The translations under genes and the position numbers were made by a program. Source: Argopecten irradians (taxonomy: Eukaryota; Mollusca; Bivalvia; Pectinida; Pectinidae). Taken from it: a stretch of DNA of 64,000 nt. Within the stretch, counting starts at the first letter, position 1; every line of letters starts with the position of its first letter. The stretch lies in the NCBI RefSeq assembly GCF_041381155.1, contig NC_091134.1, positions 3,902,001-3,966,000 of the forward strand. The letters are read 5' to 3'. Positions 1 through 64,000 of this stretch are shown here, piece after piece. The notes beneath the pieces were generated by a model that ran no database searches, was not told the origin of the DNA, and saw only the letters and a program-made list of their open reading frames with translations.

Positions 1-1017
1 AAAGAGAAATCATTTCACTACAATTCCTATGGTTGTCCCTGGAACTTAGACAGAGCTCCTCCTTCCCAAAAGTTTTGCTTTTCAGGATAGAATGTCAAAT
101 GTCAAAGGTCACTTATTATAACAAGAACATTTGTTTCTGTTTGATAGCTCAAATTACAGGAGTTTCTCCTAAATTACTTTAGCAAAATATAATTTTTATC
201 ATCATTAACATGAGAGGGCCAAACTTATTGAAAAAATGTGCATCCCTGTGACCTTACATTAAAGGTCATTCTTATAAAGACATCACTGACTTGAGGGAGG
301 TATTTTTTGTTAGAAAACATTATGGTACTGGGTTGATTTCATTACACCTGTTTATTATTCCGCTGTGTAACCTACAATACATCAGTCACTTTTTCCCTTC
401 CGATAAAAATCAGCAGTAATTGGTGAGTTTTGATAGGGTAATTCAGCTAACTAGATTAAGACAGGTCACTATAACTAGGACACATTGATTAGTATGGCTG
501 TGTTTGATTGTATACAATACAGAAACGGAAATGAAATCTGTCACAGAATCCTGACAATCACAACAGGGTGTGTGACAGTCTAGTATCACGAGGAGTGTGA
601 GCGTGACAGCTAACCTTTTAGTACGGGCCAAACTGGCTTACTAATGGCCGCAAGGACGCGGGAAGCTGGTCTGAGGAACCTATTTTGCATTAATGTCATC
701 TTCACTGAAACTTCAAATTTTATTTTTATATTTTTGCTTTTGACTGAAACCTTGCTATGTTCAAATGATTTATATAGGCTGATCAGGCTCTGTTCTCATG
801 ACTGATGCCACCGGTGATCGATTCCAAGGTCACAAAATTTTACTTTTTTTTTTCAAATTTTATGGCTGTTACACTAATACAACTGTACATTGTGAAAATT
901 CATTCCAGTTTTGAAAAATATGCACAAAAAATTTCTCCCTTTTTAGTACTTTTTATAAAGCAACAAAATATTTGGAGGTATTGTGGAAGAAAAGATGGAA
1001 GAAGTTCTTGATTTGAT
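1..1017. other. Gene-free AT-rich stretch
   Basis: I see no exon with splice sites and coding-like composition here, only short chance frames. It lies upstream of gene A and may hold its promoter or a non-coding first exon, but nothing in the sequence identifies either. Confidence 0.5.
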
Positions 1018-1220
1018 AACATTACCATTGATAGATCCTTGGATTATTTTGTGTCCCCACATTACCATTGATAGATCCTTGGATTATTTTGTGTCCCCAC
1101 ATTACCATTGATAGATCCTTGGATTATTTTGTGTCCCCACATTACCATTGATAGATCCTTGGATTATTTTGTGTCCCCACATTACCATTGATAGATTCTT
1201 GGATTATTTTGAGTCCCCAT
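1018..1220. repeat. 40-bp minisatellite, 5 copies
   Basis: Five head-to-tail copies of a 40-bp unit beginning ATTACCATTGATAGATCCTT. The first four are almost identical. The fifth has a few substitutions near its end, as expected of an edge unit. Confidence 0.97.
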
Positions 1221-1391
1221 CATTGTTACCTTACAGTTAAACCATCCCCAGGATAAAGTACGTGGTCTTTATAAACACCGGCCTGACTTCCCATTTCTTC
1301 TGCTTTCACTCTCATTATCTCTTCTTGTTGTCTTATTTCTTTTTCAACTTGAATAAAGAGGAAATATGAAAAGATCATCATATGAATCAAG

Positions 1392-2791
1392 TACAGTCAA
1401 ACCTGTCTATAACAACCACTGAAGGGGAGACAGAAAAACGGTCACTATAGACAGGTTGCCTTTATAGACAGATTGGGGCTTTCTGCCAACCAGCAAGCCA
1501 GTAAATAAAACAGATTTTTTTTTAATACAAAACAGACCTGCTATTGGATATTTATTTATATATTACCATGCATTATTTAAGAACTAATTGTATCAATATT
1601 TTTCTGTAATTTGTGTTCATTTTACCTTTTATTGTTTGGATGGGGCCTTCAAATGCAATCGGAATTTCGATCATAACAAAATCAGCTCGTTTTGATACAC
1701 ACTAGTTGTAGATTTTTTCAGCTATAAACATAACAATTACCTAATTACTGACTTGACATGGTCAGGAATTATCTGTGCAAGGTTAATTTCCGACAACGTA
1801 TGCGTGGAATATTTTGTACAACACTGTTGCCATGTAACCATGGCCAGTTTTGCGGATTAATCACGGGACATGAAAGATAGATTTGGAGGCGTTTCCTCAC
1901 GATATATAGCTTCAAAACTATTAAAATCACAATGCAGGTAAACATATTAACTTTTAGTAGCATTTCTACCAAGTAATGGGACCTTATTTTATTGATAAAC
2001 ACATCTAGAATACCCGGTGTAGTATGGCATTTAGACCCCCATGGTAGAATGACCCCGGGGTCAAAATACCATTATGGTGAAATGACCCCCCATGGTAAAA
2101 TGACCCCCCTTCTAAAAGTTACATCAGGCGATAATCCGACTGACTCTCTAATCGTGAAGAAATCGAATGTAAATTTATAGGCCTAATTTGAAAAAGGTTA
2201 AGTACAGGTCATTTCTTAGTATTATTACAATGCTAAATATCGACAATGAATAACGGAACACATTGAATGAATCGGCATGTTTTATTTTGCCTACCGTATC
2301 ATCCGAGTTATGGCTTCAAAATCAGGCTTTACGAGTGATCTTTTCATGCACATGGCGTTCGGGACCAAACATAATTTCAGTCTTTGATAGGCATAAACGG
2401 TCGTTAAAACTTCCACCTTCAAGTCGGCAAACATATTTGTACCTCAAATGTTATGACTGCTAGGACCATACAGTCCTGTATAAACAATTCATAGCTTGGG
2501 CTTCAGTAATTAATGGCTGCCATTTGCTTGCTAAGGGAGTTAATTACCGGAAGTAGGTCAAAGGGACGCTTCTACACACACACTGTACTCGGCACTCGAA
2601 AAGTCGACCTCAGCGACCGGTCGTTAGACAACTTTGACGGGGCTAAAATGACCGGTCGCTAGCCGCATTAGACAGGTGGTCATTATGCAAAGTGCCACTA
2701 TATAGTAAAAATGCACGGGGAGTCTAAAAACCGGTCGTTATAGGCAGGCGGTCGTTATATACAGGCGGTCGTTAGAGCAGGTTTGACTGTA
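1392..2791. mobile_element. TA-flanked inverted-repeat DNA element, non-autonomous
   Basis: The ends are CAGTCAAACCTG at 1394 and CAGGTTTGACTG ending at 2789, a perfect 12-bp inverted repeat flanked on both sides by TA. Near the right end, GGTCGTTA-type motifs recur several times as subterminal repeats. A TA target duplication is typical of the Tc1/mariner superfamily. No transposase frame is visible in the 1.4-kb body, so this looks like a non-autonomous member. It sits just upstream of the first coding exon of gene A, so any earlier exon lies to its left. Confidence 0.75.
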
Positions 2792-2943
2792 TTTCGATTA
2801 TGATCTTAGTCATGAAAAACACCAGTGTTTTATTTTACCATATGTCTGTACAATGTTAAAGTTTATTTATATATATTTGCTGTAGAGCTCTCTATAATTG
2901 AATCAATGCTCGAGAGTACAGTGTATTTTGCTTGTATTTCCAG

Positions 2944-3520
2944 ATCTGCCCGGGGATAAGGATGTCTAACAGAAAGAGGACATTGCTGTATTTGTTACTG
3001 TTAGGACTAGTCCATGTTTCCATCACTGACCAATCAAACTGTCAGTTAGGGTTTCCCGATGTGACCACTGGGTCAGAGGAAAGTCACGCTAATGTGACGG
3101 AATCCCTCACCCAGAACTGCGATATTTATAGTAACATCCTTGACATGATGGATAAGTTAAACGTCATAGCCATTAAAAAATCTTCCTGCTACGCCATGAA
3201 ATGGATTTCTAGGAAAGTGTCCAGCAAGTCGACGTCAGATCGTTCGCGCAGTATTAGCATCACATTCCAAATTGAGGAACATTTTGACAGCAGCCTGAAG
3301 AGTGATAGTGTTCCTGGTCAGGAAGGCACGTCAGGAGTGAAATCGACTGTTGGAGTTACCACAACAATATGCCATTCCTCTAGGGTGCAGCCGGGATTTA
3401 TCGGTCAACATTCAATGGCAATGGTCCATGTTAATAACACCGGGGAAAACGGGGGCAATCCAAACGGTACAGCGATCGTGGTGGGGACCAACAACGACGT
3501 AAACAACAAAAAAGAACATG
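2944..3520 (+). CDS. Gene A exon with start codon, signal peptide and ectodomain
   Basis: A pyrimidine-rich acceptor ends in CAG at 2943, so this is not the first exon; an upstream non-coding exon must exist. I chose the ATG at 2962 because the next residues (MSNRKRTLLYLLLLGLVHVS) are a textbook signal peptide. The in-frame ATG at 2932 lies before the acceptor, in the intron. The exon ends CATG before GTGAGT and leaves one base of a glycine codon. Reading past the donor reaches a stop at 3559-3561, so intron retention would give a short secreted form of 199 residues counted from the ATG at 2962. Confidence 0.75.
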
Positions 3521-6500
3521 GTGAGTTTATCTTTATATACATAAATGATGATAACCATTAAAATTTGACTTTTTGGTTGAAGATGATAAGCATTTGAAAT
3601 TTGACTTTTTGGTTTCAGATGATAACCTTTTAAAATTTGACATTTTAGTTCAAGATGATGACTGATTTTAAATTTGACCTTATGGCTAAGTATGGTCACT
3701 AATTTCAGGTTTTATCGTTTCTGCCGTAATGGAGGATAACTAATCTAAAATTGTAGCTTTTGACCTAATGAGAAAGCTATTCCCTGCAGTAATATTGAAA
3801 TGAAGCTTCTATTGGGACTTGAACAAGATATTGAGAGTCACGAGAGTCTGGGTATCATCTACTCTACAGACACGACACAGTATCATCTACTCTACAGACA
3901 CGACACAGTATCATCTACTCTACAGATACAACACAGTATCATCTACTCTACAGACACGACACAGTATCATCTACTCTACAGATACGACACAGTATCATCT
4001 ACTCTACATACACGACACAGTATCATCTACTCTACAGACACGACACAGTATCATCTACTCTACAGACACGACACAGTATCATCTACTCTACAGATACGAC
4101 ACAGTATCATCTACTCTACAGATACGACACAGTATCATCTACTCTACAGATACGACACAGTATCATCTACTCTACATACACGACACAGTATCATCTACTC
4201 TACAGACACGACACAGTATCATCTACTCTACAGATACGACATGTACACAGTATCATCTACTCTACAGATACGACACAGTATCATCTACTCTACAGACACG
4301 ACACAGTATCATCTACTCTACAGATACAACACAGTATCATTCACTCTACATACACACAGTACATCTACTCTACAGACACGACACAGTATCATCTACTCTA
4401 CAGACACGACACAGTATCATCTATCTAACACGAACACAGTATCATCTACCTACAGATACAACACAGTATCATCTACTCTACAGACACGACACAGTATCAT
4501 ACTCTACAGTACACATCTACTCTCTACACGACACAGTATCATCTACTCTACAGATACAACACAGTATCATCTACTCTACAGATACAACACAGTATCATCT
4601 ACTCTACAGATACGACACAGTATCATCTACTACAGACTCACTACAGATACTACCTACACGACACAGTATCATCTACTCTACAGATCTACGACACACAGTA
4701 TCATCTACTCTACAGACACGACACAGTATCATCTACTCTACAGATACGACACAGTATCATCTACTCTACAGACAACGACACAGTATCATCTACTCTACAA
4801 CACACGACACAGTATCATCTACTCTACAGTAACTCACAGTACATCTACTCTACATACACGACACAGTATCATCTACTCTACAGACACGACACAGTATCAT
4901 CTACTCTACAGATACAACACAGTATCATCTACTCTACAGAAAACACAGTATCATCTACTCTACAGACACGACACAGTATCATCTACTCTACAGACACGAC
5001 ACAGTATCATCTACTCTACAGACCACGACACAGTATCATCTACTCTACAGACACGACACAGTATCATCTACTCTACAGACACGACACAGTATCATCTACT
5101 CTACAGATACGACACAGTATCATCTACTCTACAGATACGACACAGTATCATCTACACTACAGATACGACACAGTATCATCTACTCTACAGATACGACACA
5201 GTATCATCTACTCTACAGACACGACACAGTATCATCTACTCTACAGATACGACACAGTATCATCTACTCTACAGACACGACACAGTATCATCTACTCTAC
5301 AGACACGACACAGTATCATCTACTCTACAGATACGACACAGTATCATCTACTCTACAGACACGACACAGTATCATCTACTCTACAGATACGACACAGTAT
5401 CATCTACTCTACAGATACGACACAGTATCATCTACTCTACAGATACGACACAGTATCATCTACTCTACAGATACGACACAGTATCATCTACTCTACAGAC
5501 ACGACACAGTATCATCTACTCTACAGACACAACACAGTATCATCTACTCTACAGACACGACATGTACACAGTATCATCTACTCTACAGATACGACACAGT
5601 ATCATCTACTCTACAGACACGACACAGTATCATCTACTCTACAGATACGACACAGTATCATCTACTCTACAGATACACGACACAGTATCATCTACTCTAC
5701 AGACACGACACAGTATCATCTACTCTACAGAACAGACACAGTATCATCTACTCTACAGACACGACACAGTATCATCTACTCTACAGACACGACACAGTAT
5801 CATCTACTCTACAGACACGACACAGTATCATCTACTCTACAGACACGACACAGTATCATCTACTCTACAGACACGACACAGTATCATCTACTCTACATAC
5901 ACGACACAGTATCATCTACTCTACAGATACGACACAGTATCATCTACTCTACAGATACGACACAGTATCATCTACTCTACAGACACGACACAGTATCATC
6001 TACTCTACAGATACGACACAGTATCATCTACTCTACAGACACGACACAGTATCATCTACTCTACAGACACGACACAGTATCATCTACTACCGACTACTAC
6101 TCATACACGACACAGTATCATCTACTCTACAGATACGACACAGTATCATCTACTCTACAGACACGACACAGTATCATCTACTCTACAGATACGACACAGT
6201 ATCATCTACTCTACAGACACGACACAGTATCATCTACTCTACAGACACGACACAGTATCATCTACTCTACAGATACGACACAGTATCATCTACTCTACAG
6301 ACACGACACAGTATCATCTACTCTACATACACGACACAGTATCATCTACTCTACAGATACGACACAGTATCATCTACTCTACAGACACGAACACAGTATC
6401 ATCTACTCTACTCTACATACACGACACAGTATCATCTACTCTACAGATACACGACACAGTATCATCTACTCTACAGACACGTACACACAGTATCATCTAC

Positions 6501-9500
6501 TCTACAGATACGACACAGTATCATCTACTCTACAGACACGACACAGTATCATCTACTCTACAGACACGACACAGTATCATCTACTCTACAGATACACGAC
6601 ACAGTATCATCTACTCTACAGATACACACAGTATCATCTACTCTACAGATACACGACACAGTATCATCTACTCTACAGATACGACACAGTATCATCTACT
6701 CTACAGATACACGACACAGTATCATCTACTCTACAGACACGACACAGTATCATCTACTCTACAGACACGACACAGTATCATCTACTCTACAGATACGACA
6801 CAGTATCATCTACTCTACAGACACAACACAGTATCATCTACTCTACAGACACGACACAGTATCATCTACTCTACAGACACGACACAGTATCATCTACTCT
6901 ACAGACACGACACAGTATCATCTACTCTACAGACACGACACAGTATCATCTACTCTACAGACACGACACAGTATCATCTACTCTACAGACACGACACAGT
7001 ATCATCTACTCTACAGACACGACACAGTATCATCTACTCTACAGATACACGACACAGTATCATCTACTCTACAGATACGACACAGTATCATCTACTCTAC
7101 AGACACGACACAGTATCATCTACTCTACAGACACGACACAGTATCATCTACTCTACAGACACGACACAGTATCATCTACTCTACAGACACGACACAGTAT
7201 CATCTACTCTACAGACACGACACAGTATCATCTACTCTACAGACACGACACAGTATCATCTACTCTACAGACACGACACAGTATCATCTACTCTACAGAC
7301 ACGACACAGTATCATCTACTCTACAGATACAACACAGTATCATCTACTCTACAGATACGACACAGTATCATCTACTCTACAGATACGACACAGTATCATC
7401 TACTCTACAGACACGACACAGTATCATCTACTCTACAGACACGACACAGTATCATCTACTCTACAGACACGACACAGTATCATCTACTCCTACAGACACG
7501 ACACAGTATCATCTACTCTACAGATACGACACAGTATCATCTACTCTACAGACACGACACAGTATCATCTACTCTACAGATACGACACAGTATCATCTAC
7601 TCTACAGACACAACACAGTATCATCTACTCTACAGACACGACACAGTATCATCTACTCTACAGATACAACACAGTATCATCTACTCTACAGACACGACAC
7701 AGTATCATCTACACTACAGACACAGACACAGTATCATCTACTCTACAGACACGACACAGTATCATCTACTCTACAGATAGACACGACACAGTATCATCTA
7801 CTCTACAGACACGACACAGTATCATCTACTCTACAGATACGACACAGTATCATCTACTCTACAGACACGACACAGTATCATCTACTCTACAGATACGACA
7901 CAGTATCATCTACTCTACAGATACGACACAGTATCATCTACTCTACATACACGACACAGTATCATCTACTCTACAGACACGACACAGTATCATCTACTCT
8001 ACATCTACGACTACAGACACAACACAGTATCATCTTCTCTACAGACACGACATGTACACAGTATCATCTACTCTACAGACACGACACAGTATCATCTACT
8101 CTACAGACACGACACAGTATCATCTACTCTACAGACACGACACAGTATCATCTACTCTACAGATACGACACAGTATCATCTACTCTACAGATACGACACA
8201 GTATCATCTAATGAAAGCTAGAACCATGGAAGCTAGTTTGATGATCATCAGTATAAGCTAGAACCATGGAAGCTAGTTTCATGACTTCTACAGATAGAAC
8301 ACACAGAAATCTAGAACCATGGAAGCTAGTTTATGATCATCTACTCTAGCTAGAACCATGGAAGCTAGAACAACACAGGAAAGTCAACTATCTTGATGAT
8401 CATCAGTAAGCTAGAACCATGGAAGCTAGTTTGATGATCATCAGTAAGCTAGAACCATGGAAGCTAGTTTGATGATCATCAGTAAGCTAGAACCATGAAG
8501 CTAGTTTGATGATCATCAGTAAGCTAGAACCATGGAAGCTAGTTTGATGATCATCATAAGCATGGAAGCTAGTTTGATGATCATCATAAGCTAGAACCAT
8601 GGAAGCTAGTTTGATGATCAGTAAGCTAGAACCATGGAAGCTAGTTTGATGATCATCAGTAAGCTAGAACCATGAAGCTAGTTTGATGATATCAGTAAGC
8701 TAGAACCATGGAAGCTAGTTTGATGATCCATCAGTAAGCTCATGAAGCTAGTTTGATGATCATCAGTAAACTAGAAACCATGGAAGCTAGTTTGATGATC
8801 ATCAGTAAGCTAGAACCATGGAAGCTATGATCATCAGAGTAAGCTAGAACCATGGAAGCTAGTTTGATGATCATCAGTAAGCTAGAACCATGGAAAGCTA
8901 GTTTGATGATCATCAGTAAGCTAGAACCATGGAAGCTAGTTTGATGATCATCAGTAAGCTAGAACCATGGAAGCTAGTTTGATGATCATCAGTAAGCTAG
9001 AACCATGGAAGCTAGTTTGATGATCATCAGAAAGCTAGAACCATGGAAGCTAGTTTGATGATCATCAGTAAGCTAGAACCATGGAAGCTAGTTTGATGAT
9101 CATCAGTAAGCTAGAACCATGGAAGCTAGTTTGATGATCATCAGTAAGCTAGAACCATGGAAGCTAGTTTGATGATCATCAGTAAGCTAGAACCATGGAA
9201 GCTAGTTTGATGATCATCAGTAAGCTAGAACCATGGAAGCTAGTTTGATGATCATCATAAGCTAGATACCATGGAAGCTAGTTTGATGAATCAGTACACA
9301 GCTACCTATAACCATGGAAGCTAGGTTTGAGATCTACTTACAAGCTAGTACATCTGTGAACCTACATACCATGGAAGCTAGTTTGATGATCATCAGTAGG
9401 TAGAAACCATGGAAGCTAGATTGATGATCATCAGTAAGCTAGAACCATGGAAGCTAGTACCATGGAAGCTAGTTTGATGATTATCAGTAATCTTAGAACC

Positions 9501-12500
9501 ATGGAAGCTAGTTTGATGATCATCAGAAAGCTAGAACCATGGAAGCTAGTTTGATGATCATCAGAAATCTAGAACCATGGAAGCTAGTTTGATGATCATC
9601 AGTAAGATAGAACATGGAAGCTAGTTTGATGATCATCAGTAAGCTAGAACCATGGAAGCTAGTTTGATGATCATCAGTAAGCTAGAACCATGGAAGCTAG
9701 TTTGATGATCATCAGTAAAGCTAGAACCATGGAAGCTAGTTTGATGATCATCAGTAAGCTAGAACCATGGAAGCTAGTTTGATGATCATCAGTAAGCTAG
9801 AACCATGGAAGCTAGTTTGATGATCATCAGTAAGCTAGAACCATGGAAGCTAGTTTGATGATCATCAGTAAGCTAGAACCATGGAAGCTAGTTTGATGAT
9901 TATCAGTAAGCTAGAACCATGGAAGCTAGTTTGATGATCATCAGTAAGCTAGAACCATGGAAGCTAGTTTGATGATCATCAGTAAGCTAGAACCATGGAA
10001 GCTAGTTTGATGATCATCAGTAAGCTAGAACCATGGAAGCTAGTTTGATGATTATCAGTAAGCTAGAACCATGGAAGCTAGTTTGATGATCATCAGAAAG
10101 CAAAGAACCATGGAAGCTAGTTCGATGATCATCAGAAATCTAGAACTATGGAAGCTAGTTTGATGATTATCAGAAATCTAAAACCATGGAAGCTAGTTTG
10201 ATGATCATCAGAAAGCAAAGAACCATGGAAGCTAGTTCGATGATCATCAGAAATCTAGAACTATGGAAGCTAGTTTGATGATTATCAGAAATCTAAAACC
10301 ATGGAAGCTAGTTTGATGATCATCAGTAAGCTAGAACCATGGAAGCTAGTTTGATGATCATCAGAAAGCTAGAACCATGGAAGCTAGTTTGATGATCATC
10401 AGTAAGCTAGAACCATGGAAGCTAGTTTGATGATCATCAGTAAGCTAGAACCATGGAAGCTAGTTTGATGATCATCAGTAAGCTAGAACCATGGAAGCTA
10501 GTTTGATGATCATCAGTAAGCTAGAACCATGGAAGCTAGTTTGATGATTATCAGTAAGCTAGAACCATGGAAGCTAGTTTGATGATCATCAGTAAGCTAG
10601 AACCATGGAAGCTAGTTTGATGAGTATCAGTTGAACTGATATAATAGACACAGCTGAACCTATAATAGGTGGTGGCCAAGGTATAGATCCTTACAAAGCC
10701 TTCTAACATTGGGTCACGAGTTCAAAACCTATGTACATCTGTGAACCTACATAGGCCCATGGTACATATGTGAACCTACATAGGCCAATGGTACATCTGT
10801 GAACCTATATAGGCCCATGGTACATCTGTGAACCTATATAGCCCCATGGTACATCTGTGAACCTACATAGACCCATGGTACATCTGTGAACCTACATAGG
10901 CCCATGGTACATCTGTGAACCTATATAGGCCCATGGTACATCTGTGAACCTACATAGGCCCATGGTACATCTGTGAACCTATATAGGCCCATGGTACATC
11001 TGTGAACCTACATAGGCCCATGGTACATCTGTGAACCTACATAGGCCCATGGTACATCTGTGAACCTACATAGGCCAATGGTACATCTGTGAACCTACAT
11101 AGGCCCATCATCTATGAACCTACATAGGCCCATGGTACATCTGTGAACCTACATAGGCCCATGGTACATCTGTTAACCTACATAGGCCCATGGTACATCT
11201 GTGAACCTGCATAGCGTTTTATGGATTTTTTTTCAAATGTGTAATTTTCTGTATATATCTAAATAGTTTTGTCGATATTTCCAAAGTGATTTTTTTTTAT
11301 TAATCAACAGGAAGAATCATAAATCACAGACCAATTTATTTTTTTATGTCTATTCAATTCAAGTTGTTCTGAAAATGTCATAAAATTTTCTCCCCAACAG
11401 GTAATTTGTTTCCGAATAGAATTACTGTCTGCGTCGTAAAGAACAAAAATGATATTGCGTTCTTAAGTAAATATTCTTGTAGAATGAAATCAGATTTCAG
11501 AATAATCAATTTTTATCGCTGAATGTCGTGAGCCTTCAGAAGAGGAGAAGCTCTGGGAATATATACCATATTTACTGTAATTCACACAACCTTTTAAGCC
11601 TACCATCATCAGATGGTGAGTTATTCAAACCACCTTTCTATTGTGGTCTGTCGTCCATCCATTCTTCTGTCCGTTAACCATTCTTACTGCTTTATTGGTC
11701 TATTTTGGATATTTATATTTGAAGTTTTTTACTGCTAGTTCTCTGAAAATACCAATTTTGAAAGTATCCATCTCAAATTTCACATGTGGACTTTCCTAGG
11801 TGCCTAGTTATGCATATTATATAAGGACCACTTAAAAACCAAGGTAAGGGTCTTGGATTTTGATAGTTGAAGTTTGTTACTACTCTGTACTGAAAATACT
11901 GAAGGGATTTATGTTATGAATAATTTTATTGCTTAGTATCAGTAATGTTTGTCAGCCAATCAACATTTAATTGTGGATATGGTCATGAAACTTGTAGTGT
12001 AATCACAATATACAGTGCAATGTACACAATCATTCAATAATGTCATTGGTCTGGACAATGTTCAAACATTTTGTTCACAAAATCATCAATTAAGTTCCTT
12101 TTAAATACAATGTACTCTAACACACATTGAAACTTTGCTTTAGTATGGGTAGCAATCTGCTTGCAAGCATTTTATTTTAGAACTTTTATTGTCTTGATTA
12201 CAGTTCCCCTTTGAGAGAGCTAATTAATGGGAACACTTTCGTACACTACACTTATATGCTAGATCTTTAAAACAGTGTAACTTTAGCTCGCACAAAGACG
12301 GGGGGATATGTTTGAAGAAAAAAATAAATCTTGACGCCATTTGAATTGTAAAAACTAGTTGTATAGATGGATGAGCATGCTGGGAGATAAACACGAGCTG
12401 TAACCTCTACTTACAGGGTAGGAGAATTCCGATTTACCTTCCCGCAACATGTGATCACTCAGCTAGACAAACATCGAGATAAAAGTTTATATCAAATGTC

Positions 12501-15500
12501 TGTGTGTATTCCTGTGGTAGACCTCCATGTAATCAATCATTGTTAGTGAAGCAGGTGCTAGATTAAATGTTTAGGTGCTCTATCACGAACAGGTTGACAT
12601 ACAGTTAGCGATCTTCAGTCAAAACTTACTGTAAATATATTTATTTTGGTGAGCATGGATACAGTCAGCGATCTTCAGTCAAAACTTACTGTAAATATAC
12701 TGATTTTGGTGAGCTTGGATACAGTCAGCGATCTTCAGTCAAAACTTACTGTAAATATACTGATTTTGGTAAGCTTGGATACAGTCAGCAATCTTCAGTC
12801 AAAACTTACTGTAAATATACTGATTTTGGTGAGATTGGATACAGTCAGCGATCTTCAGCCAAAACTTACTGTAAATATACTGATTTTGGTGTGATTGGAT
12901 ACATTCGGCGATCCACAATCAAAACTTACTGTAAATATATACTGTTTTTATTAAGATTGGATACAGTCAGGGATCTTCAGCCAAAACTTACTGTAAATAT
13001 ACTGATTTTGGTGTGATTGGATACATTCGGCGATCTACAGTCAAAACTTACTGTAAATATATTTATTTTGGTGAGCTTGGATACAGTCAGCGATCTTCAG
13101 TCAAAACTTACTGTAAATATATTCATTTGACATTTTGGTGAGCTTGGATACAGTCGGTAATCTTCAGCTAAAACTTACTGTAAATATAATGATTTTGGTG
13201 AGCTTGGATACAGTCAGCGATCTTCAGCCAAAACTTACTGTAAATATTTTATTTGTGAGCTTGGACACAGTCACAATTTCAACAAAAACTTACTGTAAAT
13301 TTATTTATTTTGGTGAGCATGGATGCAGTCAGTAATCTTCAATCAAAACTTATTGTAAATATACTGATTTTCGTGAGCATGGATGCAGTCGATGATCTTC
13401 AGCCAAAACTTACTGTAAATATACTGATTTTGGTGAGCTTGGATACAGTCAGCGATCTTCAGTCAAAACTTACTGTAAATATACTGATTTTGGTGAGCAT
13501 GGATACAGTCAGCGATCTTCAGTCAAAACTTATTGTAAATATACTGATTTTGGTGAGATTGGATACAGTCGGTGATCTTCAGTCAAAACTTACTGTAAAT
13601 ATACTGATTTTGGTAAGCTTGGATACAGTCAGCAATCTTCAGTCAAAACTTTCTGTAAATTATACTGATTTTTTCGTGAGCATGGATACAGTCAGCGATC
13701 TTTAATCAAAACTAATTGTAAATACACTGATTTTGGTGAAGCATGGATGACAGTCAGCAATTATTCAGCCAAAACTTACTGTAAATATACTGATTTTGGT
13801 GAGCTTGGATACAGTCAGCGATCTTCAAGTCAAAACTACTGTAAATATATTTATTTTGGTGAGTATGGATACAGTCAGCATTCTTCAGCCAAAACTTATT
13901 GTAAATATACTTATTTTGGTGAGCATGGATACAGTCAGCGATCTTCAGTCTTACAGTAAATATACTGATTTTGGTGAGCTTGGATACAGTCAGCGATCTT
14001 CAGTCAAAATTTACTGTAAATATATTATTTTGGTGAGCATGAATACAGTCGGCGATCTACAGTCTCCGCTCTCAAAAAACTTACTGTAAATATACTGTAA
14101 TATTTTTGGTGAGATTGGATACAGTCAGCAATCTTCAGTCAAAACTTCATGTAAATATACTGATTTTGGTGTGATTGGATACAGTCATGATCTTCAGCCA
14201 AAACTTACTGTAAATATAATTATTTTGGTGAGATTGAATACAGTCAGCAATCTTCAGTTTGCATTTTAAGTAAATACATGTGAAATTCTTGTTATATATC
14301 AGTACATGCATGGCCAAAAAAAGTAAATCTTTGAAATGCTTTATTATTAGTGTTTGATATAACACATGCAGTGAACAGACTGTCAGTATGGCTGATCAGC
14401 AACAAAGTACTTTTATGTATAAAGCCGCGACATTTTAGTCCCTATAACATCACCTGCATTTTTCGTGGAAATTATGTGTGTAAACTTAAACACACTTTTA
14501 CAGTCAAGACTCTTTGACTTTCACAACTCAAATCAGGTAAGCAGCTAGTGATACGTAAAGTTTGTTCAAATCACTGTTTCAACAATTGTAGACAAAAATC
14601 AAATGGCCTGTCTATATATTTTGAATTTGAATATCAGTTTGGCTGCACTCGTAAAATTGTTTATTTCAAGAATATCGGCCGACAGAAACGTGTTGAATGG
14701 TTTTTTAGTTTTTCCGAAAAAATCACTTTACAGTGTTTTATTAAACAATCCTAAAATGATGACTGATTGTTAATAGGAAAATAAAAAATATTTGTGAAAT
14801 TCATTGGCGGCACCATGGTAAAATTTACGTAAGAATCAAGTAAACGACACGATATATAAATGTTTAATACAACAAAAAGTGAAATAGTGGGAATGTCATC
14901 TCTCTATTCGATTTACTGAACAGGGTTAATGTTATCCAAGTTTTCTGAAGGGAACTGAAAAAAATGAATTTTTCAAACAATAAGCGGAATATATTTGTGT
15001 ACTATATTATTGTGTCAAGAAATGGATACAGTCAGTAGATCTATCTTAGATCAAAACTTACTGTAACTTAAAAATTGATAACATGTGAATGAAAAGTGCT
15101 GTAAGTCAAAAATAATTGTAATTATCAATTTATTTATTTTTAGCATGTTAGTTAGTTTTTCTAGCGAGTTTAAGCATCGAACAGTCTATAAAACATGTAA
15201 ATTACTGATTTTCTGGAGCGGATAACAGTCATGATCTTCAGTCAAAACGGTACAAGTAAATACAAAAATAAGTTTGATTTGATTGTTCATGGATACAGTT
15301 CTATCTTACCAAAAAGTCATGCAACTCTAAACAAGTTGAAATACAGTAGTCATTTGCCAAAATATTAGCATTAAAAGGTTTAATGGATAATCAGTTCATA
15401 ACTTCAGTCAAAATTTTTGTAAATACACTGATTTGGAGCCGGTGAAAAGCATTCAAATCACTCTTCCCGTTTATTCATATGTCTCCGGTCAAAAACTTAC

Positions 15501-18500
15501 TGTAAATTTTATTCCATGATTTTGGTGAAATGAAACATTCTGTCAATTCTTAAAGTCAAAATCACATTTTTAAAAATTATACAAGTTTTTCTTCGCACAG
15601 TCATTTATCCTTAAAATCATGTTATCGATTCCGTCCCAAAAATTAATACTGAATTTTCAAAAATAACCTTTTTGGTAACTGGATTTCAGCGATCTTCAGT
15701 CAAAAAGCTTTCTTACAGTCAGCGATCTTCAGTCAAAATTTAAAGTAAGTAAATCTTTGAAATGCTTTATTAGTGGTGTTTAATAACACATGTAGTGAAC
15801 AGACTGTCAGTATGATGGCTGATCAGCAACAAAGTACTTTTAATTAATTTTCACATTTTATGTGCTCAAGTAAACACGGTTTACATGTAACTGAATTTTG
15901 AGAAAGGAAATTATCATTACTTAAACCAATTACAGTCAAGACTCCTTAACTCAAAGCGGGTAGCAGCTAGTGATTGAGTGGCTCAGATGTCCCCACATAT
16001 TACCATATGGCCTCTACCTCTGGGTCAGAAGTTTGAATTCCTTTGGAAGCAGTTGCCAAGTAGTGACAGCTGGTTGGTGGTTTTTATCCGGGTACTCCTC
16101 CATTTAAATACGGTACATCCTTAAATGACCCTGATTGTTAATAGGATAATCATAAAAACCTAAAATCAAAATTGGGGGCACCATGGTAAAACTAAGAATT
16201 GTACATGCTTCTAAAATTAATCAACAAAAAGTGGGATAGGGGGACCAACTCAAGACTTTGAACAGGGTGTTAAAGTGTATCCAAGTTTGAGCTGATGAGA
16301 GGGAACTGAAATATATAATGGAATTTCTTCCCACAATTATAAGTTCGTGTAGAGTATTATCCTTGTCAAAATGAGATCCCTGTTATGGTCTGTAGTTACC
16401 ATATTCGCCCAGGGCGCTTAAAAAATTGATAAAAATGAAAACGTGCTAATAAGTCAAAATTATTGCAAATTTATACCGTTTTATGTAGTTTTGGTCCTTA
16501 TTTATGCCTGGGCAATTGAAATTGGGGGAGGGGCGCTTATAGGGACATGAGCACTTATTGGGTTGAATACGGTACCAGTAAATCACAATTATAAGTTTGG
16601 ATTGTTCAAGTATCTTCCCTTACCAGATGAAAGGTCATGCAACTTTACAACAATTGAGTTAGTCTGGCGGTAGTTTGCCGTGAATATTAGCATTAAAAGG
16701 TTTAATTGAATTCTGTTTCATACACAAAATTTGTTTTTTACCACAGCATTCTGGAGCCTTGAAATCCTTTCATAATCTCTCTTCCCGTTTCTCTGTCTCC
16801 GTTTCTCATATCAAGGTTTTATTCCATCTTTATGGTAGTTTTGAAACATTCTGAAATTCTATTGAATACATGCTTTTTATAAAAATGCTTATTGACATGA
16901 ATGTTTCTCTCGCACTAAACAAATTTTCCTTTCATAAAAATATCTCCCTCCCAAACATTTTAACTGCCTCTCTTCAAACCCTTTGTGTAGCTATTCCTGT
17001 AGAAACAGTGCTAATACTCCAAGCTTTCTGTACATAACTGAATTTCCTGTAATGTAATTTCACTAGAAACCTTGAAAGTTTTGTTGAAGTTCGGATAAAG
17101 GCAACAACAAATTAAAATCAACTGTTTACATAGTGTAGACTAATATTTGTTATTCAATGGGATTTGTGTAATGAAAAGATGTATCACAGATCTGATATTA
17201 ATTTTGTTTGCTGAGGTCTCTGAGGTGGAGACGATACTACCTAATGTGATTAAAACACAACAGCACTGACATTGTAAGCATTGTCAGGAAACGTTGGTGG
17301 CCGCATTCTGAACAGCCGATCGGAAATTAGACGTACAGCTTAATCAGGAATGACAGGCATTTTGTGAGAGTATTTTGTAGTGTATCAACTCAATTATGTA
17401 TTAAATGGTGCCCATAATTAAGTGCGCGCGGCCGTATCCGCAGCTTTACGTACACACAAGGATTGACTATTTATATCGGACGTCACATTAACCTTACAGA
17501 TATGTAACCATCCAATAGTGATAAGTTACAGTGAAGATATTCCGTATATCACAAATCTAGTTTAAACCACTGAAGCTATTTTGTTCTTTATAAATGTTAT
17601 AGAACATTTCCTTGTGTACAATTTTAAGTTTCCATCATGAAATGAGGGGAGGGGGAGGTTAGAGGATTGTACTGTAATGTTGTGTAGTCTGTCTCATTCC
17701 ACTATCAGATCCTGTCATATCCTTTTATATAGAGGCATTAATGTCTAACATGTAGTTCTAGTTTGGAGATATGTTTAATTTTTTTATACGAATACTATAA
17801 AACACAAGATATATATGTAAAAAAAAAATTAAAAAAAATGAATGATTACCATATATGGTGGATCAGAGACAATCAAAGACAATGTATGGTATATGTGTGT
17901 AGAAGCAGTGGATGTGGAGAAGTTCACCCTCAGGAATATTAATGCAGGCTTCCAACTGCGTTGCCTATATTCATCACAAAGCTGACCGACTAAACCTCCG
18001 TAGGAAAATTTACATAAAGAACCAAAATGTTCCACTGAACTTCCAATTTATGGTGTTGCCTAAGCATCCATTGTAGTCTTTATGGCCTTATTTCATCGTA
18101 AACATTTTGCCGGAACGTTGCTCTTTCTGAATGTATATCAAGTCTCCAGTAGAGACACATATATAAAAGCAGCAAAATCCTTTAGATTGTGTATGAATGT
18201 ATTGATTTGGCATGGACTTACACAGACCTTACAGCTTATGTAATACTGGCTATCAGACCTTGTATATGTATCACAATGTCAGTACATCTATCTATGATAT
18301 GTCATTGGTATATTTTGTATATGTATCACTATGTCAGTACATCTATCTATAATATGTCATTGGTATATTTTGTATATGTATCACAATGTCAGTACATCTA
18401 TCTATAATATGTCATTGGTATATTTTGTTATATATATCACTATGTCAGTACATCTATCTATAATATGTCATTGGTATATTTTGTATGTGTATCACAATGT

Positions 18501-21500
18501 CAGTACATCTATCTATAATATGTCATTGGTATATTTTGTATATGTATCACAATGTCAGTACATCTATCTATAATATGTCATTGGTATATTTTGTATGTGT
18601 ATCACAATGTCAGTAACATCTATCTATAATATGTAGTACATCTATCTATAATATGTCATGGTATTTTGTATATGTATCACAATGTCAGTACATCTATCTA
18701 TAATATGTCATTGGTATATTTTGTATGTGTATCACAATGTCAGTACATCTATCTATAATATGTCATTGGTATATTTTGTATGTGTATCACAATGTCAGTA
18801 CATCTATCTATAATATGTCATTGGTATATTTTGTATATGTATCACAATGTCAGTACATCTATCTATAATATGTCATTGGTATATTTTGTATATGTATCAC
18901 AATGTCAGTACATCTATCTCTAATATGTCATTGGTATATTTTGTATATGTATCACAATGTCAGTATACATCTATCTATAATATGTCATTGGTATATTTTG
19001 TATGTGTATCACAATGTCAGTACATCTATCTATAATATGTCATTGGTATATTTTGTATATATATCACAATGTCAGTACATCTATCTATAATATGTCATTG
19101 GTATATTTTGTATGTGTATCACAATGTCAGTACATCTATCTATAATATGTCATTGGTATATTTTGTATGTGTATCACAATGTCAGTACATCTATCTATAA
19201 TATGTCATTGGTATATTTTGTATATATATCACAATGTCAGTACATCTATCTATAATATGTCATTGGTATATTTTGATATATTGTATCACAATGTCAGTAC
19301 ATCTATCTATAATATGTCATTGGTATATTTTGTTATATATCACTATGTCAGTACATCTATCTATAATATGTCATTGGTATATTTTGTATGTGTATCACAA
19401 TGTCAGTACATCTATCTATAATATGTCATTGGTATATTTTGTATATATATCACTATGTCAGTACATCTATCTATAATATGTCATTGGTATATTTTGTATG
19501 TGTATCACAATGTCAGTACATCTATCTCTAATATGTCATTGGTATATTTTGTATGTGTATCACAATGTCAGTACATCTATCTATAATATGTCATTGGTAT
19601 ATTTTGTATTTATCACTATGTCAGTACATCTATCTATAATATGTCATTGGTATATTTTGTATTGTATCACAATGTCAGTACATCTATCTATAATATGTCA
19701 TTGGTATATTTTGTATGTGTATCACAATGTCAGTACATCTATCTATAATATGTCATTGGTATATTTTGTATATGTATCACAATGTCAGTACATCTATCTA
19801 TAATATGTCATTGGTATATTTTGTATATGTATCACAATGTCAGTACATCTATCTCTAATATGTCATTGGTATATTTTGTATATGTATCACAATGTCAGTA
19901 CATCTATCTCTAATATGTCATTGGTATATTTTGTATATGTATCACAATGTCAGTACATCTATCTCTAATATGTCATTGGTATATTTTGTATGTGTATCAC
20001 AATGTCAGTACATCTATCTCTAATATGTCATTGGTATATTTTGTATTATCACAATGTCAGTACATCTATCTCTAATATGTCATTGGTATATTTTGTATAT
20101 GTATCACAATGTCAGTACATCTATCTCTAATATGTCATTGGTATTTTTTTATGTGTATCACAATGTCAGTACATCTATCTATAATATGTCATTGGTATAT
20201 TTTGTATATGTATCACAATGTCAGTACATCTATCTCTAATAGGTCATTGGTATATTTTGTTTCCAAATGAAGGATATAATCACCAGCTGATTCCCTAGGG
20301 AAAATTACCGTATTGTTGTTTTCCTATTTCTGCCATGTAAAATTTTGAACTGGAGTTTAATTAAGCATATTCGTCTACTAGCTCGCCATTAAAGGCTACA
20401 TTAGTTGTAGGGTTAAGGTGTCTGGTCTGGCATTCCACCACTACCTCTCCTGGTTAAAGCTGACAATGCAAGTTAAAAAGTATACGTTTAAGATTAAAAA
20501 ATAATGATAAAGTTGTTGTTTTTTTCAATGTTTTTTTTGTTTCAAAATTTGTTTCTGAGACAACCCCTTGCGTTTCTAAGGACAGGCAGTCGCCATTTTA
20601 TTTTAACTCTGCTTGGATAGAACACCAGGTACCGACCCCTATGTAATAAAACACGTGAACCACACACACCTGCAATCAGTCGTATGCTTGCTCAACTGAC
20701 ACCTGACCGGCTCTAGATCTACCTTTAGTATATACCAAAGACGTATTTACATGTAACCTGAGGCCATGCTATAAGAATAAAATCGTTAGTACCTTCAATG
20801 TTTTCTCAAATAAAGTTTCTAAGAACCATATATATAGATCTATACAGTTGAATAAAAAGTAATGAATGAATTCATACCTTCTTTCCACGTGCGAGATCCA
20901 TTTTGATTATAACGTAAACAAACTCGGAAATTCTAATAGGAGATAACATTGTCAAACTAGATATAAACACTGCACTCAACTGACAAGGTTTCATTGAATT
21001 AATATTGTCAGCTAGATCCAAAATGTCAAATACGAGCTAAAAAAACACTTCAATATATACATTAGATATTACACCTACATGTACACGTGTGTGCCTTTGG
21101 TATACATGTATATGGAAGCGTCACTTGTTTGGGACAGGTGGTTACATGCACGTGGCCAGTCTAGTACATCGGGTACAACAGTATAGGTGGAGATATCTGG
21201 CCATATTATTATTAGGATTCCAATTCATTTGTGTGGAAATTTCAATTTGTTAAACTTCTAAATGACAGCTTAGAGGTGTTGACATGTTTGCTTGCTAAAA
21301 CAAACCCTACACAAAAATATTTACAGGTAAGGGGTTTGCTTATGTATTAGTAGGTGATACACAGTGGACAACTGCTAGGTAGATATGTAAATGACTGAGC
21401 GCACGTGTGTCGATTCACACGATTTATATAGGGGTTGGTGGGCGTATTGTATCCAAGCAGAGTTCAAACGAAATGGTGACTGCCTGTCCTTAGAAATGTA

Positions 21501-24500
21501 AGGAGCGGTCTCAGAAACAAATTTTGAAAAAAAACATTTTTTAACTTGCATTGTCACCTTTAAGGTGTCTGACACTCTACCACTAACTCTCCTGGTTAAG
21601 GTGTCCGACACTCTACCACTAACTCTCCTGGTTAAGGTGTCTGACATTCTACCACTAACTCTCCTGGTTAAGGTGTCTGACATTCTACCACTAACTCTCC
21701 TGGTTAAGGTGTCTGACATCCTACCACTAACCCTATATGGTTAAGTTGTCTGACATTCTACCACTAACCCTATATGGTTAAGGTGTCTGACATTCTACCA
21801 CTAGCCCCCCTGGTTAAGGTGTCTGACATTCTACCACTAACCCTCCTGGTTAAGGTGTCTGACATTCTACCACTAACTCTCCTGGTTAAGGTGTCTGACA
21901 TTCTACCACTAACCCTATATGGTTAAGGTGTCTGACATTCTACCACTAACCCTATATGGTTAAGGTGTCTGACATTCTACCACTAACTCTCCTGGTTAAG
22001 GTGTCTGACATTCTACCACTAACTCTCCTGGTTAAGGTGTCTGACATTCTACCACTAACTCTCCTGGTTAAGGTGTCTGACATTCTACCACTAACCCTAT
22101 ATGGTTAAGGTGTCTGACATTCTACCACTAACCCTATATGGTTAAGATGTCTGACATTCTACCACTAACCCTCCTGGTTAAGGTGTCTGACACTCTACCA
22201 CTAACTCTCCTGGTTAAGGTGTCTGACATTCTACCACTAACTCTCCTGGTTAAGGTGTCTGACATTCTACCACTAACTCTCCTGGTTAAGGTGTCTGACA
22301 CTCTACCACTAACCCTATATGGTTAAGGTGTCTGACATTCTACCACTAACTCTCCTGGTTAAGGTGTCTGACATTCTACCACTAACCCTATATGGTTAAG
22401 ATGTCTGACATTCTACCACTAACCCTCCTGGTTAAGTGACACTACCACTAACTCTCCTGGTTAAGGTGTCTGACATTCTACCACTAACTCTCCTGGTTAA
22501 GGTGTCTGACATTCTACCACTAACTGTAATGTTGTAACTTGGTTAGGTGTCTGACATTCTACCACTAACTCTCCTGGTTAAGGTGTCTGACATTCTACCA
22601 CTAACCCTATATGGTTAAGATGTCTGACATTCTACCACTAACCCTTATGGTTAAGGTGTCTGACACTCTACCACTAACCTCCTGGTTAAGGTGTCTGACA
22701 CTCTACCACTAACTCTCCTGGTTAAGGTGTCTGACACTCTACCACTAACTCTCCTGGTTAAGGTGTCTGACATTCTACCACTAACTCTCCTGGTTAAGGT
22801 GTCTGACATTCTACCACTAACTCTCCTGGTTAAGGTGTCTGACATTCTACCACTAACTCTCCTGGTTAAGGTGTCTGACATTCTACCACTAACTCTCCTG
22901 GTTAAGGTGTCTGACATTCTACCACTAACTCTCCTGGTTAAGGTGTCTGACATTCTACCACTAACTCTCTATATGGTTAAGGTGTGACATTCTGACCCGG
23001 TTAAGGTGTCTGACATTCTACCGCTAATCCTAATAGTTGAGGTGTCTGACATTCTACCACTAACTCTTCTCATTAATGTGTCCGACACTCTACCACTAGC
23101 CCTCATTGTTAAAGTTTCTGACATTCTACCATTAATTTGCCATTTTTAGGCCACCAAAGTTAAATAGTTAAAGTGTCTGACATTCTATCACTATCCGGCC
23201 ACGTCCGGGTATTTTAAATTGATTAGATAAATAAGTTTGATATTAATTAACTTGTTGGAGCATCAGACTCCAAACTATCCCTTGGAGATTATAACTTTAC
23301 ATGGACAATATCACAAAGCCATATAATGAGCCCAAAGAGCATACAAATAGCGGGGACACTGATCGACACTGATCGCAATTTTCATAATAAAACACTAATA
23401 TTGGCTGTGTTGTTTATGTATTTTGCCTGGTACCAAACATGTTTTCTTTGATGTCTTTTATTTACATAGACAATATAACCCCAAACATTGCTTTAAGTTT
23501 TTTATGGTATTGACTGTAGATTGGGCGATAATTTCTCCGGGGAAATATCAAGAGTGTGTCTGGTTTGATGGTGTGGTTGTCAGCCTGTCTCTCTGCACCC
23601 ACTTTATACAGCTAATTGAATTGTGATCAGGGGATCGTGGTTCTTAACGTAATATAAAGTTGATATCGTGGTTCTTTCTCTCACCTTTTATGGCCATTTA
23701 ATAGGTTTTTCAGGATGCAGAAAGATTTACATCTTCTGTAAATAATGTTCTTTTTCTGCTTTTTCTAGGACTGAGTCATACTCAAGTTGTTGTCATAGCA
23801 ACATGTTCAGCCGTCATTGGAACTTTCTTCATTGTGGCCGCTGTGTTGAGAATAAGGTAACCCATCTAAATTCTGGCACCTTTTTTTTTAAACTTATACC
23901 AGCATTTTAGGGTACAGTATTATAACTGTTCATAAATGATCTGATGGAAGTTCAAAGTTTCAGTAAATCGTCATAAACTCACAACATAAAGGACTATGGG
24001 AAAACTTCCATATGCAGTATTTAAGTTGGGTTAAATATCCAGAAATTTTGATCGTAATCAAGAGATTACATCAAATGCCTTAGAAACTTGTAGGTCAAAT
24101 GTTTCCCTTCACTGTTTAAGAATCTTTAATTGTGAAAAAAAAATCTCCATAATGAGTGAAAACCTATTTAATTCTGTTGATTAGTAGATTGCCAATTTAC
24201 CAGAAACTACACAAACTGAAATTTGTATATTTGTCTCTTTTTCCATAAAATTTTATTTGATACCTCTGTTGAACTAAATGTCCATCTGTTATAACTAGTT
24301 TTGTCCTTTGGTCAGGAACTACATGAAGCGTTGGAGAGAGCAGCAGGTTGTTGCCCCACCCGACTATCAGCCCTGTCTGGGCCAGCCACCGCGTGGACCA
24401 CCAAAAGAGACGCAAGAGGTCATGACTCGGGAGTCGAGTACCAAGAAGGTTCCAAGTAGGCAGGTGCGATCATAGAAACTTATACTCATCATACAGTATG

Positions 24501-26530
24501 AAATTTAGAAATTGGTCAATTGTTGTAACATCAATATGGATGTCTATGATTTGATACATCACAATTTGATTCAATAATGGTTACCATGGAAACACAATGG
24601 AGGAATATTTGGTTGCCATGGTCGCCAATAAGAGGTAGTGGGCTGTGATGAGGTATTAAGTAGCAACTGACTTACTTGTTTTAGCAAACATTTTCATTAT
24701 CATAAAAGATAGGAAAACAGTAGTGTATAGTCGATACATTTTTTGGTCAACAGATCTGATACTTGGTCTGTATGATGGGGTTGAAGACTTACCAAGTGTA
24801 TTCAAATGAATGACCTTGACCTCCATTCAAGGTTCAAGAGTCAATGGTATGTTAAGTCTTAAAGACCTTTCTCTACATAACCAAGGTACTTATATATTAT
24901 GGATAGAGGTACTTACATTTTAACGTTCATTAGTAATCCAGTTTTAACTCAGACCTGACCATTTTGTTTCAGAGCAGTTCCACTGTAAAGGGAGGTAATC
25001 GCTACTACCCTGTAAACAGTCACGATGCACCTAGTTCACCTACTATGTCACCGAAACACTGTTTCTTAGACTCTAACCCAGTACTTGTCGTCACGGCACC
25101 GTCACCTATTCCTACGTCTCCCTCGGACTCTCACGCCTCGATACAGTTCATTGATGAGGAAACTGACAAGGTAATCTACCTGTGTAGGAGTCATAATGTT
25201 ATAACAGTAGTCAAATACAATTATATTAACTTTAATTGATTGAGCTATTTTCTGTTTTGTAGAGTATAATTGTAAATTGGGGACTAATTTTAAATGAAGT
25301 TGCTGTTGATGTCCCTCTTAGAATTTTATTGAAAAATACTCTACAAAGTAAGGGAAGGATATTTGTTAAAGTTAATGGAAGTCAGGAGAAGAACAAAATT
25401 CAGTTCATTAATTGGTTTTGCGAAATGATAAAGTCTGAAGATAGTTTTTAGCACTATAGTAAGAGTGTTTTGATCGAAACTAGGTGTAATATTAAGTCTA
25501 AAAGACTGAACACTAAATTGTATGTCTGTTATATTTGATCTTTTTCACCACACAGGATGTTTGCCCTGAGCCTTGTCCTGCTCCTGAAGTCCCTGTGGAG
25601 ACAGAACTGCCCCCTGTTAAGGCCCCAAGCCCTATCAGTGTGGATAGTATTAGTAGCGAGGGTGAGGTTTGTAACGAGGACATGCCTCACCCGAAGGTGG
25701 CACAACCTTTCAAAACAGCACCGCCAGTGGCACCACCAATCACGACAGCACCACAAGTGGCAACACCAGCCACAGCACCACATGTGGCACCACCAGCCAC
25801 AGCACCACAAGTGGCCCCACCGGCCACAACAGCACCAAAGGTGGCTGCACCCATTTTAGCTATAGAAGCGCCCCCTGGTGTGGAGCAGGAGAAACTACTT
25901 GGTAGATCAGACAACATTAACGACAACTCCGTCAATCCAAATCAGGATGCTATGATGTCGTTTGATACATCACCGACAGATACATCCTCATCGCCTAGTG
26001 ACGTGGAAATGGTTTCTCCAGAGTTATTGTTTGTTACTGCAGGACTTACCCAATCAGATGAAAGCCTTTCTTGTTCCCATAATGCATCTTACTCCTATGG
26101 TAACCAAGTGGAGTACTCCAACTCGTTATACAACATGGAGGATGACTGTTACTATGACAATGAGGTAGACATGGACACATGTTCAACTACCCCCGATGAG
26201 GATTTAAAACAAAATGGCTCCTCAGTGGTATCAGAAGCAGGTAATATGATTTCCAATGGATTAACATCGGACGACCCTTCATCATCTCTTTCATCGCCCC
26301 CATCTTCTCCTCTGTCAGATAATACCGCACAGACCTGTCATAATAATACCCATAACAACATGGACCCTTGTGGTAACCTTATTAACATGACGTCATACCC
26401 TGACAATGTCATACGACCACAGTCTCTCACCAGCGACACAACATCAACGGAAATCACCAATAACCCCCAAATTAACTTGACGGGTAATGGTGCAGTCACT
26501 ACAGACAATCACACCTCCTGTGACACGTAG
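2962..26530 (+). CDS. Gene A: type I single-pass membrane protein, unrecognised
   Basis: Five coding exons join in frame: 2962-3520, 23769-23856, 24316-24463, 24973-25170 and 25556-26530 (stop at 26528). They give about 655 residues. Residues 1-22 are a signal peptide (basic start, then a leucine-rich core). The ectodomain to about residue 190 has four cysteines after the signal (27, 53, 76, 137) and N-glycosylation sequons at 44, 158 and 168. Residues 192-213 form one membrane segment followed by basic residues (RIRNYMKRWR), which puts the C-terminus in the cytosol. The tail begins with a PPDY motif (230-233), the PPxY type bound by WW domains such as those of NEDD4-family ligases. Further on are a Pro/Ala/Thr-rich stretch (about 384-430) and a Ser/Asn/Asp-rich C-terminus. 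I recognise no named domain. The role is probably that of a receptor or adaptor, by inference from topology only. All splice phases agree, but extra exons inside the 20-kb intron cannot be excluded. Confidence 0.75.
3853..8210. repeat. 28-bp minisatellite, about 155 copies
   Basis: The unit begins TATCATCTACTCTACAGACA and ends CGACACAG, with a common C/T variant (ACACGAC or ATACGAC). Indel-bearing units cluster at about 4230-4850, 5550-5740, 6080-6110, 6390-6720 and near 8000; the 6730-7470 stretch is very uniform. The unit has no stop in any forward frame and its length is 1 mod 3. This makes a forward open frame of more than 1,300 codons that is not a gene. Confidence 0.98.
8211..10630. repeat. 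38-bp minisatellite, about 63 copies
   Basis: The unit begins AAGCTAGAACCATGGAAGCT and continues through AGTTTGATGATCATCAGT. It contains a perfect 12-bp palindrome, TGATGATCATCA, and the palindrome CCATGG. The left edge (8211-8400) and the 9280-9480 stretch are disordered and contain pieces of the neighbouring arrays. A two-unit variant block repeats at about 10090-10310. Confidence 0.97.
10640..10731 (+). mobile_element. tRNA-derived SINE head fragment
   Basis: The sequence has a tRNA-like A box (GGTGGCCAAGGTATAG) followed about 45 bp later by a B-box-like GGGTCACGAGTTCAAAACC. It breaks off directly into the 29-bp array at its 3' side. No cloverleaf can be drawn with confidence, so this is a SINE remnant and not a tRNA gene. 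Confidence 0.5.
10732..11214. repeat. 29-bp minisatellite, about 17 copies
   Basis: The unit starts CCCATGGTACATCTGTGAAC and ends CTACATAGG. Most copies differ by one base (CTACAT or CTATAT). One copy near 11105 is shortened. The array follows directly on a SINE-like fragment. Confidence 0.97.
11215..12592. other. Intronic stretch, nothing recognisable
   Basis: AT-rich single-copy-looking DNA inside the gene A intron. I found no exon pair with consistent phase and no repeat structure. Confidence 0.5.
12593..14259. repeat. 60-bp minisatellite, about 28 copies
   Basis: The unit begins GTGAGCTTGGATACAGTCAG and runs through CGATCTTCAGTCAAAACTTA and CTGTAAATATACTGATTTTG. Because 60 is a multiple of three, short forward frames of period 20 residues appear; they begin and end with indels in the array and have no coding context. 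Degenerate pieces of the same unit recur between about 15015 and 15745. Confidence 0.97.
15975..16155 (+). mobile_element. tRNA-derived SINE with conserved-core-like middle
   Basis: The A-box-like GAGTGGCTCAGATGTCC and B-box-like GGGTCAGAAGTTTGAATTCC are followed by AGCAGTTGCCAAGTAGTGAC and GGTTGGTGGTTTTTATCCGG. The same core is found on the minus strand near 33310-33430, so this is a dispersed family. The core may be one of the deeply conserved animal SINE domains (Nin-type is my guess), which I cannot confirm. It lies within the right copy of the local duplication. Confidence 0.7.
16397..16574. mobile_element. Short TA-flanked inverted-repeat element (MITE-like)
   Basis: The left end TACCATATTCGCCC and right end GGGTTGAATACGGTA are imperfect inverses. 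Next to the ends, GGGCGCTTA and GGGGCGCTTATAGGG are present. No coding capacity is seen. The left copy of the local duplication has only a corrupted remnant here. Confidence 0.45.
16880..18260. other. Intronic stretch, nothing recognisable
   Basis: AT-rich intron sequence after the duplication. No exon, RNA gene or tandem repeat that I can support. Confidence 0.45.
18261..20260. repeat. 55-bp minisatellite, about 36 copies
   Basis: The unit begins GTCATTGGTATATTTTGTAT and contains CACAATGTCAGTACATCTAT. Variation is concentrated in the TATATG/TATGTG segment before TATCAC, where small indels occur. Another variant, CTATCTCTAATAT for CTATCTATAATAT, clusters in the last third of the array (about 19845-20240). 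Confidence 0.97.
20411..20457. repeat. Isolated 36-bp unit left of the TTAA element
   Basis: GGTTAAGGTGTCTGGTCTGG followed by a CCACCACTACCTCTCCTGGTTAA run is one diverged unit of the array that resumes at 21560. It shows that the element at 20458-21559 is inside the array's territory. Confidence 0.85.
20454..21563. mobile_element. TTAA-flanked element with long inverted repeats
   Basis: Both ends abut TTAA (20454-20457 and 21560-21563). The left terminus AGCTGACAATGCAAGTTAAA and the inverse of the right terminus, AGGTGACAATGCAAGTTAAA, differ by one base in 20. Similarity continues inward for roughly 200 bp per arm: TTTCTGAGAC, AAGGACAGGCAGTC and GCTTGGATA on the left appear inverted on the right. 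The body of about 700 bp has no transposase frame. A TTAA target site is the hallmark of piggyBac-type elements, but these ends are not the classical ones, so the superfamily is inferred. The TTAA used is the one inside the 36-bp minisatellite unit. Confidence 0.82.
21560..23194. repeat. 36-bp minisatellite, about 45 copies
   Basis: The unit is TTAAGGTGTCTGACATTCTA followed by CCACTAACTCTCCTGG. A recurrent variant replaces CTCTCCTGG by CCCTATATGG. Units decay at the right edge (23000-23194). The length is a multiple of three, so open frames of 12-residue period appear on both strands; none is a gene. Confidence 0.97.
23195..23768. other. End of the long gene A intron
   Basis: AT-rich sequence ending in the pyrimidine-rich acceptor CTGCTTTTTCTAG at 23768. 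Nothing else recognisable. Confidence 0.5.
23769..23856 (+). CDS. Gene A exon: transmembrane segment
   Basis: This 88-bp exon completes the glycine codon begun at 3520. It encodes a short linker, then QVVVIATCSAVIGTFFIVAA and VLRIR, a clean hydrophobic helix with a basic cytosolic flank. It ends AAG before GTAACC, leaving two bases of an arginine codon. Confidence 0.8.
24316..24463 (+). CDS. Gene A exon: juxtamembrane tail with PPDY motif
   Basis: The exon follows the acceptor TTTGGTCAG and ends at CAG before GTGCGA. It begins NYMKRWREQQ and carries PPDYQP, a PPxY-type motif, then a Lys/Ser/Thr-rich segment. In and out phases (2 to 0) match its neighbours. Confidence 0.8.
24973..25170 (+). 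CDS. Gene A exon: Ser/Pro-rich tail segment
   Basis: A phase-0 exon of 66 codons after TTTGTTTCAG, ending GACAAG before GTAATC. It contains several SP and TP dipeptides (SSPTMSP, APSPIPTSPS), which could be proline-directed phosphorylation sites. That reading is an inference from composition. Confidence 0.78.
25556..26530 (+). CDS. Gene A terminal exon: low-complexity cytosolic tail
   Basis: 324 codons plus a stop after the acceptor CACCACACAG. It starts DVCPEPCPAP, continues with about 47 residues of imperfect TAPxVAPPA repeats, then acidic and Ser/Asn-rich sequence (for example NMEDDCYYDNEVDMD and SSSLSSPPSSPLS). The stop is TAG at 26528. The repeat portion also gives open frames on the other strand (25529-25935), which are shadows. 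Confidence 0.85.
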   Translation, partial: DVCPEPCPAPEVPVETELPPVKAPSPISVDSISSEGEVCNEDMPHPKVAQPFKTAPPVAPPITTAPQVATPATAPHVAPPATAPQVAPPATTAPKVAAPILAIEAPPGVEQEKLLGRSDNINDNSVNPNQDAMMSFDTSPTDTSSSPSDVEMVSPELLFVTAGLTQSDESLSCSHNASYSYGNQVEYSNSLYNMEDDCYYDNEVDMDTCSTTPDEDLKQNGSSVVSEAGNMISNGLTSDDPSSSLSSPPSSPLSDNTAQTCHNNTHNNMDPCGNLINMTSYPDNVIRPQSLTSDTTSTEITNNPQINLTGNGAVTTDNHTSCDT

Positions 26531-27240
26531 TGAGAATGGTGTTGGTAATATATGTGATCAATATATAGAAGAAGAAATTGTTACTTTTATGATATTTTAT
26601 GAATACAGTAATTGATTGTTATATGTTCACCAGAAGGAAAAGTAAGCCTCACTCCATGTCGGTGGTCTGTATATATATATCTCTTACAATAACATCGGAT
26701 CAGTCAGTCAAGTTATAAATAGTCTAGCTATCTGTATCATCTTGTATTATCTCAAAGTTGCTTCTGATTCCATAGAGGGAGAAATGATACCTTTTAGCTA
26801 TACATAGCAGTAAATGTGCCTGTTTTAAAGGTCAACTCAGACATGAGGGTCATACAATTTTGAATTCAGTTTGCATTTATTCTCTCTTTTCCTGAGAGCA
26901 TTCCACAGTACCACCAGAATGGTATGTAAGCCAGAGTATTCGAAAGTAAATAAAATGTGTTCTGTACACAAAGAGAAATATTTGAAACCTGGAAAAGGCT
27001 ACTGTAATGTTCAATTTGTATTATCATGGTTTAAACAGATCTATACAGGCCCCATGGATATTTCTAAAAAAAAATTCTGTCGTCTGATGGTAACTTATAT
27101 GAAGATGGAATGTAAAAAGAGAACTATTTGATAATTTAAAATTGGTGTTGCTTTTCCTATTTTTTACGTGAAGATAAAAATGTCATTAAAGTCCATACAA
27201 CAATATTCTATAATCACCTCATGTTTCAAATAAAGATAAT
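26531..27240 (+). other. Probable 3' UTR of gene A with two poly(A) signals
   Basis: AATAAA hexamers lie at 26949-26954 and 27229-27234, on the coding strand and downstream of the stop, with no other gene between. Either could end the transcript. Confidence 0.55.
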
Positions 27241-27775
27241 GGTTATGTTTTATGAGTGTTTTCCCATGCTAGGAATATATGCACATGATAAGTGAGAAGA
27301 GTGGTCATATTACTTAGGAAATACTTTATTCAAATTAAGAAATCTACAGGAAATGAAAAATACGACCCGCTCAGCAAGTGTAGGTTTCCATGGAAATGAT
27401 TTAACAGAGAAATGGGATCTGTACGACTTGTCAGGCTTTTAGTAACATTGAATTTTGGTACTTTTGTAAAGCGTTGATCGTCTGAGAGCTATGTACATCA
27501 GTGGAGTGTTTGGTTGTTGGGATTCCATTTAATCGACAGTGTAAAGCATCAAACTTCACATAAGCCTTACAACATTAGGCCATTGATTTTCTGAAGTGTC
27601 CCCTGTCTGATGTACTGGTATAGGACAGGGAGGTCTACAGTGCATGTATTGATAGCTCGTCTGTAATCACACAGTTCATTTGGGTTTATTCTGTTTAAAA
27701 TTTCTATTAATATTATAGTCCAGCTAGGTATAGCAGATGGAGAAAAATGGGAGTTCACAGAAAAAAACTATTTTC

Positions 27776-28139
27776 TTAAAGGTGCTCCACCGCTGACTAA
27801 TGGTATTTTTTCACTTTAAAAAACAGGAGCAGACGATTTAGTATTTTTCTTCAGTTACACAAGTTACTTACTTTACACCATTACCACCTCTGGAAAGTTT
27901 GAGCTTTGAATTTTACTATAAGTTAAAATTACAAAAAATAATTAATTGCATCCCAAAAAAATCTCGTGGCACTATATTCTATATGGAATGAAGTACGGAT
28001 TGCGCATGCACCAAATGCAAAATAAATTATTTTACATTATTTTTTGTGTTAATTAGACACGTATATACATGATTAAACACCAATTATTGTTAAAGTGATG
28101 AATATCATTTATGCTCTGTCGGCGGTGGAGCATCTTTAA
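27776..28139. mobile_element. TTAA-flanked MITE, family 1, copy 1
   Basis: The left end is TTAA then AGGTGCTCCACCGCTGAC; the right end is GTCGGCGGTGGAGCATCT then TTAA. The two differ by two bases in 18 when inverted. The 356-bp body is alignable with those at 56523 and 61272, has no coding capacity and includes CAGGAGCAGACGATTTAGTA. It lies about 1.2 kb downstream of gene A. Confidence 0.9.
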
Positions 28140-28227
28140 GAGATCAGATTCGAACTCGCAACCCAGAGGTGTAGAGTTGTAGATAATCTGTCTGGACTCG
28201 GTAACCAATGGGCCACCGTGCCCATTT
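28140..28227 (-). mobile_element. tRNA-derived SINE head fragment
   Basis: Read on the minus strand, it begins GGGCACGGTGGCCCATTGGT (A box) and has GGGTTGCGAGTTCGAATC (B box) about 45 bp later. It directly abuts the TTAA of the MITE to its left. It lacks a complete cloverleaf. Confidence 0.65.
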
Positions 28228-30896
28228 GTAAATAATAACATATATATATAAACTACATATGACAGAATGATTTGTAATACTTGAGCAAGCAATATTAATA
28301 TATAGCTGTCATATGTTCAGTTTGTTGTAGCAGACATCATAACATAATTTCAACATTATATTTTTGTTAGTGGCAAAGTTGCCATCCTGATGGTGAAAGG
28401 TTTTCAACTGGTTACATTTAAGATAATATGATGCTGGAGATTTGTGTTTTGTAAAAAGCCCATTTTGAACTTAGCCCAAAGGTCAGAGATATTTATTTCA
28501 AGTGGATATTCAAAATTAGGTGGACGCCAAGGTGACGTCATTAGCCTTTTGTTATATATGTTTTCAAAACATCAGTCTGTTTGATAATCCCCAGATACGA
28601 AGAAGGATTAAATCCGCTTGCTATACCCTGACCTGTTTCCTGGTGTTGTAGTCATTTGAGCACATTACTGTGATGTACACGTCAATATAACTGTGTTATC
28701 ATTTTAACCATCTTATTAAATTTTGTTGGGTATACAATTACATTTGTAATTTTAGTAACTCATGCACTTGTATCATTAACATTTGTAAAGGTTTCATATC
28801 TTCTTAAATGTTTTTGTAAGAATAGATTTCTTCATCTTAATGGCTTTAACTTTTTATTTAAAAAATATAAATACAAATAATGGTTAACGTAATACATTTT
28901 TTTCAATCACCCACTTATTTAACTTTATGGACTCCTTTAATTTGTTTTGCTATTTGTCTTTCAATTTTAAAATTCTTTACATCTGCATGAAAAATTCATT
29001 CTGAATGAATTCAAGAGTTTGATATAAATTATGAAATCATAATATTTTACATTGTATTATGCAATAAGTGCTTTTATTAAGATTGGTTAATTTTTTTCTG
29101 TGTTGCTATGTTCTATGTTCTGGTTTTAAAAAAGAAGAAAATTTAGTTAATACACAGGGACATGCAAGTTAATATATGGAATGTTACCTAATTAATTATC
29201 TATATTATCACTGACAAAATAAAGATATCCATATAAATGTATGTCAGAGGATGAATTAAGATATCCACATAAATGTATGTCATAGGGTGTTTTGTAGCTT
29301 TTCGATCTCTTTGTTCAGAATGCTCCGGTCTTTCAGAATGACAAAGGTCTTCAAAATACACTGATTATTTAGAATACAGTCTTCTAAAAGAATTATTTAC
29401 TCCAGTTGATCATTGCTCAAAATGCTTTGGTCGTCATTCGGAATATTTTACAGTAGCTTCACCCTATTGTTCGTTCCAACATGCAAGCTTCGGAAACAAA
29501 GGGAGATAAATCTAATAGATCAGAATGCACAACACAAGTAAGATAATTGGAAAACCACTCAGACTCTCCAAGTCTTACCACAAAGTGGTTTGCTGACGGA
29601 GATCAAACAGGGGGAGACAAAAAGAAATAACTCAGATAGATTGGAATGTACTTTCACTAAGCAAGTCGGGCTGAAGACTTTTCCCTAAGGATGTAATTCC
29701 TTTTGGGTTAGGATATCCCAGTTTCATCAACAGTTGTTTAAATTGCTCTGTTACAAAATTAGATAGAAGTAAAATAATGCAGCTTTATTCATACCTATAG
29801 GGAGAATTTCCTAACTACACAATATAACGTCTAGAAACATTGGGTAAAATGTTGTCTCTGATGCTGTAAAAACAGGTCTAATGATCAAGATCTAATTACC
29901 CGATCTCGTGATGTTAATAATCGTAAGTGTGGTCTAATTACAAGCCACTCGAGAATTGACCCATCGCCAGTATGCAACCACGCCTCATGCTGGCATACAC
30001 ACATGTACCTATTCAATGTTGGAGTGAAAAATTGTAACATACACAATACAATATACAAAATCACATGTGGTTTGTCAGACAGCAGACGGATCCATCAATT
30101 CCTTATACTGATAATGTTCTATATATAGTGCAGTAATTAGATCAGCGATGCATGCAATGTTACTACCAGAGTGGTATACATATTTAATTAACAGTATTGA
30201 AGATTATAAATGTTGATGTTCCAGTAATATTGCAAAAATTACGGTACAGTAATTTGATTGGGATATTTTTTTCCTAATTTCATAATATAAGGCCTAAAAG
30301 ATTGGCTCATTAGAATTGGTCATTGATATTGTGCTTCTTTCAAAGTTTCCAATTTAAAAAAAAACTTGATGTGTTGAGGCCATGTAACATCTAATTGATT
30401 CCTAGCTGTTAAATATGAGTTAGTACTGTGGAAGATGTAGTTGAATTAAAATTCTTATATTTTTACATTTTTAACTTTCATAAGCTTGTTGTTTCATAAA
30501 TCATACAGAAAAAAGAAATGAATATTTATCTCCATGATCTGCCATTCAATTAAATCAAAACATTGTCAAATATTTGTTTGAGCAGTTTCTCCATTTGATG
30601 TATTTTCTATAACATTCCATTGATCTGTATTACATGAAGAAGCTAGGTTTTTGATTAATTAACTATAGCTGTGGAACTTTGAGTGTTTAACAAAGATTCC
30701 CGCTCCTAGTGGGTTGTGATCATTTTAATCAAATTAATGTTTGAATATTATGTATTGTACATATGCAATGGTTGCAGCAAATAAATGTAAGATATACATT
30801 TGTTAAATCAATATTACAATGCCTATATATTATGTTAGAAATTTCCGTTGGTATACCTGTAATGTATCATGATTTACCCGAGTAATATCTGTGTAT
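28228..30896. other. Intergenic AT-rich stretch
   Basis: No gene-like frame. At 29223-29290 a 38-bp sequence containing AGATATCCA(T/C)ATAAATGTATGTCA is duplicated in tandem. The rest shows no structure I can support. Confidence 0.5.
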
Positions 30897-31345
30897 TCTA
30901 ATTCACCAGACCAGGGGGCCCAAAAGGATAAGAACTTCTGCCTCAATAACACACAATCACCATGTCAGTCTGTTTTTCCATGATTGGTTTCTAAGAGATT
31001 TCCTCATAAACCAATTGGCCAATTATTTTGAAACTACACATTGGTAATAGCTAATCTTATTCAAATGTACAAAAGGGGTTTGGAATTTTCCTGAGAAATC
31101 CAAGATGGCTGCCTAAAGTGATCCAAATTTAAAAATTGTCTGATTCCTGTGAAATTTGCTATACAGTGGTTTTTAGGGACAGTGGATATCAAGTTGCTTT
31201 GAGGAGGTCTAGAAATCAAAGATAACAGTAGTGACCCATCAAGGGGTCAGCATATAGAAATTGTTCAATATCAGAGAAAATTTGTATAAAAAATAACCAC
31301 CTAATTGATCTGGTAATTTCAACTAAGCAGTTGCTACGGGCCCCT
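30897..31345. other. Possible dispersed repeat bounded by GGGCCC-type ends
   Basis: The stretch begins near CCAGGGGGCCCAAAAGG and ends near ACGGGCCCCTTTTGGCA. It also contains AAATCCAAGATGGCTGCC. The boundaries look like those of an interspersed repeat, but no second copy is in the window. Confidence 0.3.
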
Positions 31346-32984
31346 TTTGGCATTTTCTTGTTTTTTTCATTAAGTCATATGAACATTTTTATCATCCATA
31401 TTCAACTGACAGAAAATATGAGGGATATTCTCTTAAAAAATAATGATATCGACAGAAGTTCTTACAAGTCAGAAGCCTTAATTTCACAGGCCAGGGGAAG
31501 TAACTCTCACATGTGGTTTGTACAGTTGGAAGTTTTCATCACCTGCTCCATACTCTGTACATACTCTGATGTAGATTATGCCATACATTTCCATCAGCCC
31601 CACGATACTGTATACATTTCCATTGACCTGTATACTTTTCCATTGACCTCTCCCACTCCCTCCTTTCCTCCGCCGATATACTGTATACATTTCCATCTTT
31701 TAGTCTATTGGATGATGTCATTGAAAATTTTGTTTGATTATACCATTGTAATATTTTGTGGTGTTTTATTTCATATATATATGGCAACATATTTTCCTCT
31801 TGGAAATAAAAAAAGTCACAAGTAATTGTTTGCTTTTGTGTGTTTGTTTCTTACTTGTATTCATTTGTAAGAAGACTAATAAACACAAGACTATAACTGT
31901 TATAATCTGTTTAAATGGTTACCATGGCAGCTGATTTTTTCATCTTTGTTAAAAACATTGCCTGGTTGTAAACTTTTCTGTAAAATTATACCTGGTTGTA
32001 AACGTTTCTGTAAAATGATGCCTGGTTGCCAAGCGATGGTTGTAAAATGGTCATGTCTCCCAGTGACCAGAAGTACCAGAAACAGGTATGGAAAAATTAT
32101 AATTCCAGTCCTCATATGGTTTGATGTTTTATTATTACAAAAATATTTCAAAGAATTTTTTGTCTTAGATTAAAAAATATGTTTTATCCAAAACATTTCA
32201 ATAAACAAAGCAAAAATTATATGATCATTTATCTGAAAGAACTAGCGTTCTAACAATGAAATGACAGGTGTTTATCACATCATCAATAAGTATTCTACTG
32301 TCAACCATGTAGAACATACAATACACAAAGATGTTAAAATAATCCAAATGTTGTGCACTCAAGTTATTTATCAGAATTTTTTTTACACATATAGCTTTAC
32401 ATGTATAGCACCAAACAGCAAGTAAAGCATTGTGTACGTAGCTAAGTTTAGGTAATAAGTAGCCCTGGGATTCTGCTTAGCTTAAGAGATTGTCTTAGCC
32501 TAATAAGTTAAGCATAAGTTAGCCAGTGGTCTTCGATTCAATCTCCAGCAAAAGCAATTCAAAAATGGATTGATAGTTTCATTTTTCCATTTACTGTATT
32601 ATTAATGGGAGATAACTCTAATGGTACTGGCTCGAGTGCTAGGAATTAAATATACAATATACACTAACATGTTTATATTTTCGTCATGCTTACCGTTGTA
32701 TTGACAAACATGTGGTTTACATTCAGTCAATAATAATAGTCTATATGTCTTGTGCAACAATAATAAACATTTAACAACAAGAAAATCACATTTTAGAAAT
32801 ATTTGTCAAAAAGGGCTCAACATTTTGATAATATTATTGTCATATTTCAAATGCATCATTAAAAATACAAATTATTTTGTGAATAAAAAATGCAATATTT
32901 ATAAAGCAAAGTGTAATCCAAATGAAAGGGACCAAATGAGACTCCTATGAGCCTTAACAGGTACACCTTGATACCTCGGGGACT
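31346..32984. other. Intergenic stretch with a small tandem repeat
   Basis: At 31961-32030 a 30-bp unit starting CCTGGTTGTAAAC is repeated about 2.5 times. Near 31608-31700 the motif GTATACATTTCCAT recurs. A GGGAGATAACTCT motif at about 32608 belongs to the repeat type at 32989. No coding sequence that I trust. Confidence 0.5.
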
Positions 32985-32988
32985 TTAA

Positions 32989-33172
32989 TTCCATCTTTGC
33001 ATATTGCAGAGTTACTTCCCCTGTAAAAAGAATCAATTGTGACTTGATTAATTTGAGATCAAAACTAACATGGCTTTCTCTAAAAAAATATGACGTTTTG
33101 CTCTCAATTACATGATGTCACAATCAATAATGCCTAAAGGGTAGATAACTCTTTAATGTGCAAAGATGGAAT
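32989..33172. mobile_element. Hairpin MITE with TTCCATCTTTGC ends
   Basis: TTCCATCTTTGCATATTGCA at the left and GCAAAGATGGAA at the right are inverted repeats. The next segments are also inverse (AGAGTTACTTCCCC and GGGTAGATAACTCT; TCAATTGTGAC and GTCACAATCAAT), so almost the whole 184 bp folds back. Degenerate relatives are at about 34462-34606 and 60176-60305. Confidence 0.65.
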
Positions 33173-33302
33173 ACTCAATGAAGTTATCTATTTGAGATAA
33201 CGTAGTAAGGAATGTACCAGTATTGTCTTTTCAAATGTTAACAACAACTGTTAAGAATCATTGAAGACAAATTAAAAGTTAAGTTTGATTATTTTACATT
33301 CT

Positions 33303-33430
33303 ATTAACAGCCAGGGCCATTTAAGGATGCAGTGGGTTTGTTGGGTGCTGGAGTACCTGGAGAAAAACCACCGACCAGCGGTCAGTACCTGGCAACTGCC
33401 CCACCTGGGATTCCAATTCTACCCAAAATA
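33303..33430 (-). mobile_element. SINE, same family as at 15975
   Basis: On the minus strand it reads GAATTGGAATCCC, GGCAGTTGCCAGGTACTGAC, GGTCGGTGGTTTTTCTCC and then CTTAAATGGCCCTGGCTGTT. It matches the core and 3' end of the copy at 15975-16155. The tRNA-like head is truncated. Confidence 0.7.
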
Positions 33431-34750
33431 AATGAAATTTAGTGGTTACCATTTCAATAATGTTTCAGAGGATCTGGATATCATGCTGGAATTTAAGTTG
33501 AAAATGTGAAAAAGTTTAAGTATGGCACACATGTAACATGAATATAACATGATAAAAAACTAGAGCACAGGTGACCTAAACATAAATCACAAAATGTTTA
33601 TAAGGTATTCTATCAAAATGGTATCAACGATATATTATTATGATAAATTTTGACAACAGATAACACTAATATAACAACTATAAGGAAAAATGTCATACAT
33701 CAGGGGGTATATGTCATACACAGACAGATATTTGTATCAAACACCTGTCATACAGTTTTGTAGTTGAAAAAATTAATTAAAAGTCAACTGTAATGTATTG
33801 AATAAGATACATGTATATGATATCCCTTAATTAACACCTAATTTTGTGCTAAAAAATTAACCTTTTCCTGAAATTTGTGTTCATTTCACAGAAAATTTCA
33901 TCACTTTTAGTTTTCATTTTTGCTAAGTAATTGGATAAAACTACGAATTTGCCAATATGCATATATGTACGTATAGAGCTTGTACAGATAAATGTCAGAT
34001 AAAGAGAGTCTGTGTTGGGGTCAAAATTGGCCCTTATTGCACATGACTAAAGAAGTATAACGGTATAATAAACCTAGTTATCTTGAAGTATAAGACCATG
34101 ATGTAACTTCAATTGATAACAACATCAAAGTGACATGTACTTAAATACACACTAAGACGTTTGATCAAAACCAACAAAATGCTACAAATTAACAGGGAAT
34201 TTGAGTTATACGAGCCGAGTTAATAATTTAGATTCAAATGTATAACTATTCTCTATAAATAAAATGTCTTCATTACAAACAAATCACATTCTGTACCGAC
34301 AGTCCACAATCCTAGCACCACATTTATATCATGCACAATGGCATAAAACCTTGATTTGGGGGAGATCACACAATTCCTTTTAGTATCATATCCATCTGTG
34401 GTTGTTTTAACAGTATTACAATGGGCATTGTTGTTTAATTAATGTATTCTGTATTTGCATATCACAGAGATGTCTGCCTTTGTGGGTAGGTATTGATTTT
34501 GATGTCATATGTTTGCGAGCATAAGGTCATACTTTTCAGAGAAACAATGTGAATTGCATTTCGATATCACCCACAAGGGAGCTAACTCTGTTATATATAA
34601 AGATGGATTACTTCATCAAGTACAGTCATCAAGTGGTCTTGGTAGTTATATAGAATTGTCACAGATATCACACATGGTATACAGGTTTTCCTCTATGTAA
34701 TGTGTAGGTCCCATTCCAAAGCTGGAGAGAAATTAGTTCTTCTTAGCTGC
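33431..34750. other. Intergenic; downstream of SLC35F6
   Basis: AT-rich DNA that probably includes the SLC35F6 3' UTR next to 34750. I could not pick out its poly(A) site. Part of 34462-34606 resembles the hairpin MITE at 32989. Confidence 0.4.
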
Positions 34751-37700
34751 TTAAGCTTCTTGTATACCTGCAAAACATATTTACATAAAAAGTCTTAAAA
34801 GGTACCACACACCATATACATTCTTCAGAATCATTGAATTCCATTTATATTCTAGAGAACTGAAAAATACTGAATTCCTTTCATTCAATGAACAATTATA
34901 AGTAGAGTTTCAAATTCATATTCAACAAATTCCAATTAAAACGGTTAAAAATACCAACTTCATTAAAAGTGGGTTTTAAATTAAATGATTTTTTTCAGCA
35001 AAAGTATGACTGACTACAAGGATAACACATCTTGTGTCGTACAGCCTCTTTTTATTTAACAAAAAAAACCCTTTATCTTGTTTTTCTCTTTTAGAAAGGT
35101 GAAGACGGTGTCATTAATAATATGAACAGATTAATTTGGGATAGAATTAAGTGAAGACAGGTTTGGACAATGAAAATAATTCAAGTACTATGTGATACCC
35201 AAAAACGTTTGTGATGGACTATTGTTTCTATTGGTGATGGACGTAAAAAGATGATATCCCACGCTAATGTCATTTCAGCGGGGAGATTACAAGGAGTGAC
35301 GTTCCATCACCATTGGAGATACTAGTCCAGCAAAAACATTATCAGGTATGTTTCACATGGTATGTAAATTAATCCCATTAATTATGATTTAAAACAGAAT
35401 GTAAATCACTAAACGAGATAAGGAATCCATTCTACATTAAGGTTAAGTATCTTTTACTGAGATAGAGTCAGTGATTTTCGTACGCAATAATTCAAAGGTC
35501 TGTACGTATATATCTTTTCAATTGGGAAAAAACTACATTGCATCTTCCTTGAAACATATATATTTTAGAGCGTTTTTCCTTATATGGGAAAAAATTTACA
35601 CAATATCATTAAAATAAGCAAAATTTCTCCAGGGAAAGGGTCCTTATTCGGTCCAAAATATACCTAAATCACCGAGAGTTCAGTAAAGTCAGTTTTGAAA
35701 GTTCCACAAAATATAGCTGAGGTAATTAAGGAATCCAGTTATCCACTCTAGGTTGAGGATAAGTGCCTTTATCTGAGATAGAGATCAGTAAATTTAGATT
35801 GGAAAAAAATCACTTTAAATAGGTGAAACGTACATAACAAAACAGATTTGATAGGACACTCAAAGTAAATTGTTTGTGTCAGCACACAAAGATTTAGTGA
35901 ATTCCTTTGAGCATGATTGAAGTTAAAGTAGAATCAGTGTGTGTTAAGTCCTTTTTAGATTAAGACTAGAAGTCATCCACAACAATTGAGTCTGGTTTCA
36001 ACTGGTCTGACCAAACCTAGAGGCCAGCTTGATTTGAATTCTTTTCAGAAATCTTCCCCAAAAATTGTTCAGCTCATATACTAAGAATCTACTTTCCAGA
36101 AGCAGAACAGCTAGACATCAAGTGACTAGATATTGTATTTTAGAAGTAAAGGCCATTAAATCCAGTCTTCAGGTTAGTATCTCACAATATGAAAGTGCAT
36201 TTAACAGGTTAAATTTACATCGACTATTTAATGTTGTACAGATTGATTTTGTACAACCCACTATAATGCTACAACGTATACAGGTCTTACTCAAAGGTTG
36301 CCAGTGTTCAATGCTACAAATAAAAGAATGATATTTATACACTAAAACACATCAGCAATTTAACAATTCCTATATTTTGAATATAACAAGAGTTATCTCC
36401 ACTTGCAGGAAGTTTTTAGTACAGATGACAGGTCTGTAATTTTATGATTTCTCTCCCCTCTCCAATGTAATACCTTACCTGGGGCATTCTGCTGTAGAAT
36501 TGGCTCGTGCTCTTCGTCAGTAGCCATCGTCTGACGTTTACACGGCAGATGTTTTATTATTGTTGGTACCAGTATGTTGTAATACAGGCACATACCGGAT
36601 ATCAACAGCACAAACCCGAGCACTTGTAAAGGTATAAAGTCCTGCCAGGTGAGCCCGAGCGTGACGGCCCAGATAGACAAAGTCCGGACACTGTCCAACA
36701 CCATCCGGGTGGTGGCACTCTGGGACTTAGTAATGCTGATCCCAGCAAAGTTAAAAAACGCAATACTGACAATGTTCCCTGTGGGATAAAAATGATATGT
36801 TAACTAGTATTAACTAACAAGTATCAGCAATAACAAGAATTAGTTGTCATTAAAGGACTGACACCTACAGGTACATGTCATATGGCTACAAATATCTGTA
36901 GTGCCATACTAAACTTACATGTGAAAGGACCAAGTGGAACATGAACATCTATCTCTACAAATAAGAGTAGTTGCCACAGCTATCTGCCAGTTGTGATGTT
37001 TAGGTACCTACAACTGCCGTAACTATTTGACAGTGGTTGCTGACAGTGACGTTTATGTACCTATAACTGCCATATCTATCTGACAGTGGTTGCTGACAGT
37101 GACGTTTACGTACCTACAACTGCCGCAGCTATCTGCCAGTTGTTGCTGATCTGCCTGAAAGCGTCTAGCGGGTCCTCCAGTCTATGACTTGGTAGTTTAC
37201 TGAATACCTGGGCGTGTATATAGTAAAAGGGCACCAGTAATATCCCTAGGATGATGAACCCCCACAAACCTGAAAAGAGAAGGGATGAAAACTTACACTG
37301 AAAAGACAGTAGCCATAATAATAGGTTTTTGATAATATAGTTGACAAAATTTGCTGAAAGACTCTGGTTGATATTTGATTTCATTGGGCAGTATGTAAAC
37401 AAGTTTTTTTTTTAAATATTCCCTCCAATTTCTCTCGCCTAAAACATTTAATTTACATATTATAACTTGATTATTCATTTTTACTTCATTTTTTTTAAAA
37501 GAACAAACTCCATGCCAACTCTTCATGCCAGCAAGCTACAGGCCTTATATGAGTACCCTGGGCCTTTCAGTTATTGAGAAGAATTTGTTTGACTAAAAAG
37601 TTTACACATGATGAGCGGCGGATGGCATGCTGACAATAAGTCATTCTGACCCGCCGAGTCAGATAACCTAAACGGAAAGGAAAATATGAGGAAGAAAATG

Positions 37701-40700
37701 AGTTATAGAAAAAACCTGCATTGTAACTAACCTTCATACCCTACGGCTAGTAATGGACTAACCCTGTATCTGGCTACAAACTTCTCCTCATAAACCATCT
37801 GTACAGACACAATTATCTGGGCCATGATAATAAGTAAATCTCCTGAAAAACAAATTAACTTGTTAAAACGGTGGTCATGCATATAGTGTTATTCAAGTAC
37901 ATACCATTCCTAAACATTTAGATGTAATCCATATAGTTCAATCTCAGGATTTACCAATAGCTAATCTCAGGATTTACCCATAGTTAATCTCAGGATTTAC
38001 CCATAGTTAATCTCAGGATTTACCCATAGATAATCTCAGGATTTACCCATAGTTAATCTCAGGATTTACCCATAGATAATCTCAGGATTTACCCATAGAT
38101 AATCTCAGGATTTACCCATAGATAATCTCAGGATTTACCCATAGTTAATCTCAGAATTTGCCCATAGATAATCTCAGGATTTACCCATAGTTATTCTTGG
38201 GATTTACCCATAATTAATCTCAAGATTTACCCATAGATAATCTTAGGATTTACCCATAGATAATCTCATGATTTACCCATAGCTAATCTCAGGATTTACC
38301 CATAGATAATCTCAAGATTTACCCATAGATAATCTCAGGATTTACCCATAGATAATCTCAAGATTTACCCATAGTTAATCTCAGGATTTACCCATAGATA
38401 ATCTCAGGATTTACCCATAGATAATCTCAGGATTTACCCATAGATAATCTCAAGATTTACCCATAGATAATCTCAAGATTTACCCATAGATAATCTCAAG
38501 ATTTACCCATAGATAATCTCAGGATTTACCCATAGATAATCTCAAGATTTACCCATAGATAATCTCAGGATTTACCCATAGATAATCTCAGGATTTACCC
38601 ATAGATAATCTCAGGATTTACCCATAGATAATCTCAGGATTTACCCATAGTTAATCTCAGGATTTACCCATAGATAATCTCAGGATTTACCCATAGTTAA
38701 TCTTAGGATTTACCCATAGTTCAATCTCAGGATTTACCCATAGATAATCTCAGGATTTACCCATAGTTAATCTCAGGATTTACCCATAGCTAATCTCAGG
38801 ATTTACCCATAGATAATCTCAGGATTTACCCATAGTTAATCTCAGGATTTACCCATAGATAATCTCAGGATTTACCCATAGATAATCTCAGGATTTACCC
38901 ATAGATAATCTCAGGATTTACCCATAGATAATCTCAAGATTTACCCATAGATAATCTCAGGATTTACCCATAGCTAATCTCAGGATTTACCCATAGATAA
39001 TCTCAAGATTTACCCATAGATAATCTCAGGATTTACCCATAGATAATCTCAGGATTTACCATAGATAATCTCAGGATTTACCCATAGTTCAATCTCAGAT
39101 TTACCCATAGATAATCTCAGGATTTACCCATAGATAATCTCAAGATTTACCCATAGTTAATCTCAGGATTTACCCATAGATAATCTCAGGATTTACCCAT
39201 AGATAATCTCAGGATTTACCCATAGATAATCTCAAGATTTACCCATAGATAATCTCAAGATTTACCCATAGATAATCTCAAGATTTACCCATAGATAATC
39301 TCAGGATTTACCCATAGATAATCTCAGGATTTACCCATAGATAATCTCAGGATTTACCCATAGATAATCTCAAGATTTACCCATAGATAATCTCAAGATT
39401 TACCCATAGATAATCTCAGGATTTACCCATAGATAATCTCAGGATTTACCCATAGATAATCTCAGAATTTACCCATAGATAACCTCAGTATTTACTCGAA
39501 GCTAATCTCAGAATTTACCCATAGATAATCTCAAGGTTTACCCATAGCTAATCTCAGTATTTATTCAAAGCTAATCTCAGAATTCAACCATAGCTAAATT
39601 ACCCATTGCTAATCTCAGAATTTACCCATTGCTAATCTCAGAATTTACTCATAGCTTATCTCAGAATTTACCATAAACTAATCTCAAAATTTACTCATAG
39701 CTGATCTCATGGCTGATCTCATGATAGCTAAATATATACATAACTTTGATTTATTCATAGCTAACCTCAGATTTTACCAAAATCTAATCTCAGAATTTAC
39801 CCATTAAATATGTCCACAATCAACAATGCTTACAACATTAAAAATACTCCTGTACTGTATTCAGAGGTCTGATGAATGACTGCCTGCAGTGGTTACAGAA
39901 AAGTCACAAACATTTACCCCTCTAACCTGTAGGCTAGATTAAAAGATTACTGTTCATCTACATTTCCTGGTTTCTATAAGGAAGGGGTATTTTGACATAT
40001 TGATAAACGGATCATGTTTCCTAAAGATTAGCTAAGATAGAGCTAAGGTAATTACATCATTATGGTTACTCCTATATATCATTTTGTATCTATGTAGAGA
40101 ATACACACAAGACCTTACCTGCTATAATTCCATTGATATCTTTGGATTTGTCATCACCAAACACAACATCGGAGACCCCGACGACACCCAAACCTAAAAT
40201 AACGGTGATCATTCCAACCCACATCCTGGCTTTGATGTTTTGTCCTAGGAATGCCACTGACAATAATGCCGTAAATATAATCACAGCACCTGGAATACAC
40301 AAGTAGTGAAATACATTGACAGAAGACAAATCATGGTTGTCAAATTAAACCTATAGATAACAAGAGATCAGAGTGGGATTCAAAACTCAGGACCACCAAA
40401 CACTATAGCTCCATTGAATTACATGCTCCCTGTCTAATACTGCTACACTAGCAATAAGGTAATCAGTAATAGTGCTTAAGTCAACCATCTTCACCTAGTC
40501 AGCATCAATTTGATCCCTGGTAGGACCTGAAAAGGTCAGGGGTCATCAGCCCAATTATGTGGGTTTCCTTCCACTCTACCACATGCTTACATCCAGGCAA
40601 TCTAATTGTGATATCACTCTGGGACAAGCTTACATCCAGGCAATCAAAAGTGATATCACTCTGGGACAAGCTTACATCCAGGCAATCAAAAGTGATATCA

Positions 40701-43700
40701 CTCTGGGACAAGCTTACATCCAGGCAATCAAAAGTGATATCACTCTGGGACAAGCTTACATCCGGGCAATCAAAAGTGATATCACTCTGGGACAAGCTTA
40801 CATCCAGGCAATCAAAAGTGATATCACTCTGGGACAAGCTTACATCCAGGCAATCAATGTGATATCACTCTGGGACAAGCTTACATCCGGCAATCAAAAG
40901 TGATATCACTCTGGAGCTAATCCAGCAAAAGTCATCTCACTCTGGGACAAGCTTACATCCGGGCAATCAATGTGATATCACTCAATACTACCGCTACATT
41001 ATGCTAATCCGCAATCAAAATGATTTCACTCTACGCGCTGACGCAATTGTAAGCTGGCTGACATCAGGCAATCAAAAGTGATTTCATTTACTCTATGACG
41101 TGCTTAATCCAGGCTCAAAAATGATTTCACTTACAATCCACGCAATGAAAAGTGATTTCACTCTACAATGTCTACATCCAGCAACAAAATGATTTCACTC
41201 TACTTACATCCAGGCAATCAAATAAGATTTCACTATATGACATGCTTACATCCAGGCAATCAAAAGTGATTTCACTCTATGACGTGCTTAGATCCAGGCA
41301 ATCAAAAGTTATTTCACTCTATGACATGCTTACATCCAGGCAATCAAAAGTTATTTCACTCTATGACATGCTTACATCCAGGCAATCAAAAGTTATTTCA
41401 CTCTATGACGTGCTTAGATCCAGGCAATCAAAAGTTATTTCACTCTATGACGTGCTTACATCCAGGCAATCAAAAGTTATTTCACTCTATGACGTGCTTA
41501 CATCCAGGCAATCAAAAGTTATTTCACTCTATGACGTGCTTACATCCAGGCAATCCAATGTGATTTGAAGAAGTTATATAATCGATGTAAAGTAAAATGT
41601 TTATACTACAGCAATTGGCAGAGTTTAGGAGACAGTTAAACGAGGCATTCGAACCTTTAACAGCTGATTGAGATTTCAAAGATAGTTTTACACTTTTTCT
41701 ATAATCACCTCAGTCAATCAACTGAAATTGCCAAGGCCATTAATGTGACTGTAAACATTTATTTTTAATATGTCAATATCATGGAAATTGTCCATGTAAA
41801 AAATGTAAAAATACCATTTGTCAGCGGTGGAGCATCTTTAGGTAAAATGGAAACTGGTATCATATCTATCATAGACCCAGTTGCCATAGTCACCAATTGC
41901 CCACTAGCTTTTTTGCGTCGTCAATGAATGCTGAGACAGCTTCATGATCCCATGTCTGTAAGCTGCAATTTCATTGGCATACGAAGAGGTCATCTGATAA
42001 TGACCTTTAGTAGTACAGTATCAGCATAGAATAGAGTGTTGGAATCTGATAAATTATATCTAGTGAAAATAGATAAAAGAAATCAGAATATGCCTCACCT
42101 CTGAGCATCTGGAAACTTGAGGCGTAAGTCAGAGTAAGGCCCACATACATCAGAGAGGTCCCACACATATCACAGATAGCTGGTGGGGCGAAGACCAAGG
42201 GGTTAACCCAACGGCTTCCATACTCTCGATCACCCTGGCTGCGCTTCCTTAACAGTACTATACCATACGCTACAAGGCAAGTCATCTCACCCAGGAACAT
42301 ACCAACAGCCTGAAAAATATAGGTCAAGTTCAGTCATCTCACCCAGGAACATACCAACAGTCTGAAAAATATAGGTCAAGGTCAGTCATCTCACCCAGAA
42401 ACATACTAACAGTCTGAAAAATATAGGTCAAGGTCAGTCATCTCACCCAGGAACATACCAACAGTCTGAAAAATATAGGTCAAGGTCAGTCATCTCACCC
42501 AGAAACATACCAACAGTCTGAAAAATATAGGTCAAGGTCAGTCATCTCACCCAGGAACATACCAACAGTCTGAAAAATATAGGTCAAGGTCAGTCATCTC
42601 ACGCAGAAACATACTAACAGTCTGAAAAATATAGGTCAAGGTCAGTCATCTTACCCAGAAGCATACCAACAGTCTGAAAAATATAGGTCAAGGTCAGTCA
42701 TCTCACGCAGAAACATACTAACAGTCTGAAAAATATAGGTCAAGGTCAGTCATCTTACCCAGAAGCATACCAACAGTCTGAAAAATGTAGGTCAAGGTCA
42801 GTCGTCTCACCCAGGAACATACCAACAGTCTGAAAAATATAGGTCAAGGTCAGTCATCTCACCCAGGAACATACCAACAGTCTGAAAAATATAGGTCAAG
42901 GTCAGTCATCTTACCCAGAAACATACATATATATACTGACAACCTGAAAATATAGGTCAAGGTCAGTCATCTCACCCAGGAACATACCAACAGTCTGAAA
43001 AATATAGGTCAAGGTCAGTCATCTTACCCAGAAACATACATATATACATATATATACTGACAACCTGAAAATATAGGTCAAGGTCAGTCATCTCACCCAG
43101 GAACATAACAACAGCTTGAAAAATATAGGTCAAGCACATGGCTCTGCCGTCATTTCGGTTTGTTTTTTGATGGCAGAACACAGTAGATAACTAGATTTGG
43201 AAATTTATGAAAATAAATCACATGCCATAGAAATCTAAATATAATCATTTAACTGTAAAAAATAAATTATTTAAATTCAATCTTAACAACATTTGCAATT
43301 GCAATCTGATAATTAAATTATTTCTTTTATTTATCAATTTCCATCTGCAAAATAATATTCAAAATAATATTTATTATAAAGGGAGATAATTCAAATTTTG
43401 TTTTCATTGAAAAATAATTACATTTTACAGTATTTTGTTTTCCAAAAAAATCTTATTTGGCGAAAAAATCTCATTTTGGTGCAAATTTTGGCAACAGATT
43501 TTCAAAATAGGTCAAGGTCAGTCATCTCACCAAGGAACATACCAAACAGCCTGCAAAATATATGTCAAGGTCAGTCAACTGGTATCAGTCTGATACCTAT
43601 ATGACATGATAATATGATATAGAGAGAACAACAATACTGGATTTGGATTTCTGGTCCAGCATCTCATTTAATTCCCAAAAATCCAAAAGAGCATAACATA

Positions 43701-46700
43701 TATAGCTTAATGTACATGTACATGTGTGTTGGGACGAAATGTAGATTTTAGTTGATGTATAGCAGGTGGAGAAAATACATTACAACAGGAGAAAGGGAGA
43801 TCGTTCATATTTTTTTTTATTTTAAAATAACTTGTCACCAGAATATGACCTCTAATAGAATGGTGGCAGATCCTCTATAAAATAGAGTAACAATAAGGAT
43901 CTGTATTTTAATCAGTTTGAAGACTATAAGATCAGTACTACAGTATGATAATGCTGCATTCCTTGTATCCAATAAAAAAAAACACAAAAAAATTAAAAAT
44001 AAAGTTAATCTTTACCTGAAAGAATGGATGGTCAAATGAATGTTCAGGGTCATCAGGATTTCCAACAGCCTTCTGTCTATCGGCCCATCTGTAAAGTAAT
44101 CAAATTATCTGTTAGATCTGTATTACAATATGTGGGTGGCAATAGATACTAAAATGACATTTATCCTGCAAATGCCCCACATACTGACCGATAACTACTG
44201 CCAGATAAATTTATGCTTTATTCGTCCATACGAAATGCTTTATCTATCAATACGATCACATGAATTTTTTCCACATCTGACAGAACTTTTTCTAAATTGA
44301 CCAAGAACTTGAACCTTCCAATGAATGAAAAGTCATTCTTTCCTGCTAAAAAGTGATGTCACATTCACCAGAATGACATAATTTTTACAATATCGAAAAT
44401 CTCATATGACAGAGTCACGTTTTTCTTGGCTCATTGCAAAGGTATGTATTGTAAAGAAGTTCCTTATGTGTAATTATTGTTTCTTTTGAGTATTTTTATT
44501 GTGTTTCAGTGACATTACACACTGAATAGAGTTACTGGTACTGTTTGTGAATGCACGTCTATATTTCCCAAGGTAGTAGAAAGGAGTACACTCTAATTCG
44601 ATTTATTGAATGAATATTTTCTTCCACATCAAAGAATGTGTCTTGCTTCGAGCGAAACCTAGTAAATAACTAGCAGTTTGCTTTCGTTTTAAAAGTCATA
44701 ATGTTTGCAGCTATATATGAGGCACTGTGTCAGGCAGTGATTCAATTTATATAAAATCATATGCACCATAACATTGGTGCCCAAGAAGGGTTCAGGAATA
44801 GTACAATGTACTGTACAATTCTTGCAAATGAATCATTGTGACCCTTGGAAACTTGAAAACAAGTTATTTTGAGGAGGGGAGTATACATCTAGATGTACAT
44901 ATACATTCAACAATTGTAAGGTGGCTTTGTTTTTAGCCAAAGGACACGAAGTAATGTTTCATTAGTGTCTAGTTGTGATATACCTATTATATTTTTGGGG
45001 TAAGAGAGTATGCAGCCTAGCCGCAGAATAAATCTCAGCTATAGCTAGAGAACCTTAACAATATATCTCAATTTAGACTAAAGTAAACCAGAGACCCTGA
45101 GTTCCATCCCTAGCAGAACATTATACAGCAAGATCAATTGATATTTATCATATGGTACACATAACGAGTGTCATATTTAAATCATAATAAAGTAAAATAC
45201 TCTTATAACGAATACACTTACAACAAATTTGTGGTTATAACATAGTATTTTAATTCCCCAGCAAGTTTATTTTAGGATATCATATGTATATAACAAACTA
45301 TGCTTATAACGAAGTAATTTTGCTGGTCCCCTGAGGTTCGTTATAACCATGTTTTACTGTATTATTGAGAAAACCAAATTAAAGTGGGACCTAACAGATA
45401 ATTCTGAATGTCTATTTTTATCTGGAATCTACTGACATAACTGATGCATATGATTTACCTGAGAGCTCCTAGCTTAGCCCGAGAGACTCTGGCCCTGACA
45501 CCAGACTTAGGCATTATGATAGATAGATGTCTGGTGTAGAGACTCTGGCCCTGACACTAGACTTAGGCATTATGACAGATAGATGTCTGGTGTAGAGACT
45601 CTGGCCCTGACACCAGACTTAGGCATTATGATAGATAGATGTCTGGTGTAGCGACTCTGGCCCTGATACCAGACTTAGACATTATGAGAGGTCTGGTGTC
45701 AGGGCTAGAGTCTCTCGGCCTAATACTAAATGATATTTTTTACTAAATTTTTAATTAAATCTTATATCAATTATATGTGTATGTATTGTAGGTACAAATG
45801 TAGTAGTCACCCTTTGATGTAGAGGGGTCATAATAAAGGCATCTGCAGACAAAGGAAAATTTTGATGTTCATTTACATGTACTTACTACTATTCTAATAT
45901 AACATTCAAAACTGAGATTGTGTTATAAAAAGGACAAAGTCACAATAATATTCCATCTGTTCTTGTTCCTGGTTACAACTGGTTATAAGACCAACTGTTT
46001 TTATAATTTTTTGAAACATCCCGCTTCTTTCACTGACTATATATGATACGTTGTAGAACCCGTTTCCAGTTTTAACACAACAGTAAATAAAATACTGATA
46101 AATATTATTTGTCATCATATACTGTACACTGTAATTTTTTTTTTTTTTTTTCGTACGTATTGTATCAAGGACATATATGAGAAGGATAAGTCACACCAGG
46201 TTTTGGGGAAATACAAGGCAGGAGCTTTTGTGTTTGGGCACTGACCATAACGTTGAGGGACGACTGATTTTCCTTTGATATCCGCCGGCGCAGCCTTTGA
46301 TGTACTAGCTTGCGGGTGTGAGGGTTAACGTCTTACTTTCTGAAGCGGGCCGTCATTTCATGAGCTGTCATATTTTTTTAACACAAATTTAAGACATATC
46401 CTCTACATATGCCATTCTTAAAGCAAGTAATAAACGTCGTGAAATTTAATAAACTTTACATTGGTGTTTCTTTTTACTCGATAAGACAAGTATTTGTTGA
46501 GAAAAATGGTTTTTATTCTTGGCTCATAGGCGTTTCGCGTGGTGTTTAGTAATGTAAAGAGGTCACGAATCCTTCTCACTTATAAATCCTTGATTGTATA
46601 TATAGACTATCCAAAATGTCTAACGTTAAGCTTAATTTGATTGCTTCTTGGGATATGTATTGGTATATTGTACTTATTGGTATATTACACTGTAGGCCTA

Positions 46701-47081
46701 TGATGCTTGCGTCATGTGACTGGGTCTAAAAATCACTGACACTGGGGTAGTTTTCGTTTCTTCGGAACAACCGGTTTGACCGTTTGTTAAAGTCATTATT
46801 TCAACTATAAATCCTGACGGACCTGCATTTTCTGAAAGCAATAAAAAATCATCAGGTCCGTCTTTAATTAATAAACGAACAACTAGGTCCAACCAGTCAA
46901 ACCGCATAATCGAAAACGGCCTAGGCCTACTGTATTTAACGTCACATGTCAATCAGCTGTAAATGACTGAATGCAGACGCTAGGCCTAGCTAACTCTCAC
47001 TTACTTGGTTGATAGCGTGTTGATAGAACCTGTCACAACCATCAAAATGGCAATGAGAATCACACTGACAGGCCAAGCCAT
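34751..47081 (-). CDS. SLC35F6: SLC35F6 (TANGO9 / ANT2-binding protein) orthologue
   Basis: Eight coding exons on the minus strand join with matching phases: 47081-47005, 44088-44016, 42309-42099, 40289-40119, 37842-37732, 37269-37114, 36778-36479 and 34767-34751. Together they encode 371 residues, the length I recall for human SLC35F6. Diagnostic stretches shared with the human protein as I remember it include TGSINTLS, KWAD, QAVGMFLGE, CDMCGTSLMYV, SSFQMLRGAVIIF, VAFLG, EEKFV, SIAFFNFAGIS and SATTRMVLDS. The family is the drug/metabolite transporter (EamA-like) fold with about ten helices. In vertebrates SLC35F6 is found in lysosomes and mitochondria and is reported to bind ANT2; its substrate is unknown. 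The C-terminus has EHEPIL, where human has an acidic dileucine signal. The start ATG follows GAC, a good context. Introns 1-4 carry large minisatellites. Confidence 0.95.
34768..36478 (-). other. SLC35F6 intron 7
   Basis: The intron runs from donor GTAAGG (36478) to an acceptor ending TTTTGCAG (34768). A local imperfect repeat, AAGGAATCCA...CTGAGATAGAG, occurs near 35420 and 35728. Reading through the donor instead would add about 28 unrelated residues; splicing to the last exon gives GIQEA and a stop, close to the length of the human C-terminus. Confidence 0.6.
37937..39806. repeat. 23-bp minisatellite in SLC35F6 intron 4, about 81 copies
   Basis: The unit begins TAATCTCAGGATTTACCCAT and ends AGA. 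The main variants are CAGG or CAAG, and ATAGAT or ATAGTT. Copies at 39480-39806 are increasingly degenerate. It lies between exons 4 and 5, about 95 bp from the exon 5 acceptor. Confidence 0.97.
40378..40460 (-). mobile_element. tRNA-derived SINE head fragment
   Basis: On the minus strand, a head with GGAGCATGTAATTCAATGG is followed by GGTCCTGAGTTTTGAATCCC, spaced like A and B boxes. It is in SLC35F6 intron 3. No complete cloverleaf. Confidence 0.45.
40583..41567. repeat. 42-bp minisatellite in SLC35F6 intron 3, about 23 copies
   Basis: Two subfamilies share CTTACATCCAGGCAATCAAA. The left block (40583-40990) continues AGTGATATCACTCTGGGACA, and the right block (41200-41567) continues AGTTATTTCACTCTATGAC. 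The stretch between them (about 40910-41200) is scrambled. Short open frames on both strands are repeat by-products. Confidence 0.96.
41808..41838. mobile_element. Solo terminus of MITE family 1
   Basis: ATACCATTTGTCAGCGGTGG followed by AGCATCTTTA is the inverse of the left end of the family-1 elements. No partner end is nearby, so it is a truncated copy in intron 3. Confidence 0.7.
42284..43135. repeat. 52-bp minisatellite built from the intron 2/exon 3 boundary
   Basis: The unit GAAAAATATAGGTCAAGGTC, AGTCATCTCACCCAGGAACA, TACCAACAGTCT is a copy of the exon 3 acceptor plus the first 27 or so coding bases of SLC35F6. The founding copy spans the real acceptor at 42310. About 15 further copies follow in intron 2, nearly all keeping TTTTTCAG on the minus strand. 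A diverged stray copy is at 43505-43590. Confidence 0.95.
43136..44015. other. Rest of SLC35F6 intron 2
   Basis: AT-rich intron. It contains a stray, diverged copy of the 52-bp unit (43505-43590) and a GGGAGATAATTC motif at about 43381. Nothing else is recognisable. Confidence 0.5.
44089..45187. other. SLC35F6 intron 1, exon-2-proximal part
   Basis: No structure that I can support in this AT-rich stretch. Confidence 0.45.
45188..45361. mobile_element. TA-flanked MITE with TTATAACGAA inverted ends
   Basis: The left end AAGTAAAATACTCTTATAACGAA-type sequence and the inverse of the right end (CAGTAAAACATGGTTATAAC) are similar, and both are flanked by TA. The 170-bp element has no coding capacity. 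A third internal TTATAACGAAG suggests subterminal repeats. Confidence 0.6.
45476..45720. repeat. 56-bp minisatellite bounded by an inverted copy
   Basis: About four copies of a unit beginning GAGACTCTGGCCCTGACACC. Within each unit CACCAGAC and GTCTGGTG are inverse. The array begins CCGAGAGACTCTGGCCCTGA and ends with the inverse, GTCTGGTGTCAGGGC then GAGTCTCTCGG, so the whole array is enclosed by a roughly 28-bp inverted repeat. It lies in SLC35F6 intron 1. Confidence 0.9.
45721..46685. other. SLC35F6 intron 1, middle part
   Basis: AT-rich, with a run of about 17 T at 46136. I see no gene or repeat. Confidence 0.45.
46686..46945. repeat. Fold-back sequence in SLC35F6 intron 1
   Basis: GACGGACCTG and CAGGTCCGTC are a perfect 10-bp inverse around a short loop. 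Farther out, GGTTTGACCG and CCAGTCAAACC are near inverses, and CTGTAGGCCTA and TAGGCCTACTGTA outermost. This is probably a hairpin MITE. The 84-codon frame across it is not a gene. Confidence 0.5.
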
Positions 47082-47307
47082 GTCGAGTTTGAAACACTTT
47101 TATCAAGAAGGAAGTCTTCTTAAATCGTTCTTCTGTTTACATTCAACAGACAGAAACTTCCTCTTTCGGTTCAAGGACCGGGTTCTCCCCGATCAGCGTT
47201 ACTGAAAAGCATATTTCATACCGTAAGTACAAAACATACCAGCGACCCAGATTTGTAGACACCGTGTGTCGATGTACAAATTTTAAATACACCATCCTCG
47301 TTTGCAT

Positions 47308-47379
47308 GGCTCGTTGGTCTAGGGGTATGATTCTCGCTTAGGGTGCGAGAGGTCCCGGGTTCGAATCCCGGACGAGCCC
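47308..47379 (+). tRNA. tRNA-Pro (anticodon AGG)
   Basis: This 72-nt gene folds as a full cloverleaf. The acceptor stem is GGCTCGT/ACGAGCC, with discriminator C at 47379. The D-arm contains GGTCTAGGGGTATGATTC. The anticodon stem CTCGC/GCGAG encloses the loop TTAGGGT, giving AGG at 47340-47342. The T-arm contains GGGTTCGAATCC, a canonical B box. There is no intron. A TTTT run at 47383 is a suitable RNA polymerase III terminator. It reads divergently from SLC35F6, starting 227 bp upstream of that gene's ATG. Confidence 0.97.
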
Positions 47380-47382
47380 CAC

Positions 47383-47386
47383 TTTT
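47383..47386 (+). terminator. Pol III terminator of tRNA-Pro
   Basis: TTTT begins four bases after the tRNA discriminator base, the usual position and minimum length for RNA polymerase III termination. Confidence 0.7.
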
Positions 47387-47725
47387 GCATTATTTTAATT
47401 ATTTGTTTTCAAGTAATAACATTTGTGTACAACATACAGTATATTCAATGCATAGGATAATTCATAAAATAAATTCAGCTTTAAATTAAAAATAAATTGA
47501 AGGTTAGGCCTACTGACCAGTATTTTATGATTAGGACAAAACAAATGGACCACTTCAGTGTGAAAAGGGAATGCTGGGAAATTACGCCTTCCCTAAACCC
47601 ACTCACCCAGATATATACAAAATGGGCAATTAGTAATAACCGTTTTAAAATATCAATCATACATCATTGACATAATGTGCATAAACTTAGTTTCAAAGTA
47701 TTAAATTTACACATCCTTGATTAGG

Positions 47726-47919
47726 CAAAAAAATATATGTCTGTTTAGAGTTACATTAGCAAAAAAAGATAGGGTCAGGTCGGCATATTTTTTGTGTCTT
47801 GCACTTTAAAATAATTACCTAAACCGGAGTCTGGGATCGAAATCCTGACTTTTATTTTTTTTCGTAGAAAAGTGGAAAAAAATAGGGTCCGGGGTAAAAG
47901 AAAAGGGTCGGTCGGGTAT
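47726..47919. mobile_element. Small TIR element, truncated copy
   Basis: It begins ATGTCTGTTTAGAGTTAC and contains GATAGGGTCAGGTCGG and GGGTCGGTCGGGTA. It is an inverted relative of the element at 48143-48391. The right terminus is missing beyond GTCGGGTA. Confidence 0.65.
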
Positions 47920-47984
47920 TGTTATCAGGAAATCCATAATAATGTGGACAACTGGAAGTGAATTCGAAGTTCGGAAAATGATTT

Positions 47985-49380
47985 AATGAACCAACCAATT
48001 CAAATATAAATACTTTCCACTACACCAACGAACCAATTCAAATGTCAACACTTTCCATTTCACCAATTAACCATTCAAATGTGAACACTTTCTGCTACAC
48101 CAATGAACCAATTCAAATATCAAGACTTCCTCTACACTTTAGAAAAAAAAAATGTCTGTTTAGGGTTACCCGACCGACCCTTTTTTTTACCCCCGACCCT
48201 ATTTTGTTTCCACTTTTCTACGATTTTTTTTTCTAAGTCGGGATTTCGATCTCAAACTTCGGTTACGGCCATCATTTTAGAATGAAAGGCACTCAAAAAA
48301 AAATAATAATAATCCCGACCGACCGACCGACCCTATTTTTTTTTTTTTTTTTTTTTTTTTGCCAATGTAACCCTAAACAAACATTTTTTTTGGCCAATAT
48401 GAACCAATTTAATATCAACGCCTTCCACTACACCAATGAAGCATTTCAAATGTCAACACTTTCTACTACACCAATGAAGCAATTCAAATTTCAACACTTT
48501 CTACTACACCAATGAAGCAATTCAAATGTCAACACTTTCTACTACACCAATGAAGCAATTCAAATGTCAACACTTTCTACTACACCAATGAAGCAATTCA
48601 AATTTCAACACTTTCTACTACACCAATGAAGCAATTCAAATGTCAACACTTTCTACTACACCAATGAAGCAATTCAAATGTCAACACTTTCTACTACACC
48701 AATGAAGCAATTCAAATGTCAACACTTTCTACTACACCAATGAAGCAATTCAAATGTCAACACTTTCTACTACACCAATGAAGCAATTCAAATTTCAACA
48801 CTTTCTACTACACCAATGAAGCAATTCAAATGTCAACACTTTCTACTACACCAATGAAGCAATTCAAATGTCAACACTTTCTACTACACCAATGAAGCAT
48901 TTCAAATGTCAACACTTTCTACTACGCCAATAAATCGATTCAAATGTCAACACTTTCCATTACACCAATGATCCAATTTAAAAATGAACACTTTCTACTA
49001 CACTAATGAACCAATTTAAATATGAACACTTTCTACTACACCAATGAATTAATTGAAATGTCAACACTTTCCACCTAACCATTTCCAATGTCAACACTTT
49101 TCAACTAAACCAATGAACCAATTCACATATCAACACTTTCTACTACACCAATGAACCACTTCAAATATAAACGCTTTTCCACTACACCAATGAACCAATT
49201 TTAATATCAACACTTTACGCTAAACCAATGAACCAATTTGAACATGAACACTTTCTACTGCACCAATTAACCAATTCAAATATAAACACTTTTCCTGCTA
49301 CACCAATGATTCAATTCAAATGTCAACACTTTCTACTACGCCAATGAACCAATTGAAATGTCAATTTTTTTCCACTAAAC
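47985..49380. repeat. 38-bp minisatellite, about 30 copies, split by an insertion
   Basis: The unit is CAATGAAGCAATTCAAATGT then CAACACTTTCTACTACAC. Units at 48420-48900 are almost identical. Units at both ends carry many substitutions (AACCAATT for AGCAATT). The stretch 48143-48391 is an inserted element, not array. Confidence 0.95.
48143..48391. mobile_element. Small TIR element inserted in the 38-bp array
   Basis: ATGTCTGTTTAGGGTTAC at 48152 and GTAACCCTAAACAAACAT at 48367-48384 are inverse with one mismatch, and they extend into A and T runs. Inside are GACCGACC clusters and a T tract of about 23 bases. It has no coding capacity. It interrupts the minisatellite, so it arrived after the array's first units formed. 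Confidence 0.75.
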
Positions 49381-49499
49381 CAAACAAGAGGCCTAAGGGC
49401 CTTAACGGTCATCTGACTATCTTGGCAATAATCATATAGGAAATTAATTAGATATAGTGTCATGGTAGCCATCTTCGATTTGGGATCAACCAGAGATGT

Positions 49500-50026
49500 A
49501 ACAACACTTTGTCGGGACCATGTCAGGATCATTTCATGCAAGTTTCAGCCAAATCGCGCCGGTAGAACTTGGGAAGAAATTCAAAATGTGTTTTCAAGAT
49601 GGCGGCTGTGGCGGCCATCCTGGATTTAGGATCGACCCGAATAATAACATTTTGTCAGGACCATGTCAGGATCATTTCATGCAAGTTTTAGCCAAATTGC
49701 TCCAGTAGAACTTGAGAAGAAGTTCAAAATGTATTTTCAAGATTGCGGCTGTGGCGGCCATCTTGGATTTCGGAGCGACCCGAAAAATAACAACACTTTG
49801 TCGGGACCATGTCAGGATCATTTCATGCAAGTTTCAGCCAAATCACACTGGTAGAACTTGAGAAGAAGTTCAAAATGTGTTTTCAAGATGGCGGCTGTGG
49901 CGGCCATCTTGGATTTAGGATCGACCCGAATAATAGCATTTTGTCAGGACCATGTCAGGATCATTTCATGCAAGATTTAGCCATATTGCTCCGGTAGAAC
50001 TTGATGGATGGCGGCTGTGGCGGCAT
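49500..50026. repeat. 143-bp tandem repeat, 3.5 copies
   Basis: Units start at about 49505, 49648, 49794 and 49937. Each contains GACCATGTCAGGATCATTTC, ATGCAAGTTTCAGCC and the inverted pair CAAGATGGCGGC / GCGGCCATCTTGG, two facing YY1-like cores. The last unit is cut and leads straight into the next array. Confidence 0.93.
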
Positions 50027-53000
50027 AATGGTTACGGTCAATGGGGGCCATGCTGGTCAGGCCATAGACATCCTGGTGACAATCTATTGGGGTCATGCTG
50101 GTCAGGCCAAAGCCATCATGGTGAAGGTCAATGGGCATCATGCTAGTCAGGCTATAACCATCCTGGTGACGGTCAATGGGGGCCATGCTGGTCAGGCAGA
50201 CATCCTGGTGACGGTCAATGGGGGCCATGCTGGTCAGGCCAGACATCCCGGTGACGGTCAATGGGGGCCATGCTGGTCAGGCCAAACATCCTGGTGAAGG
50301 TCAATGGGGGCCATGCTGGTCAGGCCAAACATCCTGGTGAAGGTCAATGGGGCTATGCTGGTCAGGCCAGACATCATGATGAATGTCAATGGGGCCATGC
50401 TGGTCAGGCCAGACATCATGATGAAGGTCAATGGGCGCCATGCTGGTCGGGCCAGACATCCTGGTGAAGGTCAATGGGGGCCATGCTGGTCGGGCCAGAC
50501 ATCCTGGTGAAGCTCAATGGGAGCCATGCTGGTCAAATCTTAGAAATCATGGTGAAGATCAATAGGGCCCTGCTGGTCAGGCAATAGATATCCTGCTGAA
50601 GGATAATGGCTGCCATGGTGGTCAGCCACACATCCTGCTGAGGGTCAATGTTGGCGCTACTGGGCAGGCCATAGACATCCTGTTGAAGGTCAATGTTGGC
50701 GCTGCTGGGCAGGCCATAGACATCCTTGTGAAGGTCAATAGAGGCCGTTCTGGTCAGGCCCTAGACATCCTGGTGAAAGTCAATGGAGGCCATGCTGATC
50801 AGGCCATATACATCATGGTGACGGACAATGTGGGCCGTGCTAGTCAGGCGATACACATTCTGGTGAAGGTCAATTAGGGCCATGCTGGTCAGGCCAGACA
50901 TCCTGGCGACGGTCAATGGGGGTCATGCTAGTCAGGCTATAACCATCCTGGTGAAGGTCAATGGGGGTCATGCTGGTCAGGCCAGACATCCTGGTGACGG
51001 TCAATGGGGGCCATGCTGGTCAGGCCAGACATCCTGGTGAAGGTCAATGGGGCCATGCTGGTCAGGCCAGACATCCTGGTGACGGTCAATGGGGGCCATG
51101 CTGGTCAGGCCAAACATCCTGGTGAAGGTCAATGGGGGCCATGCTGGTCAGGGTAAACATCCTGGTGAAGGTCAATGGGGGCCATGCTGGTCAGGCCATA
51201 CACATTCTGGTGAAGGTCAATTAGGGCCATGCTGGTCAGGCCAGACATCCTGGCGACGGTCAATGGGGGTCATGCTGGTCAGGCCAGACATCCTGGTGAC
51301 GGTCAATGGGGGCCATGCTGGTCAGGCCAGACATCCTGGTGAAGGTCAATGGGGCCATGTTGGTCAGGCCAGACATCCTGGTGACGGTCAATGGGGGCCA
51401 TGCTGGTCAGGCCAAACATCCTGGTGAAGGTCAATGGGGGCCATGCTGGTCAGGCCAAACATCCTGGTGAAGGTCAATGGGGGCCATGCTGGTCAGGCCA
51501 GACATCCTGGTGACGGTCAATGGGGGCCATGCTGGCCAGGCCAAACATCCTGGTGAATGTCAATGGGGCTATGCTGGTCAGGCCAGACATCATGATGAAT
51601 GTCAATGGGGCCATGCTGGTCAGGCCAGACATCATGATGAAGGTCAATGGGCGCCATGCTGGTCGGGCCAGACATCCTGGTGAAGGTCAATGGGGGCCAT
51701 GCTGGTCGGGCCAGACATCCTGGTGAAGCTCAATGGGAGCCATGCTGGTCAAATCTTAGAAATCATGGTGAAGATCAATGGGGCCCTGCTGGTCAGGCAA
51801 TAAATATCCTGCTGAAGGTCAATGGCTGCCATGGTGGTCAGCCACACATCCTGCTGAGGGTCAATGTTGGCGCTGCTGGGCAGGCCATAGACATCCTGGT
51901 GAAGGTCAATGTTGGCGCTGCTGGGCAGGCCATAGACATCCTTGTGAAGGTCAATAGAGGCCGTTCTGGTTAGGCCCTAGACATCCTGGTGAAAGTCAAT
52001 GGAGGCCATGCTGATCAGGCCATATACATCATGGTGACGGTCAATGTGGGCCATGCTAGTCAGGCCATACACATTCTGGTGAAGGTCAATTAGGGCCATG
52101 CTGGTCAGGCCAGACATCCTGGCGACGGTCAATGGGGGTCATGCTGGTCAGTCTGTAGACATCACGATGAAGGTCAATGGGCGCCATGCTGGTCGGGCCA
52201 GACATCCTGGTGAAGGTCAATGGGGGCCATGCTGGTCGGGCCAGACATCCTGGTGAAGCTCAATGGGAGCCATGCTGGTCAAATCTTAGAAATCATGGTG
52301 AAGATCAATGGGGCCCTGCTGGTCAGGCTATAGACATCCTGGTGAATGTCAATGTGCGCCCTGCTGGTCAGGCCATAGACATCCTGATGAAGGTCATTGG
52401 TGGCCATGCTGATCAGGTTATAGACATCCTTGTAAAGGTTAATAGGGGCCTTGCTGGTCTGGATATAGACATCCTTGTGAAGGTTAATGGGGGCCATGCT
52501 GCTCAGGCCATAGACATCCTGGTGAAGGTCAATGAGGCCCTGCTGGTCAGGCAATAGATATCCTGCTGAAGGATAATGGCTGCCATGGTGGTCAGCCACA
52601 CATCCTGCTGAGGGTCAATGTTGGTGCTGCTGGGCACAGCCATAGACATCCTGGTGAAGGTCAATGTTGGCGTTGCTGGGCAGGCCATAGACATCTTGGT
52701 GAAGGTCAATGTGCGCCCTGCTGGTCAGGCTATAGACATCCTGGTGAATGTCAATGTGCGCCCTGCTGGTCAGGCCATAGACATCCTGATGAAGGTCATT
52801 GGTGGCCATGCTGATCAGGTTATAGACATCCTTGTAAAGGTTAATAGGGGCCTTGCTGGTCTGGATATAGACATCCTGGTGAAGGTTAATGGGGGCCATG
52901 CTGCTCAGGCCATAGACATCCTGGTGAAGGTCAATGGGGCCCTGCTGGTCAGGCAATAGATATCCTGCTGAAGGATAATGGCTGCCATGGTGGTCAGCCA

Positions 53001-55838
53001 CACATCCTGCTGAGGGTCAATGTTGGTGCTGCTGGGCACAGCCATAGACATCCTGGTGAAGGTCAATGTTGGCGTTGCTGGGCAGGCCATAGACATCTTG
53101 GTGAAGGTCAACGGGGGCCCTGCTGGTCAGATTATAGACATCCTGGTGAATGTCAATGTGCGCCCTGCTGGTCAGGCCATAGACATCCTGATGAAGGTCA
53201 ATTGGGGCCCTGCTGGTCAGGTCATAGACATCCTGGTGAATGTCAATGTGCGCCCTGCTGGTCAGGCCATAGACATCCTGGTGAAGGTCAATTGAGGCCC
53301 TGCTGGTCAGGCCATTGACATCCTGGTGAAGGTCAATTGGGGCCCTGCTGATCAGGCTATAGACATCCTGGTGAATGTCAATGTGCGCCCTGCTGGTCAG
53401 GTCATAGACATCCTGGTGAAGGTCAATGGGGGCCCTGCTGGTCAGGCCATAGACATCCTGGTGAAGGTCAATGTTGGCCCTGCTGGTCAGGCTATAGACA
53501 TCCTGGTGAATGTCAATGTGCGCCCTGCTGGTCAGGCTATAGACATCCTGATGAAGGTCATTGGTGGCCATGCTGATCAGGTTATAGACATCCTTGTAAA
53601 GGTTAATAGGGGCCTTGCTGGTCTGGATATAGACATCCTGGTGAAGGTTAATGGGGGCCATGCTGCTCAGGCCATAGACATCCTGGTGAAGGTCAATGAG
53701 GCCCTGCTGGTCAGGCAATAGATATCCTGCTGAAGGATAATGGCTGCCATGGTGGTCAGCCACACATCCTGCTGAGGGTCAATGTTGGTGCTGCTGGGCA
53801 CAGCCATAGACATCCTGGTGAAGGTCAATGTTGGCGCTGCTGGGCAGGCCATAGACATCTTGGTGAAGGTCAACGGGGGCCCTGCTGGTCAGATTATAGA
53901 CATCCTGGTGAATGTCAATTTGCGCCCTGCTGGTCAGGCCCTAGCCATCCTGATGAAGGTCAATTGGGGCCCTGCTGGTCAGGTCATAGACATCCTGGTG
54001 AATGTCAATGTACGCCCTGCTGGTCAGGCCATAGACATCCTGGTGAAGGTCAATTGAGGCCCTGCTGGTCAGGCCATTGACATCCTGGTGAAGGTCAATT
54101 GGGGCCCTGCTGATCAGGCCATAGACATCCTGGTGAAGGCCAATGTTGGCGCTGCTGGGCAGGCTATATACATCCTGGTGAAGGTCAATGTGCGCCCTGC
54201 TGGTCAGGCTATAGACATCCTGGTGAATGTCAATGTGCGCCCGCTGGTCAGGCCATAGACATCCTGATGAAGGTCATTGGTGGCCATGCTGATCAGGTTA
54301 TAGACATCCTTGTAAAGGTTAATAAGGGCCTTGCTGGTCTGGATATAGACATCCTGGTGAAGGTTAATGGGGGCTATGCTGGTCAAGCCATAGACATCCT
54401 GGTGAAGGTCAATGAAGGCCATGCTGGTCAAGCCATAGACATCCTGGTGATGGTCAATGTGTGCCATGCTTGTCAGGCCATTGACATCATGGTGAAGGTC
54501 AATTGAGGCCATGCTAGTCAGGCCATGGACATCCTAATGAAGGTCAATACGGGAGATGCTGGTAAGGCCATAGATATCCTTGTTAAGGTCAATGGAGGCC
54601 ATGCTGGTCAGGCCATTGACATCCTGGTGAAGGTCAATGGGGGCCATGCTGCTCAGGCCAGACATCCTGGTGAAGGTCAATGGGGGCCATGCTGCTCAGG
54701 CCATAGACATCCTGGTAGAGGTCGATGTGGAACCTGCTGGACAGGCCATAGACATCCTGGCGAAGGTCAATGGGGGCCATGCTGGTCAAGCCATAGACAT
54801 CCTGGTGAAGGTCAATGGGGGCCATGCTTGTCAGGCCATGGACATCCTAATGAAGGTCAATACGGGAGATGCTGGTAAGGCCATAGATATCCTTGTTAAG
54901 GTCAATGGCGGCCATGCTGGTCAGGCCATTGACATCCTGGTGAAGGTCAATGGGGGCCATGCTGCTCAGGCCAGACATCCTGGTGAAGGTCAATGGGGCG
55001 ATGCTGGTCAGGCCATAGACATCATGGTGAAGGTCAATGGAGGCCATGCTGCTCAGGCCATTGACATCCTGGTGAAGGTCAATGGAGGCCATGCTACTCA
55101 GGCCAGACATCCTGGTGAAGGTCAATGTGGGCCATGCTGGTCAGGCCATAGACATCATGGTGAAGGTCAATGGAGGCCATGCTGGTCAGGCCATAGACAT
55201 CCTGGTGAAGGTCAATGGGGGCCATGCTGCTCAGGCCAGACATCCTGGTGAAGGTCAATGGGGGCCATGCTGGTCAGGCCATAGACATCCTGGTGAAGGT
55301 CAATGTGGGCCATGCTGGTCAGGCCAGACATCCTGGTGAAGGTCAATGGGGGCCATGCTGGTCAGGCCATAGACATCCTGGTGAAGGTCAATGCTGCTCA
55401 GGCCATAGACATCCTGGTAGAGGTCGATGTGGAACCTGCTGGTCAGGCCATAGACATCCTGGCGAAGGTCAATGGGGGCCATGCTGGTCAAGCCATAGAC
55501 ATCCTGGTGAAGGTCAATGGGGGCCATGCTGGTCAGGCTATTGACATCATGGCAAAGGTCAATGGGGGCCATGCTGCTCAGGCCAGATATCCTGGTGAAG
55601 GTCAATGGGGGCCATGCTGGTCAGGCTATTGACATCATGGCAAAGGTCAATGGGGGCCATGCTGCTCAGGCCAGACATCCTGGTGAAGGTCAATGTGGGC
55701 CATGCTGGTCAGGCTATTGACATCCTGGTGAAGGTCAATGTGGGCCATGCTGGTCAGGCCATAGACATCCTGGTGAAGGTCAATGGGGGCCATGCTGCTC
55801 AGGCCAGACATCCTGGTGAGGGTCAATGGGGACCAGTT
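50027..55838. repeat. 5.8-kb array of 43/45-bp units, about 130 copies
   Basis: The unit is ATAGACATCCTGGTGAAGGT, CAATGGGGGCCATGCTGGTC, AGGCC. A 43-bp form lacks AT before AGACATCC. Blocks of several distinct units recur as higher-order repeats: the marker TGCCATGGTGGTCAGCC is at about 50611, 51827, 52581, 52983 and 53745, and GTCAAATCTTAGAAATC at about 50532, 51745 and 52277. The 45-bp form has no stop in one frame on each strand, so open frames up to 248 codons arise. None has coding context. Confidence 0.97.
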
Positions 55839-56522
55839 AGACCAATTAGATGTTAACACAAAAACAATACAGAGGAATTATTTTCTAAATAATTTTAATT
55901 TCATTCACTTACAAAATCAGTCATGTTTGATAAAATATTTTAACCAAAATGAGACTACATTTTAATGGGTAACAACACATTTCACAAAATCTGCTGACAC
56001 AAAGTACTGGAAACACAGGGAGATAAATAAAATAGTCAATTACTGAATTTATTAAATCTTATAGTATTATATACTTTAAATAAAATAACAAATACTTTAT
56101 CCATTACATATAACTTAACAAATTTATAAGGCTGCTCCTTTCAAATTAAGGTTAGCCTATATTAGAAAATGATGAGAATGATTAAAATAGTCCATACTTA
56201 AAGCTTTATAATGTATATGGATTTTATATAAAACAGTGATTTATATCACAGATACCAATTTCTTCTACAACTAGTTAAAATTTCTAGAAAAACAAGTAAA
56301 ACTTTCTTACATCTACCTAGTTAATTTGTCTTCAATTAATATGTTACAATTGAAGTAAACTTTTAACAATACATGTACGCAGTGTAAATAGTCAGTAACA
56401 GGAGTTTACTTTTAACTACAAAAACGGACAAGAAATTGCCTCAATCACACTAAACATGTGTACATTATACAAAGTATACCGGAAGTTTGTTGTACTGGGA
56501 TCCTTGTTATTGGATAAATAAC
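55839..56522. other. AT-rich intergenic stretch
   Basis: Nothing recognisable between the large array and the MITE. Confidence 0.5.
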
Positions 56523-56871
56523 TTAAATATGCTCCACTGCTGACAAATGATGTTTTTTCATTATCAAAAACAGGAGCAGACGATTTAGTATTTTTCTTCA
56601 GCTACAAGTTACATACTTTACACCATCACCACCATTGAAATGTTTGAGCTTCTAATTTTACTTCAAGGTAAAAATATGAAAAATAATTAATTGCATCCCG
56701 GCACTATATCTTATATGGAATGAAGTACTGATTGTGCATGCACCAAAGGCAAAATGAATTATTTTATATTATTTTTTGTGTTGATTGGACAGATACATAC
56801 ACGATTACACGCCAATCATTGTTCAAATGATGAATATCATTTATGCTCTGTCCGCGATGGAGCATCTTTAA
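56523..56871. mobile_element. TTAA-flanked MITE, family 1, copy 2
   Basis: The left end is TTAA then ATATGCTCCACTGCTGAC; the right end is GTCCGCGATGGAGCATCT then TTAA. It aligns along its length with the copies at 27776 and 61272. A small internal deletion is seen after TTGCATCCCG. Confidence 0.9.
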
Positions 56872-58720
56872 GAGTAAAATCTAAAATCATGGTTCCTCAC
56901 TGGTAACAAATCTGGCCTAGTCACACAATAGTTGTCCCATTCTTATGTTCAAAGCTACTAAAATTGATTTAAAATAATTTTACGATACTTTATATACACT
57001 AATGTTAACACATAGAAAATGATGATATAAAAATTCAGTATGAAAATAAAACATCACTGTATCATATTCCAAGTATGAATACAATGACTTCTCGTATCTA
57101 CGACCAGCACATGTATTCCCAGATCATAAAATGTCCTCTCTCCCAAAATGATGGACATCCACACAATAAATGCATTTATGGATGACAAAAACATATCCAA
57201 TGAAAAATGGATTTTCTTTCTTAAAAGATGAATGATGGCAGTGTTATTTGTAAGTCTTGGTGTTACTTACTGAATTAGATAAACAACCATTACTGTTTCT
57301 TACGTTAAACATATTGAAACATTGATAATTTAACCTGCTGTTACAGAATAAACGAAGATCACTGTATACACTCAATCACATGTCTCACAAAACTCTCAAC
57401 ATCGTGATTGACTTAATAATCAAAAGTCTTTAATCATTTCAAGATAACATGATTCGAAATATATTCAATGATCAATTATGTAACAATATATCTAAAACTC
57501 TGATAATAATCAAACATTTTGGCATGTTTTAAAAACAAACATCACTACTGAAATAGAAGTCCACACTTACGAAGCAGGTTGGGACCTACAAAAGTTATTT
57601 ATCCAATTAAGACCTTAACAATCAAGCTTAAAGTTCATAATACAAAATTTCTGCAAAAGATGTTAATAATTAAAGGCATCTACATACGTATTTGATCTAA
57701 AATTGTGCATTTTTCAGTAATTTTAAATAATACATGCAAATGATGACACAAATATATGCAGATATATATTGGCATTTATATGAAAATAGTTGAAAAAAAC
57801 AGTCAATGTTTTCTTTTCATACAATAAAAATGCAAACTTGAATAAAGCAAAGATATAGTTGAAGGATGACAATAAACTACTACATACAATAACTACTGAT
57901 TACGCTTTCTGATTGTGTGTACAATTAAACACGAGCTCGTTAATTAAACAATTTGACTTTCAAACATTTACTCCTCCTCTAATTACTACTTTTATCTTTA
58001 AACAGTCTTGATTGGTCAATTGCCTGTTTAAGTTTATAATAAAAAAATTAAGGAGAAGATGACATCATCAAGAATAAATTTAATGACTCTTTTACTGTTT
58101 ATTCAAACAAATTTAACGTTTTCCCCATAAAAACAAGTTAAGATATTAACTTTCCTATAATAGAAATTAAACATAAAGTACCTATCCTTAGAAGTTAGAA
58201 AGGTATTACTTTGCAATCACAACACTTGTCATGTGTAAGAATGTATGAATCAAAAAATAAAACCCCAGAGAACTGCTACAACATTTAATTTGATTTAGTA
58301 CAGGAGAAATTTAACTGTGAAAAATAAAATCTTCAGATTAACTTTGCACAACCAAACAAACAAGGTACATAATTCAATGTACTGATCATGTATATAACTA
58401 AACATAAAAAGCATATCACATTTAGCAAATAACCATAAAAATGTTATTCAGCACAGAAAAAAAACCTATATTAGATTAAGATCGAAATATGATTCATGTC
58501 TGAATATCTTTCATAGTAAAGAGTCTCTTAATATTACTTATACCGGGAATATTGATCATTCTTCTGATCCCTTTATCATTTTTGAAACAACAGTTGGCGT
58601 AGATATACACCTTTATAAGTTAGTTATGAAAACTCATTCAATATTAACTTCAATTTAAGAAAAATTACTGTGTGAAACAATTGCTAATATATATAAGGTA
58701 TATTATGTTCTGAACTTATT
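56872..58720. other. AT-rich intergenic stretch
   Basis: No gene, RNA gene or tandem repeat that I can support. Confidence 0.5.
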
Positions 58721-59066
58721 TTAAAGTGAATAGTCGGGCAAAAAAAATCAGTCTAAATGCGTTCATCGGCCTTCCAAAAGTTCTCACATGTTACTACGAC
58801 GGCCAAGTTCTGCTTACGTTTCCCAGTTCTGACCATTAAAGTAAAGGAAAGTTGAAAGCATTGAAAGTGAGGCTGCGTGTAAATGTAACCACGGACATAG
58901 TCAGCCGGGAGGACGTTTTAGGATTCCTATACTTTAAATTAATTTGTTCGTACGCAGACAGATTTTGGCGAGAGATTTTATTTTTCTATTTCATAAGAAA
59001 TTATACTGGATACATTCACACCATTTTTACCGACTTTAGCCATCCTTGCCCGACTGTTCACTTTAA
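58721..59066. mobile_element. TTAA-flanked MITE, family 2
   Basis: The left end is TTAA then AGTGAATAGTCGGGCAA; the right end is TTGCCCGACTGTTCACT then TTAA. The inverted repeat has one mismatch in 17. The element proper is 338 bp. The 72-codon frame inside starts in the element and is not a gene. Confidence 0.9.
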
Positions 59067-59851
59067 ATAATATTCATGGAAAATATGCACAAAACAAAAA
59101 TAACAAAAAACAGGAAATGTGAAACATTTTATGATTATTTCATGCAAAAAATTGCTGCCATTAAAACAAGAACTCCCATTCATGACCCATGTCAATGCAG
59201 AATCAAATTATTTCACATCCCTTAATTAACTAGGTAGCTCTGTCAGAAATTGCACTTTTATCATTACTAAGTGGTTATTGTACTGTAAACTGTATTTCTC
59301 TGACTTTTATGTGTAGGTATAGTCACCTTACAAATGGGTTGACTTTCATTTTCAAGGGTAAAAAAAAATTAATGTCTTTTTTATATGATTTTGATCAATG
59401 TTTTCAGATATAGCACTAGATGAATTTGAAATTATGTATCTGATCATGAACATGGTCAGACACAACCAATCACATATCTAGTAAAACGTCTATTGTGAAA
59501 AAAATACATTTAAAATGAATTCTATGAGATATAAAACTTTTAAGACATGTAGGATTCTTACATAAGTATGTGTGTGAAGGTGTGACTCAGAATAATGGAA
59601 TATAAATATTAACGTGTACAGAAACCTGGTGTTATTCCTGTAATTGAAAAACCGTCACTACACATTCAATCTAGTTTAAAATCTTACACAAACACAAATT
59701 CTACTGGTACAATTCTCCCAGCTACACAAACTCGCATATATCCTGGGGATTTCACATATACAGAAGGAAATATCAAGAATATGGTTTAATAAAAGATAAT
59801 CTTTTCTACAACATCAGATGATTGATGTGATGACATGTCAGATGTAAATGT
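59067..59851. other. 3' flank of gene C
   Basis: AT-rich; it probably contains the gene C 3' UTR. A minus-strand ATTAAA is at about 59786. Confidence 0.45.
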
Positions 59852-62630
59852 TTATTCATCGTCTTCTTCTTCTTCCTCTTCATCAGCTTCTACAATTTTT
59901 TGAGCTGCAGCTTTCTTTGATTTTCTACCTCGTTTTAAAAACTCTTTTCCATCTTTGGCAGTCTGCTGCATGGTTCCAGCGCGTTTCATTGCTGGTTTAG
60001 GATTCGACTGGGATCGTGTTCTTCTACCTTCGTTTACGTTGATATCGGGCACAACATAAGCCGCTGTCAAGTGGAAATAATTCACATTGAATGAAAAAAA
60101 CACCAAAGCTTGGACGTACCTTATGTGCTATAAACAGCTATTCTGCACTGGTATATTATAAAGTTATCTGCCCATGGAAGTAGGTATTGATTGTGACATG
60201 GGTATGTGAGTATATATTAAGTTTTATTTACGAAATAATCAAGCCATGATTATTACTTACTAATACAGGCAGATAATTCTGTTATATGCAAAGACAATAT
60301 TGAAGAAGTAACATGCTCACTAAACAATCTAAAATTTTGTAGATGAACAATTGATTGTATTCCTAAACTAGACAATCAGAGAATCATTTTATTGATCATG
60401 ATGATCAAAGTTAACCACAACCTTAACCTTACCTTCTCCTATTGTCTTGGCGATAGAAGTCGTTTTCTTTGGAGTTCCAGCGGTCTGTTTCAAGGCTTTA
60501 GATTCTGACCTTGTGTCTCCTAGCTTGTCTTTACCAATGTAATATGCCTTAGCCTCCTGTTAAACAATAGATGTAACCCAGAAGACCAGAATTAACAACA
60601 GATCAAAAGGACAGTAAACGTCAGGGTGTAAAATGATAAATACTTTTAAGAAAATTAACAACAGTTGTCAAAATGTCTTTTTATCCACTTTCCACTTCCA
60701 GTAAGCTAATGCAATATTAGAGGATACCTTACATTCTTTATGGCAAAGTTCAATATTAAAACTTTCACATATTTTCCCATGTTTAGTAATAAATATAAGC
60801 TGTGGTTGTCTCACCTTGGCTGTGGCGGCCATTGTTCCTTCCTTGGCCATGCGAGGTTTCTTTGTTGGAGTTGGTGGAGTTTCTTTAGAAATCTCTGCAA
60901 TTTTTTTCTGTTGGCCGCGTGTCATAGCATCTGCATCTGGTTTATTTCCACCAAGAATCTGTTCAGCTTCCTACAAAATTGTTGGAATAAACTGAATAAC
61001 CATACAGAACATTTCCAGAAGGTCAACAACAGTCCATATGTTTGATTTAAACATATTTTTATTGTTCAACATAACTGGGATAAGACACAAGTTACTCAAG
61101 TTCATATGTTCTAAATGGAGAATATTCATTTAATGAATGTACATTATGTTAACTTAGATGAGAGACTAAATAAATACTTTTATCTCAATTTAAATTGATA
61201 CAAAGATTTCAATGACAGTTTTAAAGAAATATTGCAAAAAATAATCAATGTTTACAAAACTTAATAGGTCATTAAAGATGCTCCACCACTGCAAATGGTA
61301 TTTTTCACTATCAAAAACAGGATCAGATGATTTACTTACTTTACACCATTACCTCCATTGGAAAGTTTGAGCTTCTAATTTTTACTTCAAGATAAGAATA
61401 ATTGAAATAATAAATTGCATCCTGAAAAAATTCCGTGGCACTGCGCTTGCACTAAAAGCAAAATAAATTCCGTGGCACTGCGCTTGCACTAAAAGCAAAA
61501 TAAATTATTTTATATTATTTTTTTGTGTTAATCAGACATTTATATACACGATTAAACACCAATTGTTCAATTGATGTGTATCATTTATGGTCTGTCCGCG
61601 GTGGAGCATCTTTAAAGTAACATGTATATTTTCATTTGACATTATTCTACTAAGGGTAGTGATTACCACGACCCCAATAGTCGACATATTTAAATACCTG
61701 AGCTGTGCCAATCATCGTTACTCCTTTAGCCATTCTGGATTTCTTGGCCGGGGGTTCTTCCTTTGCCTCCTGGATCTTCACATTTTGACCTCTTGTCTTG
61801 GCATCTTCATCAGGCTTGTCACTTCCTAATAAAGCATTGGCTTCCTGAAATAGAGGGAACACAACGTCATCAAAACAGTCCTACGCTACTGTTTTATCCA
61901 GTTAATGGCTGTTAAATCACATTATCTTTTATCAAATAATCTGCCTGATATCCAGTGATTCCGTAATATTTTAGCGTATGTTACTTGTGTAATATAACCG
62001 TGAACAATTTTCATTGACTTGACATTCGTTGTGATGTCGGAGAGAAACAATAAAATTACATCAGGTAACATGGTGTGACATCAGGATTACGAGGACGGTG
62101 GGACAAAATGGCGACCTCTGTTAGATTTTTGGAATACATTTTGACATGAAATTCTGTGTAATATAGGTTTTTATAGTTATTTGTTAAAAAGTATCTTAAA
62201 TGTGTGTTCATTTCATATGAGATTTTATAAAAACTCGTCTCGAAGTTTTAATCTTTACTCGCCAAGGCTCGCAAAAACAACAAAAATTATTAAGACTCGT
62301 TTCATAAAATCTCATATGAAATGAAGATGATCACTCATGTAAGATCTTATAAATATACTAAATAGACCAGATTTCTGCTTGGAGATGAAGGGCAAGCAGT
62401 ACAATGTGAAACATCTTAACCACTTAGCTATCCAGAGGTGGAAGGTTAGTGTCAGAATGACCCATGTTTAGTTTCCCCGAGTCTGACCAGCGTGTTCTGA
62501 AGATTACCTTTGCCGTTACCATCATGGTTCCATCTCGTGCCACGGTGGGTTTGTCAGGCTTCGACTCCTTCAGGCCCTGTCTCTCCAAAAGTCGGTCTTT
62601 ACCCGCGGACTCCAAGTACTCAATGCCCTC
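59852..62630 (-). CDS. Gene C: lysine-rich protein with exon-encoded GTM-x-x-TAK modules
   Basis: Five in-phase exons on the minus strand: 62630-62508 (41 codons), 61844-61698 (49), 60970-60815 (52), 60556-60433 (41 plus 1 base) and 60063-59852, ending in TAA. The 5' end is not resolved. Exons start with EG or EA. Most then show a Leu-Gly/Lys-Asp turn, DAxTRGQ-like sequence, Pro/Lys-rich linker and finally a module: VARDGTMMVTAK, MAKGVTMIGTAQ, MAKEGTMAATAK, and in the last exon MKRAGTMQQTAK. The fourth exon lacks a clear copy. The C-terminus is basic (KRGRKSKKAAAQK, nuclear-signal-like) then acidic (a run of Glu and Asp). I do not recognise the family. A nuclear or nucleic-acid-associated role is a guess from composition. 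AATAAA overlaps the stop codon at 59851-59856. Confidence 0.8.
61272..61615. mobile_element. TTAA-flanked MITE, family 1, copy 3
   Basis: The left end is TTAA then AGATGCTCCACCACTGC; the right end is GTCCGCGGTGGAGCATCT then TTAA. It lies in the gene C intron between 60970 and 61698. A stretch of about 39 bp starting TTCCGTGGCACTGCGCTTGC is duplicated in tandem at 61430-61505, unlike the other copies. Confidence 0.9.
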
Positions 62631-63717
62631 CTGAAACAGAGAAATAAATATATATAACGTCACATTCATTATAAGACTCCAAGACTTGGAGTCTCCAAGT
62701 ACTTGATGCCATTAGGAAACAGGAAATTAATTATTTATTAAATGTTACATTAATAATCAGTCTGAATCATACTATCTCTAAGGAAACTTCAAATTACTTT
62801 ATAACTTATATTGTTCAGTCTCTCATAGGTTATAACTTTCAAATCTATAAATAGGACAATCAGTTTTAGAGTCAAAAGGGAACATAACTAATATCGGTTA
62901 AAACTGCAGACTGAGATTTAAGGATGTACTAAAAATTCTGTCATGATTGATACGCTGTTTCCGGAATACAACATCCAGTCAGTTTAGTCATGTGACTTGG
63001 GCACATTTAAAACCACATTAATGCATCCCCGAATCGGCGTATCATGTCTTTTGACCTGCAAATACTTTGCACTAATTAATGTTAGAATGTATTTTGAATA
63101 TCACAACAGCAGATTGAACAGGGGCTAAAACCTTAACCAGGATGTCTGAATGTTGTAGATTTTTTTTTCATTGTTTAAAAAATACAAAATTCCTATTTGG
63201 TTTCAATGTGACACCATAAAACTGGTAAAGGATACCTGCTTAATATTTTATTTAATTCATAATGAAAAAGTATTCAGTGGCAGTACAATGGAGTTAATAC
63301 TTGTAAGTCTTGGAATTCTATGGTGTGTATTGTAAATAAATGTAACTATTTTAATAGAATATATATTAATTTTGTTTGGGAGAAATGATGCTTTGTTTAT
63401 ATACAATAATTAGAGGTGTCATAGTAAATAATATCTGCAACGTCAGCACGACATGACGGGTATTAATTGGTCAGAGTGTACACGTGCCCGAGCTTGTTCG
63501 CACACATGTCAACACACATGGGAAAACCCACCCACTTGTGTTTAGCCAGCCAGCAAGTTACATATATATTCCGATTGGAAGTCGACCAAGCGTTACGAAA
63601 TGACAGTGCATAAAAAGTACGTGTCGATGTTAACTGATGTCAGGAGATTACATCAGTGAGCAGACAACTCCTGATTCCATTTCCTTTACTGCCAAGACGC
63701 TAAAAATACTCCCTTAC
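62631..63717. other. Upstream intron(s) of gene C
   Basis: At 62684-62727 a diverged copy of the 5' edge of exon 62630-62508 is present (AAGTACTTGGAGACTCC in place of GAGTACTTGGAGTCCGC on the minus strand), with the acceptor AG lost. I found no exon of the phase needed to join 63718 to 62630. Confidence 0.5.
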
Positions 63718-63749
63718 CTATTTTGACCTTTGCTAATTCCGTCAGCCAT
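63718..63749 (-). CDS. Possible first coding exon of gene C
   Basis: On the minus strand, AAG then ATGG starts MADGISKGQN and ends AATAG before GTAAGG, a strong donor. The ATG context is good. It leaves two bases of a codon, whereas the exon at 62630 begins on a codon boundary. Either one intervening exon is missing from my reading or this exon belongs to another transcript. Confidence 0.4.
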
Positions 63750-64000
63750 CTTGAAAATCCTTCGGTAGCGATACAATAAATTATGGACTATTTCACAACA
63801 ATATGACTTGTCCACAACGTAAGCTATTGCAAATCCTTACATATAAGTATCTTACTAAAATCTGATATATTAACGCTCATAAAAATGGTTAGTCTGTGCA
63901 AAATAATTTCATTTTCGAGCGACTAAACCTCGCGAAGTAATGTCCGAAATACATTGCAGATCTGGTCGAAACACCCCAAATTCAACTAAGAATTATATTA
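63750..64000. other. Window edge, possible gene C promoter side
   Basis: This is upstream of the putative first exon on the minus strand. No TATA box or other site that I would defend. Confidence 0.3.

Follow-up and report, generated by a model that had tools for sequence, protein, structure and literature searches.

Minisatellite-like tandem duplications of an intron-exon boundary, termed mirages, have been described in amphioxus in Adh3, the globins BflGb6 and BflGb9, troponin C and PGBD5. They can lie at a 5' or a 3' boundary, and the AG or GT is kept in many of their copies though not in every one. They are reported to leave splicing undisturbed, which for the globins is backed by RT-PCR (PMC3087553, PMC3902484). 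Tandem duplication of AG/GT-bearing sequence is also discussed as a route of intron gain (PMC4974935), and the Rogers model of intron gain by such duplication is cited in PMC3087553. In the bay scallop Argopecten irradians, the arrays at the exon 3 acceptor and the exon 6 donor of an SLC35F6-like gene are mirages and as such a known kind of structure; what they add is their occurrence twice in one gene and a sign that such arrays are common in the scallop. As in amphioxus, the scallop unit holds intron end plus exon start (exon 3) or exon end plus intron start (exon 6), and the exon 3 decoys keep the AG in 16 of 16 copies and a strong donor-like site in 13 of 16. In contrast to the cephalochordate cases, the host is a mollusc and one gene carries two mirages. 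Unit copies number up to about 26 in the scallop, with one or two in other cases, versus the 6 and 3 given for the BflGb6 haplotypes, and whereas the amphioxus globin mirages are backed by RT-PCR, the scallop arrays are described from genome sequence.

The minisatellite of IFI6 (6-16), which to go by the title of a 1995 paper reportedly provides multiple splice donors in the transcript, likewise supplies tandem splice sites. Unlike those donors, the scallop copies are acceptors with donor-like sites, predicted from the DNA letters. The scallop duplication resembles the intron-gain model in that a segment with splice signals was duplicated in tandem, but its copies sit in an intron that was already there, with no sign of a new one. 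Among the papers listed in a search by title and start of abstract, with most subscription papers outside its reach, no mollusc paper reported boundary minisatellites.

The SLC35F6-like gene lies on the minus strand of the window, by which we mean the whole 64,000-nucleotide stretch analyzed. A human SLC35F6 sequence served as the guide for the gene model. The seven exons read align to this guide and join in frame, with the protein read to 366 residues:

47005..47081, minus strand: exon 1, coding part (in-frame gene model)
44016..44088, minus strand: exon 2, donor GTAAAG after 44016 (in-frame gene model)
42099..42309, minus strand: exon 3, true acceptor AG ends 42310, donor begins 42098 (gene model and guide alignment)
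40119..40289, minus strand: exon 4 (in-frame gene model; weak Pfam matches)
37732..37842, minus strand: exon 5 (in-frame gene model)
37114..37269, minus strand: exon 6, true donor begins 37113 (in-frame gene model)
36479..36778, minus strand: exon 7, part read (in-frame gene model)

The preliminary description of this DNA had named the gene SLC35F6, and the alignment to the human guide bears the name out. In a Pfam scan of four exon ORFs, exon 4 alone produced matches (EamA, TPT, Nuc_sug_transp and SLC35F), all of them under the curated cut-offs, and the gene name therefore rests mainly on the guide alignment. Ten other ORFs of the window gave nothing above the curated cut-offs, so the boundary count took in no further window gene. 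The junction of exons 2 and 3 (44088-44016 to 42309-42099) is in frame and reads ..HPFFQ, then AVGMFLGE.. after the join, which agrees with the acceptor position proposed earlier.

This acceptor is the exon-proximal member of a tandem array:

42273..43134, minus strand: 52-bp minisatellite of the intron 2/exon 3 boundary, 15 decoys plus the true acceptor (TRF; AG positions)

TRF reported a repeat of 52 bp x 14.6 at 42273-43039 with 91% matches, and also a period of 156 at 42273-43134; the proximal end of the array falls within exon 3. The proposal that the array is a tandem copy of the exon 3 boundary was upheld by a boundary test, in which the best copy of the acceptor (+/-30 bases) in the flanking intron scored 110 and none of 200 shuffles of the intron scored above 29. 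The AGs of the contiguous decoys end at 43115, 43065, 42995, 42944, 42882, 42830, 42778, 42726, 42674, 42622, 42570, 42518, 42466, 42414 and 42362, and 11 of the 15 intervals between AGs of the contiguous array are exactly 52 bases. The preliminary description had counted about 15 upstream copies that keep the AG; there are 15 contiguous ones and, in addition, an outlying copy at 43551 that it did not list, all 16 with the AG intact.

The regular 52-bp unit consists of CTGAC and TTGAC, both possible branch points by consensus, followed by a T-rich tract, CAG and about 30 exon-3-like bases. In the closest units the identity to exon 3 after the AG runs for 30 bases except at +1, somewhat longer than the 27 or so first estimated. 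The base after the AG is A in 12 of the 16 decoys, G in three (43551, 43065 and 42944) and C in 43115. The previously noted difference between real and decoy copies just after the AG thus stands as the usual pattern, G in the true unit versus A, but it is not absolute; the true unit also has CTGAA where most decoys have CTGAC. Regular units have a donor-like GTGAGA 19 nt past the AG, and the true exon 3 carries one at the same distance, with a donor score of 7.2. In 13 of 16 decoys a donor-like site scoring at least 7 follows the AG by no more than 30 nt. The candidate donor attributed to the copies is present in most, the exceptions being 43065, which has GGGTAAG about 37 nt past the AG, and 42726 and 42622, where a C precedes the GT and the donor score is 2.8. 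The micro-exon that such pairs could form would be 19 nt long (AG to GTGAGA), or 7 nt if it ran to GTATGT, and not about 26 bp as had been suggested.

Variant units recur as sets within the array, a sign of multi-unit duplication. By eye, copies 43551, 43115 and 43065 look the most divergent and central variants recur in blocks. Of the window's 17 TCAAGGTCA motifs, 14 lie inside the 42273-43135 array in the form AGGTCAAGGTCA; the motif, which we take to be a nuclear-receptor extended half site, comes with the repeat unit.

Two further features lie distal to the array in the same intron:

43504..43580, minus strand: outlying boundary copy in intron 2 (genome search, 91% identity; AG ends 43551)
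43135..43503, no strand assigned: dispersed-repeat-like stretch of about 370 bases between the array and the outlying copy

The outlying copy has GCTG after its AG, as in the true exon. Within the intervening stretch, 43182-43314 has many genome copies at about 76% (40 of 284 candidates scored); one locus aligns with 43133-43393, another with 43326-43507, and most copies end inside these limits. The stretch is possibly an insertion that split the array, and the outlying copy likely represents the old distal edge of an array that would once have reached 43580. At the left edge of the outlying copy the intron reads TTGACTGACC, and the exon edge reads GATGACTTGCC. TGACT is common to both, and this shared sequence, of five bases only, may have seeded the first duplication.

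The same gene carries a second array of this kind, at a donor:

36993..37149, minus strand: second boundary minisatellite, 53 bp x 3, spanning the donor of exon 6 (TRF; boundary test)

Here the end of the exon is copied together with its donor, which places decoy donors at 37060 and 37007 with scores of 3.9 and 3.6 versus 7.7 for the true donor; use of either decoy leads to a predicted stop at residue 268. The boundary test gave 79 at this donor against a control maximum of 25. Of the 12 boundaries tested in this gene, a set that stops short of the exon 7 donor, the exon 3 acceptor and the exon 6 donor rose above the shuffles and the other 10 did not.

The arrangement at exon 3 sets the spliceosome a choice among near-copies. 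On a simple acceptor score, built from untrained base frequencies, the true site reached 6.3, 15 decoys fell between 4.5 and 5.6, and one decoy scored 0.7. Since these scores barely separate the true site from the decoys, the choice must rest on position or on unseen elements, and the likeliest guide is position, in that an acceptor has to pair with the genuine donor of exon 3. We propose near-exclusive use of the exon-proximal acceptor, most likely because it is the one that has this donor as its partner, at a distance of 211 nt. The 19-nt exon of a regular decoy, bounded by its own GTGAGA, would be too short to be defined, and the next acceptor lies 33 nt further on. The spliceosome would have to pass all of the decoy copies. 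Exon 3 extended from any decoy runs into a computed premature stop at residue 57-80 (16 of 16), and products spliced at decoys, carrying these stops, would presumably be degraded.

We interpret the exon 3 array as a mirage-type minisatellite, the outcome of boundary-blind tandem duplication that is tolerated because the exon-proximal copy keeps the exon intact, and we give this reading a probability of roughly 0.8. A segment running from the last part of intron 2 into the first part of exon 3 would have been duplicated in tandem, perhaps at the shared TGACT, and the array would then have grown by unequal exchange or slippage. After a tandem duplication across a boundary, the copy nearest the exon always retains the splice site together with the whole exon, and for this reason the duplication can be neutral whatever the number of intron decoys. 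The residues AVGMFLGE at the start of exon 3 are the same in human SLC35F6, which makes the exon the older element and the array a derivative of it.

Other exon boundaries of the scallop genome were surveyed at 55 loci, comprising 30 of 82 Myosin_head matches and 25 of 25 ABC_tran matches and including some recent paralogs. Of the 110 boundary slots, 57 were definable by a simple splice score and the 53 undefined slots were left out. A boundary was scored as positive if a copy spanning the splice site occurred within the next 1.4 kb of flank, and the SLC35F6 cases stand outside the count because that gene was chosen for its array. Spanning copies were found at 5 of the 57 definable boundaries (95% interval 2.9 to 19.3%, from a small sample of two families), namely the acceptors of L039, L056 and L061 and the donors of L057 and L070. 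The same five were positive at every threshold tried, among 43 to 67 non-redundant boundaries, and shuffled queries produced no spanning copy in 1880 trials. A first, looser survey had found exon-edge copies at 7 of the 55 loci, five of which pass the stricter spanning rule.

Among 550 random positions in the flanks, 45 had a spanning copy, contributed by 11 of the 55 loci; among mid-exon positions the count was 0 of 55. Boundaries did not differ from flank (Fisher p 0.80), and the comparison with mid-exon gave p 0.057; these significance tests are rough because the flank controls, 10 per locus, are not independent and were searched toward the exon, whereas boundaries were searched away from it. 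Locus L053 was rejected as a boundary array, its repeat sitting in the intron after GTAAGG and its donor slot being undefined under the spanning rule. At L045 (C2:23208853-23209032 plus flanks) a myosin exon donor is followed by several short repeats with AAAAGTAAGTAGATTG or similar (GTAAGT copies); it missed the spanning-score rule and is likely a further boundary array. Small as it is, the survey suggests that boundary arrays are common in the scallop genome.

Individual cases range from long arrays to single copies. At L070 (C5:4815065-4815196 plus flanks), an ABC transporter exon donor is repeated with the last ~40 coding bases as 58 bp x 26.5; the 24 matches to GGGTTTG followed directly by GTA[A/C]GTTTC include the true donor, and all 23 decoy donors lead to stops. 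At L061 (C5:36365841-36366026 plus flanks, reverse complement), a myosin exon has an upstream 60-bp x 26 array that copies its acceptor and runs to the end of the stretch examined. The true acceptor appears to be at 1512, judging from the myosin motif and splice signals. Of the 23 decoy acceptors that match the motif, ten would extend the exon in frame and without a stop, adding 20-residue hydrophobic repeats, so decoys are not always dead ends, and the L061 array might conceivably be a coding one.

At L056, a striated-muscle myosin acceptor, the boundary is copied once upstream, and splicing to the AG of that copy would add 86 nt to the exon. This exon is identical at 52 of 52 residues to chain 2os8_A, and it begins at chain residue 114 in 2os8_A, 1b7t_A, 1kk7_A, 1qvi_A and 3i5f_A, the last of which we take to be a squid chain, and at 109 and 110 in the shorter chains 1dfk_A and 1dfl_A. 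The agreement in start numbering at residue 114 speaks against an insertion in the mature protein at the join, and this indirect protein evidence suggests in turn that the true acceptor is used at L056. The muscle myosin exon parts at L036 (107 residues) and L041 (101 residues) are identical at 208 of 208 positions to 1dfk_A and 1dfl_A, presumably Argopecten irradians myosin chains.

It is conceivable that the exon 3 array is functional, its decoys and 19-nt micro-exons serving as a regulated sink by which nonsense-mediated decay would reduce SLC35F6 output. Such a sink would fit the AG kept in every decoy, the strong donor-like sites that 13 of 16 carry at no more than 30 nt, and the stops in all 16 decoy-extended exons. 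However, recent tandem copies retain such signals without selection, both exon 6 decoy donors are weaker than the true donor, and arrays in unrelated genes at about the random-flank rate (5/57 versus 45/550) suggest no special recruitment. We consider a regulated sink unlikely. Less probable still is an assembly artefact in which copies were invented or multiplied: tandem-array copy numbers are often wrong and one assembly is the source, but the units differ from one another in ordered ways and the same design is found in two-copy cases and long arrays at other genes.

Recursive splicing, with the decoys serving as intermediate acceptor-donor pairs for the stepwise removal of intron 2, is slightly less credible again. 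Most units do offer an acceptor, a short exon and a donor-like site. Against this, AG abutting GT directly (zero length) occurs in just 2 of 17 copies, with a donor score of 0.7 in place of the strong GT expected after the AG, intron 2 is only ~1.7 kb long, and the introns between consecutive regular decoys would be 33 nt. The least plausible account, which the preliminary description had named as its possible refutation, is an unrelated dispersed repeat inserted at the exon with a chance likeness to exon 3: the adjoining 43135-43503 does resemble dispersed repeats, but the exon part of the unit encodes residues shared by human SLC35F6, and a search of the 845.8-Mb genome (very common words skipped) matched the unit nowhere else than in the outlying copy of the same intron, so that the copies at unrelated sites typical of introners or dispersed elements were not found.

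Drafts of A. i. irradians and A. i. concentricus are given as 835.7 and 874.82 Mb, with TRF repeats at 15.10% and 15.53% (PMC7090048). Boundary arrays are a pitfall for anyone predicting genes in this species. The 19 TRF arrays listed in the window cover 24,351 of the 64,000 bases. A very large minisatellite (45 bp x 131.5, TRF) occupies 50029-55835; as far as 52000, where the frame listing stops, both strands carry open frames that overlap. At 25517-26527, a 337-residue open frame contains a 27-30 bp tandem repeat (25697-25845) and has no Pfam match.

The usual way to learn how splice sites of nearly equal strength are ranked is to construct minigenes. Boundary arrays are a natural test of splice-site choice among near-identical copies, combining one true site with one to more than 20 near-copies, at acceptors and donors alike, in conserved genes. 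If they are frequent, proximity and exon definition could be weighed against sequence strength across the genome, and models that derive new introns and exons from mirages could be tested beyond amphioxus. A bolder reading, to which we give somewhat less than an even chance, is that several percent of all scallop exon boundaries lie inside minisatellites of themselves, at a rate near that of random intron positions. If that is true, splice boundaries would have no special protection from tandem duplication, the spliceosome would routinely pick by position alone among up to dozens of near-identical copies, and in-frame arrays such as that of L061, with its 60-bp unit, could feed new coding repeats.
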